NCBI GenBank assembly: GCA_024399015.1
Contig: JAKSIC010000015.1
Location: forward strand, 1-64,000
DNA length: 64,000 nucleotides
Direction: 5' to 3'
Source: Fibrobacter sp.
GTDB lineage: Bacteria > Fibrobacterota > Fibrobacteria > Fibrobacterales > Fibrobacteraceae
This document shows positions 1 to 64,000 of the stretch, in pieces (the first letter of the stretch is position 1; the number at the start of each line of letters is the position of its first letter). The position numbers and the translations under genes were made by a program. Under the pieces are notes generated by a model. It was not told where the DNA came from. It was given only the letters and a program-made list of their open reading frames with translations, and searched no databases.

Positions 1-118
1 TGATTTTAAAATGTTAATCCCACACCGTTATTTGCGGTACCTTGATTTTAAAATGCAAATCCCACACCAATATTTGCGGAACCATGATTTTAAAATGTTA
101 ATCCCGCACCATTATTTT
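1..118. repeat. 42-bp direct tandem repeat, about 2.8 copies
   Basis: Three consecutive units start at 1, 43 and 85, each opening with tgattttaaaatg and containing an (a/g)tcccrcacc core and a ttatttgcgg-like end. The third unit decays into ttatttttcacc. The period is exactly 42 bp with no spacers, so this is a minisatellite rather than a CRISPR. The array runs off the window start and may be longer. It lies upstream of the Rpn gene at 237. Confidence 0.85.
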
Positions 119-189
119 TCACCATCGTTTACGTGCGCAAACAAAATTTTTCACAAAAAATGGTTCCCATTTGGGCGTTTCCTGCGTGT

Positions 190-219
190 TATAGTATGTA
201 GGGCGATTCAGCCTTACGC
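190..219 (+). promoter_or_regulatory. Promoter and leader shared with the second Rpn gene
   Basis: The block begins with a -10-like TATAGT (190-195) and continues as atgtagggcgattc then agccttacgc. An almost identical block stands upstream of the other Rpn gene (32261-32290, minus strand), differing at only four positions or so. No convincing -35 is seen. Because the surrounding DNA differs, the conservation suggests a promoter plus a 5-prime leader that moved or was retained with the gene family. Confidence 0.55.
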
Positions 220-236
220 TAATCACGAAGGTTGAT

Positions 237-1289
237 ATGGACGATAATGAAAAGCTTGGTTCCGCCATGCAGATGTTGGGGCTTTCCCCCGAGATTGAGC
301 GGGCTCGGTTTGCGGAACTTTTTGAAAAATACAGCAAGGCCACGTATCTGGACGTTCGTCTGGATCCGGGCTTTAAGCGCCTGTTGAAAAACGAGGCGGC
401 CATGGTCAGTTTCCTGAACGCCATTCTGCACAGGGAAACTGACTTTATCAAGAGTGTGGAATTCATGGATACGGACATCGAGATTCATGCTACGGACCTG
501 CTGAACTTGCGGATGGATATTCACGCCAAGACCGAAAGCGGCCTGCATATCAATGTGGAAATGCAGAAGTTGTCCCTGACGCTTTTTAACGAGCGCGCAA
601 TCCTTCAGGAAAGTGCATTCCTTTGCGTGGAGAAGAAGCGGCTGGATGCAAAAATCAAGGAAAAATATCCGTCAGACAGCGCTCACGACATCGCGGAACG
701 TGAAAAGCATCGTTACGAAATCCCTCACGTTTACGCAGTTTGGATTTGCGATTTTAACGTGAATGAAATCGGTGAATATTATGACAGCTGGCACATCTAC
801 AGCGACGAAGCCGTAAAACGCAGCGCTACGTCAGCCACACCCTTGCCAGTGACCGAAAAAGTAAAGTATATTGTAGTGGATCTCAAGAAGTTCAAGAAGA
901 CCGCATCGGAACTTGAGAATGACGAAGACCGTTGGCTTTACCTGATCAAGAACGCCGGTGTGATGAAGAAACTTCCCAAGTTCAACGACTCCGTCTTGGA
1001 TGATGCCGTCAAACGTATTACCATAGACGCCAACCGTGACAAGAAAATCCTGGAGGATCAAGTGTCCTGTACAATCAGCATTGACGAACAGATTGGCCGC
1101 ATGGTCCTCGCTCACTTTGACGGCAAGAATGAAGGCAGAATCGAAGGTAAGAACGAGGCCAAGTACGAAGCTGCCGAGGCGTTCCTTCGTGAAGGCGATC
1201 CTGCGGAACGCGTTGCTAGAGTCCTTAAGTTGCCGCTTGAAAAAGTACAGGAACTTGCCGACAAGATTGCTGCAGAAAAGTCCCTGTAA
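237..1289 (+). CDS. Rpn-family PD-(D/E)XK nuclease (putative transposase-like recombination nuclease)
   Basis: This 350-residue protein resembles the PDDEXK_2/Rpn family, whose E. coli members are recombination-promoting DNA nucleases. The nuclease core is residues 20-150: a conserved LDPGFKRLL segment, then MDIHAKTESG and the INVEMQ strand, giving the D...ExQ form of the PD-(D/E)XK site. The C-terminus has a charged EGRIEGKNEAK linker and a compact helical tail ending VLKLPLEKVQELADKIA. That tail is nearly identical to the one in the paralogue at 31287-32228. The start at 237 follows a GAAGG ribosome site. It is a single gene with its own terminator, and no terminal inverted repeats or target duplication are visible, so mobility is not shown. 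Confidence 0.85.
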   Translation: MDDNEKLGSAMQMLGLSPEIERARFAELFEKYSKATYLDVRLDPGFKRLLKNEAAMVSFLNAILHRETDFIKSVEFMDTDIEIHATDLLNLRMDIHAKTESGLHINVEMQKLSLTLFNERAILQESAFLCVEKKRLDAKIKEKYPSDSAHDIAEREKHRYEIPHVYAVWICDFNVNEIGEYYDSWHIYSDEAVKRSATSATPLPVTEKVKYIVVDLKKFKKTASELENDEDRWLYLIKNAGVMKKLPKFNDSVLDDAVKRITIDANRDKKILEDQVSCTISIDEQIGRMVLAHFDGKNEGRIEGKNEAKYEAAEAFLREGDPAERVARVLKLPLEKVQELADKIAAEKSL

Positions 1290-1314
1290 CAAACATCCCT
1301 GTTCAAATTACAAA

Positions 1315-1343
1315 AGGTCGCACAAAATGTGCGACCTATTTTT
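1315..1343. terminator. Rho-independent terminator, probably bidirectional
   Basis: A perfect 10-bp stem (1315-1324 with 1328-1337) has a 3-nt loop and is followed by ATTTTT on the plus strand. It ends the Rpn transcript and may also stop readthrough from the minus-strand EIIA gene ending at 1380. Confidence 0.85.
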
Positions 1344-1379
1344 CAAGAAAAAATTTTCCCGTCCTCAATTTTCTTTTTT

Positions 1380-1805
1380 CTACGCGAACAGTTCGCGGAT
1401 TTCCTGGTCTGTAGTGACCTTGAGGGCCTTTGCCTTCCATTCAGGGTTCAGCATTTTCTTGGCCATGTCCGCGATGACGGTGGTGTGGGCGGTAGCGGAC
1501 TCTGCCGGAGAAAGCAGCACGCACATGAACTGGGCCTTTTCTCCCCCACGAATCTCGATTCCGGTAAAGCCTTCGGGGCAAACCACAAAGGCCATGAGGG
1601 GTTCTGCAAGGCCGGGCACGCGAGTATGAGGCAAGAGCAAGCCCTCGCCCATATAGATTCCCTGCTTTACACGTTCAGCCAGATTCTTCCACGTCGCCAT
1701 GGCGTCAAACTGAAGAGGTCCATGCACCAATGCATCGTAAGCAAAACCAAGAGCACGACCAAAAGCATCACTTTGTGCGTAAAACTTCGTGTAAACTAAA
1801 GCCAT
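1380..1805 (-). CDS. PTS EIIA domain protein (fructose/nitrogen type)
   Basis: The 141-residue protein matches the EIIA type-2 fold (PTS_EIIA_2): a predicted phospho-acceptor histidine lies in GLLLPHTRVPGL near residue 60, followed by the family's IEIRGGEKAQFMCVLLSP strand and a C-terminal alpha/beta region. Such domains accept phosphate from HPr. Free-standing copies are either sugar-PTS subunits or regulatory (PtsN-like). No EIIB/EIIC or HPr gene is adjacent, so a regulatory role is the more likely inference. The ATG at 1805 lacks a strong ribosome site. Confidence 0.8.
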   Translation of the reverse strand: MALVYTKFYAQSDAFGRALGFAYDALVHGPLQFDAMATWKNLAERVKQGIYMGEGLLLPHTRVPGLAEPLMAFVVCPEGFTGIEIRGGEKAQFMCVLLSPAESATAHTTVIADMAKKMLNPEWKAKALKVTTDQEIRELFA

Positions 1806-1837
1806 CTAAATTACCCAAACCAAAAAGTCAAAAAAAA

Positions 1838-1882
1838 ATTACGAACCCGATCACCTCGTAATTCGTAATTTCAAATTCTTAA
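1838..1882. repeat. Intergenic word repeat of the aattacgaattac type
   Basis: The sequence is built of short words (attacgaa, cgtaattcgtaatt, aattcttaatta) in both orientations and runs right up to the stop codon of the APH-type gene. The same words make up the elements at 51186-51283 and 55430-55528. Confidence 0.5.
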
Positions 1883-2899
1883 TTAAGCCAGCGCCTTGTC
1901 CATGAACTCGAAGACTTCGGGGCTTGTGGCCTTGGCGATCTTCTTGAATTCGCTGAACAGAACACGGAGCTGAGCCTTGCCCGGTTCGATATACTGCTCG
2001 AACTTCTGGATTCCCTTCACCTTGGAAAGGAAGCAGTAGGCACCCATGGCCTGCATGACGCGCTGGAGGCTAGCATAAACGAAAGCTTCCCAGGCATCCT
2101 GCTGAGTGTAGGTCTTGGTGCCGCGGAAAGAGGTGCGCCAGTATTCAAAGAAGTCCTTGATTTCGGCAAGGGACAGGCAAACGTAGGGGTCCCACAGCAA
2201 GGAAGCCAGGTCGTAGAACATGGAACCACGGCGTGCGCCCTGGTAGTCCACGAATGCGATTTCGGAATCCGGCTTCACCATGATGTTCTGGCTCTGGAAA
2301 TCACGATGCATCAAGGCCTTGGGCTGAGCATCCACGGAAAGTGCCAGCATGGAGTAGAAGTTACGGACAGATTCCGGAATTTCGGTAATGCCCTTGTGAG
2401 CCTTCAAATAGTTTTCGGTGAAGTAGTCCGTTTCCCACTTGAGGGCGGCAAAGTCGAAACGACGGAGCCAGATGTCGGAATGGGAACTGAACAGAGAGCG
2501 GGAAACCTGCTGCCACTTGATGAGGGCTTCGATCACTTCGGGATAGAGAATGCGGACGTTGCCGGAGCGCTTGTCGGCACCTGCGGGGAAAATGTTATCC
2601 AGGAGGTTGTGAGCGCCAAGGTCTTCCTGCAGAACGGAGCAGGAGGCTTCGTCTACGAAATAGACGCGAGGAACGGGCAAACCGTATTCAGCAAAGGTTT
2701 CGGAATAATCAACAAAACGCTTAAAATCGTCGTCTACAACGGCAGAGACCTGCAGAACGCAGCTGCGGTCGCCACTGGCAATTCGGTAGTACTTACGGCC
2801 TGAACCTGCACCAGCGATGGTAGAAATTTCAAAGTCAGCGGCATAGCCGTGGGAAAGAAGAAAATCTTTAACAGCAGAAGAAACGATTTCAGTATTCAT
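1883..2899 (-). CDS. APH-family phosphotransferase (sugar/amino-sugar kinase-like)
   Basis: This aminoglycoside-phosphotransferase/choline-kinase fold protein has about 338 residues. A glycine-rich N-lobe (AGAGSGRKYYRI) and an ALMHRDFQSQNIMV catalytic loop are followed by IAFVDYQGAR carrying the metal-binding aspartate. The overall pattern, including DYQGARRGSMFYDLASLL, resembles cell-wall amino-sugar kinases (AmgK-like) and related APH proteins more than antibiotic-resistance enzymes, but the substrate cannot be read from sequence. The ATG at 2899 is preferred over an in-frame TTG at 2908; neither has a clear ribosome site. Confidence 0.75.
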   Translation of the reverse strand: MNTEIVSSAVKDFLLSHGYAADFEISTIAGAGSGRKYYRIASGDRSCVLQVSAVVDDDFKRFVDYSETFAEYGLPVPRVYFVDEASCSVLQEDLGAHNLLDNIFPAGADKRSGNVRILYPEVIEALIKWQQVSRSLFSSHSDIWLRRFDFAALKWETDYFTENYLKAHKGITEIPESVRNFYSMLALSVDAQPKALMHRDFQSQNIMVKPDSEIAFVDYQGARRGSMFYDLASLLWDPYVCLSLAEIKDFFEYWRTSFRGTKTYTQQDAWEAFVYASLQRVMQAMGAYCFLSKVKGIQKFEQYIEPGKAQLRVLFSEFKKIAKATSPEVFEFMDKALA

Positions 2900-2915
2900 G
2901 CTAAGCAATATATAA

Positions 2916-2950
2916 AAGACGAGAGACGAGAGACGAAAGACGAGAGAATT
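2916..2950. repeat. Short gacgagagac word repeat
   Basis: Four tandem, slightly varied copies of gacgagaga/gacgaaaga lie between the APH-type gene start and the yejB-like gene stop. A matching array occurs at 52039-52070, also at a gene start. Confidence 0.65.
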
Positions 2951-2953
2951 TTT

Positions 2954-3970
2954 CTAAGAAAATTTGATACGCGGATCCACCATGGTGTAAAGGATGTCAC
3001 TAAAGAGGCGTCCCACCATGGCCATAAGGCTGCTCAAGAAGATCACGCCCATGACCACATTGTAGTCGCGGTTCACCATGGAATTGTAATAAAGCAAGCC
3101 CATGCCGTCGATATCAAAGACCTTCTCGATCAAAAGGGCTCCGGCGAACATGAGGGTGCAGATTTCGGAAAGGCGGGTGGCAATGGGAATCAAGGCATTG
3201 CGGAGAGCGTGGCGGACCAGAGCCTGGTTGAAGCTCATACCCTTTGCCAAGGCAGTACGCATGTAGTCGCGGCCCAGTTCCTCCAAGGCGGAGTTTTTCA
3301 TAAGGAAGGTCAGGAACGCAAATTCGCTGATCATGTAGCAGAAGATGGGCAGCACCAGATGGTGGGCCAAGTCCAGCACTTTCTCAAAGAAGGAAAAGTC
3401 CTCGAAGTCGTCGGAGGTCAGGCCACCCAGCGGGAAAATATCCAGGTAGGAACCGCCCGCCAAAAAGATAATCAGCAAAATACCCAGGGCATATCCCGGC
3501 ATCACATAGCCGGAGAAAATAACGCCACTGCTAAAGGAATCCAACTTGCTTCCGTGGTGTACAGCCTTCCAGAGGCCCAGAGGAATACAAATCAAGTAAC
3601 TGAGGAAGAACGAGGTAAATCCAAAGAACAGGGATATGGGGAAACGGCTAGTAATCACGTCCCACACAGGGAGGCCGTAGGTGTAGCTGGTTCCCAAGTC
3701 CAGGTGAAGCACGTTCCACAGCCAGGTCAGGTAGCGCTGCCAGGCCGGCTTGTCGAAGCCGAAGTAAGCCTGGATTTGTGCAATCTGGTCTGGCGACAGG
3801 GCCTTGGACGCGTCTACCCCACCCTTCATGGCCGCAGCCTGCTGAGCCCTGGAGATCATTTCTTCCACAGGGCCACCGGGCAAAAGCTGAATGAGGATGA
3901 AGCATACCAATGAAATCCCGATGAGGGTCGGGATCATCAAAAGCAAGCGTCTAAGGATATAGGAGCGCAT
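2954..3970 (-). CDS. yejB: ABC transporter permease, YejB-like (oligopeptide/microcin C type)
   Basis: This 338-residue inner-membrane permease belongs to the DppB/OppB (BPD_transp_1) family. The N-terminus MRSYILRRLLLMIPTLIGIS forms the first helix, followed by QLLPGGPVEEMI and a long periplasmic loop. Five further hydrophobic segments follow, and the cytoplasmic EAA-like loop MRTALAKGMSFNQALVRHALRNA-type region (about residues 235-265) contacts an ATPase. The PGGPVEE motif and the loop length fit YejB. It overlaps dapB by one base (TAATG), so translation is coupled. No binding protein, second permease or ATPase gene is adjacent; partners must lie elsewhere. Confidence 0.8.
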   Translation of the reverse strand: MRSYILRRLLLMIPTLIGISLVCFILIQLLPGGPVEEMISRAQQAAAMKGGVDASKALSPDQIAQIQAYFGFDKPAWQRYLTWLWNVLHLDLGTSYTYGLPVWDVITSRFPISLFFGFTSFFLSYLICIPLGLWKAVHHGSKLDSFSSGVIFSGYVMPGYALGILLIIFLAGGSYLDIFPLGGLTSDDFEDFSFFEKVLDLAHHLVLPIFCYMISEFAFLTFLMKNSALEELGRDYMRTALAKGMSFNQALVRHALRNALIPIATRLSEICTLMFAGALLIEKVFDIDGMGLLYYNSMVNRDYNVVMGVIFLSSLMAMVGRLFSDILYTMVDPRIKFS

Positions 3971-4800
3971 TAGCGCATCTTACCGGAGCGGAGAACGTCC
4001 ATCATGTTGAAGGGCTTTGCAGTGCCAGCGGCAATCTGTTCGGCCAGGAAGTTCACGGCGTCCACAGTACCTTCGGCGTAGATCTTACGGCCGCAGACAT
4101 TGTGCTGGAATTCGAAGTGAACGGTACCGTCGGCGCTGTCCAGATTGTAAGTGTGGAATGCGTGGCCACCCAGGTATTCTTCGGGCACGCCCATACGTTC
4201 CATCTGGCTCTTTTCGTCGCGGACCTTTTCGATATCGTCCGGAGTATATTCGAAGCCCATCTTCTGGAAGGAGCCAACCACGGCGCGGGCGGTACCGCTG
4301 GTGTCAGCCTTGGTCTTCTGATGGCTTTCAACCACAGACAGCTTGTAGCCGCTGAATGCTGTGGGGAATTCGGTTGCCAGCCATTCAATCATGGTCTGGA
4401 AAGCAACAATCTGCTTGCTCATGTTGGGAGCGATAACACTGGGATGGTTCGCTTCTGCAACCAGCTTGGTCAAAGCTTCGCGGTCGCCACCGGTGGTACC
4501 CATGACGAAGGGGATCTTGTGCTTGACGTAGAAAGCGGCGTTGTCGTTCACCGCGGTGGGATGAGTGTAGTCCACGCAGATGAGGTTCGGATACTTGGCC
4601 AGAACTTCGCCGATGCGTTCTTCACGATTGCTGGGCTTCAAGAGCTGAACAGTCTTGCCGGCAACTTCAGATTCGTTTTCGACGATGATTTCACCAGTCA
4701 AGGAATAAGGAACAAGTTCCAAACCGCGGGCAACGCAAGTTTCGGCAACGATCTTGCCCATGTTACCCGGAATACCATTTACCATAACCTGTACGGACAT
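3970..4800 (-). CDS. dapB: 4-hydroxy-tetrahydrodipicolinate reductase
   Basis: DapB makes tetrahydrodipicolinate with NAD(P)H in the lysine/diaminopimelate pathway, feeding peptidoglycan. The N-terminal Rossmann motif is VNGIPGNMGKIV, followed by PFVMGTTGGD and IAPNMSKQIV. The catalytic/substrate region reads VESHQKTKADTSGTA, a variant of the common HHxxKxDAPSGTA and typical of the divergent plant-like DapB branch. Its 276 residues match that branch. A clear AAGGAG site precedes the ATG at 4800. It is upstream of and coupled to the YejB-like permease gene, with no other lysine genes nearby. Confidence 0.88.
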   Translation of the reverse strand: MSVQVMVNGIPGNMGKIVAETCVARGLELVPYSLTGEIIVENESEVAGKTVQLLKPSNREERIGEVLAKYPNLICVDYTHPTAVNDNAAFYVKHKIPFVMGTTGGDREALTKLVAEANHPSVIAPNMSKQIVAFQTMIEWLATEFPTAFSGYKLSVVESHQKTKADTSGTARAVVGSFQKMGFEYTPDDIEKVRDEKSQMERMGVPEEYLGGHAFHTYNLDSADGTVHFEFQHNVCGRKIYAEGTVDAVNFLAEQIAAGTAKPFNMMDVLRSGKMR

Positions 4801-4845
4801 AAAAACTCCTTAGTTTTAACAATCACAATATAGTATAAGTTGGGA

Positions 4846-5178
4846 TTACTCATCCCCGTCCGGGCCACTGGGAACCCCGCGCGTGGCAGCAGCTACTTTC
4901 CGCTTCTTCTTTCTCACTTGGGGAGCAGAAGCAGAGGAATCCGTCTTTACGGAATCACGAACGCATATAGAGTCAGCCTTTGTGGAATCCGGAGATTTTA
5001 CCTGCATAGAAACAGTCAAATCCGTTCCCACATCGCCGAAAATAATAGGTTCAGGTTCTTCCTTGGAACAGGCCCCAAGCCCTAATCCAGCAGTCAAGCC
5101 AAGGGCTGCCATAGCCGCAGTCTTGGTAGCTACAGACCAGGCCTTATCCTTTGGAACTTTTTTCTTTTGAATATCCAT
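4846..5178 (-). CDS. Small putative lipoprotein, unknown function
   Basis: This 110-residue protein has a lysine-rich start, one hydrophobic stretch (residues 18-35) and a lipobox-like LGLGAC ending at Cys36, followed by an acidic linker. The C-terminus is Ser/Asp-rich, then strongly basic (VRKKKRKV). The signal region is long for a lipoprotein, so membrane anchoring is likely but not certain. A GGGAGG site supports the ATG at 5178. I do not recognise a family. Confidence 0.6.
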   Translation of the reverse strand: MDIQKKKVPKDKAWSVATKTAAMAALGLTAGLGLGACSKEEPEPIIFGDVGTDLTVSMQVKSPDSTKADSICVRDSVKTDSSASAPQVRKKKRKVAAATRGVPSGPDGDE

Positions 5179-5214
5179 ACCGACCTCCCTTTTCTACCCA
5201 ATAAAATCAGTTTT

Positions 5215-6405
5215 TTACAAAGCCAGCTTGTAAATTTCCATAGTAGCTGCGGCATCCAAATCCATATAGCCCTTGAGAACCACACCCTTCAACTTATGGA
5301 GACGTTCGTTCAAAAGTTCCAAATTGGGGTTCGGCACGCCAAGCTGCGCGAAAGTCACCGGCATGTGGAGCTTGTCGTGAAGCCAAGTCTTCATGGCAAG
5401 GGCCGCAGCCATGGCGTCGGCGGACTCGTCACCGGAGTTTGCAATTCCAAGCACGCGGTGGCCAAGCTGTGCAATCTTGTGAGGATTGTGGGTTGCACCA
5501 TACTGCAGGAACGCCGGGAAAATTACCGCAAGGCCTGCGCCGTGAGTCACATCGTACTCCGCAGAAATTTCATGTTCCAAGGCATGACTGTTCCAGTCTT
5601 CTACGCGTCCGATGGAGCAAGTATCGTTATGAGCCACAGTTGCACTCCACATGATGTTGGCGCGTGATTCATAATCGCTGGGATTGGCAATCACCTTTTC
5701 AGCACATTCCATAATGGCCAGCAGCATACCTTCAGCAAGTCGGTCACCAATCTGCACGTCGGGAGTGTTGCTCAGGTAGCGTTCCAGAATGTGGGCCATC
5801 ATGTCGCTGACGCCGCTGGCTGTCTGCCATTCCGGCAAAGTCATGGTCAGTTCCGGATTCATCACCGCAAACTTCGGGCGAAGCAGCATTGGATAGCGGA
5901 TTCCCACCTTCACATGGGTGCTAGTATTGGTAATGACGGAGTTGCCGGAACCCTCGGAACCGGCTGCAGGAATCGTGAGCACAACGCCCAGAGGCAGCGC
6001 ACGAGATGCTGTAGCTTTTTTCTTGCCATCCACCACTTCGTAAAGATCCCAGAAGTCACCTTCGTAATGGTAGCCCACAGCCATAGCCTTGGCCGTATCG
6101 ATAACGGAACCACCACCTACCGGCAGCAAAAAGTCCGGCTTAAATTCACGGGCAATTTCAAGGCCTTCGCGAACCTTGGTATCGATAGGATTCGGCTGCA
6201 CGCCACCCATTTCAACGAACGTCACGCCGGCAGCCTTCAAAGAGTCCTTCACACGGTCCAACAAACCGGAACGGACAACACTTCCGCCACCATAAATAAT
6301 CATCACGCGGCTTGCGCCATGCTTAACACAAAGGTCCCCCACCTGGGATTCCGTGGAACGACCAAAAACAAATTCTGTAGGACTGTAGAAGGTGAAATTA
6401 TTCAT
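5215..6405 (-). CDS. Iron-containing alcohol dehydrogenase (butanol/aldehyde reductase type)
   Basis: This 396-residue group III alcohol dehydrogenase has the NAD(P)-binding signature LPVGGGSVIDTAKAMA near residue 95. Metal ligands are the Asp and His of VSDMMAHILERY (about 195-205) and the two histidines of SHALEHEISAEYDVTHGAGL (about 262-280). The IIYGGGSVVRSGL and GGVQPNP segments resemble YqhD/BdhA-like NADPH-dependent aldehyde reductases. It probably reduces aldehydes during fermentation or detoxification. It is a single gene; its start is supported by family length. Confidence 0.88.
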   Translation of the reverse strand: MNNFTFYSPTEFVFGRSTESQVGDLCVKHGASRVMIIYGGGSVVRSGLLDRVKDSLKAAGVTFVEMGGVQPNPIDTKVREGLEIAREFKPDFLLPVGGGSVIDTAKAMAVGYHYEGDFWDLYEVVDGKKKATASRALPLGVVLTIPAAGSEGSGNSVITNTSTHVKVGIRYPMLLRPKFAVMNPELTMTLPEWQTASGVSDMMAHILERYLSNTPDVQIGDRLAEGMLLAIMECAEKVIANPSDYESRANIMWSATVAHNDTCSIGRVEDWNSHALEHEISAEYDVTHGAGLAVIFPAFLQYGATHNPHKIAQLGHRVLGIANSGDESADAMAAALAMKTWLHDKLHMPVTFAQLGVPNPNLELLNERLHKLKGVVLKGYMDLDAAATMEIYKLAL

Positions 6406-6453
6406 GGAAAAGAAATATAAGTTTTCATTTCTAACAATGAAGCTAAAAATCTT

Positions 6454-6765
6454 CTATTTCCTCAATTTCCTACCAGCAATAAAATTTTTCACAAGACTTG
6501 ATAAGATCATCCAAAAACCGTAATCAAGCAGGCCCAAAAAAGCTAGCCATTTAATGGGCGAAATTAAAAAGGCTATGGCAATAAGGGTACCGCCAACAAG
6601 AGGCACCCCAGACGAATAATGTCCGCTTTTCTTACTAGAAATCAAGGCACCATAGGTCATCACCAAGAAGAACAGACCTAATCCGCCAATTACCATTGTC
6701 AAAGCCCACTGATCCATTGCCAAAAAATCGAAAAACCGAAACAAATATAAGAAACGCGACCCCAT
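6454..6765 (-). CDS. Small membrane protein, unknown function
   Basis: The product is about 103 residues with three predicted hydrophobic segments: around WALTMVIGGLGLFFLVMTYG, LVGGTLIAIAFLI, and WLAFLGLLDYGFWMIL. It ends in a basic tail (GRKLRK). The start is uncertain: ATG at 6765 (weak GGAA upstream), ATG at 6717, or an in-frame TTG at 6798. No family is recognised and there is no obvious operon partner. Absence of stops and a coherent hydrophobic pattern make it likely to be real. Confidence 0.5.
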   Translation of the reverse strand: MGSRFLYLFRFFDFLAMDQWALTMVIGGLGLFFLVMTYGALISSKKSGHYSSGVPLVGGTLIAIAFLISPIKWLAFLGLLDYGFWMILSSLVKNFIAGRKLRK

Positions 6766-6813
6766 TGGAGCCGCATTCCAAATTTTTCCGAGTTCCAAAT
6801 TTCGCTTTAGAAC

Positions 6814-6921
6814 AATTTTTCATCGAGATGCTAGCGAGACAAAGAACGGCAAAGCGCAGCGTACTAGTCGTACGTAAGCTTTGCCGTGATGCCGTATCGC
6901 GACGTATATCGGCGAAAAATT
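6814..6921. repeat. Nested palindromic element at the 3-prime end of purB (MITE-like)
   Basis: The ~108-bp block is framed by inverted aatttttc (6814-6821) and gaaaaatt (6914-6921). Inside is a perfect 10-bp inverted pair, acggcaaagc (6846-6855) with gctttgccgt (6878-6887), and an inner cgtac/gtacg hairpin. The right end overlaps the purB stop codon by two bases. It could serve as a terminator, but the nested symmetry is more than a terminator needs and there is no inner T-run. Confidence 0.6.
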
Positions 6922-8362
6922 ACACCTTCAATTCGCCGGCGTCGATATTATCCCAATCGGCGATTGCTTCGATAGCCGGGCGGACTTCTTCGGTCACGAA
7001 CTTCACGACCTGACCAGGAGCGCGGCCAACGAACTTGCGGAGGTCCAGGATTTCCTTCAGCTTTTCTTCGGTGATGCCAAGCTTCTGGAGCTTTTCGTTC
7101 TTGAGAACGCGTTCGAGAAGGTCGTTATCCTTACCCTGTTCCTTAACAACGCGACCTGCTTCCTGAGACATCACGCGGATTTCTTCGTGGAGTTCCTGAC
7201 GGTCGCCGCCATTCTTCACGCCTTCCATGATGATGTTTTCGGTAGCCATGAACGGGAGTTCAGCCATGATGCGCTTTTCGATAACCTTCGGGTAAACCAC
7301 GAGGCCGTTGGTCACGTTTTCAGCGATGATGAGCATTGCATCCATAGCGAGGAATGCTTCAGGAATAGCGAGACGCTTGTTAGCAGAGTCGTCCAGAGTA
7401 CGTTCGAACCACTGGGTAGCCTGAGTGATAGCGGTGCTGTTGACCTGAGCCATCACGAAACGAGCGAGAGAGCAGATACGTTCGGAACGCATGGGGTTAC
7501 GCTTGTAAGCCATGGCGGAGGAACCGATCTGGGTCTTTTCGAAGGGTTCTTCAACTTCCTTAACACCCTGCATGAGGCGCATGTCGGTAGCAAACTTGTG
7601 GAGGGACTGAGCGATGGAGCTGAGCACCTGGTTCACGCGGTTGTCCCACTTACGAGTGTAGGTCTGACCGGTGATGGTGAGAACGCGCTTGAAACCAGCC
7701 TTAGCAGTAACGCGGCGGTCAAGTTCCATGATCTTTTCTTCGTCGCCGTTGAACAGGTCCATGAAGGAAGCCTGGGTACCGGTGGTGCCCTTAACGCCGC
7801 GGAACGGCAGCACTTCGATAAGGAAGTTCACTTCTTCCAGGTCGATGAGGAGGTCCTGGAGCCAGAGGCAAGCGCGCTTACCCACGGTGGTGAGCTGAGC
7901 AGCCTGGAAGTGGGTAGCACCCAGCTGAGCCATGTCCTTGTATTCCATGGCGAACTTGGAGAGCTTATCCATCACGCGGCAGAGGCGCTTGCGAACGATG
8001 ATCAAAGCCTGCTGCATCTGGATGAGGTCGGTGTTGTCGCCAACGAAAGCGGAAGTTGCACCCAGGTGGATGATGCCCTTGGCCTTGGGGCACTGGACAC
8101 CGTAAGCATAAACGTGGCTCATCACGTCGTGACGGCGGCGCTTTTCTTCGGCTTCGGCAACGTCAAAGTTGATGTCGGTGGCGTGAGCCTTCAGTTCGTC
8201 CACCTGTTCCTGGGTAATGGGCAGGCCAAGTTCCATTTCGGATTCGGCCAAAAAGATCCACAGCTTGCGCCAAGTCTGGAACTTGTACTGCGGGCTGAAG
8301 ATGAAACTCATTTCCTTAGAAGCATAACGCTGAATCAGCGGGCTTTCGAATTGATCACGCAT
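6920..8362 (-). CDS. purB: Adenylosuccinate lyase
   Basis: PurB catalyses two fumarate eliminations in purine synthesis (SAICAR to AICAR; adenylosuccinate to AMP). The 480-residue protein carries the fumarase-superfamily signature [15 protein letters not shown] (catalytic serine loop, around residue 285), the [14 protein letters not shown] segment and the [16 protein letters not shown] region with the catalytic histidine. The length and the [10 protein letters not shown] start fit the longer PurB subfamily. An AAAGGA site precedes the ATG at 8362. The stop codon lies in a palindromic element. Confidence 0.95.
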
Positions 8363-8508
8363 GATTTATCCTTTGGGTTATCCCCGTTAAATTTACGGGG
8401 TAAAATTTAGAATTTTTGCGAAAAAACCAAAGGTCAAGGAAGGATGTTCGCCTTAAATTCGTGCCATTTTTTCACGTTTTTGCTATATTGAGTCACAAAG
8501 GGGAAATT

Positions 8509-8988
8509 ATGAGTATTTTCACAAAAACATTTTTGTTTTTTACGTTTTGCGCAACCGTATTTTTCACCGCATGTTCTTCCGACGACATCACCGGAGGATT
8601 GAATAAACTGGAAGGTTTTTCCTACCTCCATAATGAAAGCGGCAAGAAGGTCACCCTTACCTTCCACAAGTACGAAAACGATCCTACCTCATGGACGCTG
8701 GAGCCCGGCGAAACTCTGGAAATTGCAGACACCTACCGTTGGAGCATGACAAACGTTCCCGTAGGCGGCAAGGTCGTATTTGAATTTGACGACGGAACAA
8801 CTGTCGAACACACCAGCGAATACGGCGACGGTTCATCTACGGATTACCACGTTGAATTCGAATTCTTCCCTAAGGAAAACAACATCCTGGACTACAACGA
8901 CATCGCAGTTACAGAAGATGACCGCGGCAGCTGGAAACGAACCGCCATGAAGGGCAACAAAGTCCGTTACGACTACTATATCAAATAA
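8509..8988 (+). CDS. Putative lipoprotein, unknown function
   Basis: This 159-residue protein opens with a short signal peptide and lipobox (TVFFTAC, Cys about residue 22). A beta-rich, acidic domain then has alternating hydrophobic/charged strands (KKVTLTFHKYE, GGKVVFEFDDG). The ATG at 8509 is preceded by AAAGGGG at good spacing and avoids a signal-less 31-residue extension. The fold may be a small immunoglobulin-like or lipocalin-like sandwich, but I do not recognise the family. It is monocistronic with a strong terminator. Confidence 0.7.
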   Translation: MSIFTKTFLFFTFCATVFFTACSSDDITGGLNKLEGFSYLHNESGKKVTLTFHKYENDPTSWTLEPGETLEIADTYRWSMTNVPVGGKVVFEFDDGTTVEHTSEYGDGSSTDYHVEFEFFPKENNILDYNDIAVTEDDRGSWKRTAMKGNKVRYDYYIK

Positions 8989-9013
8989 CGATGAACCTAT
9001 CAAATTTAAAGAA

Positions 9014-9042
9014 GCCGGTCAAACGACCGGCCTTTTTTATTT
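9014..9042. terminator. Rho-independent terminator, bidirectional
   Basis: A 7-bp GC-rich stem (9014-9020 with 9025-9031) has an aaac loop and is followed by a T-run. It sits between the convergent lipoprotein gene and the XRE regulator gene. Confidence 0.9.
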
Positions 9043-9369
9043 ACTCTTTCTTTTCTTTATACGTTTCAACAATGTATTCAGTTTTTCCTCCTCTTCATCT
9101 TTACGATTTTTTTCCATATATGGGAAAAACTCATTGAACACTCCATCAAAAACTGCGTGAATATCAATACCCGCATAATGAGTGTATTGACACAGTAAGT
9201 ATATGGAGGGCGTTTTTACACCTCTTTCTGCATCACTCACCCACTGCCGAGATTCACCAGATTGATTAGCAGCATATTGTTGAGTCATTTTCAGTATCTT
9301 GCGCTGTTCTTGAAGTTTCTTTCCAAGAATTTTGTCAAAATGTTTTTCATATTCGGTTTTGTTTGCCAT
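9037..9369 (-). CDS. XRE-family helix-turn-helix regulator
   Basis: In this 110-residue protein residues 15-70 form a Cro/CI-type HTH: LGKKLQEQRKILKMTQQYAA, then SRQWVSDAERGVKTPSIYLL. The recognition helix is altered, with a Trp-Val pair after SRQ. The C-terminus is acidic, then lysine/arginine-rich (KRIKKRKSK), perhaps an unstructured DNA- or RNA-contacting tail. An AAGGAG site supports the start. There is no partner toxin or phage gene beside it. The upstream region (9421-9470) has repeated tgacaca words that could be its operator. Confidence 0.8.
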   Translation of the reverse strand: MANKTEYEKHFDKILGKKLQEQRKILKMTQQYAANQSGESRQWVSDAERGVKTPSIYLLCQYTHYAGIDIHAVFDGVFNEFFPYMEKNRKDEEEEKLNTLLKRIKKRKSK

Positions 9370-9472
9370 AGTATATCTCCTTGTAGTTTGTTAGGGATTT
9401 TTCATACAAAGAAATCTATGGGTACACAATGACACAAAATGACACACAAAAATCACTGTGTTTAAGAACACA

Positions 9473-9503
9473 CAAACAAAAAAAGTTCTCCATTGGGAGA
9501 ACT
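9473..9503 (-). terminator. Rho-independent terminator of the nitroreductase operon
   Basis: A perfect 8-bp stem (9484-9491 with 9496-9503) has an attg loop. On the minus strand it is followed by TTTTTTGTTTG, so it ends the operon whose last gene stops at 9539. Confidence 0.85.
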
Positions 9504-9538
9504 CTTTTCTTAAAAAAGCGTTATAGGGAAAATAACGG

Positions 9539-10060
9539 TTATAGTTCCTTGGCAAAATCAGCCATGGGCTTACGGGCTTCATGACGGGGAGATGGACCAC
9601 CCTGTTCTGCGTCAGCATAGCCCACATCAAGAATACAGGCAACCTTTACATTTTCAGGAAGGTCAAAAGCCTTCGCAACGTCAGCAGCATTGAAAGCGCG
9701 AGCCCACAAAGTATCCAAGCCAACATCCTTTGCAGCCAAGGCCATATGGGTGGTCACAATGCTAGCATCCATATCACCGGCATCAAAGCTATCGTTATAA
9801 TTTGTGGCCTTCCAGCTCACATTGGTATCATAGCAGACAACAAGAACCAAGTTCGCATTGTAAGTCATACGGGTCAATGCACGAAGCTTGTTCAAAGCCT
9901 CTTCGGATTTTAACACCAACACGCTTACAGGCTGTGCATTGGTTGCCGTGGGAGCCAAGCGGCCAGCTTCCAAAACAGCATTCAACTTTTCAGTTTCAAC
10001 GGCACGGTCACTGAACTTTCTGCAGCTATAACGGGCTCCAGCCAAATCAACAAAAGACAT
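9539..10060 (-). CDS. Nitroreductase-family flavoprotein
   Basis: This 173-residue FMN-dependent NAD(P)H oxidoreductase of the nitroreductase fold opens with YSCRKFSDRAVE and has the LEAGRLAPTATNAQPVSV phosphate/FMN loop, the middle DASIVTTHMALAAKDVGLDTLW helix, and the terminal GYAD...RHEARKPM segment. Physiological substrates of these short members are usually unknown. It is the last gene of a three-gene minus-strand operon after the YkgJ-like and SprT-like genes. A GGAG site precedes the ATG. Confidence 0.88.
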   Translation of the reverse strand: MSFVDLAGARYSCRKFSDRAVETEKLNAVLEAGRLAPTATNAQPVSVLVLKSEEALNKLRALTRMTYNANLVLVVCYDTNVSWKATNYNDSFDAGDMDASIVTTHMALAAKDVGLDTLWARAFNAADVAKAFDLPENVKVACILDVGYADAEQGGPSPRHEARKPMADFAKEL

Positions 10061-10076
10061 ATTTACTCCGTTTGGT

Positions 10077-10865
10077 TTAAAGAGGTTTATGCTTGCGCAT
10101 GTTTCGAATGTTCTGGGGCAAAACTTCCTTGTGCCACTTCATCCATTCATCATAATAGATGTACTGCTTTTCCTGCTGACGGAACTTGCGACCATGAACA
10201 ACACGACGGTCGCCGTGAACTTCCACAGGAATCACAATGTGCAAGCATTCATGATAGACAACGCCTGCAACCGCATAAATGGGGCAGTTTGCAGCATCGT
10301 AACCCTTGCTAATGCTAATCAAATGGAAGTCTTCACCAGTCACAGGATCCTTGCGAACCGTATGGTAGCTGAGGCCTCCGACGCGATTGCTCCAAGTGAT
10401 TTTGCAAGTCAAGGAATTTTCAAAATAAGTGTCGTTGATGGCAGCCAGAATATCGTTCAGGTTATGGTATTTTCCCTGGGGGCGAATGGGCGGCAAACGG
10501 CCTGTAGAAGCAAGAGCAGCCTCCCCCTTGTCGGCGCGAATCTGATCCACCAATGTCCAGAAACGATTCACCAAGTCCTTGATGATTTCCTTGTTCTTTG
10601 CCGTTTTGCGACGGATGGCATGTTCAGCCCACTCTGCGGCAAGTTCACGAGCTTGGGCAAATTCCTCGCCTTTCATGTACTCGGGAAGAATCACTTCCGG
10701 ATGGCCAAAAAGAACACCACCCTTGCAGCGGATGCTTTTTTTCATCAACGGATTGTACTTGAAATGCACCAAGCCGTTTTCGGAAACCGTATTAGGAATC
10801 TTCGGCTTCTCGGGTTTCTTTGCCGGTGCACCAAACAAATCCATTTGAATTCCAAACAAATTCAT
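10077..10865 (-). CDS. SprT-like zinc metallopeptidase-domain protein
   Basis: The protein has 262 residues. The N-terminal ~130 are charged and helical. The C-terminal part carries a SprT-like domain with ...LNDILAAINDTYFENSLTCKI-type start and a VVYHECLHIVIP zinc site (HExxH variant, HECLH, about residue 205), then GRKFRQQEKQY with a likely third ligand. SprT-like domains occur in DNA-protein crosslink proteases and in uncharacterised bacterial proteins. The role here is unknown. It overlaps the upstream YkgJ-like gene by four bases (ATGA), so the two are translationally coupled. Confidence 0.75.
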   Translation of the reverse strand: MNLFGIQMDLFGAPAKKPEKPKIPNTVSENGLVHFKYNPLMKKSIRCKGGVLFGHPEVILPEYMKGEEFAQARELAAEWAEHAIRRKTAKNKEIIKDLVNRFWTLVDQIRADKGEAALASTGRLPPIRPQGKYHNLNDILAAINDTYFENSLTCKITWSNRVGGLSYHTVRKDPVTGEDFHLISISKGYDAANCPIYAVAGVVYHECLHIVIPVEVHGDRRVVHGRKFRQQEKQYIYYDEWMKWHKEVLPQNIRNMRKHKPL

Positions 10866-11644
10866 CGCACGTCTCCCGCACCAATGACGCCTTCAAAGCC
10901 GTTCAAGGCAAGCAATCCACCGAAATAACTTTCAGGCAAATCAAGCAAGGCATAATGTTCAGAAATTCCATAGACCGCGTCTTCGATATGGTCCGGCAAA
11001 TAAACGATATAGCTGTCGTTATCCGGGGTCTGCAAGTGTTCCGGAGTACAGAACTTCGGATCAGTTTCGCTAAAGTACATGCGGCAAGACACCGGGCGCA
11101 ACGGATACACAGTGCAGTCCCCAACCTTATTGGAGAACGGACAAGGTTTCCATGCAGCAAAGTAATCATGCAAGGCCAAGTCTTCGGCCTTGTCGTCAAA
11201 GTCATCATCCACCACGGTTCCTTCAGACTTGCGACTTTCATAGAAGCCCTCGAACATGGAAGAACGTTCCTGACAGGCTTCGATAATATCCAACAAGTCG
11301 GTGCGCTTGCGGAGCTCACTGTACAGATAAATGAGTTCGAACGGTTCCACGGACATGGGATAGTGGTGGCAGCAATTGCCACAGGCTGCTCGACACTGAA
11401 TCGGACGCGGCTGTTGCGGAAGCACCGCCTTCAGGTAGGCGGCAAAGGCTTCGTGGTATTTCTTGGTAAAATCAAGAATAAAAGGCAGTTGTTCCAACAA
11501 ATTATCAGGACCAACGGCGGATTCCCTACCAAGTTTGTCTGCAATTTGGTCAAGACGATCCCTTTCGGCACCCAATAAGTTGCCTAAACGCATTTCGGCT
11601 AGGCGAAACGCTTTTGTAGGGAAATATTCTCTATAGGAATCCAT
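10862..11644 (-). CDS. YkgJ-family cysteine-cluster protein
   Basis: The 260-residue protein has cysteine groupings typical of the CxxCxxxxC(8)CxxC-type zinc/iron cluster family: CRAACGNCCHHYPM near residue 110, CPFSN near 185, then DCTVYPLRPVSCRMYFS and FCTPEH. The metal and function are unestablished for this family. I place the start at ATG 11644 (MDSYREYF); an upstream extension to 11725 would overlap the divergent gene and its promoter. It heads the operon with the SprT-like and nitroreductase genes. Confidence 0.75.
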   Translation of the reverse strand: MDSYREYFPTKAFRLAEMRLGNLLGAERDRLDQIADKLGRESAVGPDNLLEQLPFILDFTKKYHEAFAAYLKAVLPQQPRPIQCRAACGNCCHHYPMSVEPFELIYLYSELRKRTDLLDIIEACQERSSMFEGFYESRKSEGTVVDDDFDDKAEDLALHDYFAAWKPCPFSNKVGDCTVYPLRPVSCRMYFSETDPKFCTPEHLQTPDNDSYIVYLPDHIEDAVYGISEHYALLDLPESYFGGLLALNGFEGVIGAGDVR

Positions 11645-11698
11645 GGCACAAATATATTTTTTAGGAAATAAGTTATAATTAGTCCCAGTGGGAAAGTT

Positions 11699-13042
11699 AT
11701 GATGAAAAAGTATTTTCAAAAGCATTTTGTAACATCTGCGGTACTAATATTGGCCCTTGGTCTCGCCAGTTGCAATATTTTTAATCCGACGGAAAGCGTT
11801 AACATCAAGAGTAACGACGCAGAAGCCCTCACTTATCAGGGATACCTGCACTACCAGAAGAACGAGTATTCTCTCGCAAGAGAATATTTCGACAAAGCTA
11901 TCAAGGCAAATCCGGCATACTCCGAAGCATGGTACGGCCGAGCAAAAGCTGTCATGAACATGCAGAAGGGCCTGAATATTCTTGAGCTCGTGTCTTACGC
12001 AAAGTCCGACGACGCCATGGATGTTGCAGAAAACTTTATGAACATGCCGGACGAAAAGGCAAACCAGATCAAGGACGGCCTGGACTCCGTGTTCAAGTAC
12101 CTTGATCCTTTCATCGCTCTTGATGAACTGGGACAGACCGACGGCCGCGTCAAATTCAAGGACTTCTCCGATAGCTACGCCATTATGCAGCTAACCAAAC
12201 TGGCACTGACAGTTCGTGCAGCAAGCATTAGCATCAAGAATATCTTTACCGCAACAGAAGATCTTTTGAGCATCAACTGGGCTGAACTCAACCCCGAAGA
12301 ACTGGGCGAAACCGTCAAGGAAACTTTTGATGCATTGGCATCCACTGCTACCGCTATCAAGGCCAACCCGGAACTGGTGACTACCGTTATCAAGGAATAC
12401 CTCCCCGATTCCCTGGGCATCACCGACTCTACCCTCAATGAAAATATTGACTTTTTCGCAGATCAGATCATTTACGTAAACGACGCTATTCAAAAGACCG
12501 AAGTGGACCGTGCGCTGATTTTCCTTAACGTGGGTAACGTTATTGATGACGACGGTGACGGTTGTGTCGACGAAGAAATTCCCGACGGTCAGGACAACGA
12601 TGGCGACGGTGAAATTGACGAAGACATGCGTCATTACGAAACCTACGTGATGGACGTTGATTCCGTCAACTACCTCAACAGCAATCCCACCAAGGTCCGC
12701 GAAATCAAGCTTACCGAACGTTACAAATTCATTGACATCGACGGCAACGGCATCTTTGGCGAAGAAGATGAAAACGAACGTATCTTCGTCATCCAGAGCA
12801 CTCGCGAACGCGAAAGCAAGAACAATCACTTGTTCCGCTTTGCAGATTCCTTGAAATGGGTCGGCACAGCAGAAACTGCTGAAGGCTTGGAAAAGAGAAT
12901 CGCCTACAAGGATTCCGTACGTCTCGACACCGACAGTCTCAACTACAAGTACGACTTGGAATGGCGCAAGAAGCACGTTGGCGGTTGCTGGAACAACTAC
13001 GACGAAGAAGCCTTTAAGGCTTGGTTCAGAGGGAGGAACTAA
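11699..13042 (+). CDS. TPR lipoprotein with aspartate-rich calcium-binding-type repeats
   Basis: This 447-residue protein has a signal peptide with lipobox LGLASC (Cys about 26), then a pair of TPR-like helices (EALTYQGYLHYQKNEYSLAREYF..., residues 40-85). A helical middle follows. Residues 280-310 hold thrombospondin type-3/EF-hand-like repeats (DDDGDGCVDEE, DNDGDGEIDED) and a further DIDGNGIF near 345. TPRs suggest a scaffold; the DxDxDG loops suggest calcium binding outside the cell or in the periplasm. It lies two bases upstream of the next gene, an outer-membrane barrel, so they probably act together. A TATAAT (11672-11677) stands 22 bp upstream. Confidence 0.75.
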   Translation: MMKKYFQKHFVTSAVLILALGLASCNIFNPTESVNIKSNDAEALTYQGYLHYQKNEYSLAREYFDKAIKANPAYSEAWYGRAKAVMNMQKGLNILELVSYAKSDDAMDVAENFMNMPDEKANQIKDGLDSVFKYLDPFIALDELGQTDGRVKFKDFSDSYAIMQLTKLALTVRAASISIKNIFTATEDLLSINWAELNPEELGETVKETFDALASTATAIKANPELVTTVIKEYLPDSLGITDSTLNENIDFFADQIIYVNDAIQKTEVDRALIFLNVGNVIDDDGDGCVDEEIPDGQDNDGDGEIDEDMRHYETYVMDVDSVNYLNSNPTKVREIKLTERYKFIDIDGNGIFGEEDENERIFVIQSTRERESKNNHLFRFADSLKWVGTAETAEGLEKRIAYKDSVRLDTDSLNYKYDLEWRKKHVGGCWNNYDEEAFKAWFRGRN

Positions 13043-13044
13043 TC

Positions 13045-14283
13045 ATGAAGAAAGTTCTTACCCTTCTGGCAGCAGCAGGCCTAGCTACATTCAGCTACGC
13101 AATCAAGGCTCCCACCCACCATTCTCTTAGAGCAGAATCCATGGGTAATGCCCACGTTGCAGTTGTAGATGACAAGGAAGCCATCTATTTCAACTACGCA
13201 GGCCTTAACCAGATTAACCGTCTCGGAAATTACGACAAGCGTCCGGAACAGGGATACTACCCCCGCAATCTTATTGGTGACATGCGCATCAACATCGGTG
13301 GAGCAGGTCCTTTTGAAAAGTACTTCTCTACATATAACGATGTGAAGGACCTTACCGCACTGTACCAGCGTGTAGAAAAAGCTGGTGGTGGAACCGACGC
13401 ACTTCTCGACTCCATCAGTCACCATCCGGAACTGATGCATACATTGAATTCCTACGACCACAAGCGCCTTGACATGAGCATCAAGATGGACGCCGAAATG
13501 GCTTTCCATAACTTCGGTGGCGCAATCTGGGTCAGTGGCGGCATCGCCCCGTTTCTGGATGGAGGCTTGATTATCCCCTTTATGACGGTGGACACCTTCT
13601 ATGTGGATGCGGTGGCTCAGGCAGGTATTTCCTACGGATTCACCGACAAGCTTTCCGTGGGTATCGGCGGTAAGATTGCAAAGCGTCAGAAGGAAGAAGC
13701 TATCGTTATCGGCATCCAGAATTACGAAACCTTGCAAGATACCTTGGAAGACCGCTACCACCAGGCAGCGGATGATCTTCTGGACCTGAATTCCATTTCC
13801 ATCGGTATGGATATTGGCGTTCTCTACCAGGTGAATCGGGAATTCCGCGTCGGCGCATCCCTTCGAGACATCTACTTCAAGGAATTGGCCGGAGACAAGA
13901 TCGTTCCGAACTTCACCATGGGTTTCTGCTACAGCCCCCGATTCTTTAACAAGAACACCGCATTTGGCCGCAAGTTCAATATTGCAGTTGACTACGCCGA
14001 TGCATTCTTCAGTGACAGAAACTACAAGCCCCTCACCCACTTGAACTTCGGTTTCGAAGCAGAACAAAACATTCTTGCTTGGCCGGGTTACAACAACGAA
14101 CTCCGCGCCCTCACCCTCCGTGTGGCAGGTGGTTTCAAAGGTGGCTACCCCACCGCAGGCGTGGCCTTGGAAGTCCTCCGCCTTGTAACATTCGAGCTTG
14201 CAACCTGGGGTGAAGAACGCGGTTACTACACCGGTCAAGACGAAGAACGCGTCTATATGGCCGAACTTAGCCTCGGTTTCTAA
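13045..14283 (+). CDS. Putative outer-membrane beta-barrel protein (PorV/FadL-like)
   Basis: The 412-residue protein has a signal peptide ending SYA, then a HHSLRAESMGNAHVAVVDDKEAIYFNYAGL region. That pattern (SxGNAxVA...DxxAxxxNPAGL) marks the PorV/FadL-type 14-stranded barrels of Fibrobacter-Bacteroidetes bacteria. The rest alternates amphipathic strands and ends in LSLGF, a terminal aromatic barrel signature. The ATG at 13045 follows GGGAGG; the longer frame starting at 13021 overlaps the TPR gene and lacks a signal peptide at its N-terminus. It is co-transcribed with the calcium-motif TPR lipoprotein. Confidence 0.75.
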   Translation: MKKVLTLLAAAGLATFSYAIKAPTHHSLRAESMGNAHVAVVDDKEAIYFNYAGLNQINRLGNYDKRPEQGYYPRNLIGDMRINIGGAGPFEKYFSTYNDVKDLTALYQRVEKAGGGTDALLDSISHHPELMHTLNSYDHKRLDMSIKMDAEMAFHNFGGAIWVSGGIAPFLDGGLIIPFMTVDTFYVDAVAQAGISYGFTDKLSVGIGGKIAKRQKEEAIVIGIQNYETLQDTLEDRYHQAADDLLDLNSISIGMDIGVLYQVNREFRVGASLRDIYFKELAGDKIVPNFTMGFCYSPRFFNKNTAFGRKFNIAVDYADAFFSDRNYKPLTHLNFGFEAEQNILAWPGYNNELRALTLRVAGGFKGGYPTAGVALEVLRLVTFELATWGEERGYYTGQDEERVYMAELSLGF

Positions 14284-14307
14284 CAGAATTCTCTGATAAA
14301 TTTAAGA

Positions 14308-14335
14308 AGCGACCTCATTCGGGGTCGCTTTTTTG
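14308..14335 (+). terminator. Rho-independent terminator
   Basis: A stem agcgacc (14308-14314) with ggtcgct (14323-14329) is followed by a TTTTTT run, just downstream of the outer-membrane gene. Confidence 0.9.
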
Positions 14336-14359
14336 GTGCACAAAAGTATAAAAAATCTC

Positions 14360-14388
14360 TTGACAAGAGTTTTTATTAAGTATATATT
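14360..14388 (+). promoter_or_regulatory. Sigma-70-type promoter of ruvAB
   Basis: A perfect TTGACA (14360-14365) is separated by 17 bp from TATATT (14383-14388). It is about 45 bp upstream of the ruvA start and directly after the preceding terminator, the clearest housekeeping promoter in the window. No LexA-type box was recognised nearby. Confidence 0.85.
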
Positions 14389-14432
14389 TGTGCAGTAAAC
14401 AAATGTTTAGTTTTTGTATTCAGGTTTAGGTC

Positions 14433-15041
14433 ATGATCGAACGCGTACACGGCATTCTTATTGAAAAAACGCCCACTTTCGTGGTGGTCGATGTCAACGG
14501 CATCGGCTATGGCGTCAATATTTCGGCTTATACCGCCGGTAAGTTGCCTGAGGCGGGTGCAGAAGTCACCCTGCACACCAATCTCGTGGTCCGCGAAGAC
14601 TCCATGACATTGTTCGGATTCGCCGACACCACCGAAAAATCGACCTTTTTGATGCTTCTTGATGTAAATGGCGTAGGCCCGAAGCTTGCCCAGAGAATTT
14701 TAAGCGGCACCTCCCCTGCCGACTTGCTGAATATGTTGGCTAGCGACAACAAGTCTGCCCTAAGCAAGATTAAGGGTTTGGGCAAAAAGACTTGCGAACA
14801 GATGGTTCTTACCTTGAAGGACAAGGCCGCCACCATGCTCCAGGGCTTAGGCAATGTGGAAGGTAGCGGAGTTACCTCCATGGGTGCGCTCACAGGAGCC
14901 AAGATGGAAGCGGTGTTGGCATTGCACACCTTGGGCGTAAAGGATCCTGCAGCAGAAAAGGCAGTAGTCAAGGCTGTTGAAGTTTTGGGCGATGAAGCCG
15001 ATGCCGCAGCACTTATTCCCGAAGCACTTAAATACCTTTAA
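14433..15041 (+). CDS. ruvA: Holliday junction DNA helicase subunit RuvA
   Basis: RuvA binds four-way DNA junctions as a tetramer and loads RuvB. The 202-residue protein has the N-terminal OB fold (MIERVHGILIEKTPTFVVVD, GIGYGVNIS), the helix-hairpin-helix pair (LLDVNGVGPKLAQRIL and LSKIKGLGKKTCEQMV, residues 75-130), and the C-terminal three-helix RuvB-binding domain (MEAVLALHTLGVKDPAAEKAV). It is 31 bp upstream of ruvB under a strong promoter. Confidence 0.97.
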   Translation: MIERVHGILIEKTPTFVVVDVNGIGYGVNISAYTAGKLPEAGAEVTLHTNLVVREDSMTLFGFADTTEKSTFLMLLDVNGVGPKLAQRILSGTSPADLLNMLASDNKSALSKIKGLGKKTCEQMVLTLKDKAATMLQGLGNVEGSGVTSMGALTGAKMEAVLALHTLGVKDPAAEKAVVKAVEVLGDEADAAALIPEALKYL

Positions 15042-15072
15042 GGCTCTTTAACCGCGAGAAAGGCAACATAAA

Positions 15073-16119
15073 ATGGAAGAACAACGCATTATTTCTCCGC
15101 AGCGCAGAGCTGGCGACGAAAGCGATATGGAACGCACCCTGCGTCCCCCTTCCCTCGCAGAATTTACAGGTCAAGACGGCATCAAGGAAAGTCTTTCTAT
15201 CGCCATCGAAGCGGCAAAGCACCGCGGCGACGCGCTGGATCATTGTCTCTTCTGCGGTCCGCCGGGCCTGGGCAAGACAACGCTTTCCAGCATCATCGCG
15301 AAGGAAATGGGTGTCAACATCCATATTACAAGCGGCCCCGTGTTAGAAAAAGCCAGCGACTTGGCAGGCCTCCTGACGAGCCTTCAGGAAAACGACATCC
15401 TGTTTATTGATGAAATCCATCGTTTGAACCGCGTGGTGGAAGAATACCTCTACCCCGCCATGGAAGATTTCCGCCTGGACATCATGCTGGACTCCGGCCC
15501 GGCGGCCCGAAGCGTGAACCTTCCCCTCAAGCATTTTACGCTGGTGGGTGCAACAACCCGCAGCGGCCTCCTGACGGGGCCATTACGCGACCGTTTCGGC
15601 CTGCAGTACCGTCTGGAACTTTACAACGAAAGCGATATCGTGCAGATCCTCATGCGTAGCGCCAAGATTCTCAATGTTGAAATTGATGAAGATGCTGCAA
15701 AGCTTCTCGGTGGACGTTGCCGCGGTACGCCTCGTATTGCCAACCGCGTCCTACGTCGATGCCGCGATGTGGCTCAGGTCCGCGGAACAGGCGTCATCGA
15801 CGTCGCCTCCGCCAGCAAGACTCTCGACATGCTGGGTATTGACGGCGAAGGCCTCGACAGCATGGACCGCAAGATTCTTTCCATGACCATCGACAAGTTC
15901 AACGGTGGTCCCGTAGGCCTCGGCACCATCAGCGCCGCCTTGGGCGAAGAACCGGACACCCTCGAAGAAGTCTACGAGCCGTACCTGATTCAGAAGGGAC
16001 TTCTGGCACGCACACCCCGAGGCCGCATTGCAACGCCGACCGCGTACAAGATGTTCCACAGGACTCCGCCAGCAAACTCCCCCGCAGGCCAAGGTATCCA
16101 GGAGGAACTCTCCTTGTAG
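15073..16119 (+). CDS. ruvB: Holliday junction branch-migration ATPase RuvB
   Basis: RuvB is the AAA+ motor of branch migration. The 348-residue protein shows [11 protein letters not shown], Walker [10 protein letters not shown] (about residue 62), Walker [11 protein letters not shown] (about 113), sensor/arginine-finger region [19 protein letters not shown] (about 158), and the C-terminal winged helix ([17 protein letters not shown]). All key residues appear present. It follows ruvA in the usual order; ruvC is not in the window. Confidence 0.97.
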
Positions 16120-16157
16120 TTCAAACGCAATTCAAGAATTCCAAAAAAAACAATACG

Positions 16158-16190
16158 AAATCCACCCTCCAAAGGGGTGGATTTTTCAGT
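16158..16190. terminator. Rho-independent terminator between convergent genes
   Basis: A perfect 10-bp stem (16158-16167 with 16175-16184) is followed by TT on the plus strand, continuing the stem T-run, and by a T-rich tract on the minus strand a few bases on. It separates ruvB from the minus-strand barrel gene. Confidence 0.85.
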
Positions 16191-17650
16191 TACTTGAATT
16201 CCGGAGCAATGGTCATCACCAAGTTCACACCATGCAATCCATGGAAACCCAGCTGCAAGCGGAACAAGTACATATTGGGCTGACGTACACGGATACCGAA
16301 ACCCCAAGAGTTGTACAAGCGATCCAGGGACCATTTTCCAAAGGACGGAGCAAGTAGCGCATATTCGTTAAAGAGAACGCCGTCCACAAAACGGTCCACC
16401 GGCCAGCGGTATTCCGTACTTAAGCTCATCAAATGGTGAGCCGTCCAAGCATCCGCATAACCACGCAAAGGTGTGCGGGCATTCAGCGTCACAAAGGAAT
16501 TGAAGGGAGCTCCGCCACGTTCCATTTCCCAAATATCCACCAAAAGGAACTGCAAGGCAATGACGCGACGTTCAAACAAGGTATTGAAAACGTTTTCCGG
16601 TTTCCAGATACGCATAGCCTCATCCCAAGAGAAGTCCGTATAGAACTTGCGGTTCTTTCGTGCTTCCGCCACACTCAAGATATACTGCTTTGAGGAACCC
16701 AGGAAGAAATAATGCTGGAACAAGAGTTCCGTTCTGATGTAATCATGATTCTTCGTTGACGGTTCCGTAGCATAAGCTTCATCTAGGCCCGTGTAATCAT
16801 TGACAATGGCATAAATGCCAGTAAAGCCAATGCGGGAACCCTTCGACGGTGCATAGGGATAATCCAGGTTGTCGTAGAAGAGAGACATTTCCAGAGGAAT
16901 CTGCAAACTCTTCTGGTACAAGCCACGATCAGCAATCGGATACCTGTCGTCCACAAGAATGGAGTCGTTCACATCGGGCAAGGAAGCGTTGTTGAATCGG
17001 AGTGTAGCCTGCATACCGAGATTCAAGGTTCCTGCTTTATTCAGAGGCATACCCAAACGCATGGTCATGCGGGAAGAAGAGTCCGGCTGGGTAAAGCTGA
17101 CCTTGGTTTCCGGCAAGATAAACGTATGGTCGCGATCCAAATTAATATCGTACCTAAAGGCACTGAAAAGCGGAGTTCCAAAAAGATTGTGTTTCGTATA
17201 ACGGGCAGAAAAATCAAAGTCACCATTGGCATAGTAACTCATCTGAAGCACCGTATAATCTTTTTCAAAGAACAGATTACGATGTCGGTAGTTTGCGCCG
17301 AGCATGGTGCTGGAACCAGGCTTGAAGTTAAAGCTGGGATAAATTAGAACGTTCTTGTTCTCGCCAAAAGTAATCAGGTCAATGGATTTTTCCACCACAC
17401 CATTGGTAAAGATGTAGTCAATGGGTTTTGCAATAGGATAAATCAATCCGTTCAGCAAAGGCTGGATAATATTTTCAAAAGGCCAAATCCAGTAGTCCGC
17501 AACGCGAGATTCTTTCTTTGGTTTATCTTCAACCTTTGGGGCATCGGTTTTCGTGGAATCAGTCACGTCGGCAAACGACAAACAAGCACATGCGAGCACA
17601 AGCGCGCATATCACTCGAATCAAGCCAACCTTAGCTTTAACCACAAACAT
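16190..17650 (-). CDS. Omp85/BamA-like outer-membrane barrel protein
   Basis: This 486-residue protein has a signal peptide (VLACACLSFA) and a short acidic/lysine linker with no POTRA domains evident. A membrane beta-barrel follows. The C-terminal third carries the Omp85 L6-type motif RTPLRGYADAW, followed by LSLSTEYRWPVDRFVDGVLF, which match the (V)RGY and strand signature of the bacterial surface antigen (D15) family. Lacking POTRA domains, it may be an export pore or a lipid-related barrel rather than BamA itself. It is divergent from an MMPL exporter across a 29-bp gap holding a perfect palindrome, so the two are probably co-regulated. Confidence 0.72.
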   Translation of the reverse strand: MFVVKAKVGLIRVICALVLACACLSFADVTDSTKTDAPKVEDKPKKESRVADYWIWPFENIIQPLLNGLIYPIAKPIDYIFTNGVVEKSIDLITFGENKNVLIYPSFNFKPGSSTMLGANYRHRNLFFEKDYTVLQMSYYANGDFDFSARYTKHNLFGTPLFSAFRYDINLDRDHTFILPETKVSFTQPDSSSRMTMRLGMPLNKAGTLNLGMQATLRFNNASLPDVNDSILVDDRYPIADRGLYQKSLQIPLEMSLFYDNLDYPYAPSKGSRIGFTGIYAIVNDYTGLDEAYATEPSTKNHDYIRTELLFQHYFFLGSSKQYILSVAEARKNRKFYTDFSWDEAMRIWKPENVFNTLFERRVIALQFLLVDIWEMERGGAPFNSFVTLNARTPLRGYADAWTAHHLMSLSTEYRWPVDRFVDGVLFNEYALLAPSFGKWSLDRLYNSWGFGIRVRQPNMYLFRLQLGFHGLHGVNLVMTIAPEFK

Positions 17651-17656
17651 TTAAAC

Positions 17657-17676
17657 CCTAATATAATTATATTAGG
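17657..17676. promoter_or_regulatory. Perfect 20-bp palindrome between divergent genes
   Basis: The sequence cctaatataattatattagg is identical to its reverse complement. It sits 6 bp from the barrel start and 3 bp from the MMPL start and supplies TATAAT on both strands as well as the AGG of both ribosome sites. It could be a symmetric divergent promoter giving almost leaderless messages, or an operator. Confidence 0.55.
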
Positions 17677-17679
17677 ACT

Positions 17680-20094
17680 ATGTTTTCTCTCGTCGCTAAA
17701 ATCATCAAACAAATTGCCCTATATCCGAGGCTAATTTTAGGTGTTTTTACCATTTTAGCGATTTTGAGCATCTATCCCATTGAACATTTAAGATGGGAAA
17801 TCCAGCTTCAGGACACACTCAAAGGCATCGGCACTCAGCAAGATTACGAAGCTATCGAAAAGAATTTTGGTGGTCTAGGCAGCCTTACTATTGTATTGCA
17901 GTCGGAAGATAGCCTCGCCAACCACATGTTGGCAGAGAAATTTGCGAAGACTTTTGAAAACGATTCCTTGGTTCATTTTATTGAATGGACTGCCGACTTT
18001 GACTTTTTTAAAAAGAATCGCCTTCTCTACGCCAGCGAAAACGACCTAGCCGAAGTCTTGAACCATATCGACAGTGTCAAGCAAAAGGAAATTCTCAAGA
18101 ACAATCCGTTGTTCGTTTCTCTAGATAGCGTTCCCGATAGCGTAGACCTCAGCGAAGATATTTCAGTCATCCAGAATATTGAAGAAAAGTATTTCAGAAA
18201 CCTCCAGCAGAGTTTCTCTAACTCCAACGGCACCATCCGTGTCATAGACATCTACCCCACCCATTCCATTTCCGACCTGAAGGCAAACCGCGCCCTCTAT
18301 CACAAGGCAAAGAACTTCCTGGAAGGTGAGGAAAATACAAAGCACATTCGAGTTCTTTACACCGGCAAGGTTTACGATTCCATCCAGACGGGTAGAATGT
18401 TGCTGCCCGAGGCAAAGCAGGCAGGACGTTTCGCGGCCCTCATCATTTTACTTCTGCTGGTTTTCCATTTCTACAAGCAGCCCCAGCTGATTATTATTTC
18501 TGCAATTCCTATCGCATTGCCGGTGCTGTTCACCATGGCCATTGCGTTCTTCCTCTACGGCAGAATCAGTTTGTTCACGTTGTCACTTTGGTTATTGCTT
18601 CCAGGACACGCTTGCCAGATTATCACCCACGTATTTACCCGCTACTTCCACGAACGTGAAAAGAATCTAGGACCAGCCCTCAGTACCGAAAGCGCCATTC
18701 TCGGAATCATTCCTTCTGTAACGGCATCCTCCCTCATTATGGCAGGCCTGTTCATTTCGTTGGTGCTGGTACCGCTGCCGGGCCTGCAGGAATTCGGCAT
18801 TCTCGGAGCCATCGGTACTTTGCTGAACTTGGCCGTCTGCCCGCTGATCAGCACAGCCTTGCTTCAATTCCTTCAGCGCAAGAAACCTTTCATGGTTCAC
18901 GTTCCCGTCTATGTAAAACGCAGAACCATCAAGATGCTCCCCAACAAGGTGAACTGGGCCATCATCATTATTCTGAGTGCAGTCAGCCTCTTTGGCATTA
19001 TTTATAGTGGCGTAAATCTGAAGTTCCTTTACGACTTCAAGCAGACTGAAATTCAGCACGACCAGCAGGAAGTCATGAACCTGATTAAGGAAACAGGTTT
19101 CGCCCCCTACGATCCTGTCATTGTCATGTTGCCGGACTCTTCCTACAACGACGACATGATGCAGAATTTCCAGCACCTGCAGAGTCGCGGTTCCGTTCCT
19201 GACTTGGGAAGAATCTATACCCAGTACCAGTTCCTCCCCAAGGAATCCTCCGTCAAAAAAGACCAGATTGAAAAAATTCGCGAATTGGTAGACGATGATG
19301 TTCTTAGCGCCATCGGATCCAAGGACAGTGCATCCGTCGTAGAAATGTTGTACAACTACGAAAACGATGTCAAGGAATTTGAGCTTTCTGAAAACATCCG
19401 TCGCAAGTTCTCCGACAAGAACAGAAACTCCGGTGTATTCGCCTTTATCATTCCCAATGTTGACGCCAACAACGGCCTGGCCTGCCGCCGCATCAACAAG
19501 CAAGTTCGCCAGCTGGAAGGCATTCAGGATAAAAAGTTCAAGATTTGCGGAACCACCATTTTGCGAGCATCTATCTTGGACTTGATCCTTGCAAACATCG
19601 ACAAATCTATTGCACTGGGGTCACTCCTTTTGTGGTTCGTTTTGTTGCTTTTCTACAACAAGTTGAGCAGGGCATTCTTCACCATGCTCCCCTCCATTTT
19701 TGCATTGAGCTGGGTGACCGTTGCAGTCTACATGCTCAACATCCATATTTCCGCCTACAGCTCCGTAGCCTTTGTTCTGCTGATTGGGGCTAGCGTTGAT
19801 GGTTCTCTGCAGCTTTGGGATTCCTACTACGAAAAACAGGACGGCACTGCACTTACTGTTTTACAGACAAAATTCTCTTCTGTTCTTTTTGCCCAGCTTG
19901 CCGCTCTGATCGGAAGCTCCGCACTGCTGTTCTCTTCTCACCCAGGAATCAAGAGCATCGGCCAAATTTCTATGATTGGCATGATTTGTATTTTTGTTTC
20001 CCAGTTCACGATTTATCCTCTCATTGCCGGAGCACTGGACCAATACCGACTCCGCAAAAAGGCTCGCAAAGAAAATGAAAAATCTCTCCAATAG
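17680..20094 (+). CDS. MMPL/RND-family exporter
   Basis: This 804-residue RND superfamily protein has the usual duplicated layout. The first helix is around residues 15-32, followed by an extracytoplasmic domain to about 235. Six helices span 245-405 (ALIILLLLVFHFY..., VTASSLIMAGLFISLVLV), a short helix is near 430 and a second outer domain runs 445-640. The last helices span 645-790, with GASVDGSLQLWDSYYE carrying the charged relay residues of helix 10. Such proteins export hydrophobic molecules or lipids (HpnN/MmpL). No periplasmic adaptor gene is adjacent; the divergent barrel gene is the obvious outer-membrane partner candidate. Confidence 0.82.
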   Translation: MFSLVAKIIKQIALYPRLILGVFTILAILSIYPIEHLRWEIQLQDTLKGIGTQQDYEAIEKNFGGLGSLTIVLQSEDSLANHMLAEKFAKTFENDSLVHFIEWTADFDFFKKNRLLYASENDLAEVLNHIDSVKQKEILKNNPLFVSLDSVPDSVDLSEDISVIQNIEEKYFRNLQQSFSNSNGTIRVIDIYPTHSISDLKANRALYHKAKNFLEGEENTKHIRVLYTGKVYDSIQTGRMLLPEAKQAGRFAALIILLLLVFHFYKQPQLIIISAIPIALPVLFTMAIAFFLYGRISLFTLSLWLLLPGHACQIITHVFTRYFHEREKNLGPALSTESAILGIIPSVTASSLIMAGLFISLVLVPLPGLQEFGILGAIGTLLNLAVCPLISTALLQFLQRKKPFMVHVPVYVKRRTIKMLPNKVNWAIIIILSAVSLFGIIYSGVNLKFLYDFKQTEIQHDQQEVMNLIKETGFAPYDPVIVMLPDSSYNDDMMQNFQHLQSRGSVPDLGRIYTQYQFLPKESSVKKDQIEKIRELVDDDVLSAIGSKDSASVVEMLYNYENDVKEFELSENIRRKFSDKNRNSGVFAFIIPNVDANNGLACRRINKQVRQLEGIQDKKFKICGTTILRASILDLILANIDKSIALGSLLLWFVLLLFYNKLSRAFFTMLPSIFALSWVTVAVYMLNIHISAYSSVAFVLLIGASVDGSLQLWDSYYEKQDGTALTVLQTKFSSVLFAQLAALIGSSALLFSSHPGIKSIGQISMIGMICIFVSQFTIYPLIAGALDQYRLRKKARKENEKSLQ

Positions 20095-21271
20095 AACTTT
20101 GAATATTGCAGCATCCCTCACCGTTGCCATCGATACCTTGGCAAAGCAGATGATTGCCGACGGCAAGGACGTGGTAAGCCTTGGCGCAGGTGAACCGGAT
20201 TTTCCCACACCGGAACCTATCCGTGAAGCCGCCTGCAAGGCAATCAATGATGGCAAGACCCGCTACACCGCTCCCGTTGGCATCATGGAAGTCCGCAAGG
20301 CTGTTGCAAAGAAGTTGAAGGACGAGAACGGCCTGGACTACAAGCCGGAACAGATTATCATGACCAGCGGCGCAAAGCACGCCGTATTCAATTCTCTTGC
20401 AGCCCTCATTAACCCGGGTGACGAAGTGATCATCCCCGCCCCCTACTGGGTGACCTATCCGGAGCTGGTGAAGTGGCTTGGCGGTACTCCCGTGTTTGTG
20501 CAGGCAACAAAGGATGCCAAATTCAAGATTACTGCAGAACAGCTTCGTGCCGCATGCACCGACAAGACCAAGGCCATCCTTCTGAACAACCCCTGCAACC
20601 CCACTGGTGCAGTCTACACCAAGGCTGAACTTGCTGAACTTGCAAAGGTCATTGTGGAAAAGGACATCTACTGCATTTCCGACGAAGTCTACGAATACTT
20701 CGTGTACGACACCGAATTTGCATCTGCAGCCGCATTCCCCGGCATGGCAGAACGTACCATCGTCATCAACGGTTTCTCCAAGTCTCACTGCATGACTGGT
20801 TGGCGAATCGGTTACGATGCCGCTCCTGCTGAAATTGCAAAGATTATCGGCAAGATCCAGGGCCAGGCAACTCACCATCCCAGCAACGTGGCACAGTACG
20901 CTGCACTTGGCGCTCTTGAAATGGACAAGTCCAATGTTGAAGCAATGCAGAAGGCATTCCGCAAGCGTCGCGACTACATGCTGGCTCGTACCGCAGAAAT
21001 TCTGCCGGTTCCCGCCCACGCACCGGAAGGCGCATTCTATCTCTTTGCTCCCGTAGATTGCTTCTACGGCAAGAAGTCTCCCGAAGGCAAGGTGATCGGC
21101 GGTTCCATTGAACTTTGCGAATACTTGCTGCAGAGCCAGGGCTTGGCCATTGTGCCGGGCGCCGCTTTCGGTGACGACACCTGCGTTCGTTTCTCTTATG
21201 CAGCAAGCGACGAAACCTTGGCTAAGGCTTGCGACAGATTTATCGCAGGCCTCAAGAGTTTGCAAGACTAA
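20075..21271 (+). CDS. Pyridoxal-phosphate aminotransferase, aspartate aminotransferase type I-beta
   Basis: The 398-residue enzyme transfers the amino group of aspartate (and perhaps prephenate or aromatic amino acids). Motifs are GAGEPDFPTPEPI, TSGAKHAVFNSL, LNNPCNPTGAVY, SDEVYEYF and the PLP lysine in GFSKSHCMTGWRIGYD (about residue 235), then RFSYAAS with the substrate arginine. The length and lack of an N-terminal extension fit class I-beta. I choose ATG 20075, which overlaps the exporter gene by 20 bases; the longer frame has no basis. Confidence 0.9.
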   Translation: MKNLSNRTLNIAASLTVAIDTLAKQMIADGKDVVSLGAGEPDFPTPEPIREAACKAINDGKTRYTAPVGIMEVRKAVAKKLKDENGLDYKPEQIIMTSGAKHAVFNSLAALINPGDEVIIPAPYWVTYPELVKWLGGTPVFVQATKDAKFKITAEQLRAACTDKTKAILLNNPCNPTGAVYTKAELAELAKVIVEKDIYCISDEVYEYFVYDTEFASAAAFPGMAERTIVINGFSKSHCMTGWRIGYDAAPAEIAKIIGKIQGQATHHPSNVAQYAALGALEMDKSNVEAMQKAFRKRRDYMLARTAEILPVPAHAPEGAFYLFAPVDCFYGKKSPEGKVIGGSIELCEYLLQSQGLAIVPGAAFGDDTCVRFSYAASDETLAKACDRFIAGLKSLQD

Positions 21272-21286
21272 GGAATACAACGCTTC

Positions 21287-21317
21287 GATTGCTTCGCCCT
21301 TCGGCTCGCAATGACAC
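21287..21317. repeat. Dispersed repeat gattgcttcg...ctcgcaatgacac
   Basis: This copy of an intergenic repeat shares gattgc, tcg-rich middle and ctcgcaatgacac with 36894-36917. It contains an imperfect hairpin (gattgcttcgc / gctcgcaat). It lies immediately before the FHA-ABC start codon, leaving no obvious ribosome site. Confidence 0.6.
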
Positions 21318-21325
21318 TATAGATT

Positions 21326-23506
21326 ATGCAATCCTTTAGACTCGTTAACGTAGATACCGACAAGCCTTTTACCATAGGCCGCAAGTCGGACAACAGCTTG
21401 GTTCTGGACAACCTGATGGTGTCCAGGTATCATGCCGTATTGGAACGTGTCAACGAGAAATGGTTTCTGACGAACCTTACCAAGAACAGCGTCACACAAG
21501 TCAATGGAAAAAACGTTGATCCTAAAACGGAAGATTCCGTAGGCAAGCCTGCTGAAATTGCGGACGGTGACGTGATTCAGGTGGGGCCACTCCAGTTAAA
21601 GGTTGCCTTCAAGGGAAGCAAGCTTTCCCTGTTGCTGATGGAATCTGCGGACCAGGAAATTTCCGTTACCAAGGCGCTGACAGAAAAATGGTCCGCCATC
21701 GAAACTGATGAAGTGGACATTCCCAAAGGCGTTGAAGCAAAGATTTGCGCAGGGCAAAAAGTCGCAGGAGAAAGCGCAGGAAACTGCAACGGGAACTGCG
21801 CCGCCTTGAAGTTTAAGGAAGCGTTGACCAACGCTCAGGGCAAAAGCATCAAGCAGACCAAGCTTGCACAAGGCGAAGTATTGCGTTTACCCAGCTGCGA
21901 AATGGAATTCGACGGGGCGTCTTTAGTTTGCAGGAATCGTCCCCACGGGTTCGATGTCAGCGTGAAAAATCTGGATGTTTTCGCCGGCAAGAAACAGTTG
22001 CTTCACGACGTGAACTTCAATTTGCAGGCGGGTGAAATTCTCGCCATCATCGGACGATCCGGCCAGGGCAAGTCTACGTTACTCCGCCTGCTGCAAGGCA
22101 TTCACAGGAGCGGTGAAAATTCCGAGGTTCGCATTGGTTCCCTGGATTACAGGAATGCGGAAATCCGCAAGCATATTGCATTCCTGGAGCAGGACCCGGA
22201 ACTGCGTAAGGACTTGACCGTCCGCGAAACCCTTCTGGACGGTGGACGCGTCTCCATGAACAAGCAGGACTTCAAGCAGAACGCTCAAGGGCGGCTCGAA
22301 AAGTTCTGCGAACTTTTCGGGCTGAGCGACCGCATGGACAACGCCGTCAAAACGCTCAGCGGCGGCGAATCCCGCCGCGCCGCCCTCGCCCGCGAACTCA
22401 TGGGGAACCCAGGCCTTATCATCCTGGACGAACCTCTGTCCGGCCTGGACCCGTTCAACTCCAAGATCCTCTGCTCACACCTCAGGCAGCTTTCCTTCCT
22501 GGGCCACACCATCATCCTGACCACCCACAGCTATGAAGCTCTGGAAATTGCAAACAAGGTTCTGGTCCTTCACCAAGGTGAACAAGGCTTCTTCGGAAGC
22601 CCCGAGGAATCTTACCGCTACTTCGAGACCCGCGACCCAGAAAAAATTCTCGCCAGTCTCAACGACGAAACATCCGTCAACTGGAAAAAAACTTTCGAAG
22701 AAAAGAAAGTCCAGGAGACCATGGCCACCCAGGTCAGCCCCACACTTAAAGAAAACAAGGACAAGGTCAATTTCTGTTTCCCGAAAACAAACCTTTCCTC
22801 CATGTTCTTCTACAAGGTGGCACTCACCGCAAAACAGTGGTTCCGGGACAAGGGCAAGTTTATCGCTCTGCTGATCCAACCTCTCGTAATCGGCTTCCTG
22901 TTCTCCCAGATTTTCTCCAGCCTCACCTCCCTTTGGATCGTGGCCTTCGCAGTCATTCTTTCCGCCAACTGGTTGGCCCTTTCCCTTTCCATCCGCGAAA
23001 TCGTCCAGGAAAAGGAAATCCTCCGAGGCGAATTCCGCAAAGGCGTTTCTGTACTTACCACCGTTACCGCAAAACTGTTCCTGCCCACTTTGGTGGCGTG
23101 GCTCCAGACACTTATCGTCTATCTGTTTGTCAGCATCCGCACCCAGGTCCACGCCTCCCCCGCCCAGCTCTTGCTGGTGGTGGCCGCCATGATTATCCCG
23201 CCGGTTACCGTGGGCCTTACCGTCAGCGCCTTCTCCAAGAACGCAGGCCAGGCAAACGCTTTGCTCCCGCTCCTGATTATTCCTCAAGTGGCTTTAGCCG
23301 GAGCCTTGGTACCGCTGGACCAGATGCTACCCATCGGACGCGGCCTTTCCAACGTGATTTGGTCCCGCTACAACCAGAATTCCCTTTTAAATCTGTTACT
23401 TGAGCGCCAAGACCCCATTGAAAACATCTTGGCCGCACTCGCTATCGCATTAGGTTGTTATATTGTGATGGTAATTAAGATTCACTGTTCTAAAAAAGCA
23501 AAATGA
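21326..23506 (+). CDS. FHA-domain ABC transporter (ATPase and ABC-2 permease fused)
   Basis: The 726-residue fusion opens with an FHA domain (residues 1-95) holding the phosphothreonine-binding residues IGRKSDNS, SRYHA and TQVNG. A second, degenerate FHA-like segment spans about 140-205. The ABC ATPase (about 210-440) has Walker A GRSGQGKST, signature LSGGESRRAAL, Walker B LIILDEPLSGLDP and switch TTHSYEA. Six hydrophobic segments from 515 to 722 form an ABC-2 type permease. This is the order seen in mycobacterial Rv1747, which the adjacent kinase PknF phosphorylates. The next gene, overlapping by 4 bp, is a Ser/Thr kinase, so phosphorylation-controlled export is the likely role; the substrate is unknown. 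Confidence 0.9.
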   Translation: MQSFRLVNVDTDKPFTIGRKSDNSLVLDNLMVSRYHAVLERVNEKWFLTNLTKNSVTQVNGKNVDPKTEDSVGKPAEIADGDVIQVGPLQLKVAFKGSKLSLLLMESADQEISVTKALTEKWSAIETDEVDIPKGVEAKICAGQKVAGESAGNCNGNCAALKFKEALTNAQGKSIKQTKLAQGEVLRLPSCEMEFDGASLVCRNRPHGFDVSVKNLDVFAGKKQLLHDVNFNLQAGEILAIIGRSGQGKSTLLRLLQGIHRSGENSEVRIGSLDYRNAEIRKHIAFLEQDPELRKDLTVRETLLDGGRVSMNKQDFKQNAQGRLEKFCELFGLSDRMDNAVKTLSGGESRRAALARELMGNPGLIILDEPLSGLDPFNSKILCSHLRQLSFLGHTIILTTHSYEALEIANKVLVLHQGEQGFFGSPEESYRYFETRDPEKILASLNDETSVNWKKTFEEKKVQETMATQVSPTLKENKDKVNFCFPKTNLSSMFFYKVALTAKQWFRDKGKFIALLIQPLVIGFLFSQIFSSLTSLWIVAFAVILSANWLALSLSIREIVQEKEILRGEFRKGVSVLTTVTAKLFLPTLVAWLQTLIVYLFVSIRTQVHASPAQLLLVVAAMIIPPVTVGLTVSAFSKNAGQANALLPLLIIPQVALAGALVPLDQMLPIGRGLSNVIWSRYNQNSLLNLLLERQDPIENILAALAIALGCYIVMVIKIHCSKKAK

Positions 23507-25005
23507 TCGCACCGCAGAAACCTGAAATTTTTCCTCGTCCGTTTAACGCAAACTACGATCTTCTTGGCACCCTGGGCAAGGGTGGTATGGGCAATGTCTA
23601 CAAAGCCCTGGACAAAAAGCTGAAACGTGAAGTCGCCTTCAAGATTTTGGATTCCTCTTCCGACCAGGAAGCCATCCAGCGCTTCTATCTCGAAGCCCAG
23701 GCTATGAAGGAATTGGACCACCAGAACATCGTTCATGTGTTCGACTTTGGTCAGCAGGAAAACCAGCTGTTCATCGCCATGACCTACGTTCAGGGCACCA
23801 ACCTTTCTGAAATTCTGCGCAACAAGGAACAGCTCTCCTTTGAAGCCATCGACGTCATTATCCGTCAGATTGCACGAGGTCTTCTCTACGCCCACAGCAA
23901 GGGCATCGTTCACCGCGACGTGAAGCCGTCCAACATCATGCTTACCCACGACAACCGTGTGTACGTGATGGACTTCGGTATTTCCTACATCCGTGAACTT
24001 GAAAAGGAACGCCTCACCCGCACCGGCATGACCATGGGTACTCCGGAATACATGAGTCCGGAACAGTGCCACGGCGATAGCGTCACCCTGCAGTCCGACA
24101 TTTACAGCATGGGCGTGATCTTGTACGAAATGACCTGCGGCCGCCTCCCCTTCGAAGGCAACCGCCCTGTGGAAATCGCACTGAAGCACGTTCAGGAACA
24201 GCCTCCTGCACCGGAACTTTTCCGCAAGGACATGCCGCCGGGACTTTCCGCATTGATCCTCAAGTGCCTCAAAAAGAAGCTCAACGAACGCTTCCACGAC
24301 ATGCAGGAATTCCTGGATGCCTGCGACCAGGTGTTCCCCAACGACAAGGACACCCATCAGAATCCCCGTGTCACTTCGACCTTGCGCCGCCACACCGCTT
24401 CCATTACGGACATGGCAACCAAGATTACTCCCAAGGCAAAGATGCTCCAGAAGAAGCTGACCGCACTGGCCGTGTTCATCTTCCCGCTGATCATCATGCT
24501 CCTGATTTTGCTCATGCTGACCCACAAACCAGAAAGCACCTTGCGCCAACTGGAATGGGCCGAGGCTCTTGGCAACTACGAAACCAAGGCTCTGGAAGTG
24601 GACATGACCAAAGGTTATCCGTTGGACAACTTGAACGATAACGACCTGAAGACTGCATGGCTTTACACCATGCCCCAGAAGCCGCAGAACCCGGTACTTA
24701 CTTTGTACTTCGACGGCAACGCCGTAGTGACCCACTTCGGTATCGCCATCGGTTACCAGCGCTCTGTGGACGATGCCTTCGGCGATCGCTTCCGCATCTT
24801 CAAGAAGCCTAAGGTTCTCACCATCGAAACCAAGGACGGATTCAAGCAGAAGGTGAAACTTGAAAACATCAAGGGCATGCAGTATCCGCCGATCCAGGCC
24901 ATGGAAACCACGGAACTTAAGATTTACCTTGACGGAGTCTACGAAGCAGAAAACGATGATTTCGCCATTTCAGAAATCCGATTGCTGGGCATGGAACTTC
25001 CGTAA
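23503..25005 (+). CDS. Membrane Ser/Thr protein kinase with C-terminal discoidin-like domain
   Basis: The 500-residue Hanks-type kinase has the glycine loop GTLGKGGMGNVYKA (about residue 25), VAFKIL lysine (about 48), HRDVKPSNIM catalytic loop (about 147), DFGIS and GTPEYMSPEQ activation segment. The kinase ends near residue 280. A basic juxtamembrane stretch and one helix (about 323-343) follow. The remaining ~155 residues form a beta-rich domain (DNDLKTAWLYTMPQ, LTLYFDGNAVVTHFGIAIGY) resembling discoidin-like/NADase-type glycan-binding domains, predicted outside the cytoplasm. It is coupled (ATGA) to the FHA-ABC gene, its probable substrate. The sensor domain could read cell-surface glycans; this is inference. 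Confidence 0.88.
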   Translation: MIAPQKPEIFPRPFNANYDLLGTLGKGGMGNVYKALDKKLKREVAFKILDSSSDQEAIQRFYLEAQAMKELDHQNIVHVFDFGQQENQLFIAMTYVQGTNLSEILRNKEQLSFEAIDVIIRQIARGLLYAHSKGIVHRDVKPSNIMLTHDNRVYVMDFGISYIRELEKERLTRTGMTMGTPEYMSPEQCHGDSVTLQSDIYSMGVILYEMTCGRLPFEGNRPVEIALKHVQEQPPAPELFRKDMPPGLSALILKCLKKKLNERFHDMQEFLDACDQVFPNDKDTHQNPRVTSTLRRHTASITDMATKITPKAKMLQKKLTALAVFIFPLIIMLLILLMLTHKPESTLRQLEWAEALGNYETKALEVDMTKGYPLDNLNDNDLKTAWLYTMPQKPQNPVLTLYFDGNAVVTHFGIAIGYQRSVDDAFGDRFRIFKKPKVLTIETKDGFKQKVKLENIKGMQYPPIQAMETTELKIYLDGVYEAENDDFAISEIRLLGMELP

Positions 25006-25033
25006 CAAATCAAGTACATAATTTTTATATGAA

Positions 25034-25072
25034 AAAGTTTTCCGTTATCGCGGAGAACTTTTTTCTTTTTTT
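25034..25072 (+). terminator. Rho-independent terminator of the FHA-ABC/kinase operon
   Basis: An 11-bp stem with one G-T pair (25034-25044 with 25051-25061) is followed by ttttctttttttt-like sequence, directly downstream of the kinase gene. Confidence 0.85.
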
Positions 25073-25089
25073 ACCATCGGAGGAATAAT

Positions 25090-25515
25090 ATGAACAAAGT
25101 AAATTTTGCAGGACAAACTAAAATGCAGAACAGGCCCAAGGGCAATTTTATCGAGACTCACGCCGCAGCCTACTTACGTCGCCTTGGCTACGAAATTTTA
25201 GCCCGCAACTATGCCTACCGCGGAGGTGAGCTGGACATTGTTGCAAAGGACGGTGAGACCATCGTTTTTGTGGAAGTCAAGTCCGTCTGGAACAACCAGC
25301 AGGGAAACCCCGCAGCCCGAGTGAACCGACTCAAGCAGCAAAAAATCTGGCGTACCGCATGCCATTTCATCCAAGGAAACACAGCGGCGGCTCCGAAAGG
25401 TTTTGACCAGCCTTGCCGTTTTGACGTGCTCAGCGCCCGAGTCTACCAGCAGCCCCTGCAGTTTACCCACATCAAGAACGCCTTTGAAGGAACCCAAGTC
25501 ATTCCGCAATGCTGA
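25090..25515 (+). CDS. YraN/UPF0102-family endonuclease-like protein
   Basis: The 141-residue protein has a predicted PD-(D/E)XK-like fold: ETHAAAYLRRLGYEILARNY, GGELDIVAKDG, IVFVEVKSV, RVNRLKQQKIW, and a final CRFDVLSA strand. YraN proteins are widespread with no settled role; genome maintenance is often suggested. It starts with an AGGAGG site at 25090. It is a little longer than most members because of a polar first 15 residues. Confidence 0.88.
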   Translation: MNKVNFAGQTKMQNRPKGNFIETHAAAYLRRLGYEILARNYAYRGGELDIVAKDGETIVFVEVKSVWNNQQGNPAARVNRLKQQKIWRTACHFIQGNTAAAPKGFDQPCRFDVLSARVYQQPLQFTHIKNAFEGTQVIPQC

Positions 25516-25623
25516 AAGACATCATTCAGGAGAACTCGCAAGCCCCGAAGAATCCATCCACATAGGACTATATTTTTGCAAGTCAGGCTGAACAAACTGC
25601 CAAATTTTGGTTAAATTCATGCT

Positions 25624-26223
25624 ATGCGATTTGAAGTTCATCCATTAAACCCGCAGGCCCGTATCGTAAAGCTTGCCGCCGCCGCCCTGGAAGACGACGG
25701 CCTTGTTCTGTACCCCACCGAATCCGGCTATGCCATCGGCTGTAACGCAGAATCCCCCAAGGCAATCCACAAGCTCTATGCCCTGAAGAAGCCTATGAAG
25801 AAGTTCTTCATGGCCCTCATCATTCCGGACATTCGCTCCGCTACCGACTACGCCCGCGTGGACAACTTCGCCTTCAACATCATGAAGCCCCGCGTTCCCG
25901 GCCCCTTCACCTTCATCCTCCCGGCAGACCCCCACATCGCCCGCCGTCTGGACGTGAAGCGCCCCGAAATCGGCGTCAGAATGCCGACCCACCCCTTCTT
26001 CAAGGAACTGTTCCAGCATTTCGACAAGCCCATCCTCAGCACCGCAGCCAAGCTTAGCGACGAGGACATCTACGAGCCCGACGATCTCTGGAAAACCTTC
26101 GAGCATTCCGTAGACATGATGGTAGACTGCGGCCCCATCGAGATTCGCCCTACCAACATCATCAGCCTGGTGAACCATCACGAAGTGGAAATCATCCGCG
26201 GTGAACTTGACCCGGAAACGTAA
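25624..26223 (+). CDS. yciO: YrdC/Sua5-domain protein, YciO type
   Basis: The 199-residue protein carries the YrdC fold that makes threonylcarbamoyl-AMP in TsaC/Sua5. The sequence runs closest to E. coli YciO: LVLYPTESGYAIGCNA, VDNFAFNIMKPRVPGPFTFIL, EIGVRMPTHPF, KPILSTAAKLS and PTNIISL. Full tRNA t6A activity is uncertain for YciO members, so a separate TsaC may exist elsewhere. It forms a single transcription unit ending in a hairpin terminator. Confidence 0.85.
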   Translation: MRFEVHPLNPQARIVKLAAAALEDDGLVLYPTESGYAIGCNAESPKAIHKLYALKKPMKKFFMALIIPDIRSATDYARVDNFAFNIMKPRVPGPFTFILPADPHIARRLDVKRPEIGVRMPTHPFFKELFQHFDKPILSTAAKLSDEDIYEPDDLWKTFEHSVDMMVDCGPIEIRPTNIISLVNHHEVEIIRGELDPET

Positions 26224-26235
26224 AAACGAAAAAGA

Positions 26236-26260
26236 CCTGCTTTTAAGCAGGCCTTTTTTT
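26236..26260. terminator. Rho-independent terminator
   Basis: The stem cctgct/agcagg (26236-26241 with 26246-26251) is followed by cctttttttc. It lies between the convergent yciO and fabZ genes. Confidence 0.85.
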
Positions 26261-26299
26261 CGCAATAAATCCGAGCGACTCGGAAATCAGCGAGATGAA

Positions 26300-26803
26300 T
26301 TACACCATTGCAGCGCTGAATTCAGCTTCGGTCACCAGTTCATCACCGATGAACACCTGGCCGGCATACTTGAAGATGCCGCGACGAGCCATGCGAAGGT
26401 CTGTGAGGCGAACCTTCAGGATGATGTCGGTGGGAGGAATCACAGCCTTACGGAAGCGGCAGTTTTCCACACCCATAAATGCCGGGCGCTTGCCAACAGT
26501 CTTTTCTTCCATAGCGATCATGGTCAGAAGAGTTGCAGCCTGAGCCATGGATTCAATCTGGATGACGCCGGGCATCACCGGATTGCCGGGGAAATGACCC
26601 TTGAAGAAATCCTGTTCGCCAGTAACGTGCATACGGCCCACCAAGGAAGGCGGATTTTCAGCAGTGCCATCACCGACATTCAATTCGAGGATTTCGTCAA
26701 CGAAAGCAAAGGGGAACTTCTGGGGAAGAACTTCGTGGCAAACATCTTCGCCGTAGAGAACGCCTTCTTTATCAGATTTTTTCAAAGAGTCCAGCAGAGA
26801 CAT
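26300..26803 (-). CDS. fabZ: 3-hydroxyacyl-ACP dehydratase FabZ
   Basis: FabZ dehydrates beta-hydroxyacyl-ACP in fatty-acid synthesis. The 167-residue hot-dog protein contains the catalytic GHFPGNPVMPGVIQIESMAQ segment (His about residue 70, Glu about 84), PFAFVDEILEL at the front, and FRKAVIPPTDI at the end. Its start lies 32 bases inside the end of lpxC, tightly tying fatty-acid supply to lipid A synthesis. Confidence 0.93.
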   Translation of the reverse strand: MSLLDSLKKSDKEGVLYGEDVCHEVLPQKFPFAFVDEILELNVGDGTAENPPSLVGRMHVTGEQDFFKGHFPGNPVMPGVIQIESMAQAATLLTMIAMEEKTVGKRPAFMGVENCRFRKAVIPPTDIILKVRLTDLRMARRGIFKYAGQVFIGDELVTEAEFSAAMV

Positions 26804-27743
26804 AGGGAATTAACCTCTCCATGATTTGTCGGTGAGAAACATGCCCACCATTTGTGATTTCGATTCTGACTCTGGGAAGAGCCGGACAGATAAATGTGAT
26901 ATCGCCAATTAAATCTAGTATTTTATGCATGGCAGGTTCGTTTGCCACACGAAAATCCTTGGATGTTGCAGCCCCGTCCAGGGAATTCAGCAACATTCCG
27001 CAGGATTCATCTACGCCACCCAGCAAACCGGCAGCCTTAGCTTGTTCAAATTCTTCTGCAGAAATGAACGTGCGGGCCATGAAAATCTGGAACAGGTTTT
27101 CCGGGGAATAGATGGAAACGGAAGCGGCGGACTGCAAGTCGCAGGAATCGCCACGAGCCTTGCTGCGGTCCACCACATATTCCACTTCAAAAGTTTCAGC
27201 CGGGGTAATGCGGACATGGCCAAAGGCGCGCTCGGTACCATCGGCAGCCTTAGTGGTCAAATCCCACTCTGCCTTGACGGGCGCATCATAAAAGACAAGT
27301 TCTTCCGGCTCCCCCGCTGCTCGACGCAGGCCATAGAAGAAGGGCGCTGCAGAACCATCCATCAGGGGAACTTCCGCGACGATCTTTTCACCAGCGGCAG
27401 ACTTAGCGCCTTCCCCGCATACAACATTCACGTTAAAGCGACGGTGCGGCCACATCAAGAATACGGGAGCCAGATGTTCCGGGCTGGCAATAGATCCTGC
27501 ATTCAGCCCCACCGCATGGGCACGACTTTCATCGTCGTAGGAATAAATCGCCGTACGGGCAGCGCCAAACTTCAGGTCCGAAAATATCTTGCAAAGATCG
27601 GTACGGTAAACCTCGCGACCATCCACACTCCAAACCACACGAGGCTTGTGGGTAGGATCCCTTTCCAAAACATCCACCGTCACCTTGGCATTCTTATAGC
27701 TCAAGGACGGAGATTCAAATTCAAAATGCTGAGCGTTGGTCAT
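26772..27743 (-). CDS. lpxC: UDP-3-O-acyl-N-acetylglucosamine deacetylase LpxC
   Basis: LpxC is the zinc enzyme committing lipid A synthesis. The 323-residue protein shows PEHLAPVFLM (zinc His near residue 80), MDGSAAPFFYGL, ARTFISAEEFE, and NEPAMHKILDLIGD with two zinc ligands (about 255-263), then the GGHVSH general-acid histidine. It is divergent: the usual GLGIDN motif after the first histidine is absent and N-terminal GIGLHSG is weakened. Overlap with fabZ recalls the fused LpxC-FabZ enzymes of Bacteroidetes and relatives. It has no clear ribosome site, but a TATATTA lies just upstream. Confidence 0.88.
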   Translation of the reverse strand: MTNAQHFEFESPSLSYKNAKVTVDVLERDPTHKPRVVWSVDGREVYRTDLCKIFSDLKFGAARTAIYSYDDESRAHAVGLNAGSIASPEHLAPVFLMWPHRRFNVNVVCGEGAKSAAGEKIVAEVPLMDGSAAPFFYGLRRAAGEPEELVFYDAPVKAEWDLTTKAADGTERAFGHVRITPAETFEVEYVVDRSKARGDSCDLQSAASVSIYSPENLFQIFMARTFISAEEFEQAKAAGLLGGVDESCGMLLNSLDGAATSKDFRVANEPAMHKILDLIGDITFICPALPRVRIEITNGGHVSHRQIMERLIPYVSAGLFEKI

Positions 27744-27768
27744 AACTTAGGAACAAAGATAATATAAC

Positions 27769-28116
27769 TTACTTCGCTTTGTATTTTGCGCGTTTTTCGG
27801 CGACCACATTTGCAGGGACTTTCTTTTCGGGAACGACCTTCAAGGCAAGCTGCAAGCCCATGGCATTCAGAATTTTCATCATCGTTTCAAAACGAGGATG
27901 CGCACCTTCCTTCATTGCCTTATAAAGACTCTCACGGTTCAAGCCAGCTTTTTCGGCGATCTTTGCCATGCCTGCAGACCTTGCCGCAGTGCTAATACAA
28001 TGCTGCCAAAACACAGGATCATTTTCAGCAAGAGCCTCCTTCAAAAAAAGTTTAACAGACTCTTCTGTATCCAAGAATTCTGCAACATCCAAATCCGTAA
28101 CTTTAACCTTACCCAT
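27769..28116 (-). CDS. HigA-like antitoxin with helix-turn-helix
   Basis: This 115-residue antitoxin belongs to the probable addiction module antidote family. The N-terminal part is LDVAEFLDTEESVKLFLKEALAENDPVFW. The HTH spans residues 45-85 (SAGMAKIAEKAGLNRESLYKAM). The C-terminus is lysine-rich and disordered. It overlaps the toxin gene by eight bases and is translated second. Such antitoxins bind the toxin and repress the operon through its DNA-binding domain. Confidence 0.88.
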   Translation of the reverse strand: MGKVKVTDLDVAEFLDTEESVKLFLKEALAENDPVFWQHCISTAARSAGMAKIAEKAGLNRESLYKAMKEGAHPRFETMMKILNAMGLQLALKVVPEKKVPANVVAEKRAKYKAK

Positions 28117-28408
28117 TGTTCAGTTCCTTCTTAAGTTCCTTTGCCTTTTCAATATCTCTTTGTTGCGTAGATTTATCTCCACCAATTAGAAGAAAAATCA
28201 CTTCGCCATTTACATTCATATAGTACAGCCTATATCCAGGGCCATAATCAATTCGCATTTCAAAGATTCCATCGCCGACAGATTTTGTGTTCCCTAATTT
28301 TCCATGTTCAACTTGCATGACACGCATGGCTATCCTAGCCTTTGCCGTATCATCTTTCAGTTTTTTATACCATTTTTTAAACTGTTCAGTCTTTTTTACC
28401 TGATACAC
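28109..28408 (-). CDS. HigB/RelE-ParE-like toxin
   Basis: This 99-residue toxin belongs to the phage-derived Gp49/HigB-like killer family: FKKWYKKLKDD, IAMRVMQVEHGKLGNTKSVG, GIFEMRIDYGPGYRLYYM and LLIGGDKSTQQRDIEKAKEL. RelE-superfamily members of this type are typically ribosome-dependent mRNA nucleases. The toxin is first and the antitoxin second, as in higBA. An AAGGAGG site precedes the ATG. The promoter is the near-consensus site at 28421-28449. Confidence 0.9.
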   Translation of the reverse strand: MYQVKKTEQFKKWYKKLKDDTAKARIAMRVMQVEHGKLGNTKSVGDGIFEMRIDYGPGYRLYYMNVNGEVIFLLIGGDKSTQQRDIEKAKELKKELNNG

Positions 28409-28420
28409 ATATTCCTCCTT

Positions 28421-28449
28421 AATGTAGCCATTCGGCTACAAATTGTCAA
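28421..28449 (-). promoter_or_regulatory. Toxin-antitoxin promoter with embedded operator palindrome
   Basis: On the minus strand a perfect TTGACA (28449-28444) is followed after 17 bp by TACATT (28426-28421). The palindrome gtagccattcggctac (28424-28439) fills the spacer and enters the -10, so a bound antitoxin would block polymerase directly. Confidence 0.85.
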
Positions 28450-28462
28450 GTACAGGATAAAC

Positions 28463-28542
28463 AAAAAAGCCGCATTACCCATAAGGATCCTTAACGGATT
28501 CGATATAAGTAAAAGCGGCTTGTTGGGTCTTTCGACCCCAAC
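28463..28542 (-). terminator. Hairpins ending the LEPR transcript
   Basis: Just past the LEPR gene stop there is a strong hairpin, gttgggtc with gaccccaac (28522-28542). Then comes a gcggc/gccgc pair (28515-28519 with 28469-28473) around a 41-nt loop. On the minus strand this pair is followed by TTTTTTGTTT. The large loop is unusual for a simple terminator. Confidence 0.6.
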
Positions 28543-28551
28543 CATTGTCTG

Positions 28552-29730
28552 TCAGAATAAATGTACTAAAAAGCGAATGTCAAAAGATGACATTCTAATA
28601 CAAGATTCAAGGTCAATGTTGTTAGAAACGGCTGAGCCATCGTAGCTTAGGCTCAAATCTGCATTGGTCTCGTCAGCAACACTCTGCTTGGCACCATTGA
28701 TATCAAAGACTTTGCCATCCAAGAAGGGAACATCTGCAAAATCCAAAGCCTTTACAAGATACCCAAGGGTATTGGTTTCTTTCATTTGAATTTCGGGAAT
28801 GGACACGTCAAGGGAGCCATTTCGATTAGAGACCTTGATGTATTCACCTTCAGCAAAACCGAATGGCAAATCTTCGGCACCTTCCAACTTGAATTCCAAA
28901 TCAATATTCTTTTTGAATTCAGAATTTTCATATTTCAGGCTAATGTCATCATCATCGTCTTCGACTTCAACCAAATTCATATTCATGAATTTGAGATTCA
29001 TTCCAAGTTCCTTAATGGAAGCCTGAAGTTTTCCGATGCTAAAAGACTCAACGCTAAAATCACTGCTAGAAGTAAGAACGGATCCATCGTTATTAGCATC
29101 GAGGTTAACAGACACAGAAATGGCGGCTTCGCACTCTAGATTAGAAGAACCTTCCATGGATAAAGAGCCCCAAGACTCTGTTCCATACTTAATGCTATTC
29201 AAGGATTGAGTTTTAGAAATGTTGTAAGTGAAGACAAGTTTGTTTCCTTCGGCTTCAATAGAAATGCCCTTGTATCCATCTTTTTCCAGACCCTTAATCT
29301 CATCTTGAACATAGTTTTTAACAAAGTCCGATACGCTCAGGCTTTCTGCTTTTTCTTGGACAGTTTCCATAGCATTGGATAAAATTTTTCCGACATAATC
29401 AGTCACTTCAGACTTGATTGTTTCGGAAGTCTTTCCCAACAGAGCCGTAAAGGAATCAAATTTCTCGGTAAGACCTAATTCAGCAAAATCGAACTTTTCA
29501 ACATTTTTTAAAGTTTCAGAGAAACCTTCGCCAAGTTCTGCAGAGATCGATGCAAAGGATTCAACATAGGTGTCAATCTTGTCGGCTTCAAAACCAGAAG
29601 CGGCATCCATCATCAGACGGGGTTCAAGATTTTCAATCTTGAAATTCTTCTTAGAGTTTTTTCTTGCCTTAGAGGACTTGGAAGAGGTGTTCCTGGAGGA
29701 CTTACGGGAGTTTTCGTTCATTTTGGACAT
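28552..29730 (-). CDS. LEPR-motif putative surface protein
   Basis: The 392-residue protein starts with a Ser/Lys/Arg-rich stretch (residues 1-30). KKNFKIENLEPRLMMDAASG (about 28-47) follows, matching the LEPR-XLL motif found at the N-terminus of large repetitive putative surface/secreted proteins. The rest is low-complexity helix (residues 50-150), then beta-rich acidic sequence with a DANNDGS loop and an EVEDDDDD cluster. There is no ordinary signal peptide. The last ~20 residues look non-homologous and end in a hairpin, so the gene may be shortened at its 3-prime end. A truncated paralogue is at 32360-32689. It follows a poly-Ser lipoprotein gene on the same strand. Confidence 0.7.
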   Translation of the reverse strand: MSKMNENSRKSSRNTSSKSSKARKNSKKNFKIENLEPRLMMDAASGFEADKIDTYVESFASISAELGEGFSETLKNVEKFDFAELGLTEKFDSFTALLGKTSETIKSEVTDYVGKILSNAMETVQEKAESLSVSDFVKNYVQDEIKGLEKDGYKGISIEAEGNKLVFTYNISKTQSLNSIKYGTESWGSLSMEGSSNLECEAAISVSVNLDANNDGSVLTSSSDFSVESFSIGKLQASIKELGMNLKFMNMNLVEVEDDDDDISLKYENSEFKKNIDLEFKLEGAEDLPFGFAEGEYIKVSNRNGSLDVSIPEIQMKETNTLGYLVKALDFADVPFLDGKVFDINGAKQSVADETNADLSLSYDGSAVSNNIDLESCIRMSSFDIRFLVHLF

Positions 29731-29770
29731 AAGATTAGCCTTCGATGCGCCTTTTGCGTATCATTATCAT

Positions 29771-29841
29771 TTAAACTTGGGAATGGGAGCCCTCACCATG
29801 AGGGTTCCCGAGAATCTTTTTATGGGAAATTTTTTAGGAGA
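29771..29841 (-). repeat. 71-bp block identical to 32844-32914
   Basis: The block between the lipoprotein stop and the LEPR start is identical to the one in the second cassette. It contains a stem gggagccctca (29785-29795) with tgagggttccc (29799-29809), plus an A/T-rich flank. It may be a terminator/leader or part of the duplicated unit under strong conservation or recent conversion. Confidence 0.75.
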
Positions 29842-29847
29842 CTGTTG

Positions 29848-31200
29848 CTATTCCGTTACCATTTTTACGCAACGAACAGATCTTGCACTCAACTTGTAGC
29901 TACGAGAGTATCCCGCGGCACTTGTATTAGACGTAGAAACTGTATTTGAAAAGGCGATGTTTTCATTACTTTCGAGTGGATGGAACCAATATTCAGCCAA
30001 ACCCAAATCTTTAAACGAACCATCGTCAGACCTCATTCCACCACCAAGCAGAGAATATCCCGAGTAATTGGAGCCGGCGCCAAAATAGGAGGAACGAAGA
30101 CCCTTAACCAAGGGTGATGCCACATTGGTATTGGAATGATAAACGGTATGGAAATCATTGTAGGTCAGCAAGCGCCAGCCCTCGGGGCAAATGCCCTGAT
30201 GATTTTCCTGAATCAAATCGGCGCAGCTTTCCGTATTGCAGCGGCTAGGCAGCTGCATCATTTCCGCCCACTGGTAAAGACCGCCATACTTATCGCAATT
30301 GGTGGTATCGTTTCGATAACAGTAACGTTCAATCTTTGTATCGTCAATCTGTTCCTTAATACCGCGAACCATTTCACCGATATTTAGATTTTCCGCCATG
30401 ACGGTCACGGTATTTTCTTTATTGCTAGTATCCTTGCCGGTAATAGTAATGTAGTAGTAGCTACGGCCATTACGTTCATCAGTAAACTGTTTATAAGCAT
30501 TTTTACCCACTTGAGCAACACCGGCCAATGTCACAGAGTGATCAAACGGCACATACTCGCTGCTGCTAGACACCTTCACAGAGCTGCTACTACTCTTAGC
30601 GCTGCTAGAGGAAGACTTGGCGCTGCTACTGGATTCTTCGCCGCTGCTCAGAATGACTCTTGAGGAGCTACTGCTCTTAGCAGAACTGGAAGAAGACTTC
30701 ACAACAGAGCTACTGCTCTTTGCGCCGCTGCTGGAAGAAACCTTCACGCTGCTAGAGGATTCCTTAACAGAACTAGAGCTGCTCTTGGCTTCGCTGGAGG
30801 AAGAGGATTCGTCCTTCTTGACGATCCAGCCCCACTTGTTCAGTTCGGCGTCGTGGATGCAGACCAGCTCCACGTTGCTGTCGTAGTTGTAAGAAAGCTT
30901 GCCTTCGCGGTTTTCGTCACACTTGCAGCTCAAGGCATCGGCCAAGGTGTAAATATCGCAGACGTACTTTGCTACGCTGGAGCTAGAAGATTCCTTAGCA
31001 GAGCTGGAGGATTCCTTATCGCTAGAGGAGCTATTCTTTGTGCTAGAGGAGCTATTCTTTGTGCTAGAGGAGGATTTTTCCTCGTCAGCAACGCTGCTAG
31101 AGGAATCTTCGTCCTTGGCGCTGGAGCCATTATCGCCTCCGCAGGCCACGAACATGACTGCTGCGATAGACAACATCGCTAGATTCTTGAATATATCCAT
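29848..31200 (-). CDS. Poly-serine lipoprotein with Fibrobacter succinogenes major paralogous domain
   Basis: This 450-residue surface lipoprotein has a signal with lipobox AVMFVAC (Cys about 19) and a first Ser-rich linker (residues 25-75). A short Cys-bearing domain (VCDIYTLADALSCKCDEN, about 78-130) is followed by a second long linker of SSSSAK/SSSSVK units (about 133-215). The C-terminal paralogous domain (YKQFTDERNGRSYYYITITG, VMAENLNIGEM, GGLYQWAEMMQLP, GICPEGWRLLTYNDF) runs to the end. The domain is abundant in F. succinogenes; its function is unknown, though it resembles C-type-lectin-like/formylglycine-type folds. The ATG at 31200 has an AGGAG site. It forms a cassette with the LEPR gene. 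Confidence 0.85.
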   Translation of the reverse strand: MDIFKNLAMLSIAAVMFVACGGDNGSSAKDEDSSSSVADEEKSSSSTKNSSSSTKNSSSSDKESSSSAKESSSSSVAKYVCDIYTLADALSCKCDENREGKLSYNYDSNVELVCIHDAELNKWGWIVKKDESSSSSEAKSSSSSVKESSSSVKVSSSSGAKSSSSVVKSSSSSAKSSSSSRVILSSGEESSSSAKSSSSSAKSSSSSVKVSSSSEYVPFDHSVTLAGVAQVGKNAYKQFTDERNGRSYYYITITGKDTSNKENTVTVMAENLNIGEMVRGIKEQIDDTKIERYCYRNDTTNCDKYGGLYQWAEMMQLPSRCNTESCADLIQENHQGICPEGWRLLTYNDFHTVYHSNTNVASPLVKGLRSSYFGAGSNYSGYSLLGGGMRSDDGSFKDLGLAEYWFHPLESNENIAFSNTVSTSNTSAAGYSRSYKLSARSVRCVKMVTE

Positions 31201-31286
31201 ATGTTCTCCTAACTTTCTCTCAAAAATATAATAAATGCCCCGATGAACAACCACCGGAGCCTTTTAATCAATGTTCAGTAGCAGGT

Positions 31287-32228
31287 TTAGCTTTGGGCTT
31301 TCCCGGAGGCAATCTTGTCCGCTAGTTCCTGCACTTTTTCAAGGGGAAGCTTGAGAACGCGTGCAACACGATCCACAGAATCACCATCACGAAGGAATGC
31401 TTCGGCGTCACCCAGTCTCGCTTCGTCGCGGCCTTCGCGGCGGGCGGTTCCGATTCGTGTCTTGATTTCAGCCTCTGTGACCATACCTGCTGCAATCTCC
31501 TTGATAAAATTCTTCTCGAGGGCGTTCACCATCATCCGGCGGTAAACATCCGCAATGACGGGATCCTTCGTCTTGGGGGCGTCCTTCGCAGAAGCCATCC
31601 TGGTGAAGAGTTCCAGCCATTCCGTCTCGGCGGTGTTCAGGTTCAATACCTTCGCATCCACCTTACTCAAATCCACGATAATATACCTTTTTTTATCGTA
31701 TACAGGCAAGGCGTCAGGATTACCCAGGCTGGAAAAACGGAAGAGCCCCAGTTCCTCGCGATGGCATTCACAAAAACGGACCGGGAAATTGCAGATCCAG
31801 ATGCTGTAGGTGGTGGGCATCAGGTAGGGGTGATCCTCCTTCTCGGTCTCGGTACGCAGGCTGTCAAAGTGAATCTTGGATTCGATGGAGAGCTGACTTG
31901 CATAAAGCTCCACACGGTCCACAAAATCCTCGTGAGTCGCCCGCTGCATCTCCAGATCCACGTATTCTTCATTGTTGAGCTTCGCGTGTACGTCAAAGCG
32001 GACCTCCTCCACATCGATTGCGGAAGTCAACGTCGATGCAGGCTTCTTGCGCTCGATACTCACGATCTTACGTTCCTCGGGCAGGTGCAAAATTGCGTTC
32101 AAGAAATGGATTAGAGTCGCATCCTTCGAAAAGATTTCCTTGAAGACCCTGTCCCGAGTCGGATCCAGGAACGTATGCTGCTTTAAAATTTCAACTTGCT
32201 TTTCGACTTTTTCCTCAAAAGTTGCCAT
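31287..32228 (-). CDS. Rpn-family PD-(D/E)XK nuclease, second copy
   Basis: This 313-residue paralogue of the protein at 237-1289 has the core FLDPTRDRVFKEIFSKDATL, then the nuclease strands VRFDVHAKLNNEEYVDLEMQ (D...ExQ site, about residues 75-95). A helical part and the shared tail EAFLRDGDSVDRVARVLKLP then LEKVQELADKIA follow. The start is ATG 32228, which removes ten residues of an upstream extension. It shares a promoter/leader block with the first copy. It sits between the two lipoprotein/LEPR cassettes, directly downstream of the truncated LEPR gene. Confidence 0.85.
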   Translation of the reverse strand: MATFEEKVEKQVEILKQHTFLDPTRDRVFKEIFSKDATLIHFLNAILHLPEERKIVSIERKKPASTLTSAIDVEEVRFDVHAKLNNEEYVDLEMQRATHEDFVDRVELYASQLSIESKIHFDSLRTETEKEDHPYLMPTTYSIWICNFPVRFCECHREELGLFRFSSLGNPDALPVYDKKRYIIVDLSKVDAKVLNLNTAETEWLELFTRMASAKDAPKTKDPVIADVYRRMMVNALEKNFIKEIAAGMVTEAEIKTRIGTARREGRDEARLGDAEAFLRDGDSVDRVARVLKLPLEKVQELADKIASGKAQS

Positions 32229-32260
32229 AGTTTTATCCAGGCGGGAACGCCCCCGCAATG

Positions 32261-32290
32261 GCGCAGGGCGGAATCACCCTACATACTATA
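32261..32290 (-). promoter_or_regulatory. Promoter and leader shared with the first Rpn gene
   Basis: On the minus strand, TATAGT (32290-32285) is followed by atgtagggtgattc then cgccctgcgc. It matches 190-219 upstream of the first Rpn gene at all but about four positions. Confidence 0.55.
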
Positions 32291-32359
32291 AACGTTTGAA
32301 GCAGTCGAAAATTTCACGATTTTTGGTAAAATAATTGTAAAAACTCAAGTAGGTTTTCA

Positions 32360-32689
32360 TCACCATCGGCATTCAATTCCCTTAAACTTTTCGGCGGAAT
32401 CGCTTAACAGAGATGTTACAGAATCAATTTTTTCAGAGATGCCAAGAGAAGAAATGTCAAAGTTTGAAACGGAATCAATAGCCTTTGTAACTTCATCACC
32501 GATTGTCGCAGACAGACTCTCAAACTGTTCTGCGTAAGCATCTAGTTTTTTCACTTCGAAGCCGGATGCGGCATCCATCATCAGGCGGGGTTCAAGATTT
32601 TCGATCTTGAAGTTTTTCTTGGAGGTTCTCTTAGCCTTAGAGGACTTGGAAGAGGTGTTCTTGGAGGACTTACGGGAGTTATTGTTCAT
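32360..32689 (-). pseudogene. Truncated LEPR-motif protein gene
   Basis: Only 109 codons remain. The first 45 residues are near-identical to the LEPR protein at 28552-29730 (Ser/Lys start, KKNFKIENLEPRLMMDAASG). The next ~60 are similar in pattern (DISSLGISEKIDSVTSLL), after which the frame ends in an unrelated KGIECRW. The intact copy begins ATGTCCAAAATGAAC. Here the equivalent ATGTCTAAA is separated from ATGAAC by a 106-bp insertion that begins with an in-frame TAG. So both ends appear damaged: insertion at codon 4 and loss of about 280 C-terminal codons. Re-initiation at 32689 is possible but there is no good ribosome site. Confidence 0.7.
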
Positions 32690-32795
32690 TGAACGCCTGC
32701 GGCGTTAGCGGCGGCGGTCGCGACAACCACCTAAAGGTGGCCATGCCCACGTAAGTGCTGAAGCACTAAGTGGTCAAAGGTCGTTTAGCACGCTA
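32690..32795. mobile_element. 106-bp hairpin-rich insertion (MITE-like)
   Basis: The boundaries come from comparing the two LEPR gene starts: this segment splits ATGTCTAAA from ATGAAC, which are contiguous in the other copy. It contains aacgcc/ggcgtt (32692-32706), ccacc/ggtgg (32727-32740) and agtgct/agcact (32754-32767) nested inside ccac/gtgg (32747-32773). No gene is encoded. Clear terminal inverted repeats or a target duplication are not evident. Confidence 0.6.
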
Positions 32796-32843
32796 TTTAG
32801 ACATGAGATTAGCCTTGAGACGCACGATGTGCGTCGTTATAGA

Positions 32844-32914
32844 TTAAACTTGGGAATGGGAGCCCTCACCATGAGGGTTCCCGAGAATCTTTTTATGGGA
32901 AATTTTTTAGGAGA
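32844..32914 (-). repeat. 71-bp block identical to 29771-29841
   Basis: This is the second copy of the hairpin-bearing block (stem 32858-32868 with 32872-32882), seven bases from the lipoprotein stop. Next to it gacgcac/gtgcgtc (32819-32835) forms a perfect hairpin. At the matching place of the first copy a different sequence, 29744-29762, also pairs. Confidence 0.75.
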
Positions 32915-32920
32915 TTGGTG

Positions 32921-34006
32921 TTACTCCACCATTACACAACGGACGGAGAAACCTTGCGTTTTCAGAACGTTATCAAATTCAAGAATCGTACTTGTACTTG
33001 CAGAAAATGACGATCTAACAGTTTCTATATTCAATTCCTCAGGATAGTACCAATATGTACCCGTATTTACGTTTCTAAAACTTTGGTTAAACAAATACCC
33101 AGCACCAACCAAAGAGTATCCGGTAGAATTAAAGCCTCCAAAAGGAACTGAGCGAACACCTTTGATACCATCCTCATTTCCATCTGCATGGACTATGGTG
33201 TACATATCGTTATAGGTCAGCAAACGCCAGCCCTCAGGGCAAATGCCCTGATGATTTTCCTGAATCAAATCGGCGCAACTTTCCGTATTGCAGCGGCTAG
33301 GCAAAGCCATCATTTCTGCCCACTGGTAAAGACCGCCATACTTATCGCAATTGGTGGTGTCGTTATCATAACAATAACGTTCAATCTTGGAATCATCTTC
33401 CTGGTTTGTTCTTCCGCGGACCATTTCACCAATATTCAGGTTTTCGGCCATGACGGTCACAGAATTAGCCTTGTAACTGGTATCCCTACCTGTAATGGTG
33501 ATATAGTAGTAGCTACGGCCAGTACGTTCATCAGTAAACTGCTTGTACACGCCGTCTTCATACTTTGCTTTTGACAAGAATTTTGCATGATCAAACGGCA
33601 CGTACGAGCTGCTGCTGGAAATCTTCACAGAGCTGGAGGAAGACTTAGCACTGGAACTAGAAGCAATAGAAGAACTGCTCTTTGCTGTGCTGGAAGAGGA
33701 CTTTGCGCTAGAGCTAGAAGCAACAGAGGAGCTGCTCTTAGCCGAGCTACTGGATCCTTCGCTCGATGAGCTCAGGATGACGCTGGAGGAAGAACTTGAC
33801 TTCTGCGAGGAAGAACTGAACTTTGCACTAGATGAGGAAGCCTTCTCGCTGGAGGAAGACTCATCCGCGACAACGCTTTCGCTGCTGGAAGATTCGTCAT
33901 CGCCGCCACCGGCATTGGTTCCGCTTTCACCACCGCAGCCAACAAACATCAAGCCAGCCACAGCAGCAAAAGTCAAACCCTTTGCTAACATTCCCAAGAA
34001 TTTCAT
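32921..34006 (-). CDS. Poly-serine lipoprotein with Fibrobacter succinogenes major paralogous domain, second copy
   Basis: The 361-residue lipoprotein has a signal with lipobox AGLMFVGC (Cys about 24), then GGGDDESSSS and a long linker of SSSSAK/SSSSVA repeats (about residues 36-135). The paralogous domain follows (YKQFTDERTGRSYYYITITG, VMAENLNIGEMVRG, YCYDNDTTNCDKYGGLYQWAEMM, ICPEGWRLLTYNDM) and ends FSVRCVMVE. It lacks the Cys-bearing middle domain of the copy at 29848. The first ~130 residues of the paralogous domain are nearly identical between copies while the last ~80 diverge, as expected for surface variation or gene conversion. GGAGG precedes the ATG. Confidence 0.87.
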   Translation of the reverse strand: MKFLGMLAKGLTFAAVAGLMFVGCGGESGTNAGGGDDESSSSESVVADESSSSEKASSSSAKFSSSSQKSSSSSSVILSSSSEGSSSSAKSSSSVASSSSAKSSSSTAKSSSSIASSSSAKSSSSSVKISSSSSYVPFDHAKFLSKAKYEDGVYKQFTDERTGRSYYYITITGRDTSYKANSVTVMAENLNIGEMVRGRTNQEDDSKIERYCYDNDTTNCDKYGGLYQWAEMMALPSRCNTESCADLIQENHQGICPEGWRLLTYNDMYTIVHADGNEDGIKGVRSVPFGGFNSTGYSLVGAGYLFNQSFRNVNTGTYWYYPEELNIETVRSSFSASTSTILEFDNVLKTQGFSVRCVMVE

Positions 34007-34033
34007 AAAACCTCCTAAACTTCCTAACCTAAT

Positions 34034-34957
34034 CTATTTCTTCAAATTCTTCTTCGCCATTACACGCAGTTCCACCATTTGCCTGCGCCAGACATCGGCG
34101 TCGATGGCGGGGAAACCTGCTACGGTGCGGCCTGCGGGAACACTCTTGGTGACGCCGGCTTTTGCAGTGACGATGGCGCCGCGACCGATGGTGAGGTGGC
34201 CTGCAGCCTTTGCGCCGCCGGCAATGTTTACGTCATCTTCTACGATGGTGGTGCCGCCCAATGCAGTTTGTGCGGCCATGTAGATGTTGTTTCCCAGAAC
34301 GCAGTTGTGGCCTATCTGCACCATGGCATCGAAATGGCAATCGTTCCCGATGGTGGTGGGCGAAATAAATCCGGCAGCCACCACGGTATTCGCGCCGAAG
34401 CTGCAGTTATTGCCGATGCGGACCCCAGCCAAGTGAGGAACCATGCGACGCTTGCCCTGGTATTCGTAGAAACCGAAACCTCGGCTACCCACAACCACGC
34501 CAGCCTGGAAAATGCAATTCTCCCCAATTACCACATTAGGGTAAATCACCACGTTGGCTTCCAGCTTGCAGCGGGCACCAATTACGGCGCCGGGCATTAC
34601 CACACAGCCGGGGCCAACTTCTGCCGTGGGGTCAATTTGTGGGACCGGAGCGCCCGAGGCGTCCCGAGGCATTTCCACCAGACGGGAACCGTACTTTTCC
34701 AAAAAGCAGACCATGGCGTGATAGGGATTTACTACGGGCACGAGGCAGCGGACCTTGGGGAAATTTTCTCGCGCAGTACCCATCGGAACAAATAACACGC
34801 CGGCTTCGCACTTTGCCAAATCCGCCGCAGAAAATCCGTTAGCACCAGTAATGCTCTTGACGTTCCCGGTCCAGAAACTAACGTCTGAGGAAGTTGCTTT
34901 TTCTAGAGAAGCGAATCCGCGAATTTCAACGCCTTCAATAACCACCGGGTTCATCAT
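34034..34957 (-). CDS. lpxD: UDP-3-O-(3-hydroxyacyl)glucosamine N-acyltransferase LpxD
   Basis: LpxD adds the N-linked acyl chain in lipid A synthesis. The 307-residue protein has the N-terminal uridine-binding-type domain (about 1-95) and then a left-handed beta-helix of hexapeptide repeats (VGPGCVVMPGAVIGARC, VIYPNVVIGENCIF). The predicted catalytic histidine is in CHFDAMVQIGHNCVLG (about residue 225), followed by GGTTIVEDDVNIAGGAKAAG. ATG 34957 overlaps the lipid-kinase stop by four bases. LpxC/FabZ are 7 kb away. Confidence 0.9.
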   Translation of the reverse strand: MMNPVVIEGVEIRGFASLEKATSSDVSFWTGNVKSITGANGFSAADLAKCEAGVLFVPMGTARENFPKVRCLVPVVNPYHAMVCFLEKYGSRLVEMPRDASGAPVPQIDPTAEVGPGCVVMPGAVIGARCKLEANVVIYPNVVIGENCIFQAGVVVGSRGFGFYEYQGKRRMVPHLAGVRIGNNCSFGANTVVAAGFISPTTIGNDCHFDAMVQIGHNCVLGNNIYMAAQTALGGTTIVEDDVNIAGGAKAAGHLTIGRGAIVTAKAGVTKSVPAGRTVAGFPAIDADVWRRQMVELRVMAKKNLKK

Positions 34958-35916
34958 TCCCCCAGGGCAAGAATCTGGACTCTGCAAGCGTAATCAATCT
35001 TCACCTGGTTTCCAACCTTTCCACTCAGGTCTTCACCATCAAGCTGCAGGAATTCGTTATCCGAAAATTCAAAATTCAGGGACTTTACCTTATGGGTTCT
35101 GAGGCACCAGCGCTTCACCAAGGTTCCCAATACAGGAACGGTACCTAAGGCGAATGCCAGCAGGAACTGGGCCAAGTTGCGAACGCAAACCACTTCCAGC
35201 AGGCCATCGGCCATGTCGGACTTGTAGAAAGGATTTGTACCGCTTGCAAAGCTGGGAATGTTGCCCACAATCACCGTGCGATATCCAGAAATATCCAGCT
35301 GGCGGGTGTCGCCATGGCGGCTCACATAAGAAACCTTAGACGGCATCAGTTTGTATTTACGATCTGCAAAAAAGCTCTTGACGTACTGAACCTTATTTGT
35401 CACCACAGAGCTGGACTTGAACTTGCCTTCAGAGCGGGCGCGGTTAAAGTCATGAGCAATACGAGCGTCGATACCGCCAGAAAAATAGTTGGCAAAGGCA
35501 ATCTTGTCGTTTACCTTCCAGATGTCAAAGGGGCGGGCCTCCGCCTGCAACAAGCGACGCACCAGGAACAGCAAGCCCTTATCCACATAAGGTTTGTACA
35601 AGTTCAAAACACGGGCCAAATCGTTACCGGTTCCCAAGGGAATCAGACCAATCTTTACGGACTTGGCATATTCAGAATTCATCAACTGGCAAAGTACAGC
35701 AGAAACAGTCCCGTCGCCACCTACGGCGATTAGGGTTTCGGTACTGGCCAAAGCACCACGAATTTGTTCTTCCATTCCCTCATGTACGGTGAATTCAGCC
35801 TTCCACTGGTCATCGCTGTAATTAAGCGACGCCATGATCTCGGGCAAAAACTGGTAAATCACCTTGCCCTGGGCTCCACCGCTAATGGGGTTTATGAGAA
35901 AAACAAATTTATACAC
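34954..35916 (-). CDS. Diacylglycerol/lipid kinase family protein
   Basis: The 320-residue protein of the DAGK catalytic family begins FVFLINPISGGAQGK and has the GGDGT nucleotide motif (LIAVGGDGTVSAVL, about residue 65) and IGLIPLGTGNDLARVL (about 95). The C-terminal lobe has NYFSGGIDARIAHDFN and FLQLDGEDL. Members phosphorylate diacylglycerol, sphingoid or other lipids; which one is not readable here. It overlaps lpxD by 4 bp and the upstream gamma-CA gene by 8 bp, all one minus-strand operon. Confidence 0.88.
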   Translation of the reverse strand: MYKFVFLINPISGGAQGKVIYQFLPEIMASLNYSDDQWKAEFTVHEGMEEQIRGALASTETLIAVGGDGTVSAVLCQLMNSEYAKSVKIGLIPLGTGNDLARVLNLYKPYVDKGLLFLVRRLLQAEARPFDIWKVNDKIAFANYFSGGIDARIAHDFNRARSEGKFKSSSVVTNKVQYVKSFFADRKYKLMPSKVSYVSRHGDTRQLDISGYRTVIVGNIPSFASGTNPFYKSDMADGLLEVVCVRNLAQFLLAFALGTVPVLGTLVKRWCLRTHKVKSLNFEFSDNEFLQLDGEDLSGKVGNQVKIDYACRVQILALGE

Positions 35917-36421
35917 TTAGGAGTTCATCCTTGATTTCAATGTAGTGCAGCACACCTTCATGAAATTTACGAATTTCTTCGTCGGTAAGTTGGCGGGCAA
36001 CCCTGGCGGGAGTGCCAACAATGAGGCTTCCCTCGGGATATTCCTTGCCCTGGGGCACCAAGGCACCTGCGGCTACCACAGAATTCTTGCGAATGAGCGC
36101 TCCGTCCATCACGATTGCACCCATACCAATCAAGACATTGTCTTCAATATCGCAGGCATGAACCACGGCATTATGGCCAATGGTCACATCGTCGCCAATA
36201 TGGACGCCGGCATCGGTAGCCAAATGAACCGATACGTTGTCCTGAATATTGGTTCGTTTGCCAATACGGATTTCGGCCAAATCAGCGCGAATCACCGCAT
36301 TGTAGAACACGGAGGAATCGTCACCGATTTCCACATCACCAATAAGGCGGGCACCTTCGGCAACAAACACACGTTCGCCAAGAACAGGCTTCTTGCCCTT
36401 GTACTCAATAATACTAGACAT
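35909..36421 (-). CDS. Gamma-carbonic anhydrase-like hexapeptide protein
   Basis: The 170-residue left-handed beta-helix protein of the YrdA/PaaY/CaiE type has repeats GDVEIGDDSSVFYNAVIRAD and KRTNIQDNVSVHLATDAGVH. Three metal-ligand histidines fit VSVH, TIGHNAVVHAC. Some members are zinc or iron carbonic anhydrases; others have no known activity. AAGGAG precedes ATG 36421; an upstream extension overlaps the thioesterase gene and is rejected. Confidence 0.88.
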   Translation of the reverse strand: MSSIIEYKGKKPVLGERVFVAEGARLIGDVEIGDDSSVFYNAVIRADLAEIRIGKRTNIQDNVSVHLATDAGVHIGDDVTIGHNAVVHACDIEDNVLIGMGAIVMDGALIRKNSVVAAGALVPQGKEYPEGSLIVGTPARVARQLTDEEIRKFHEGVLHYIEIKDELLSV

Positions 36422-36423
36422 AC

Positions 36424-36858
36424 CTACTCCTTGATTCCGTAAAGGGCTTTCATCTTGTCGGGGATGGCGATGGGGCGACCACGCTTCATATCCACCAGCA
36501 CCCAATGGGTTTCAGATTCAAAAATTACCTTGCCGTCGGAAACACGTTCAAAACGGCTACGACGAACAGATACCACACGGCTGCAGGAATCCACCCAGGT
36601 GATTCCCTTGATTTCATCATCGAGGAAAGCCTGGTTCTTGTATTCCACATGCTGGGTATGGACCATCCAGCCTGCACCAAGTTCACGCATGTAGGCGGTT
36701 CCGCCACACTTTTCGGAATGGGCAATGGCAATATCCTGAATCCACTTGACGGACCACACGTTGTTGAAATGGTGGTTGTCGTCGATCATTTCGGGAGTGA
36801 CCTTGAAAATCTGTTCATGATGTTCAGGGTTCACATTTTCATTCATCTGAATTTCCAT
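36424..36858 (-). CDS. Hot-dog acyl-CoA thioesterase (YbgC/4HBT type)
   Basis: The 144-residue single hot-dog domain protein has DDNHHFNNVWSVKWIQDIA in the catalytic DxxGHVNN position (here DDNHHFNN), then HTQHVEYKNQAFLDDEI, FERVSDGKVIFESETHWVLVD and GRPIAIPDKM. It probably hydrolyses acyl-CoA or aryl-CoA esters; the substrate is unknown. It is the first gene of the operon running through lpxD, three bases from the next start. Confidence 0.87.
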   Translation of the reverse strand: MEIQMNENVNPEHHEQIFKVTPEMIDDNHHFNNVWSVKWIQDIAIAHSEKCGGTAYMRELGAGWMVHTQHVEYKNQAFLDDEIKGITWVDSCSRVVSVRRSRFERVSDGKVIFESETHWVLVDMKRGRPIAIPDKMKALYGIKE

Positions 36859-36893
36859 TTAAACCTCCCTTAGAGACTGCTTAGATTGCCACG

Positions 36894-36917
36894 TCGCTGC
36901 GCTCCTCGCAATGACAC
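36894..36917. repeat. Dispersed repeat, second copy
   Basis: This is the second copy of the gattgcc...ctcctcgcaatgacac repeat (see 21287-21317), again intergenic, between the thioesterase start and the pyridoxal kinase stop. Confidence 0.6.
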
Positions 36918-36934
36918 TTTGCACACTCCACAGT

Positions 36935-37765
36935 TTACTTCAAAGATTCCACCAGCGTGGGGATGGCAGTTTCAAACTTGACGCCGTACCAATGGTTCAC
37001 TTCGTCGCCGTAGGTATTCTCAATGGCCTTCAAGGTAAAGTCAGCGGCCACCTTCACCGCTTCCATCTTGGACTTTCCTCGCATCACAGCGCCAGTAAAT
37101 GCAGAAGCATAAATGTCGCCGGTACCGTGGCACCACATGGATACCTTCTTGTGTTCGTAATGATTCAGTTCGCCGTTCTCGTAAACGGCAATGCCGGTGT
37201 AACCTTCGCGGAAACCGATACCGGTCATGACAATGCACTTGGAGCCAAGATCGCACAGGCGCTTGCAAAGTTCAGTAATGTACGGCCTGTCGTATTCCTC
37301 GGTGTATTCCATTCCGGTCAGGTAGCTTGCCTCGGAAATATTGGGCAGAAGCACGTCGGCCTCGGCGCAAAGGCGCTTCATGGCCTCCACAAAGTTCATG
37401 TCGAAACCGGCATAAAGCTTGCCTGCGTCAGCCAAAACCGGATCCACGATGCGCAAGGAGCCCGGGTTACCAGTGGTAGCCATAATTTCACGGACAATAT
37501 CCACCTGGCGAACGCTTCCAAGATAGCCTGTATAGAAGGCATCGAACTTGATTCCTTCCTTTACCCAATGATCACGGATCGGCAACAGGTCGTCGGTCAA
37601 ATCCCTAAAAGTATAACCCTTAAAACGGCCTGTATGGGTGGAGAGCACAGCTGACGGAAGTACAGCACATTCGATACCGCAAGCGGAAACAATAGGCAAT
37701 GCCACCGTAGAAGAACACTGGCCAAAGCAGGAAATATCCTGGATAGTCAAAACACGCTTATTCAT
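36935..37765 (-). CDS. Pyridoxal/pyridoxamine kinase
   Basis: This 276-residue ribokinase-fold PLP-salvage kinase (PdxK/PdxY family) has LTIQDISCFGQCSSTVALPI at the N-terminus, LSTHTGRFKGYTFRDLT, GYLGSVRQVDIV, VDPVLADAGKLY and VLLPNISEASYLTG. The C-terminal anion hole/catalytic GTGDIYASAFTGAV has the expected aspartate near residue 222. Phosphorylates pyridoxal, pyridoxine or pyridoxamine with ATP. It is monocistronic. Confidence 0.9.
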   Translation of the reverse strand: MNKRVLTIQDISCFGQCSSTVALPIVSACGIECAVLPSAVLSTHTGRFKGYTFRDLTDDLLPIRDHWVKEGIKFDAFYTGYLGSVRQVDIVREIMATTGNPGSLRIVDPVLADAGKLYAGFDMNFVEAMKRLCAEADVLLPNISEASYLTGMEYTEEYDRPYITELCKRLCDLGSKCIVMTGIGFREGYTGIAVYENGELNHYEHKKVSMWCHGTGDIYASAFTGAVMRGKSKMEAVKVAADFTLKAIENTYGDEVNHWYGVKFETAIPTLVESLK

Positions 37766-37880
37766 ACGAAAAAAAAGATAGTAATTATGGGTATTTAATT
37801 TTCTTTTACTTATATTTACTTTAAATATGTGGGTGAATACAGCCTATTTGGTAGACCGAGTTTCGCCCAGGAGTATTATT

Positions 37881-40097
37881 ATGGAATGGAATGATTTTAC
37901 CAGTTTGACGTCGGAAGACATGCAGGCTATTTGGAATTTCGGCACCAAGGATCCGTTTTCGATCCTAGGTATTCATCCGCTGAACACGGACAAGGGCGTA
38001 AAGACCGTTATCCGTACCTACCAGCCCCAGGCTTCCTACATCACAGGTGAATCCTGCGATGGCGAATTTGAATTCGACTTTGTGAAGATTGGCGACACCG
38101 GCTTTTTCGAAGCTATTCTCGACAAGGACTACGAGCCTTTCTTCTACAACCTGAATATCCGTCAGGGCGATGGCAACAAATACACCGTTACCGACCCCTA
38201 TGCATTCCTGCCGGTGCTTTCTGACTTTGACCGTCACCTGATTGCCAGCGGCACCCATTACGAACTTTACCGCAAGCTGGGCGCCAACCTGGTGGAACAC
38301 CAGGGCTTCAAGGGCATCCACTTCGCCGTATGGGCTCCTAACGCTCAGGCCGTATCCGTCATCGGTAACTTCAACAGCTGGGACGGCCGCCGCCACCAGA
38401 TGCGCATGCTTGGCTCCAGCGGCATTTGGGAAATCTTTATCCCGAACCTGGGCGAAGGGGAACTTTACCGCTTCGAAATCCACGGCGCCGACGGCAACCT
38501 CCACGTGAAGGTGGACCCGCTGGCAAAGCTTTCTGAAGTGCGCCCGGCAACAGCCTCCATCACCACCCACCTGGATGGTTACGAATGGGGCGACGACCTG
38601 TACATGTGGACCCATACCGCTACCAAGGTCTTTGGCAGCCCCATGAACATCTACGAAGTCCACGCCGGCTCCTGGCGTCGCGACCCCGCAGATCCGGACC
38701 GTTTCTTGAACTGGGAAGAGCTGGCCGAAACCCTCATTCCTTACCTGAAGGAAATGGGCTACACCCACGTGGAATTCCTGCCTCTGGCCGAACACCCGCT
38801 GGACGAATCCTGGGGTTACCAGGTTACCGGTTACTACTCCCCCACCAGCCGCTACGGCACTCCCGACCAGTTCCGTAAGTTCGTGGACCTTTGCCACCAG
38901 AACGAAATCGGCGTGATTATCGACTGGGTTCCCGCACACTTCCCCAAGGACGCCCACGCCCTTGGCCGCTTCGACGGCACCGCCTGCTATGAACACGCAG
39001 ACCCCCGCCAGGGCGAACACCCCCACTGGGGCACCTACATCTTTAACCTGGGCCGTAACGAAGTCAAGAACTTCCTCATTGCAAACGCAATGTACTGGCT
39101 CAAGGAATTCCACTGCGACGGTCTCCGCGTAGACGCCGTTGCAAGTATGCTGTACCTAGACTACGGTAAGGGCCCCGGCGAATGGGTCCCCAACAAGGAT
39201 GGCGGCAACATCAACTACGACACTCTTGAATTCCTGAAGCACTTGAATTCTGTGATGGGCCGCCTGGCTCCCCACGGCATCCTCATTGCCGAGGAATCCA
39301 CCAGCTTCCCCAGCATCACCCGTCCTCCTGAACAGGGCGGCCTGGGCTTCCACTACAAGTGGAACATGGGTTGGATGAACGACTTCCTCAGCTACATCCA
39401 GCACGAGCCCATCCATCGTAAGTATCACCACAACAGCCTCACCTTCAGCATGGTGTACGCCTACTCCGAAAACTTCATCCAGGTGTTCAGCCACGACGAA
39501 GTTGTTCACGGCAAGGGCTCCATGCTGGGCAAGATGCCTGGCGACAACTGGCAGAAGTTTGCAAACCTCCGTTTGACCTACGCCTTCCAGTACGCACATC
39601 CGGGCAAGAAGCTGAACTTCATGGGCAACGAATTCGGTCAGTTCCGTGAATGGTGCGAAAAGCGTTCCCTGGACTGGCACCTGGTCAGCTGGGATAGCCA
39701 CGGCAAGATCCTCGCCATGATGAAGGACTTGAACCACATCTACAAGGACAACGCCCCCTTCTGGGAAATTGACCATTACCATACCGGTTTCGAATGGATC
39801 TGGTGCGATGACGCCGACAACTCCATCGTAAGCTTTGTCCGTAAGGATGACCACGGCAACGAAATCATCTGCGTCTTTAACTTCACTCCGGTGGTCCGCA
39901 ACGACTACCGCCTGGGTGCACCTACCGCCGGTAAGTGGAAGGAAATCTTCAACACCGACGCTAGCATCTACGGTGGCTCCAACGTGGGCAACTGCGGCGA
40001 AGTCCAGACCGAACAGATCCCGTGGCAGAACCGCGCTCAGAGCATGAACGTTCAGGTTCCGCCTCTGGGTGCCGTATTCTTCAAGCTTGAACGATAG
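37881..40097 (+). CDS. glgB: 1,4-alpha-glucan branching enzyme
   Basis: GlgB makes alpha-1,6 branches in glycogen, the storage polymer of Fibrobacter. The 738-residue protein has two N-terminal CBM48-like modules (about 15-105 and 120-220), then a GH13 barrel. Catalytic groups: nucleophile Asp in DGLRVDAVASML (about 413), acid Glu in LIAEESTS (about 470), and Asp in FSHDEVVHGKGS (about 537). The C-terminal beta domain ends AVFFKLER. ATG 37881 follows CAGGAG; the upstream extension to 37827 lacks support. No other glycogen genes adjoin. Confidence 0.96.
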   Translation: MEWNDFTSLTSEDMQAIWNFGTKDPFSILGIHPLNTDKGVKTVIRTYQPQASYITGESCDGEFEFDFVKIGDTGFFEAILDKDYEPFFYNLNIRQGDGNKYTVTDPYAFLPVLSDFDRHLIASGTHYELYRKLGANLVEHQGFKGIHFAVWAPNAQAVSVIGNFNSWDGRRHQMRMLGSSGIWEIFIPNLGEGELYRFEIHGADGNLHVKVDPLAKLSEVRPATASITTHLDGYEWGDDLYMWTHTATKVFGSPMNIYEVHAGSWRRDPADPDRFLNWEELAETLIPYLKEMGYTHVEFLPLAEHPLDESWGYQVTGYYSPTSRYGTPDQFRKFVDLCHQNEIGVIIDWVPAHFPKDAHALGRFDGTACYEHADPRQGEHPHWGTYIFNLGRNEVKNFLIANAMYWLKEFHCDGLRVDAVASMLYLDYGKGPGEWVPNKDGGNINYDTLEFLKHLNSVMGRLAPHGILIAEESTSFPSITRPPEQGGLGFHYKWNMGWMNDFLSYIQHEPIHRKYHHNSLTFSMVYAYSENFIQVFSHDEVVHGKGSMLGKMPGDNWQKFANLRLTYAFQYAHPGKKLNFMGNEFGQFREWCEKRSLDWHLVSWDSHGKILAMMKDLNHIYKDNAPFWEIDHYHTGFEWIWCDDADNSIVSFVRKDDHGNEIICVFNFTPVVRNDYRLGAPTAGKWKEIFNTDASIYGGSNVGNCGEVQTEQIPWQNRAQSMNVQVPPLGAVFFKLER

Positions 40098-40121
40098 TTC
40101 GCCAAAAGCAATTAAAAAAGG

Positions 40122-40148
40122 CCTCGCAAAACGCGAGGTCTTTTTTTC
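40122..40148. terminator. Rho-independent terminator between convergent genes
   Basis: The stem cctcgc/gcgagg (40122-40127 with 40133-40138) is followed by TCTTTTTTTC. It separates glgB from the minus-strand surface protein gene. Confidence 0.9.
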
Positions 40149-40183
40149 ATTTCTTCACAAACTTTGGTTTAATTTTTTCTGTA

Positions 40184-43100
40184 CTACTTTATGGAAAGCA
40201 CTGCGTTTTCTGTCATACGTCCATTGACGCGAAGAGCCACGATGTAGCGACCCCTATTCAAAGATGTCATATCCAAAGTTTGGAAGTACGATCCTGCAGT
40301 CAAGCTACCAAGGGACTTGGAAGCAACAACCTTACCACGCATATCAAGGACATCCAACTTAACGAACCCTGCCACAGGAGTACTGAACACGATTTCGGCA
40401 AAAGAGCCGTTGGAAACAGCCTTCAAGCTGGAGCCGGATTTCACGAGAGAATTCTCTACACAAAGCGGATTCTTATCAGAATCATCTGGATCAGAATCGC
40501 CAGGATTCGGATTTTCTGCATTCGGATCTTCTGGATTCAATTCATCCGGGTCAATAGGAGCAGGATAATCTTCTAAGTCAGGATCGTCTGGAGTGGGTTC
40601 AACAGGTACAGCTTTTTCAAAGGGCTTAGCCGTTTTTAAGCGGGGATAAGATTTTCCTTCATCTATAGTCCAAACGTTTTCGAAATCCCAGCCAACATAG
40701 TTTGCCAGGGTCATCATCTGTTCTGTAGTACGAGCAGTATCGCCCTTTTCAATGTTATAATAATCGTCTACTTTAGAGAGGATATCGTTGTCAAAATAGC
40801 ACGAAGAATATCCATAATCCGAGTCTACAGATCCAGCGATAGGTCCTCCTTGGTATCCGCCTTCATCCATGACTACAATTCCTGCAGAATAAATTTCTTT
40901 AATTGTTCCATTGTGATTTTCTCCAACAACCCCACCAACATCGACGTGGCCGCGTACATAGCTCTCCGCATAAACTTTTGTCAAAACACCACTATATACC
41001 TTTCCGACAACACCGCCTACATATTCTTTGCCAAGAACAGAACCGCTACTACCAAGACGACTATAGTTTGTAAGCATAAATTCTCCCTTTAGATAACCGA
41101 ACAAGCCACCTACATAAGACTTGCCCTCAACACGGCCACCATAGGATACAACATTTTCTACAAAAGCTGATTCTGCCTTGCCAGCAACAACCCCCACTAA
41201 CCAACGTCCTTTTATAAAAGCATTTTCAAAGACGAGGTTAACGACTTTAGCTTCTGCAAGTGCAGCAAACAGACCTACATCATCCGCATAGGGTTCATTG
41301 ATGGACAAATTCTTAATGACATGGCCTTGGCCATCAAAAGATCCAACAAAAGGCTGCTCCTGAGAGCCAATCGGTTTAAACTTTACACCAGAGGCATCGA
41401 TATCTGCGATCAAAGTATAATGGCCATTCAAAGGATAACCTTTATGATTACCGATTTTCTGCAAATCATCCAAAGTTGCTATTTCAAATTTATTAGGCAC
41501 AGCCACATAGCTGCTTGTACCCCAAATAGTATCACCATCAAGAGCATATCCAATTTGATAGCCGTAGTATACAGTATCCCCTACATCACGCCTATAATGA
41601 ACAGAATCTAACGTGTATTCATTTGCGGAATTTAGTCCCGTCCAACGACCAAAGAACTCAACGTCCATATCATTTGCTGCAGAAACCACAGGGGATTCCG
41701 TCCACTTTGCACTTGCAGTCGGTTCAGCAAAGGGAATCGCATTTTTCTTTTCAGATTTTACATCATAAAGGAAGGGTAAAGTTTCTCCCTCCACAATATC
41801 CCAGATCGGTTCTCCGCTACCGCCAACAAGAACATCAAACACATAGATTTCGTCTAAAAGTTCACCCCATCCTTCAAAAGAACTCATATGGGTCATCTGT
41901 TCAAAAGTCAAGCCAACACCAACATCACTTGAAGAGCTTCCTGAAATATCAGCATTCCAGTAAGCCCCCTTTACAGAGCCCTTATTTTTACAGACAGAGA
42001 CGCAAGCGCTATCCTGAGAAACAGCAAAACCGACAGAATAAACGTTTTCTATACGGCCATCGTTTGTTCCAGCAAACCCTGCGGCTACTCCTTTTCTTTT
42101 TGTATAAACAGATCCAAGGGCGTAGCTATTTTCAACAATACCGGAATCACTCTGATCTACAAGATTTGCTCCAACAAAGCCACCCAATGTATTAGTACCA
42201 TAAACGTTTCCTGTAGAATAAGAATACTTAATGGTTCCAAAATTCTCGCCAACAAAGCCGCCGGCTTTTTTCACAGATTGAGTCAATCCATGCCCCATAA
42301 TATCTACAGAAGACTTGCAATGCGAAATGGTTCCATCTTCAAAGTATCCAACAAATCCGCCAAATGAAACTTTGCTTTCGTTGATGTCAAAAACATTAAT
42401 TCCGTAACCTAGTTGACTCGTAGATTCACCAACCCTAATAGTTCCCGAAGACGTACTGTGGGCAATGCCATCGAGTCCCTTGCCAAAGACTTCGCCGGCA
42501 AAGCCACCAACTTTTCCTCCATAAGCAACAATATCTACATCTGCAGAGGAACTATCAATCAGAGGATTAGTTACATTAAAACGAGCATAAGACACAGCTT
42601 TACCGACAAAGCCTCCCACCTCGTTCATGCCAACAACCTTTCCCTGGAAAGAAACATGGTTTATTTCGCCATCCGAAACACGGCTAACGATACCACCAAC
42701 AGTAGAATGGCCTTGAACATAGCCATTCGTTACAGCGATGTTCCTTAATGTTCCGCTTTTCACAAGGACAGCTACGGATCCAACATAATCCGAAGTCGTA
42801 ATACAACCAATTACATGCAGTCCATCAAAACGAATATTTTCAAGAGTTCCGTTTAGCTGATACACAAAGCCAATATTACTCTTGCAATGGTATTCATCTT
42901 CATTTAAAGACTGGATTCGTAGATTTCGTATGATATGATTTCTTCCATCAAGGGTGCCAGAAAAAAACAAGGAGTCTCTAGCATCCTTTTTCTTGCCAAT
43001 GGGTGTAAATCCGCTACAAAATCCGTCTGCACAATTTTCTTTATAAGAGGCAGAAGCGTCAATATTCTTGGTCAGTGCATAGTGTTCGTTATAGAGGTAA

Positions 43101-43240
43101 GATCCTGTGCCAATAGCCTTCAGGTCTTCATAGTCTTCAATTTGCCAAGGATTTTCTGAAGTACCAGAACCTTTGAGAGTTCCATTAGATGCCAATACGA
43201 TAATCGGCAAGAGCAACAATAAAAAAACAAATTTTCTCAC
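40184..43240 (-). CDS. GLUG-repeat surface/secreted protein with T9SS-like C-terminus
   Basis: The 1018-residue exported protein begins with a signal peptide (KFVFLLLLLPIIVLASNG). A long beta-helix-like region (about 30-470 and 575-840) holds many GLUG-type repeats of the form VGGFVGENFGTIKYSYSTGNV. Between them is a module around residues 480-580. A Pro/Asp/Glu linker (about 870-915) leads to a final ~90-residue domain (VKLDVLDMRGKVVASKSLG, SLNRGRYIVALRVNG) resembling type 9 secretion sorting domains. Adhesion or matrix binding is plausible. I favour GTG at 43240, which has AGGAGG at proper distance; ATG 43255 would put that AGGAGG inside the gene. It has its own upstream region. Confidence 0.8.
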   Translation of the reverse strand: MRKFVFLLLLLPIIVLASNGTLKGSGTSENPWQIEDYEDLKAIGTGSYLYNEHYALTKNIDASASYKENCADGFCSGFTPIGKKKDARDSLFFSGTLDGRNHIIRNLRIQSLNEDEYHCKSNIGFVYQLNGTLENIRFDGLHVIGCITTSDYVGSVAVLVKSGTLRNIAVTNGYVQGHSTVGGIVSRVSDGEINHVSFQGKVVGMNEVGGFVGKAVSYARFNVTNPLIDSSSADVDIVAYGGKVGGFAGEVFGKGLDGIAHSTSSGTIRVGESTSQLGYGINVFDINESKVSFGGFVGYFEDGTISHCKSSVDIMGHGLTQSVKKAGGFVGENFGTIKYSYSTGNVYGTNTLGGFVGANLVDQSDSGIVENSYALGSVYTKRKGVAAGFAGTNDGRIENVYSVGFAVSQDSACVSVCKNKGSVKGAYWNADISGSSSSDVGVGLTFEQMTHMSSFEGWGELLDEIYVFDVLVGGSGEPIWDIVEGETLPFLYDVKSEKKNAIPFAEPTASAKWTESPVVSAANDMDVEFFGRWTGLNSANEYTLDSVHYRRDVGDTVYYGYQIGYALDGDTIWGTSSYVAVPNKFEIATLDDLQKIGNHKGYPLNGHYTLIADIDASGVKFKPIGSQEQPFVGSFDGQGHVIKNLSINEPYADDVGLFAALAEAKVVNLVFENAFIKGRWLVGVVAGKAESAFVENVVSYGGRVEGKSYVGGLFGYLKGEFMLTNYSRLGSSGSVLGKEYVGGVVGKVYSGVLTKVYAESYVRGHVDVGGVVGENHNGTIKEIYSAGIVVMDEGGYQGGPIAGSVDSDYGYSSCYFDNDILSKVDDYYNIEKGDTARTTEQMMTLANYVGWDFENVWTIDEGKSYPRLKTAKPFEKAVPVEPTPDDPDLEDYPAPIDPDELNPEDPNAENPNPGDSDPDDSDKNPLCVENSLVKSGSSLKAVSNGSFAEIVFSTPVAGFVKLDVLDMRGKVVASKSLGSLTAGSYFQTLDMTSLNRGRYIVALRVNGRMTENAVLSIK

Positions 43241-43661
43241 ATAACCTCCTATCATTTAGCAAATATAAAAAAACGACGCAGCCCGAAAGCTACGCCGCTT
43301 TTTGTGGTCTCCTAACCAACACTCCTAACCGGCCCCCCTAACAACCCGATAAGCCTAGCATCAAAATTTTATGCATACAACAAATAGGCGTCCCTATCCG
43401 AGGCATGCCAAAATCCGAACAAACACCAAAATTTAAGGAAGAAAACCTTGTTGCCCAAATGGCGAAAACAAGCTTAAACCTCCTAATCTACAAACGTGAT
43501 AAGCATCACATCCGTTTAACCCGAGCCAAAATTATAAAAAAGTTTACCATTGTGCAACAAAAAAAACGTGATGTAAGAAAAAAAGAGCAATGATGCATTT
43601 TTTGATAAAAAAAGAACCCCGCCGAGAGTTAACTCAGCGGGGCTCTTCCTTAAGTCAAAGC
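43241..43661. other. 420-bp intergenic region
   Basis: The region between two large minus-strand exported-protein genes holds an imperfect hairpin (43274-43282 with 43289-43297) with T-runs on both sides, several cctaac words (43308-43340), A/T-rich sequence where the surface-protein promoter should lie, and the GH51 terminator at 43614. A 62-codon open frame at 43405-43593 has no ribosome site or coding character. Confidence 0.5.
43606..43646 (-). terminator. Rho-independent terminator of the GH51 gene
   Basis: The core stem ccccgc/gcgggg (43617-43622 with 43637-43642), extended by imperfect inner pairs around ttaa, is followed on the minus strand by TTCTTTTTTT. Confidence 0.88.
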
Positions 43662-46600
43662 TTATTCGATAACGATGAGGTTAACGGTACGCTTGCCGAC
43701 CTTGACCGGCTTGGACAGATCAACAGACTTAGCCTTCTTAGCCGGATCGTTTTCGAAGCCGGGCTTCAGCTTTTCGGAGCTGCGGTCCAAAGTCTGAATC
43801 TTAGCCTTGCCCTTGAAGCCCGGAATATCAAGCTTCAATTCGTAGTCGCTGTACGGGCTCTTGTTGATCACCAGGAGGCTCTTCTTCTTACCATTTTCAG
43901 TGTAGTAAGTAGTGAGGAGAGATTCCTTGTCGCCAGTGATGGTGGTCTTGAGGAGCTTACCGCGGAGAGCGTCGGAAGCCATCTGGAAAGCCCAGTAGCT
44001 GGGACGCGGGCAGTTCATGCATTCTTCTGCAGAACGGGTCAGGTAACCGTAGTCACCGCCTTCCGGAGTGATGTCGTTGTGAATATCCCAGTACTGTGCG
44101 TTGTCAACATTTTCAGTTGCGAGCATAGCCAGGTAGTCAGCGACGAACAGACCGTTTTCGAGAGCGATGGTCTGCGGACCCGGGTTGAAGTCAACAGAGT
44201 TCCATTCGGTGAGCCAGAGTTCCAGCTTCTTGTCCTTACCCTTAGACCACTTTTCTACAGTCTTGTGCAGACGAGTGTAGATCGGGGTAAGATCCTGCGG
44301 AGCGGAAAGCATAGCGAAGTCGTTTTCTTCACCGAAGTGCTGCGGATAGTGGTGAACGATGATACCGTCAGCAATATCAGCAGTTTCCTTAAGAACGTTG
44401 TCGTTCCATGCGCCGTCGAGAACGCCGAGCACAGCAACCTTAATGGTCGGGTCAACCTTCTTCATGGCTTCGATGAACTTGCGAGCGCGCTTACCATAGA
44501 TGGTACCGCCGTCCTTACCATACTTTTCGTAGTACGGATGCCAGTTACCGTAGACTTCGTTACCGATTTCCCAGTAGAGGATGCCGGCCTTCTTGTCGAT
44601 GTTGGTATGCTTAACCCATGCAGCAGCTTCCTGTTCAGTACCGGAACCGAAGTTCACGGTGAACATAGCGTTGGAGCCGGTCTTCTTCAACCAAGCGAGG
44701 AATTCGTCGGTATCGACCATCCAGTCATGGTTGTCGAGGATTTCCTTCCAGTGGTCGTCATCAGCACGGAGACCACCCGGGTAACGGATAATGCCGTGGT
44801 TGATGCGCTTTGCATATTCCCAAGTCTGGGTCTTGAACTTCGGATTGTCGAGCATGTCGCCATCCCAAAGTGCAGCGTTGATGCCGAAGAGGCCGCCAGA
44901 GATGTTCGGGTTGATAACGTGGTCAGAGCCCTTAACGTCAACCTTTACAACTGCCGGACGTTCTGCAGCCTTGACTTCCTTCTGGTTGGTGAGCTTGATG
45001 TTGTCAATTTCGAAGGAACCGTTAGAGCCTTCTCCACCCGGCTTGAAGTCGAGGGATACAACACCCTTCAGGTCGAAGATGCCGTTTTCCTTAGCGGTAG
45101 GCGGCTGATAGTACGGGAACTTGCTGAAGGTACGGAACGGAACGATCACAGTGGAACGACCGCGAGGTACACCAGTGTTGGAAACGAAGAGTTCGTTGCC
45201 AGCGTCGCCAATCTGGACGGTGATGGACTGCCATGCACGTTCAGAGTAGACGTCGAACATAATGCCCCAGTGGTTGGTCCAGTCACGAGCCTTAGCGTCG
45301 TGAGCAGCACCATTCTTGGTGAAGTCGAGAACGAAGTCGACCCAGTCGGACATTTCGAAGTGCTTGATGAAGAGAGAATTGCCATCCAGCTTGGAAGTCT
45401 TGTACGGCATTTCAATTTCAGCCTTGGACTTCGGACCGAAGGACGGTTCCCACTTATCCTTAGCAAACTTGCCTTCGAAGTCGGAGATAACCATGTCCGG
45501 AGCCTTGGACTTCCAGTTGTCCCACTTGATATCCGGGTCAACCCAGTCGATGGTTTCGGTGAAGGTGATCTGGTCAACGAAGATGGTCACAGGAGCCGGC
45601 TTACCCGGTTCACCCTGGTTTTCACCCTTGCCAACAGAGAAACGGATTTCCTGAATCTTGTTCCACTGGATATCCTTGGCGACTTCAGCCTGCTTGTTAG
45701 CATCCCAAGCCTTACCCTTGTCAGTGAACTTCTTCAGAGGAATCTTAACGAGCTTCCAATCAGTGCCGACCTTAGCGCCTTCGATCCAGTCGTTGAGGCT
45801 AATCTTGGTCTGGCTCTTGATGTCGTTGCCCTGGTTGTCGAGAAGACCAACATAGACCTTTTCGCCACCCAGCTTACCCTTGATCCAGAAGTAGAGACCA
45901 CCCTTGTTGCGGACCTTGGACAAGTCAACGAACTTGCCTTCGCCGAGAGAGTAGGTCACACCGGACCAGTCGTTATTATCGATGTAGAGAGCGAGAACGT
46001 TCTTGTTACCCGGAGTCTTGGAGTCAGCTTCACGCTGAGCGGAGAGACCACCGTAGCTGTAGCTGAAGCCCTTCAGGCCATCGGAGTAGAACACGCCATT
46101 AGCGACCGGCTTAACCTTACCGTCGAGCTTAGCAGCGTCCTTCGGGCCGTCGATAACGTCTTCGTTTTCGTCCCAGTAGACAATCTTCTTCTTGGGAGCA
46201 GCCTTCTTGTTGCCCTTCACGATTTCGATGTTGTCAACCCAGACTTCGAAATCCTTTTCGCCGCTCTTGTCGATGGAGAAGCGGATTTCAGCAATCTTGT
46301 CCCAGTCAATACGAGCCGGGAATTCAGACTTACGGGTGTTGTCCCAGTAGAGACCACGGTCCGGGAAGTCGACGAGAGGAATGGAAACCTTCTTCCAATC
46401 GGTGGTAACTGCACCACCCTGGATGTACTTGTTCATCGGGAGAACGACCTGAGTCTTCTTGCCGTCAGTAACTTCTTCGTCGATAAGACCAATCTTAACG
46501 GTTTCGCCGCCCTTCTTACCCTTGATCATGAATTCGAGCTTGGAGTCAAGCATGAACTTGTTGAGGTCGAAGGTTTCGTTGTAAAGGCAAACAGAAGCGC

Positions 46601-46841
46601 CGGAATATTCGCTGGGGTCCAGCTTGATATTCAAGGCAGACTTGGACTTGTAGCCGCCGTCCTTAGTTACAGTGATACCCTTGCTCTTGCCGCCGTATGC
46701 GTAGTCAAAGCCACCCGGACGATATGAATCGTCGAAGAACTTGTAAGGAACTACGCGGGGTGCTTTCGGCTGAGCCATTGTAGCTGTGACACCAAAGCTG
46801 AGAGCAGCGATGGTAGCAGCAGTCAATGTACGCTTCATCAT
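43662..46841 (-). CDS. GH51 glycoside hydrolase with three CBM11-like modules (endoglucanase F type)
   Basis: The ~1059-residue exported enzyme matches the size and layout of F. succinogenes endoglucanase F/Cel51A. After a signal peptide (ALSFGVTATMA) come three beta-sandwich modules of CBM11/30 style, about 35-220, 245-425 and 460-640. The first two share DWKKVSIPLVDF / DWKLVKIPLKKF and WDKIAEIRFSID / WNKIQEIRFSVG strands. The GH51 barrel (about 665-935) has acid/base Glu in YWEIGNEVYGNW (about 764) and nucleophile Glu in LWLTEWNSVDF (about 881). A C-terminal beta domain follows. Likely acts on beta-glucan/cellulose or xylan side chains outside the cell. ATG 46841 has AAAGGATG at good spacing; 46850 is an alternative. 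Confidence 0.88.
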   Translation of the reverse strand: MMKRTLTAATIAALSFGVTATMAQPKAPRVVPYKFFDDSYRPGGFDYAYGGKSKGITVTKDGGYKSKSALNIKLDPSEYSGASVCLYNETFDLNKFMLDSKLEFMIKGKKGGETVKIGLIDEEVTDGKKTQVVLPMNKYIQGGAVTTDWKKVSIPLVDFPDRGLYWDNTRKSEFPARIDWDKIAEIRFSIDKSGEKDFEVWVDNIEIVKGNKKAAPKKKIVYWDENEDVIDGPKDAAKLDGKVKPVANGVFYSDGLKGFSYSYGGLSAQREADSKTPGNKNVLALYIDNNDWSGVTYSLGEGKFVDLSKVRNKGGLYFWIKGKLGGEKVYVGLLDNQGNDIKSQTKISLNDWIEGAKVGTDWKLVKIPLKKFTDKGKAWDANKQAEVAKDIQWNKIQEIRFSVGKGENQGEPGKPAPVTIFVDQITFTETIDWVDPDIKWDNWKSKAPDMVISDFEGKFAKDKWEPSFGPKSKAEIEMPYKTSKLDGNSLFIKHFEMSDWVDFVLDFTKNGAAHDAKARDWTNHWGIMFDVYSERAWQSITVQIGDAGNELFVSNTGVPRGRSTVIVPFRTFSKFPYYQPPTAKENGIFDLKGVVSLDFKPGGEGSNGSFEIDNIKLTNQKEVKAAERPAVVKVDVKGSDHVINPNISGGLFGINAALWDGDMLDNPKFKTQTWEYAKRINHGIIRYPGGLRADDDHWKEILDNHDWMVDTDEFLAWLKKTGSNAMFTVNFGSGTEQEAAAWVKHTNIDKKAGILYWEIGNEVYGNWHPYYEKYGKDGGTIYGKRARKFIEAMKKVDPTIKVAVLGVLDGAWNDNVLKETADIADGIIVHHYPQHFGEENDFAMLSAPQDLTPIYTRLHKTVEKWSKGKDKKLELWLTEWNSVDFNPGPQTIALENGLFVADYLAMLATENVDNAQYWDIHNDITPEGGDYGYLTRSAEECMNCPRPSYWAFQMASDALRGKLLKTTITGDKESLLTTYYTENGKKKSLLVINKSPYSDYELKLDIPGFKGKAKIQTLDRSSEKLKPGFENDPAKKAKSVDLSKPVKVGKRTVNLIVIE

Positions 46842-46896
46842 ATATCGCATCCTTTGTTTGTGTTTAGTTTGAGTTTAAATTAAATCTTTTCAGTGT

Positions 46897-46928
46897 AAAA
46901 AATGCGTACGCGAATACGTTTCGCGTAC
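46897..46928 (-). terminator. Rho-independent terminator of the DsbA-like gene
   Basis: A perfect 9-bp stem (46906-46914 with 46920-46928) is followed on the minus strand by GCATTTTTT. It separates the DsbA-like gene from the downstream GH51 gene. Confidence 0.88.
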
Positions 46929-46942
46929 ACAGATTGAACCAA

Positions 46943-47677
46943 TTACTTGGCTTCCTTCAGGAGCTTTTCAACCAGATCCGGGCTGAAGCGATCCTGACGC
47001 TTACCGTTGATGTAGAAGTTCGGGGTACCCTGAACGCCAACCTTTGCACCGAGGTCGAAGTCCTTCTGGATACGGGCGTTCATTTCGTCGGTCATTTCGC
47101 GGTCCTTGTTGAACTGTTCGATGTTCAGGCCAACTTCCTTAGCAACTTCCACGTAGATGGAGTCGCTGAGGCGGCTGCTGTGGGGTGCCAAAGCATAGCG
47201 GAATTCCCAGAACTTGCCCTGCTTCTGAGCAGCGATGGAAGCTGCTGCTGCCGGACGTGCGTTGGGGTGGAAGGACAGCGGGAAGTGCTTGTAGACAAAC
47301 TTGATGTCGTTGGGGTACTTGGCCATGAGGTCCTTGACGGTCGGAGCGATACGGCTGCAGTACGGGCACTGGAATTCAGTAAATTCAACGATGGTGAGCT
47401 TAGCGTTATCCGGGCCAAAGACCGGAGAATCTTCAACAGGAATATCCCAAACCTTGTTGGCTTCTTCCATTTCCTTCTTGGCATCTTCGATGCTCATGCC
47501 TGCGCGCTTTTCGAGAATGTAGGCCACTGCTTCCACATTGGATTCAAGTTCGGCAACTTTCTTTTCGAGAGTTTCAATCTTGGCCTGCTGGTTGAAAGAA
47601 CCACCGGCAGAAGCCTGGTTGCAAGCAACAAGGCCAGCAACGCAAATAGCCATAGCGGCAATAGAGAGACGTTTCAT
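46943..47677 (-). CDS. DsbA-family thiol oxidoreductase lipoprotein
   Basis: This 244-residue protein has a lipoprotein signal (VAGLVAC, Cys about 18). A coiled coil (IETLEKKVAELESNVEAV) and a helical spacer follow. Then comes a DsbA/thioredoxin-like domain (about 95-240) with the active site FTEFQCPYCSRIA and the cis-proline GVQGTPNFYING. It resembles the Thioredoxin_4/DsbG-like secreted oxidoreductases that form or shuffle disulfides outside the cytoplasm. The second ATG (47677) is chosen because AAAGG then stands six bases upstream. It could assist folding of exported cysteine-bearing proteins; that is inference. Confidence 0.88.
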   Translation of the reverse strand: MKRLSIAAMAICVAGLVACNQASAGGSFNQQAKIETLEKKVAELESNVEAVAYILEKRAGMSIEDAKKEMEEANKVWDIPVEDSPVFGPDNAKLTIVEFTEFQCPYCSRIAPTVKDLMAKYPNDIKFVYKHFPLSFHPNARPAAAASIAAQKQGKFWEFRYALAPHSSRLSDSIYVEVAKEVGLNIEQFNKDREMTDEMNARIQKDFDLGAKVGVQGTPNFYINGKRQDRFSPDLVEKLLKEAK

Positions 47678-47763
47678 GTTCATCCTTTAGAGTTTTAACC
47701 TAAGAGCGCGGTCGCCCCCTGGCTTTTAGTTAGTTAATTGAAATATATATAATAGCGGATTAT

Positions 47764-49329
47764 TTAACCTTGGGAAGTTTCTGCGAAGGTCAGGTTTTCG
47801 TAGTTCTTCATGGCCAAATTCAGGCGATATTCGTTGGGGAACAGGCAAACCAGGTTGCGTTCCTTGTCGAACATACAGTCCATGGCGTATTCTTCGGCAA
47901 ACTTGTTCACATCCTTCTCGGGGCCGTTGACCCAGCGGATACCGTGGGCAGGCACGCGGTCTAGGGACACGTCGGCGCCATATTCGCTCTGGAGGCGGAA
48001 CTTCAGCACGTCGAACTGCAGTTCACCCACCACACCGATCACGGGAATGGCGGACTTCATGGGTTCGTACAGCTGGGTTGCACCTTCTTCGGAAAGTTCA
48101 GCCAGGCCCTTGGCCATCTGCTTAGACTTCAGCGGGTTCAGCAAGGTCACGCGGGCGAAGTGTTCCGGGGCAAAGTCGGGAATGCCGGTGTAGTTCATCT
48201 TTTCGCCATCGGTAAGGGTATCGCCAATGCGGAACAGGCCCGGGTCGTTAATACCCACGATGTCGCCAGCCCAGGCGTGGTCGATGACTTCCTTATCTTT
48301 AGCAAGGAATGCGGTGGGCGCAGCCAGACGGATTTCGCGGCCAGTACGCACGTGGAAAACCTTTTCACCACGGGTAAAGCTTCCGGAGCAGATACGCAGG
48401 AACGCGGTGCGGTCGCGGTGCTTGGGATCCATGTTAGCCTGGATCTTGAAAACGAAGGCGCTGAAAGGTTCTTCACCGGGGTCCACAGGGCGCTTGTCCG
48501 TTTCGCGGACCAGCGGCGGCGGGGCCAGGTTGGCAAAGGCGTTAAGCAGCTGACGCACACCGAAGTTGTTCACGGCAGAGCCAAAGAACACGGGGCACAT
48601 CTCCCCCTTCAGGAACTTTTCGTGGTCGAAGGGATCCATGGCGCCAGTGACCATTTCATATTCTTCCTTGAACTGTTCCACCCAGTTCTCGCCGCACATT
48701 TCCACCAGGCGGGGATCGTCGGGGCCGGTCATTTGGATGAGCTGCTGCTCCCCTTCTTCCTTGTTGAAGGTATGGAAGGTGTTGTCGGCAATGGAGTACA
48801 CGCCCTTGAAGAGCTTACCCACGCCAATGGGCAGAGTGAAAGGCGCCACCTTGATCTTCAGGATGTTTTCGATTTCATCCAGAAGGTCCAGCACATGGCG
48901 GCCGTCCAGGTCCATCTTGTTAATGAAGGTAATGATGGGAGTGTGTCGCATGCGGCAGACATTCATCAAACGGATAGTCTGCTTTTCCACACCGTTCACG
49001 CTATCGATAAGTACGAGAGCGGCATCAACGGCGGTAAGGGCGCGGTAGGTGTCTTCGCAGAAGTCCTGATGCCCCGGGGTATCCACCAGGTTGAACATGC
49101 AACCTTCGAAGGGGAAGTTCAGCACGGAGCTGGAAACGGAAATACCGCGCTGCTGTTCGATCTTCATCCAGTCGGAAACAGTGTAGCTGCGGTTGGACTT
49201 GGCGCGGACATGGCCCGCTTCGCGAATGACGTTACCGTACCACAGGAATTTTTCAGTAATAGTAGTCTTACCAGCGTCAGGATGGCTGACGATTGCAAAA
49301 GTACGGCGTTTTTCAATTTCCGGATTCAT
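47764..49329 (-). CDS. prfC: Peptide chain release factor 3
   Basis: RF3 is a GTPase that recycles RF1/RF2 after termination. The 521-residue protein has G1 SHPDAGKTTITEKFLWYG, switch region with RGISVSSSV, G3 DTPGHQDFCEDTYR, G4 NKMD, and the RF3-specific C-terminal domain (GELQFDVLKFRLQSEYG). Length fits E. coli RF3 (529). ATG 49329 directly precedes the conserved start; the upstream extension runs into repeat DNA. Confidence 0.95.
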   Translation of the reverse strand: MNPEIEKRRTFAIVSHPDAGKTTITEKFLWYGNVIREAGHVRAKSNRSYTVSDWMKIEQQRGISVSSSVLNFPFEGCMFNLVDTPGHQDFCEDTYRALTAVDAALVLIDSVNGVEKQTIRLMNVCRMRHTPIITFINKMDLDGRHVLDLLDEIENILKIKVAPFTLPIGVGKLFKGVYSIADNTFHTFNKEEGEQQLIQMTGPDDPRLVEMCGENWVEQFKEEYEMVTGAMDPFDHEKFLKGEMCPVFFGSAVNNFGVRQLLNAFANLAPPPLVRETDKRPVDPGEEPFSAFVFKIQANMDPKHRDRTAFLRICSGSFTRGEKVFHVRTGREIRLAAPTAFLAKDKEVIDHAWAGDIVGINDPGLFRIGDTLTDGEKMNYTGIPDFAPEHFARVTLLNPLKSKQMAKGLAELSEEGATQLYEPMKSAIPVIGVVGELQFDVLKFRLQSEYGADVSLDRVPAHGIRWVNGPEKDVNKFAEEYAMDCMFDKERNLVCLFPNEYRLNLAMKNYENLTFAETSQG

Positions 49330-49331
49330 AT

Positions 49332-49392
49332 ATAGGCTCCAGGTTCGAGGCTCGAGGTTCCAGTTTCGAGGCACGAGGCTCGAGGTTCAATT
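49332..49392. repeat. gaggctcgaggttc word repeat
   Basis: Five or so variants of gaggctcgaggttc / gaggttccag / gaggcacgag stand directly upstream of prfC, starting two bases before its ATG. No ribosome site is left apart from GAGG words within the repeat. Confidence 0.7.
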
Positions 49393-49406
49393 TTTCGGGG
49401 CAAAAG

Positions 49407-49440
49407 ATAGAAAAAGACCGCCGAGCATATCGGCAGTCTT
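49407..49440 (-). terminator. Rho-independent terminator of the GGDEF gene
   Basis: Stem aagac-gccga (49414-49424) with tcggc-gtctt (49430-49440), broken by one mismatch, followed on the minus strand by TTTTTC. Confidence 0.82.
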
Positions 49441-49481
49441 CACAAAATGCTGCGCCACATCAGGGCAAACCGTGAACCAAA

Positions 49482-50597
49482 CTAGGAATTTTCCGGTTCA
49501 TCCACGTAGATCTGGAATGCGTTTCTACCCGAGCGTTTTACCTGGAGCAAGGCCTTATCTGCGCGATCAAAGACCTTTTCAAAATTCACTTCCTCTTCCT
49601 TGACAAAGGCTGCACCAACGGATAGAGAAAGGACGCTGTACTTTGGATCCGAGGAGAACAATTCATCCGCCTTGGCGAACAACTTGCTGATGCTCACGGA
49701 CAGTTCGGAAAATGTCTGAACGCTGGGCAACAGGAGAACGAATTCGTCACCACCAAAGCGGCAGATGGAAACATTGTCGCCGAAGAACGTATTGCGAAGT
49801 GTTTCACACAAGCGCTTGAGAATTTTATCGCCTTCCAAATGGCCGTAGTCATCGTTAATCTTTTTGAAAAAATCAAGGTCCACCACCATCATGGCACCAA
49901 GGTTCTTTTGCACAACAATGTACTTGTCGAAAGCCTTTTCCATGTAGCGGCGGTTCCAAAGACCGGTAAGTTCATCGGTATACGAGGCGATCTCGTTCTT
50001 GTTGATTGTAAGTTCGTTGCTGTACATGGTGTGCAAGTATTCTTGCATTACTTTGTTAATAAACAAGCCACTGACCATCATTATCAGGAATTCAATGGTT
50101 TCTCCACCTACGATGCCCACAAACCAGGGAACAGCGTCAATATCAGAACGAAGTCCTGCCATGTAGTCGGAAATCTGCCAGTTGCAAATCAGCAGCACTA
50201 CGTAGGAGACTCCACAAACAGAAAGGAATGTACGGCGACGGCAGTACAGCAAACTGGTCATGGGAACAAAGAAGTAGGACAAGTAGATGCCAATGTGATC
50301 TATGCACATGGTATAGATGGTGAAAAGCGTTCCAAAAAGGCCCACATATTTGATTACTGCACTTTCAGGAATCTTTTTATAAAGAATCGCATGCCCACCT
50401 GCAAAGGTAAGTGCGATCAAGAGCGTCTGCAGACACGAGGACAACGTTACATCAGGAAACGCGCCTAGCAAGACTCCTACGGCAATGGCGGGACCTACAA
50501 GGCAGCAAAACCAAAGAACGTACCCGAAGAAATGGTTAACCCTTTTTTCGTGGTTTCTGAGAAAGTACTCAAAGTGAAGTTTGCTAATATCGTCCAT
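49482..50597 (-). CDS. Membrane diguanylate cyclase (GGDEF)
   Basis: The 371-residue protein has about six N-terminal helices (residues 22-190), a coiled stretch, and a GGDEF domain (about 205-365). DELTGLWNRRYMEKAFDKY opens the domain, ICRFGGDEFVLLLP is the intact active site (about 278-292), and FDRADKALLQVKRSGRNAF closes it. An RxxD inhibitory site is not seen. It makes cyclic di-GMP from GTP. A membrane HD-GYP phosphodiesterase gene lies 3 kb away, so synthesis and breakdown are both coded in this region. ATG 50597 is chosen over TTG 50606. Confidence 0.9.
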   Translation of the reverse strand: MDDISKLHFEYFLRNHEKRVNHFFGYVLWFCCLVGPAIAVGVLLGAFPDVTLSSCLQTLLIALTFAGGHAILYKKIPESAVIKYVGLFGTLFTIYTMCIDHIGIYLSYFFVPMTSLLYCRRRTFLSVCGVSYVVLLICNWQISDYMAGLRSDIDAVPWFVGIVGGETIEFLIMMVSGLFINKVMQEYLHTMYSNELTINKNEIASYTDELTGLWNRRYMEKAFDKYIVVQKNLGAMMVVDLDFFKKINDDYGHLEGDKILKRLCETLRNTFFGDNVSICRFGGDEFVLLLPSVQTFSELSVSISKLFAKADELFSSDPKYSVLSLSVGAAFVKEEEVNFEKVFDRADKALLQVKRSGRNAFQIYVDEPENS

Positions 50598-50718
50598 ACG
50601 CTTCAAGTATAAATATTTTTTTTCGCAGCGTTCAAACTTTTTTAGCTGGAAAAACGATTGTGATTTTTATCAAAGCGAGCGTTTGTGCCTGCCAGATGAA
50701 GCTAGCCCGAGTCTAGCA

Positions 50719-51180
50719 CTAACGGTGGTGATAAGGATGGTTTTGCATCACCATCTGCACACGATAAAGCTGTTCCGCCGTAATAATGCGGGCATGGTCG
50801 TGGGTAAAAGTCAGGGGCGAAAGGGAAAGCAGCATGTCCGCCGACTTCTTCAAATTCTCGTCGATACCGTATGCTGACCCGATCAAGAAAACCACATTTC
50901 CAGGAAAGCGATCGCGCAGCATGTCGGATAGCTTAACCGTATCCATCAGCTTGCCTTCTTCAGACAAAATAACGCGCTTGAACTCTCCCTTGGGGAACTT
51001 CTTCACGAAGAGGGCCGCTTCCTGCGCCAGGGACTGCACTCGGTCATCCAGCTTGGACTCCTTCAGTTCCACCACTTCCAGAGGGATGGCTCCCCCACGG
51101 AGGCGCTTCACGTACTTGTCCACCTCGTCGGCGATGTACGGTGAACCTGCCTTTCCAAAAACTGCTAGAACCCACTTCAT
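50719..51180 (-). CDS. rlmH: 23S rRNA (pseudouridine1915-N3)-methyltransferase RlmH
   Basis: This 153-residue SPOUT methyltransferase has the trefoil-knot SAM-binding segments VFLIGSAYGIDENL and LSLSPLTFTHDHARIITAEQ, then the terminal LYRVQM...YHHR that contacts the ribosome. It methylates helix 69 pseudouridine. N-terminal MKWVLAVFGK and spacing fit the family. Confidence 0.95.
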   Translation of the reverse strand: MKWVLAVFGKAGSPYIADEVDKYVKRLRGGAIPLEVVELKESKLDDRVQSLAQEAALFVKKFPKGEFKRVILSEEGKLMDTVKLSDMLRDRFPGNVVFLIGSAYGIDENLKKSADMLLSLSPLTFTHDHARIITAEQLYRVQMVMQNHPYHHR

Positions 51181-51185
51181 GATCT

Positions 51186-51283
51186 TCGATAACTATGATT
51201 TATGAATTACGAATTACAAGATAAAGCAAGGCGGCAAAGCCGCGATTATAATCTCATAATTCATATTTCGTACTTTGTAATTG
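51186..51283. repeat. MITE-like element with central gcggcaaagccgc hairpin
   Basis: Arms built of tatgaattac/gaattac words on the left and ataattcatatttcgtac/tttgtaatt on the right (inverted word content) flank a perfect hairpin gcggc-aaa-gccgc (51231-51243). The same plan recurs at 55430-55528. Confidence 0.65.
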
Positions 51284-51289
51284 GTCGCG

Positions 51290-52018
51290 CTAGCGGCCTA
51301 CGGCGAGGCGGTCGATGAGGAAGTTCGGCATGTCGGCCTTGCGCATGCGTTCCTGGGTCTCGTAGACATCGTAGTCCACACGGATCAGGCGAATGCACTT
51401 GGTTTCGGTATCCAGCAGGCACCAGCAGGAGCGGGGATCGCGGTCGCGGGGCTGGCCTACGCTACCCACGTTCACCAGAAGACGTTCGGTGTCTTCGATG
51501 GTATATTCGTACTCGTCCAGAATCTTGGGAATGGCCATGGGGCGGCTTGCCACGATAACAGGGCTGTGGGTATGGCCCACAAAGCAGTAGCGGCCGGTAA
51601 AATGGTCAAAGGCGTCCAGGGCGTCTTCCAGTTCGGTCACGTAGACCCAGTCCGCCGGACTCAAGGGCGAAGCATGGACAAAGCAAATATCGTTTTCTTC
51701 GTGAATATACGGCAAGGAACGCATGAATTCCACGGATTCCTTGGACAAATGGTTCTGAGTCCATTCAATGGCTTGCTTGGCATAAGGGTTGAAACCAGCG
51801 CTGGATTCGTACTTGATGGCCACACTGTCGTGGTTGCCAATAATGCAAACGTCCATATTTTCGCGGGCCAAACGGACACATTCGTCCGGGTCCACACCAT
51901 AACCAACCAAATCACCTAAACAAATCTTCCTATCCACGTTATTGTCCTTCATGGACTGGAGAACAGCCTCGAAAGCAACCGCGTTGGAATGGATATCAGA
52001 ACAAATACCGTAAAGCAT
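51290..52018 (-). CDS. Metallophosphoesterase (calcineurin-like, YfcE-type)
   Basis: The 242-residue protein has the five metal-binding blocks: GICSDIHSNAVAF, CLGDLVGYGVDPDECV, IIGNHDSVA, FVHASP and CFVGHTHSPVI. The GYGPxPxE-like block after the second motif marks the subfamily near bacterial diadenosine/phosphodiesterase-like proteins. Substrate unknown. It is divergent from slyD. Confidence 0.88.
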   Translation of the reverse strand: MLYGICSDIHSNAVAFEAVLQSMKDNNVDRKICLGDLVGYGVDPDECVRLARENMDVCIIGNHDSVAIKYESSAGFNPYAKQAIEWTQNHLSKESVEFMRSLPYIHEENDICFVHASPLSPADWVYVTELEDALDAFDHFTGRYCFVGHTHSPVIVASRPMAIPKILDEYEYTIEDTERLLVNVGSVGQPRDRDPRSCWCLLDTETKCIRLIRVDYDVYETQERMRKADMPNFLIDRLAVGR

Positions 52019-52038
52019 GGGCTTAATTTAAATAAATA

Positions 52039-52070
52039 GACGAGAGACGAGAGACAAGAGACGAGAGATT
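52039..52070. repeat. gacgagagac word repeat, second array
   Basis: Three to four units gacgagagac/gacaagagac/gacgagagatt in the divergent gap between the phosphoesterase and slyD. Closely matches 2916-2950. Confidence 0.65.
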
Positions 52071-52098
52071 ATTCAATTTTTTACTATCTTTTGGAGGT

Positions 52099-52755
52099 AT
52101 GGAAACGATTCAAGACAAGCTGAAAGTCAGCATTGCCTATACGCTCAAGGAAAAGACCGGGAAAATCCTGGAAGAAGTGCCCGCAACGCACCCCTTCACC
52201 TACATCCACGGTTTCAACAACATCATTCCTGGACTGGAAGATGCCTTGTGCGGTCGTCACCTGAACGAATTTTTCTCTGTAGATATTCCCTGCATGCTGG
52301 GCTACGGCCCCTACCGCGAAGACATGATTCTTGAAGTTCCCAAGGAGGAACTCAGCGACATCGGCGAAATCTGGCTGGGAATGGAACTGGAAATGACCCA
52401 GGACGATGATATCCGCGAATTCCAGCTGCCCGACAACGCCGACGACTTTATCGCAGGCCTCAATCTTGATGGCGAAGAAGGCGAAGCAGGCAACGAGGAC
52501 GAAGCCGACGGAGTCTACATCATCAAGGAAATCAAGAAGGACACCGTCATTGTCGACGGAAACCACCCCTTTGCAGGCAAGGACCTCACTTTCGACGTGA
52601 AGGTCGTTGCCATTGAAGAACCTTCCTTTACGGAACTGGAATCCGGTTTCCCGGACAAGGAAGGCGATGAATTTGACGATCTCGAAGACGACGCCGACAC
52701 ATTCGGCAGCGACTTCGGACACAACCCCGACAATTTCAACAGGAGATGGCGCTAA
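52099..52755 (+). CDS. slyD: FKBP-type peptidyl-prolyl isomerase, SlyD-like
   Basis: The 218-residue protein has an FKBP core split by an insert-in-flap as in SlyD: TYIHGFNNIIPGLEDALCG, a flap domain with FSVDIPCMLGYGPYREDMILEVP, and DGNHPFAGKDLTFDVKVVAIE. An unusual acidic insert (DGEEGEAGNEDEADG, about 115-130) and an acidic/Asp tail replace the histidine-rich metal tail of E. coli SlyD. Acts as cytoplasmic folding helper; nickel handling is doubtful without the tail. A GGAGG site precedes the ATG; its stop overlaps the rpiA start. Confidence 0.88.
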   Translation: METIQDKLKVSIAYTLKEKTGKILEEVPATHPFTYIHGFNNIIPGLEDALCGRHLNEFFSVDIPCMLGYGPYREDMILEVPKEELSDIGEIWLGMELEMTQDDDIREFQLPDNADDFIAGLNLDGEEGEAGNEDEADGVYIIKEIKKDTVIVDGNHPFAGKDLTFDVKVVAIEEPSFTELESGFPDKEGDEFDDLEDDADTFGSDFGHNPDNFNRRWR

Positions 52756-53444
52756 TGGCATCCATGGACGAACTGAAGAAGGCAGCTGGCGTTAAGGCAG
52801 CAGACATGATCAAGGACGGTATGACCGTCGGTCTTGGTACAGGCAGCACCGCGGCCCACATGGTGAATCGTCTTGCAGAACGCATCAAGACTGAAGGCAT
52901 CAAGGTCGTTGGCGTATCCACCAGCTGGAGCACTACTCTTCAGTGCCGCGCTCTCGGTATTCCCCTGAAGGAAATGGGAGAAGTCTCCCATCTGGATATG
53001 GTCATCGACGGCGCCGACGAAATCGACGACAACCGCAACCTCATCAAGGGCCGCGGTGCAGCACACCTGCTTGAAAAGATCGTCGCTTCCATGACCGACA
53101 ACTACGTGATTATCGCAGACAGCGGCAAGAAGGTGGACGTCTTGGGCACCAAGTTCGCTGTACCTCTGGAAATCATCCCGGGCGCTATCGCAGTTGTTAC
53201 CGAAAAGGTGAAGCAGTTGGGTGGCGAACTTAAGGTCCGTATGGGCGCTCCCGGCAAGGACGGCCCGGTAATTAGCGACTCCGGCAACCTCATCGCCGAC
53301 GCCAAGTTCCCGCCCATCGCCAATGCCGACAAGTTGGCTCGCGACCTGGAACACATCGTAGGTATCGTTGGCCACGGCCTCTTCATCGGCATGGCTACCA
53401 AGGTGATCCTTGCCGACGCAGAAAAGGGCCTCATCGAATTCTAA
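52755..53444 (+). CDS. rpiA: Ribose-5-phosphate isomerase A
   Basis: RpiA interconverts ribose-5-phosphate and ribulose-5-phosphate in the pentose phosphate pathway. The 229-residue protein shows VGLGTGSTAAHMV phosphate loop, DMVIDGADEIDDNRNLIKGRGAA with the catalytic acid, and IIADSGKKVDVLG. ATG 52755 shares one base with the slyD stop (TAATG) and has AGGAG nine bases upstream; ATG 52746 abuts that site too closely. Confidence 0.95.
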   Translation: MASMDELKKAAGVKAADMIKDGMTVGLGTGSTAAHMVNRLAERIKTEGIKVVGVSTSWSTTLQCRALGIPLKEMGEVSHLDMVIDGADEIDDNRNLIKGRGAAHLLEKIVASMTDNYVIIADSGKKVDVLGTKFAVPLEIIPGAIAVVTEKVKQLGGELKVRMGAPGKDGPVISDSGNLIADAKFPPIANADKLARDLEHIVGIVGHGLFIGMATKVILADAEKGLIEF

Positions 53445-53481
53445 AAAGCACCCTTTCAGGGCCAAAAAGATTAAAAAAATT

Positions 53482-53511
53482 GGGACGACCAGCCTAGGTC
53501 GCCCTTTTTTG
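53482..53511 (+). terminator. Rho-independent terminator of slyD-rpiA
   Basis: Stem gggacgacc (53482-53490) with ggtcgccc (53497-53504), one bulge, followed by TTTTTTG. Confidence 0.85.
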
Positions 53512-53588
53512 TTTCAAAAAAGACACTTTTGTGTAAAAATTTTTCTAAAACATTGTCAAAAACGGCACTGTTTATACGCTTACAACAT

Positions 53589-53611
53589 ATTGTGTGTAAA
53601 AACCACACAAT
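53589..53611. promoter_or_regulatory. Inverted repeat upstream of the HD-GYP gene
   Basis: A perfect 8-bp inverted repeat attgtgtg (53589-53596) and cacacaat (53604-53611) has a 7-nt spacer, in the 286-bp A/T-rich gap before the HD-GYP gene. This is a plausible regulator site. The rest of the gap shows no gene. Confidence 0.5.
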
Positions 53612-53730
53612 TGAAAACAAATGTATACAGAATAATGTATCTTTTTCTTAATATTTGGAAAAAAAATCTAAATTGGGATTAGGTGGAAAACAGGATTAGG
53701 CTAGATGAGGATTGATAAGGAGCATCAACG

Positions 53731-55431
53731 ATGGATCAGAATGTAATCAGTTATCTGATTATAATGGAGTTTCTGGCATTAGTAAACTGTGGCCTGTTGC
53801 TTTACACCTATAAGAAGCCCACTAATTTTTACTACCCCGCAATATTCGTAACAATCCCCGTCGGCATTCTTGGCGACCTGTTTCTCGCTTTGTCCACCAA
53901 TGTGGAAGAAGCACTTCTTGCAAACAAGATTTCCTACTTCGGCGCAAGCTATCTGCCCCTGTTCGTCTTCTTCGGATTCCTCTCCATTTGCAACATCAAG
54001 TTGAGTTCCCGAATCAAGGCCATCCTCGCCATCTTCTGCACCCTCATATTTATTCTCGCCTCCACCGCTGGCTTCAGCGACATCTACTATGTAAAGCCTT
54101 TCTATAGAATGGTCATGGGAGTAGGCAACTTCGGCGTAGAAGCATTCGGCCCCGCCCACTTCCTGTTCAACATTTTCCTCGGCTTCTTCGTTGTGGCAGA
54201 CATTTTCGTCATCATCTATTCCGCTTCCACCAAGAAGAATGTTTCCATGAAGACCCTCCTGCTCCTGAGCCTTCTGGAAATCGTGGGCATCATCTCCTTC
54301 TTTATTTCCAGAGCCATGGACAGCGACGCATTGGTGATGCCCGCCGTCTACATCATCTCTGAACTGATCTTCCTTACCATCATTTCCTTGGGCGAAGAAT
54401 ACGACCTGGATAACGCTATCGTCAATTCCCTGCAGTCCAGCAACACCACAGGCTTCATCTACGTATCCCAGCGCAAGAAGTTCCTGGGCGCAAACGACCA
54501 GGCCCTGGAAATGCTGCCGGAACTGAAGTCCCACCGCATCGACACCAAACTTACGGATTCCGATTACACCAGTCAGACTATCCTGAAGTGGATCGATAAG
54601 ATCAGCAAGGATCCGAACAAGAAAACCTTCTACATCAACGTGGGCGACAAGCACTTCAAGGCAAGCCTCCACAGCATCGATTATTCCAGCATCAAGAATG
54701 GTTACCTCTTCGGTATCGAAGACGACACCAAGACCCAGGAATACATCAACCAGCTTGGCGTAAGCAACGACCAGTTGAAGGAAAGCCTGAATAACCAGAA
54801 CATGCATATTCACGCCATCCAGGAACAGATGATCGTGAACATGGCTACCATGGTGGAAAGCCGAGACAGCAATACCGGCGGACACATCAGAAGATCCAGC
54901 GTGTGCGTGAAGATTCTCGTAGAAGAAATTCTCAGACAGAACACCATGGAACTGACCCCGGAATTCTGCGAAGCTATTGTCAAGGCTGCCCCGATGCACG
55001 ACCTGGGTAAGATCGCCATCGATGACTTGATTCTTCGTAAGCCAGGCCGTTTCAACCCGGACGAATTCAACACCATGAAGACCCACGCCGAAAAGGGCGC
55101 CGCCATCGTGGAAAACCTCCTCTCCACCATCGAAGATCCCTATTTCGTGAACATCGCAAAGAACGTGGCCAACTACCACCACGAACGTTACGACGGTAGC
55201 GGCTATCCCAAGGGCCTCAAGGGCGATGAAATTCCTCTGGAAGCACGCATCATGGCAGTGGCCGACGTGTACGACGCTCTGGTGAGCCGCCGCTGCTACA
55301 AGGACAAGTTCTCCTTCGAAGAAGCCTTCAAGATTATCATGGATTCCATGGGTTCCCATTTCGACCCCAAGCTGCAGGATGCTTTCATCAAGTGCAGCCC
55401 CAAACTGGAAAGGTTCTATACTCAGGAATAA
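53731..55431 (+). CDS. Membrane HD-GYP phosphodiesterase with PAS-like domain
   Basis: In this 566-residue protein residues 1-225 form a seven-helix membrane region like the histidine-kinase N-terminal 7TM sensor. A PAS-like domain (about 235-335) and a short coiled linker (LGVSNDQLKESLNNQN) follow. The HD-GYP domain (about 365-560) has RDSNTGGHIRRSS, APMHDLGKIAIDD (metal HD, about 421) and NYHHERYDGSGYPKGLKGDEIP (about 481). It likely hydrolyses cyclic di-GMP in response to a membrane signal, opposing the GGDEF enzyme at 49482. AAGGAG precedes the ATG. Confidence 0.92.
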   Translation: MDQNVISYLIIMEFLALVNCGLLLYTYKKPTNFYYPAIFVTIPVGILGDLFLALSTNVEEALLANKISYFGASYLPLFVFFGFLSICNIKLSSRIKAILAIFCTLIFILASTAGFSDIYYVKPFYRMVMGVGNFGVEAFGPAHFLFNIFLGFFVVADIFVIIYSASTKKNVSMKTLLLLSLLEIVGIISFFISRAMDSDALVMPAVYIISELIFLTIISLGEEYDLDNAIVNSLQSSNTTGFIYVSQRKKFLGANDQALEMLPELKSHRIDTKLTDSDYTSQTILKWIDKISKDPNKKTFYINVGDKHFKASLHSIDYSSIKNGYLFGIEDDTKTQEYINQLGVSNDQLKESLNNQNMHIHAIQEQMIVNMATMVESRDSNTGGHIRRSSVCVKILVEEILRQNTMELTPEFCEAIVKAAPMHDLGKIAIDDLILRKPGRFNPDEFNTMKTHAEKGAAIVENLLSTIEDPYFVNIAKNVANYHHERYDGSGYPKGLKGDEIPLEARIMAVADVYDALVSRRCYKDKFSFEEAFKIIMDSMGSHFDPKLQDAFIKCSPKLERFYTQE

Positions 55432-55528
55432 TTACGAAGTATGATGTATGAAGTACGAAAAAAAAATCGCGGCAAAGCCGCCTAGCTTAGTCTAATAATT
55501 CATACTTCGTAATTCGTACCTCGTAATT
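55430..55528. repeat. MITE-like element with central gcggcaaagccgc hairpin, second copy
   Basis: It begins in the HD-GYP stop codon. The arms use attacgaagtatg/aagtacgaa and inverted cttcgtaattcgtacctcgtaatt words around gcggc-aaa-gccgc (55469-55481). Same plan as 51186-51283. Confidence 0.65.
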
Positions 55529-55532
55529 AAAA

Positions 55533-55564
55533 AATCCCCCGCATTTCTGCGAGGGATTCTTTTT
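55533..55564 (+). terminator. Rho-independent terminator after the HD-GYP gene
   Basis: Stem aatcccccgc (55533-55542) with gcgagggatt (55549-55558), one mismatch, then CTTTTT. Confidence 0.85.
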
Positions 55565-55604
55565 AAGCTTTGTCCTTAAGCTTTACGCTTTAAGCTCTAA
55601 GCTA
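55565..55604. repeat. aagctttaagct word repeat
   Basis: Repeated aagctt/ttaagctt/gctttaagctctaagct words fill the gap from the terminator to the stop codon of the next gene. Same style as the other word repeats. Confidence 0.6.
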
Positions 55605-56264
55605 TTATGCTTCTTCGTCGGAGAGTTCCGGAGCCTTCTTGATCACGTTGCGGCGGCCGTAGCGAACCTTGGACGGATCGAAAGTGGTTTCAACCGGGGC
55701 GATATCGTCTTCAGCGACAACCGGAGCAACAGGTGCTGCGGGAGCTGCGACGGGAGCGGCCGGAGTTTCAACCGGAATACGCGGAGCCAGCGGGCGGCGT
55801 TCTGCTGCGGGAGCGGCAGGAGCTTCAGCGGCTGCGGGTGCTGCTGCAGGAGCTGCGGGAGCTGCAACCGGTGCTGCTGCCTGAGCTTCTACGTTGTTGT
55901 TTTCACGACGAGGACGTTCGGGACGGCCTTCGCGACGGTCGCGGCGGTTGCCACGATCCTGACGCTGTTCGTTGTTGCGATTTGCCGGCTGCTGCTGAGC
56001 AGGAGCTGCCTTTTCGCGGTTTTCCTTTGCAGGACGGTCCTTACCGTTGTTGTTCTGGCGATTTTCCTTGTTAGCCTTTTCACCGCGCTGAGCCATTTCC
56101 TGGCCGTTGATCGGGCGGCGGGAATTCGGCTTCAAGTTCATGTCCGGTGTGAGCTTCTTGAAAATCGGGGTACGAAGCATAGTAAGGAGCTTGTTAACCT
56201 TAGAAAGGATAACAATGCACAGAATCACTGCTACGAGAGACAGTGCGATTGCGATGTATTCCAT
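55605..56264 (-). CDS. Single-pass membrane protein with disordered Arg/Asn-rich and Ala/Pro-rich tail
   Basis: The 219-residue protein has one N-terminal helix (MEYIAIALSLVAVILCIVIL) and a short amphipathic segment (KVNKLLTMLRTPIFKKL). Low-complexity sequence follows: Asn/Gln/Lys/Glu and RDRGNRRDRREGRPERPRR-like (about 55-120), then Ala-Pro repeats with APAAPAAAPAAAEAP (about 125-190), and a conserved-looking end (RYGRRNVIKKAPELSDEE). The basic tract could bind RNA or the membrane surface. ATG 56264 with GAGGTG upstream is preferred to GTG 56273. It is preceded by a long structured leader. I do not recognise a family. Confidence 0.65.
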   Translation of the reverse strand: MEYIAIALSLVAVILCIVILSKVNKLLTMLRTPIFKKLTPDMNLKPNSRRPINGQEMAQRGEKANKENRQNNNGKDRPAKENREKAAPAQQQPANRNNEQRQDRGNRRDRREGRPERPRRENNNVEAQAAAPVAAPAAPAAAPAAAEAPAAPAAERRPLAPRIPVETPAAPVAAPAAPVAPVVAEDDIAPVETTFDPSKVRYGRRNVIKKAPELSDEEA

Positions 56265-56482
56265 TCGGGGCACCTCATAAGTAAGGGTTAACCGTGCGTA
56301 CAGGCTGGAAATAAACCCATAGGCCGGTGTGACTTGCTGCGTTTAGTTAAGGGGCCATCTTAATTGCCTTGAACAAGGCTACGCCTCCTAGAGGCTTGAC
56401 GGCAAAGGGCTTCGGGCAATAATTGGGCCAGCGAAGCGGGTTTAGGGTCCCCACCGTAGCGGCGGACCTAGCAGTCACGCGC
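56265..56482 (-). ncRNA. Structured RNA leader, about 215 nt, class unrecognised
   Basis: On the minus strand a -10-like TATATT (56490-56485) precedes RNA ending at the start of the membrane-protein gene. Five hairpins can be drawn: 56446-56468 (ggtcc/ggacc), 56409-56437 (gcttcg/cgaagc with an inner ggc/gcc), 56383-56395 (gcctc/gaggc), 56366-56379 (gccttg/caaggc) and 56347-56363 (ttaag/cttaa). All lie inside a closing pair 56329-56334 with 56473-56478 (gtgact/agtcac), extended by GC pairs. This looks like a multibranched riboswitch or attenuator, or a small RNA. It does not show motifs of RNase P, tmRNA, SRP, or the common riboswitches I can recall. Upstream, 56483-56638 holds the promoter and a gggatttaatccc palindrome (56501-56513) and nothing else I can name. 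Confidence 0.6.
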
Positions 56483-56638
56483 CAAATATAGATAATTTTC
56501 GGGATTTAATCCCAAGTTTATTCACAAAAAATCCCCCAATCCGACGGACTGGAGGTGGCGGTTTGAGATTTTTCGTCAAAAAAAGGCTTTTTAGGGGTAA
56601 ATACGCGAATCACCGAGCCGGGATTTATTTGCCCATGT

Positions 56639-56863
56639 CTATTTGCCCATGTCCAACTTGCGGAGGGAAGCCTTCACTGAGTCACCATAGGCGTTCAGGG
56701 AGTCCAAGGTGTGCTGGAGAGAATCGATGGAATGCTGCATGGAGGCATTTTCCTGGGTCAGGCGACCAATTTCTGCCTCGGCTTCCTTATCGGAGCATCC
56801 AATAATGGCAGAGGACATTGCGGCAACAGACAAAATAAAAAGAGGCAGGAAAAACTTTTTCAT
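56639..56863 (-). CDS. Small coiled-coil lipoprotein
   Basis: The 74-residue protein has a signal MKKFFLPLFILSVAAMSSA and a lipobox ending AIIGC (Cys about 23). The mature ~50 residues form one heptad-like helix (IGRLTQENASMQHSIDSLQH), recalling Lpp/OprI-type envelope lipoproteins without the terminal Lys needed for peptidoglycan linkage in Lpp (it ends LDMGK, so a final Lys is in fact present). It may tether the outer membrane or scaffold the envelope. Confidence 0.7.
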   Translation of the reverse strand: MKKFFLPLFILSVAAMSSAIIGCSDKEAEAEIGRLTQENASMQHSIDSLQHTLDSLNAYGDSVKASLRKLDMGK

Positions 56864-56898
56864 GCCCCTAATTATAGAAATTTGAACGGAAATGTGAA

Positions 56899-57456
56899 TT
56901 AGATATCCGACAAGGGATCAGGCAGTTCACCCTTTTCATCGCACACATCGACACGTTCGTTATATCGTTCCAATTCATGCTTTATTTCAGACACACGGCT
57001 TTCATATTCATCAACAATGGCATCGATGTATTCCTGATCTACTTCACGATCGGTGAGGCCAGGACACGCCACGACTCCATACATTGCTTCAACAACCATA
57101 AAAGAAGCGGCATCGTCCAGACATTTTTTCTGTTTGCTGGAAATCTTTGAACCTGCACTAGATGCCTCGAAAGACTTTCGAGCGTCCTTAATAGCATCGC
57201 TAACCTCAGACGGATCACTATCAAATCGAGAGCTATACACAACGTTACAATAATTGAAAGCGGAAACGGTAGTTCCTCTCAAGCCCGTGGTATCGGGGCC
57301 ACCCATATTTTCAATGACTTTGTTTACATCAACCTTGGCTCCGATTAGGCTCGGGTCTTCGGACGCATTATTTGGATTGTCGCTACAGCCCGCCCAGAAA
57401 AAGGCGGCCAAGGACATCACGGTTTTGCCAAGATATCGACTAAAATGTTTTTTCAT
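56899..57456 (-). CDS. Putative lipoprotein, unknown function
   Basis: The 185-residue protein has a basic N-terminus, a hydrophobic stretch and lipobox FFWAGC (Cys about 24). The mature part is mostly helical and acidic with five more cysteines (NYC, KKC, VVAC, VDVC) that could form disulfides. Ends in an extended acidic coil (YESRVSEIKHELERYNERVD). No family recognised. A run of AGGA precedes the start. Same strand as the small coiled-coil lipoprotein, 35 bp apart, so possibly one unit. Confidence 0.65.
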   Translation of the reverse strand: MKKHFSRYLGKTVMSLAAFFWAGCSDNPNNASEDPSLIGAKVDVNKVIENMGGPDTTGLRGTTVSAFNYCNVVYSSRFDSDPSEVSDAIKDARKSFEASSAGSKISSKQKKCLDDAASFMVVEAMYGVVACPGLTDREVDQEYIDAIVDEYESRVSEIKHELERYNERVDVCDEKGELPDPLSDI

Positions 57457-57541
57457 AAAATCCTCCTATATGCACAAGCAAGTGCAAGCCCTGATTTAGG
57501 AGATAAAATAGAATTTTTTATCTTTTGACGGAGAATAAAAA

Positions 57542-60202
57542 TTGTGTTCTACAAAAATGCGTGATATGAAAAATCAAGAATTGCTACTTCCTGTGGGAAC
57601 CTGGGACATGTTGGAAGCCGCCGTCAAGAACGGGGCCGATGCCGTTTACTTTGGTGTGCCCCACTGGAATGCCCGCGGCCGCACCGAGGACTTCTCCTTC
57701 GAAGATGTGGGAGCAATGATCCGCTATGCACGCTCCCACGGGGTCCGTAGCTTTTTGGCCATGAACGTTCTCGTGTTTGAACGTGAACTTCAGCAGTTGC
57801 CGGAATTCTTGGAACAGATTATTGCGCTGGAACCGGATGCATTTATTATCCAGGACATCGGTCTTGCCCGATTGATTCGTGCCATTTGCCCGAACCAGGA
57901 AATTCACGCCAGCACCCAGATGACCTTGGCCAGCGCCGAGGGCGTAAACCTGGTGAAGCCCATCGGATTTAACCGCGCTGTCTTGAGTCGTGAACTTTCC
58001 GCAAAACAGATTGCCGCGGTCAAGGCAGGCACCGACCTGGAAATTGAAGTCTTTATACACGGTGCCTTGTGTGTTTCCTATTCGGGACAGTGCCTCACCA
58101 GCGAAAACTTCGGTGGACGTTCCGCAAACCGCGGGCAATGCGCCCAGAGTTGCCGCCTTCCCTACCGCATTTTCGTGGACGGAAAGGAATACACCGAAAC
58201 CAATGCGCAGTACTTGTTCAGCACCCGGGATTTGTGCGCCTTGCCTAAATTGGCGGAACTGCGGGAGGCCGGGGTCGAGTCTTTGAAAGTGGAAGGCCGC
58301 TTGAAGAGCCCCGAATACGTGGCTGCAGTGACTAGGGCATATAGGAAAGCTTTGAATAACCTTGGCAACGCTAGTGACCGCGCGGACCTTGGTCTGGATT
58401 ACAAGGACAAGGAACCGCTGGAAGTGTTGTTCTCCCGCGGTCTTTCCACTGGCTGGCTGGACGGCGACAACCATCAGGAACTGGTGAACGGAACCTTCAG
58501 CAATCACCACGGTATGTACCTGGGTAAGGTTGTTAAGGTGGAACGGGGTTCTGTTTTCGTTGCACTGGACGACACCAAGGAAATTGGCGTTCCCTGCGCA
58601 GGCGATGGCATCTTGTTTGAAGACGCCACCTTCGGCGTAAGCACTGGTAGCCGTTTGTACGGCGCCCAGATGGTGCAGAATCCTCACACGAAGCGTGGTG
58701 ACGGAATGCGCGGGAAGGGACCCATGTTGCGCCTGGATTTCGGTCGCGATTTCGATATGCGAGACATCGGCCGCAATATGGACGTGTTCCGCAACGACTC
58801 CCCCGCCCTTGAAAAAGAGCTGCGTAAGACGTTCACGGACCGCAACCAGGAAACGAAGCGCCCCGTAAATATGGAATTGACGGGAGCGGTAGGTGAAAAA
58901 CTGACCCTGAAGGTTTGGCTCGCTGGCGTTACCCTGATGCAGGGGGCGGACAAGGCAGCCATTGTGGAAAGCGAAAACGTTCTGGAAGCAGCGAAGAACG
59001 GGGTGGATCCTTCTGCTATCGAAGCGCTGGCCCGCAAGGAACTGGGCGGCCTCGCCTCCACGCCTTATGAACTTGGAACGCTGATGGTCCGCGTGGACGG
59101 CGCACCTTTCGTTCCTGGAAAGGTGCTGCGCAACATGCGCCAGGCCGCCATCCAGCAGTTGGAAGAAGTCCAATTGCAGTGGAAGGAACTGAACCCAAGC
59201 GCCCGCGACGGCAAGAAGTTCCTGCAGGACATTACCGTAAAGTTCAAGGCCGCGGCAGCAATCGCCAAGAAGAACATTCAGAACGCCTCTACACAGAAGG
59301 CAGAAAACTTCGGCGTCACCGCCAACGTTGCAAAACCGGTTATCTCCGTACTGGTCCGCAACCCAGAGCAGATTTCCGCCCTCAAGGGGCTTGCTATAGA
59401 CAACGTCATTATGGATTTCGACTGGGGTGTTAAATACGACGAACCCCTGCAGCAGATTCGTGATCTCGGTTTCAAGGCGGGCATGGCAACCCTTCGCGTC
59501 CACAAGCCCGGCGAAAACCATTACCTCCGAAAGATTCTGGAACTTTGCCCCGACTTCGCTTTGGTCCGTAACTTGGGCGCCCTCTCCGTTCTTAAGGACA
59601 GCGGAATCCCGCTCACAGGTGACTACAGCCTGAATGCAGCCAACAGCGCCAGCTATGAATGGCTCCTAGACCAAGGACTCACCACGCTTCACCCTTCCTG
59701 GGACTTGAACAGCACCCAGCTTTTCGACTTGCTGGATAGCATTGACGGAAGCCGCCTGGAACTGACGCTCCATCAGTACATGCCCGCCTTCCATTCCGAA
59801 TACTGCGCATTCGCACGCAGCCTCACCACGGGCCGCCGCTTCCCGGAATGCGGAAAGATCTGCACCCAGCACAAGGTTGAAATTCAGGACCACAAGGGCG
59901 AACGCCACTTCCTGCAATCCGATGCAGAATGCCGCAACACTTTGTTCGTAGGCCATCCTCAGTCCGCACTGAAGCTCATGCCGCAGCTCCGTACCGCAGG
60001 CGTAAACCACTTCCGCCTGGAGATGTTGAACGAAGATCCGGAAACAGTCCGCCGCAAGGTGCTGATTTACACCCAGGCAATTCAGGGAAAGATTTCCATT
60101 GAAGACGCCATCCGCGAAGCGGGAATTCAGGAAAAGTACGGCTTAAGCGAAGGTCAGCTTTTCAACGAAAGCACCTGGCAGAACCGCAAGAAGTGTGACT
60201 AG
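57542..60202 (+). CDS. U32-family peptidase-like RNA hydroxylation protein (RlhA/YdcP-like)
   Basis: The 886-residue protein has an N-terminal U32 domain (about 10-300): LLPVGTWDMLEAAVKNGADAV, HASTQMTL, and the family signature EVFIHGALCVSYSGQC with SANRGQCAQSC, probable iron-sulfur cysteines. A middle DUF3656-like part and a second TIM-like region (about 615-860) follow, with CGKICTQH and further cysteines. E. coli U32 proteins RlhA and TrhP/TrhO hydroxylate 23S rRNA or tRNA; the long form fits RlhA-type but substrate is unproved. Start: TTG 57542 has GGAG eight bases upstream; ATG 57566 (MKNQELLLP) is the alternative. Confidence 0.82.
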   Translation: MCSTKMRDMKNQELLLPVGTWDMLEAAVKNGADAVYFGVPHWNARGRTEDFSFEDVGAMIRYARSHGVRSFLAMNVLVFERELQQLPEFLEQIIALEPDAFIIQDIGLARLIRAICPNQEIHASTQMTLASAEGVNLVKPIGFNRAVLSRELSAKQIAAVKAGTDLEIEVFIHGALCVSYSGQCLTSENFGGRSANRGQCAQSCRLPYRIFVDGKEYTETNAQYLFSTRDLCALPKLAELREAGVESLKVEGRLKSPEYVAAVTRAYRKALNNLGNASDRADLGLDYKDKEPLEVLFSRGLSTGWLDGDNHQELVNGTFSNHHGMYLGKVVKVERGSVFVALDDTKEIGVPCAGDGILFEDATFGVSTGSRLYGAQMVQNPHTKRGDGMRGKGPMLRLDFGRDFDMRDIGRNMDVFRNDSPALEKELRKTFTDRNQETKRPVNMELTGAVGEKLTLKVWLAGVTLMQGADKAAIVESENVLEAAKNGVDPSAIEALARKELGGLASTPYELGTLMVRVDGAPFVPGKVLRNMRQAAIQQLEEVQLQWKELNPSARDGKKFLQDITVKFKAAAAIAKKNIQNASTQKAENFGVTANVAKPVISVLVRNPEQISALKGLAIDNVIMDFDWGVKYDEPLQQIRDLGFKAGMATLRVHKPGENHYLRKILELCPDFALVRNLGALSVLKDSGIPLTGDYSLNAANSASYEWLLDQGLTTLHPSWDLNSTQLFDLLDSIDGSRLELTLHQYMPAFHSEYCAFARSLTTGRRFPECGKICTQHKVEIQDHKGERHFLQSDAECRNTLFVGHPQSALKLMPQLRTAGVNHFRLEMLNEDPETVRRKVLIYTQAIQGKISIEDAIREAGIQEKYGLSEGQLFNESTWQNRKKCD

Positions 60203-60215
60203 TTTTCGGCGCAGT

Positions 60216-60821
60216 TTAGCCTTCTGCCTTTTCTTTAGCTTGGGCTTTACCGGCGGCAATGGCTTCCTTAGCCAACTGGTCCACCAGTTCATTCCACTTG
60301 ACACCCGTATGGGCGGCAACCTTCTCGAACTTGACTCGGTGCAGATAAGGCTGAGCCGCAGTCACATAACGCTTGGCAATGTTGCTCTTGGCCTGCCATT
60401 CGCCCTTGGCCCAGCGGGCAATGCCTTCGTAGTCATGGCAAATCACGCCATTCTTGTTGTTGGCATCTAGCCAACGCATAGCCTGGTAGCTAGCCATGAC
60501 TTCGCCGTCGATATTACGGCTCTCTGCTTCAAAGGCGGTCAGACCATTTCCTCGGGCGATTTCCTTGTCATCTTCTGTCACAACAAAAGCCCAGCCGGAA
60601 TAGGGAAATCCCGGAGAGAACGACCCGTCCACAAACACGCGGATTCCACCAGGAGCGGGAGCGGCCATGCCGGAAATCCAAGCCTCCGCCTCAGCCTTCG
60701 TTCCAAAGGATTTGAACAGAACACCCTTCACACCGTGGGTCAGTTTTTCACACTCGTCCCAGGTGGTAACGATTTTACTTTCGGTAGGGGTCTTGATCGC
60801 GTAGAACTTTTGCTTTGCCAT
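60216..60821 (-). CDS. rnhA: Ribonuclease HI with N-terminal hybrid-binding domain
   Basis: The 201-residue protein has an N-terminal viroplasmin/RNase H1 hybrid-binding domain (KFYAIKTPTESKIVTTWDEC, VLFKSFGTKAEAEAWI, residues 4-48). The RNase H domain (about 58-190) has catalytic IRVFVDGSFSPG Asp, NIDGEVMASYQAM Glu, VICHDYEGIARW Asp and KWNELVDQLAKEA Asp. It removes RNA from RNA-DNA hybrids. This eukaryote-like two-domain form is common in anaerobic bacteria. Convergent with the U32 gene. Confidence 0.92.
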   Translation of the reverse strand: MAKQKFYAIKTPTESKIVTTWDECEKLTHGVKGVLFKSFGTKAEAEAWISGMAAPAPGGIRVFVDGSFSPGFPYSGWAFVVTEDDKEIARGNGLTAFEAESRNIDGEVMASYQAMRWLDANNKNGVICHDYEGIARWAKGEWQAKSNIAKRYVTAAQPYLHRVKFEKVAAHTGVKWNELVDQLAKEAIAAGKAQAKEKAEG

Positions 60822-60898
60822 ACGCCAAATTTAGTTTAAACACACAGGACCTGCGCCAATTTTAATATATTTTCTGCTGTATTTGCCTTGGAGAACAA

Positions 60899-61447
60899 GT
60901 GAAGCCCTCGCCATATTTTACAGACCGTTTCAAGTACTTTTTCAAGCGATTCTGCAAAGAGGAATCGTTGTTCAAGTGGTTTGCAGAAAAAGCCGGTGAC
61001 GATTCCGCCCCCTTCAATTTTCCAGAAGCGCTGAAGGGTAACCCCAAGACCTTGGTGATCCTCCCCCGGGAAATGGAGCATGTGGCCACATTTACCCACG
61101 CCATGCCCGACGCATTCTTCAAGAATGCCCTGCTCCTGTCCCACGAATCCATGCACGCATTGGTTTCTGCCAAGCGCGCCCAGGCCATCTACTACAGCGA
61201 CCTGGAATGCCGCTACGGCGAACAAGTTTTCGAGGAAATGGAACAGAAGATCAAGGATTACGCGCCCCAGGTGGTCATCTACCTGGGCAACAGCTTCCTT
61301 CCTAGACTTTACCTGGCCAAGATCAGTGGCGCTCCCTGCAGAATCGGATTCTGCAGCGAGAACAACTATCCGTTCCTGAACCTGAGCCTTCATCCGGACA
61401 AGTCCTCCGAGGCCGCTCTCCTCAGCCAATATTACGGGATTAAGTAA
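60899..61447 (+). CDS. Short GT9-like protein (N-terminal glycosyltransferase lobe only)
   Basis: The 182-residue protein has a helical basic N-terminus, then a Rossmann-like lobe: NPKTLVILPREMEHVATF, MPDAFFKNALLLSH, ECRYGEQVFEEMEQKI, VVIYLGNSFLPRLYLAKISG, ending CRIGFCSENNYPFLNL. The RIGF strand and layout resemble the first half of heptosyltransferases (GT9, usually ~340 residues); the donor-binding second lobe is missing. It could be a degenerate or regulatory relative. GTG start with GGAG eight bases upstream. Its stop shares one base with the PHP gene start (TAATG). Confidence 0.6.
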   Translation: MKPSPYFTDRFKYFFKRFCKEESLFKWFAEKAGDDSAPFNFPEALKGNPKTLVILPREMEHVATFTHAMPDAFFKNALLLSHESMHALVSAKRAQAIYYSDLECRYGEQVFEEMEQKIKDYAPQVVIYLGNSFLPRLYLAKISGAPCRIGFCSENNYPFLNLSLHPDKSSEAALLSQYYGIK

Positions 61448-62319
61448 TGCAGAAAGGTTTCTCCACAATCATCACCGAAAACGGAGGTTATGCAGACTTG
61501 CATCTGCATACCAAGCTTTCCGATGGTTCCCTTGAAGTGGAAGAACTCCTCACCCTTTGCAAGCGCAAGGGCCTCCGCTGCATTTCCATTACGGACCACG
61601 ACAACCTGGACAGCTACAACCTGGCCGTGGAACCCGCCAAGGCCCTGGGCCTTGAAATCCTGCCCGGCATCGAGATTTCCTCCGTTTGGCAGGGCAAGGA
61701 CATCCACATTCTCGGATACTACTGCGACCCCACCAACTTAGCCCTGAACATGGAGCTTCAGGACTTTACCAAGCAGCGAATCACCCGCGTGAAGGCTATC
61801 ATCAAGAAACTGAACGCCCTGAGTATCGACATCACCTTCGAAAAGGTGCTGAGCTACTGCAAGGGTAAGGTCATCGGCCGCCCCCACATCGCCATGTCCC
61901 TGGTGGACGAAGAATACATCGGAAGTTTCTCCGAAGCTTTCACCAAGTACCTGGGCGACGGTTGCGTAGCCTTCGTGGAAAAGAAGGGCCTCAATCCCCA
62001 GCAGACCATCCGCCTTATCGAAAACGCAGGCGGCATCGCGGTGCTCGCCCACCCCTACAAGTCCGGGGTCAGCGACGAGTTCATCGAACAAATGGTGGAA
62101 TGGGGCGTGCAGGGCATGGAAATCTACACCCCGTCCCAGAAGGGCGCCGTGGGCCGCAAGTACAAGGAAATGGCCCAGCACTACGGCCTGGTAGGCACCG
62201 GCGGCTCCGACTTCCACACCGAGAGCGGCACCTACCCTCCCAACTGCACCAAGATGCCCTACACCGTGGTACAGGCCCTTCGCGAACGTCGCGAGAAGTC
62301 CCGCGCAGAATGGTACTAA
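61447..62319 (+). CDS. PHP-domain phosphoesterase (TrpH/RNase AM-like)
   Basis: The 290-residue PHP protein has four metal-binding motifs: ADLHLHTKLSDGS (residues 16-28), ISITDHDNLDSYN (about 52), LPGIEISSVWQGKDIHILGYY (about 76-96), and the late GGIAVLAHPYKSG, GTGGSDFHTESG. Family members cleave 3-prime,5-prime nucleotide bisphosphates or 5-prime ends of RNA. Coupled to the GT9-like gene. Confidence 0.9.
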   Translation: MQKGFSTIITENGGYADLHLHTKLSDGSLEVEELLTLCKRKGLRCISITDHDNLDSYNLAVEPAKALGLEILPGIEISSVWQGKDIHILGYYCDPTNLALNMELQDFTKQRITRVKAIIKKLNALSIDITFEKVLSYCKGKVIGRPHIAMSLVDEEYIGSFSEAFTKYLGDGCVAFVEKKGLNPQQTIRLIENAGGIAVLAHPYKSGVSDEFIEQMVEWGVQGMEIYTPSQKGAVGRKYKEMAQHYGLVGTGGSDFHTESGTYPPNCTKMPYTVVQALRERREKSRAEWY

Positions 62320-62339
62320 CCGCCCGGGGCACGACCACC

Positions 62340-64000
62340 ATGATCGCCAACCGTTATCAATCCAGCTTCGCAATTTTGGCAGCCCTGGTCTTGTTTTTAG
62401 CAACAAGCGTTTTCGCAGATATCCAAAAGCCCAACAAGTACGAGCTGCCGGCGGCACAGGATTCCGTTTACCAGTCCCCCTGGACCATCGACCCCGCCCC
62501 CCGGGAAACCGACGCCGGCCGTTGGGTGCTTCCCCTCCACGAGGTAATGCAACGCACCTACGACATTTCCGGCCAAAAATCCGAATGGCTTTTGGGCACT
62601 TCTATTTTGGGCAACCCGGAACTGGACCCCTACGCCATGGGAATCAGCCAGCTCACCCGCCGCTATCCCAGCAAGCTGGCAGGGCTTTACACCACCCGCC
62701 TGGGCTACGACGGAAGCACCCTCACCTTGAACGGCGAGAACGGTATTCTTTTTGAAGAACGTAAGGGCGTTGCGGTAGACACCCCCGTAGTAGACGTGAA
62801 CTGGGAACGCCCCGCCTTTAGCGGAAACGCTCTGCGCCTGGAATTCAGAAGACTGGTCACCGACTCCGTCACCTTGGACCTGGGAGTCTCCAGCCATTCC
62901 ACCATCAACTCCAAGGAATTCAGCTACGTCAACGTGGCCCACTCTCCGTACTTCGCCTTAGGTCGTGACTCCACCCAGATTCCTTTTGGCGGTAGAAACA
63001 TCGCCATGAACAGCATGCACATCCAGCCCATGCTCACCTGGCGTTTCGGATTCGGTAAGGCCTATGCGAAATTGAACTACATGGATTTGAGGAATGCCGA
63101 CGAGCCCAACCACAAGGTTATCATCGACTCCCTAGATCTTTCCATCCGTAAGTTCCAGACAAATTATTACGTCGTCGACATGAAAACCCGAACCTACGGC
63201 GCAGGGGCTGAATTCTATCCCATCAAGAACTTGACCTTGAGCACCGACATTTCCTACGGCAATCATGAAATCAAGGAAGATTCCCTGCCCAAGTTCACCA
63301 AGAGCGTGAACAATTATATTGACACCAACGGCATCGCCCATTCCGACTATACTTACCAAGACACAATTCTGAAGACAAACTATGAAACCATCCTTGGAAG
63401 TTTCGGTGCCCGCTACAACACATTATTGAATCCTACACTGAAATTCAATTACGAATTCCTGAACACCGAAAAAATCGGTAACGACAAACGCAAGAGCAAA
63501 TATTTCCAGGACCGCGAAGTTGGTTACGCAGAAGTTTCTGACACTTTGTTCGGAGCACTGATGTTCCGCGCCCAGGGCGGTATGCAGCGTAACAGTTCCC
63601 TATTGAACATTGTGGACTTCGCCCCGGCATTCTCCGCAGATGTGCTGGCCCTGCTGCCTTATAGCTTGCGCCTTAGCGGATCCTACCGCCACGACAACAA
63701 GTTCCCTGACGCAAACCAGTTGAAGATTTACGAAACCGGCCGTCTGGCAGTTCCTAACAAGGAGCTGAACTTCGAGGAACGGGACCGTGCCACCATGAAT
63801 CTCGGCTGGCAAAAGCGCGACGTTTTCTACGGTCTCGGATTCCGCTTCGAAAACGCAGACAACCTGATTAAGCCCAACTGGGTCAAGGTGGGCAGACAGT
63901 GGCTGTACAACGGTTTCGTCGACGCAGAAACCTCCATCGACGACGCATTCAAATGGCAGAATATCGACAACGTCAAGTCCATTGACTGGATGCTCCAAGT
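62340..64000 (+). CDS. Putative outer-membrane beta-barrel protein, 3-prime end beyond window
   Basis: An open frame runs from ATG 62340 to the window end (553 codons seen). A signal peptide (AILAALVLFLATSVFA) is followed by about 100 residues rich in Asp/Pro/Trp, then alternating amphipathic strands. The late segment (residues 440-500: LRLSGSYRHDNKFPDANQLK, then GRLAVPNKELNFEERDRATM) resembles the barrel of TonB-dependent receptors, where the phrase NPxLKPExxxxxExG is typical. A plug domain and TonB box are not obvious. Weak ribosome site; it starts 20 bases after the PHP gene and may be in its operon. Confidence 0.65.
   Translation, partial: MIANRYQSSFAILAALVLFLATSVFADIQKPNKYELPAAQDSVYQSPWTIDPAPRETDAGRWVLPLHEVMQRTYDISGQKSEWLLGTSILGNPELDPYAMGISQLTRRYPSKLAGLYTTRLGYDGSTLTLNGENGILFEERKGVAVDTPVVDVNWERPAFSGNALRLEFRRLVTDSVTLDLGVSSHSTINSKEFSYVNVAHSPYFALGRDSTQIPFGGRNIAMNSMHIQPMLTWRFGFGKAYAKLNYMDLRNADEPNHKVIIDSLDLSIRKFQTNYYVVDMKTRTYGAGAEFYPIKNLTLSTDISYGNHEIKEDSLPKFTKSVNNYIDTNGIAHSDYTYQDTILKTNYETILGSFGARYNTLLNPTLKFNYEFLNTEKIGNDKRKSKYFQDREVGYAEVSDTLFGALMFRAQGGMQRNSSLLNIVDFAPAFSADVLALLPYSLRLSGSYRHDNKFPDANQLKIYETGRLAVPNKELNFEERDRATMNLGWQKRDVFYGLGFRFENADNLIKPNWVKVGRQWLYNGFVDAETSIDDAFKWQNIDNVKSIDWMLQ

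Follow-up and report, generated by a model that had tools for sequence, protein, structure and literature searches.

Background

In gammaproteobacteria, the gene for RNase E (rne) is preceded by a 5' UTR that forms a long structured leader and serves feedback control; its product is linked to the membrane and has an arginine-rich disordered tail. Leaders also precede ribosomal protein genes, among them rpsO (ribosomal protein S15) of E. coli and mycobacteria. The S15 leaders of different phyla are several unrelated RNAs (PMC5100602).

Here we describe a leader in Fibrobacter, a main cellulose degrader of herbivore guts. It makes the control of a widespread, unannotated membrane protein testable, and it also gives a lead to the function of that protein, since the arginine-rich tract of the protein may bind RNA.

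Sequences and alignments

The DNA is from Fibrobacter sp. (assembly GCA_024399015.1, contig JAKSIC010000015.1, positions 1 to 64,000 of the forward strand). The whole stretch of 64,000 nt is referred to as the window; the leader and the regulated gene both lie on its minus strand. A covariance model of the leader was built from 30 sequences, all of them from the genus (Fibrobacter, g1). Covariation was tested with our own implementation, which works in the manner of R-scape with a tree-based (phylogeny-aware) null. Alignment A1 comprises 30 genus sequences aligned by sequence only (21,945 column pairs), and alignment A4 is wider and covers several genera (21,321 column pairs). Genera and loci are cited by our own labels (g and L).

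Results and discussion

Layout of the locus

The gap 56265-56490 opens with the promoter box TATATTTG, runs into a folded RNA and abuts the ATG at 56264 on the minus strand (Table 1). An earlier reading of the letters alone (the sequence-only reading) had placed a highly structured leader between a promoter box and the gene start. This was borne out: the minus strand of 56265-56480 folds with a closing helix and a series of hairpins, the last of which lies over the Shine-Dalgarno sequence. The box, as TATATTTG or TAAATTTG, occupies the same place in nearly all relatives, and as TAAATTAG in g6. It follows the pattern TAnnTTTG, the -7 element of Bacteroidota (PMC7366714), which as such is not rare within the window. 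The leader is probably not transcribed from upstream, because the upstream gene ends in a terminator-like hairpin of its own. As the regulated gene is in turn followed by a hairpin with a T run, the transcript is probably that of a single gene. No terminator-like site was found on the minus strand within 56265-56480, which speaks against a transcription attenuator, where an intrinsic terminator would lie in the leader.

Table 1. Features of the leader locus in the direction of transcription (positions in the window)
Feature	Position	Strand	Basis
Terminator-like hairpin of the upstream gene	56533..56555	-	terminator scan
Promoter box TATATTTG, TAnnTTTG type as in Bacteroidota	56483..56490	-	sequence; same spot in relatives
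Structured 5' leader RNA, ~215 nt	56265..56480	-	conservation in the genus and further genera; covariation
P1 closing helix, 5' strand (GUGACUGC)	56471..56478	-	compensatory pairs AU/GC, CG/UA, CG/GC; ranks 1, 2 and 7 among all column pairs
P2 hairpin	56446..56468	-	both-sided change in 8/9 pairs
P3 hairpin, varies between lineages	56409..56438	-	predicted fold; variable region of alignment A1
P4, 5' strand GCCGUC	56398..56403	-	outermost P4 pair covaries G-C/A-U
P5 hairpin atop P4	56383..56395	-	both-sided change in 3/5 pairs; significant in A1 and A4
P5b extra hairpin, near relatives only	56366..56379	-	4/30 aligned sequences (L002, L004, L005, L007)
P4, 3' strand GAUGGC	56354..56359	-	as for P4 5' strand
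P1 closing helix, 3' strand (GCAAGUCAC)	56329..56337	-	as for P1 5' strand
P6 hairpin, invariant UUUCCA apical loop (loop 56306-56315)	56299..56321	-	both-sided change in 2/7 pairs; one pair E = 0.04
P7 small hairpin CCUUACUUAUGAGG over the Shine-Dalgarno sequence	56273..56286	-	predicted in consensus and single-sequence fold
Shine-Dalgarno sequence GAGGUG	56271..56276	-	sequence; GAGGT invariant in alignment A3
Start codon and codons 2-3 (AUG GAA UAC), putative partner of the P6 loop	56256..56264	-	GAA at codon 2 in 62/64 distinct loci
Regulated gene, 219 aa	55605..56264	-	translation
Terminator-like hairpin and T run 3' of the gene	55530..55560	-	sequence

Search for known RNA families

The sequence-only reading had matched the leader to no known RNA class, and our searches agree. 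With the curated cut-offs of Rfam release 15 (4,227 families) there was no match in the window; a relaxed threshold yielded chance-level matches only, none of them over the body of the leader. A search of open-access papers found no description of this Fibrobacter leader.

The same reading had kept the alternative of an independent small RNA. Such an RNA, whether similar to 6S or of another sort, would lie upstream of the gene by chance or be processed from the leader. A promoter box and an elaborate fold would suit it, and the place of 6S RNA might seem vacant, as the Rfam 6S model matches nothing in the source genome, though tmRNA and RNase P RNA were detected. However, we consider an independent RNA very improbable, because the conserved fold extends as far as the Shine-Dalgarno sequence and the start codon, and no terminator separates RNA and gene. 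In addition, the two stay linked while their neighbours change, and the multi-branched fold is unlike that of 6S RNA. The leader is not tmRNA or RNase P RNA either, as the genome has these elsewhere (contigs C33 and C3, respectively).

Fold of the leader

The conserved order of elements, as comparison shows, is P1 enclosing P2, P3 and P4/P5, next P6 and last the tail with the Shine-Dalgarno sequence. P1 is the conserved closing helix, and it encloses only the first ~150 nt. The sequence-only reading had drawn a closing stem that joins both ends of the leader. Its outermost part is not conserved and in the fold uses letters of the promoter; even in its best conserved version, GCGCC with GGUGC, this stem forms in no more than ~81% of cells and leaves no compensation possible. 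It was thus dropped as the closing helix, whereas the inner P1 is retained on account of its compensatory changes. Compensatory change also speaks for P2, P4, P5 and P6, and P5b turned out to be confined to a few close relatives. P7 is a predicted hairpin; its letters do not vary within the genus and give covariation nothing to work on.

Genus g6 has its own version of P4, GCCGUU with AAUGGC. Downstream of P4 and before the 3' strand of P1, two loci of genus g1 (L017 and L018) carry ~80 extra nt with more hairpin-like sequence; their core is unchanged. The conserved unpaired letters of the multi-branched fold are GUCAAG, UAAGAUGG and UUUCCA. The most conserved stretch of the whole leader, AACCCUUACUUAUGAGGUGCC, includes the Shine-Dalgarno sequence. 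Motifs of this type are enriched before starts in the window (9/39 first ATGs versus 2.7 expected), which indicates that the genome uses them at least in part.

Folding energy and covariation

The impression of an exceptional stability of the leader did not hold. Folding from the likely transcription start gives a folding-energy z of -1.6, and adding the promoter box lowers this to -2.7; 9.4% of 225-nt segments of the window (n=512) reach a z as low as that of the leader. Its single-sequence folding energy is ordinary for the window. On these values alone, a GC-rich gap without function might fold in this way by chance. However, the conservation across genera and the covariation described below contradict this explanation, and we find it hardly credible.

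In alignment A1, both-sided changes occur in 16 of the 41 predicted pairs. When a structure of 35 pairs is considered, 94.9% of cells are paired; sliding one strand reduces this to 35-45%. Both-sided changes number 82, versus 24 in shuffles. Compensatory change supports P1, P2, P4, P5 and P6. With all 21,945 column pairs of A1 tested, no pair reached E <= 0.05; with only the pairs of the structure tested, two were significant, one in P5 and one in P1. In A4, which was fitted to the covariance model and thus favours the pairs of the model, structure pairs take ranks 1-6 of 21,321 column pairs under the tree-based null, and 8 pairs have E < 0.05 when tested within the structure set. The pair at rank 7 of A4 (columns 16-423) is a further pair of P1 that is absent from the model. 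Judged from these alignments, the leader has the conserved structure with compensatory changes that is characteristic of structured cis-regulatory leaders.

Distribution among relatives

The sequence-only reading had named conservation and covariation among related genomes as the check on a functional RNA, and both were found. By blastn, the DNA of the leader is conserved in 56/61 genus genomes. Among 80 genus genomes, the covariance model detects the leader in 74; it also detects it in 7 genomes of three further genera (g5, g10, g11). The six genus genomes without the leader also lack the gene, and their assemblies are incomplete. There is one copy per genome, apart from one mixed assembly and one copy split at a contig end, and the core motif of the leader occurs a single time in the whole source genome. 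Viral contigs, searched with an exact pattern, gave no match.

Loci picked by their protein were searched with the genus-only model, and matches directly upstream of the same gene were obtained in g5, g6, g7, g10 and g11; the model found no match at the loci of g2, g3, g4, g12, g14 and g15. By these matches, the leader occurs in at least five genera of the family beyond Fibrobacter. Genus g9 is counted as a carrier by eye only. P1 and P6 are retained in g7, g9 and g11, where the P4/P5 core is missing, and the 3' module of P6, Shine-Dalgarno hairpin and AUG is common to all genera with the leader.

At every locus read, the leader runs up to a start codon, and the gene that begins there encodes a homologue of the same protein. 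The adjoining genes are not the same in the genus, g5, g6 and g11. Because neighbours differ between genera, we conclude from the compared loci that the leader travels with the gene and not with the locus; its place directly upstream of the homologous gene is fixed whatever the neighbourhood, as in other structured leaders. Together with the significant covariation, this agrees with the suggestion of the sequence-only reading that the RNA is cis-regulatory, and we are highly confident that it is a conserved cis-regulatory leader.

Other sequences stand before the homologous gene in some genera. In g14 (L136, L137, L138, L140) a different leader follows a TATAAT box, and its closing stem reads CAGGUG...CACCUG or AAGGUG...CACCUU, with a compensatory C-G/A-U change. 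In g15 (L133, L134, L135, L139) a conserved GCGUCC...GGACGC (inside CGGGG...) is found some 80-110 nt upstream of the start codon and is possibly another structured leader. At most loci of g2, g3 and g4 (L120-L132), the leader is replaced by a small ORF, (M)AFVTAVLGISIFLLLTFILSLLSRINLLERQI..., as seen by eye.

The regulated gene and its product

The 219-aa product has one membrane helix (residues 3-20), an arginine-rich tract (96-121), a tail rich in alanine and proline and the conserved end RYGRRNVIKK. Relatives were found in 113 of 168 genomes of the phylum. The protein matched no Pfam family above cut-off and no solved structure. The gene neighbourhood was discarded as a clue to function, as the neighbours are not conserved. 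An RNase E-like assignment was likewise rejected, since the similarity is weak (E = 0.005) and probably driven by composition.

The RNase E/G of the source genome itself (L142/L143, G000:C6:22957-25770, minus strand) consists of two copies of the catalytic type, which lie in tandem within a single open frame and are 55% identical. The second copy has lysine for two aspartates of the E. coli RNase E catalytic motifs (IDVN to IKVN, IVDFIDM to IIKFPEI) and appears to be an inactive half.

Possible pairing of the P6 loop with the start codon

In nearly all genomes the P6 loop has the sequence UUUCCA, which is complementary to the AUGGAA made up of start codon and codon 2. The complementarity extends over 4-7 nt across all loci, with L018 down to 4 pairs. 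In g9 and g6 the stem differs but UUCCA is retained: the AUUCCA loop of g9 sits on a GCGUU/AACGC stem and is still complementary to the start, and the same is true of CUUCCA in g6. In L099 (g11), codon 2 has changed from GAA to GUA and the loop from UUUCC to UUACC (it reads UUUACC), so that 6 pairs are kept. This is the only compensatory event between loop and codon 2. Matches of 5-6 nt between the U-rich P6 loop and start regions are found at 20 of 63 ORF starts, which gives the chance level, and GAA is frequent at codon 2 also in relatives without the leader. Because the compensatory event is single, chance matches are frequent and GAA is common without the leader, we consider a pseudoknot between the P6 loop and the start codon to be evenly balanced between true and false.

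A proposed model for control of translation initiation

We propose that the ~215-nt leader acts on the downstream membrane-protein gene by controlling its translation initiation; action at this step is probable in our view. In the folded state, P7 would hide the Shine-Dalgarno sequence, and the UUUCCA loop of P6 would pair with the start codon in a pseudoknot that extends into codon 2. Less certainly, the upstream P1-P5 domain may bind a regulator that sets the balance. Our favoured guess for this regulator is the gene product, whose arginine-rich disordered tract could bind RNA and thereby provide feedback on its own amount. Taken as a whole, the observations are best explained by a leader that controls translation by hiding the start site and that most likely serves the arginine-rich product as an autogenous operator; we hold this with moderate confidence. 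Autoregulation by this product, which the sequence-only reading had listed among its options, is plausible; autogenous control as such we put somewhat below an even chance.

Two sequence elements were considered for other roles and rejected. The P5 strand GCYUC could serve as an anti-Shine-Dalgarno sequence in 30/30 genus sequences if G-U pairs are allowed, but the fit fails in L096, L097, g10 and g6; the complementarity is probably a by-product of P5. An AUG in P4 (GAUGGC) is conserved and might start a leader peptide, but the frame after it ends at differing places in relatives, as judged by eye.

In a riboswitch, a small molecule or ion would be bound by the P1-P5 domain and the 3' module would switch translation. 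The multi-branched fold, with conserved unpaired letters just before an expression platform that holds the Shine-Dalgarno sequence and the AUG, has the appearance of such a device. However, riboswitches usually control several genes, and here there is one copy per genome, always before the same gene of unknown function. The absence of the P4/P5 core from g7, g9 and g11, where P1 and P6 remain, would be unusual for a ligand pocket, and no Rfam riboswitch matched. We therefore regard a riboswitch as unlikely. The occurrence of a single gene, a single copy and a single core motif per genome points towards the autogenous leaders more than towards riboswitches; as in operators of the rpsO type, there is one RNA class per gene and one copy per genome.

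Translation might instead be governed by another factor, such as a different RNA-binding protein, a small RNA, cleavage by an RNase or melting with temperature. It fits this possibility that all leader-bearing genera retain the 3' module by itself (P6, Shine-Dalgarno hairpin and AUG) and that P7 is short and easily melted. Still, a simple thermometer needs no elaborate upstream domain and the data point to no specific factor, and control of this sort seems to us rather unlikely. The autogenous model could also be taken one step further: the leader would then represent a new class of autogenous operator, through which a disordered scaffold protein that is anchored in the membrane, binds RNA and is unrelated to ribosomal proteins controls its own synthesis, with a leader hairpin loop pairing directly with the start codon. 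This extension is speculative, and we give it a minor chance.

Comparison with known systems

With 6S RNA the leader shares a similar length, an own promoter and a closing helix like P1. Unlike 6S RNA, it does not form one long rod interrupted by a central bubble, it holds the start site of a gene and it has no Rfam match.

The rpsO leader is likewise a 5' leader adjoining one gene, in both E. coli and mycobacteria, and its ribosome-binding site lies within a structure or pseudoknot. The counterparts here would be the predicted Shine-Dalgarno hairpin and the candidate loop-start pairing with its one compensatory event. The gene described here does not encode a ribosomal protein, however, the leader is larger and has a multi-branched upstream domain, and binding by the protein is only proposed. 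As in our case, leaders of ribosomal protein genes are found with one gene per RNA and one copy per genome; the 219-aa protein differs in that no rRNA-like target is known for it. A further likeness concerns the genera g14 and g15 of the same class of bacteria, which appear, from four sequences each, to carry different stems before the homologous gene, much as the S15 leaders differ across phyla.

The rne 5' UTR has in common with our leader that it is long and structured and that it precedes the gene for a membrane-linked protein with an arginine-rich disordered tail, while feedback is only proposed here. In contrast to RNase E, the 219-aa protein is without a nuclease domain, and its leader is without an Rfam match. 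We class the Fibrobacter leader as a family not described before, within a kind of regulatory RNA that is already known.
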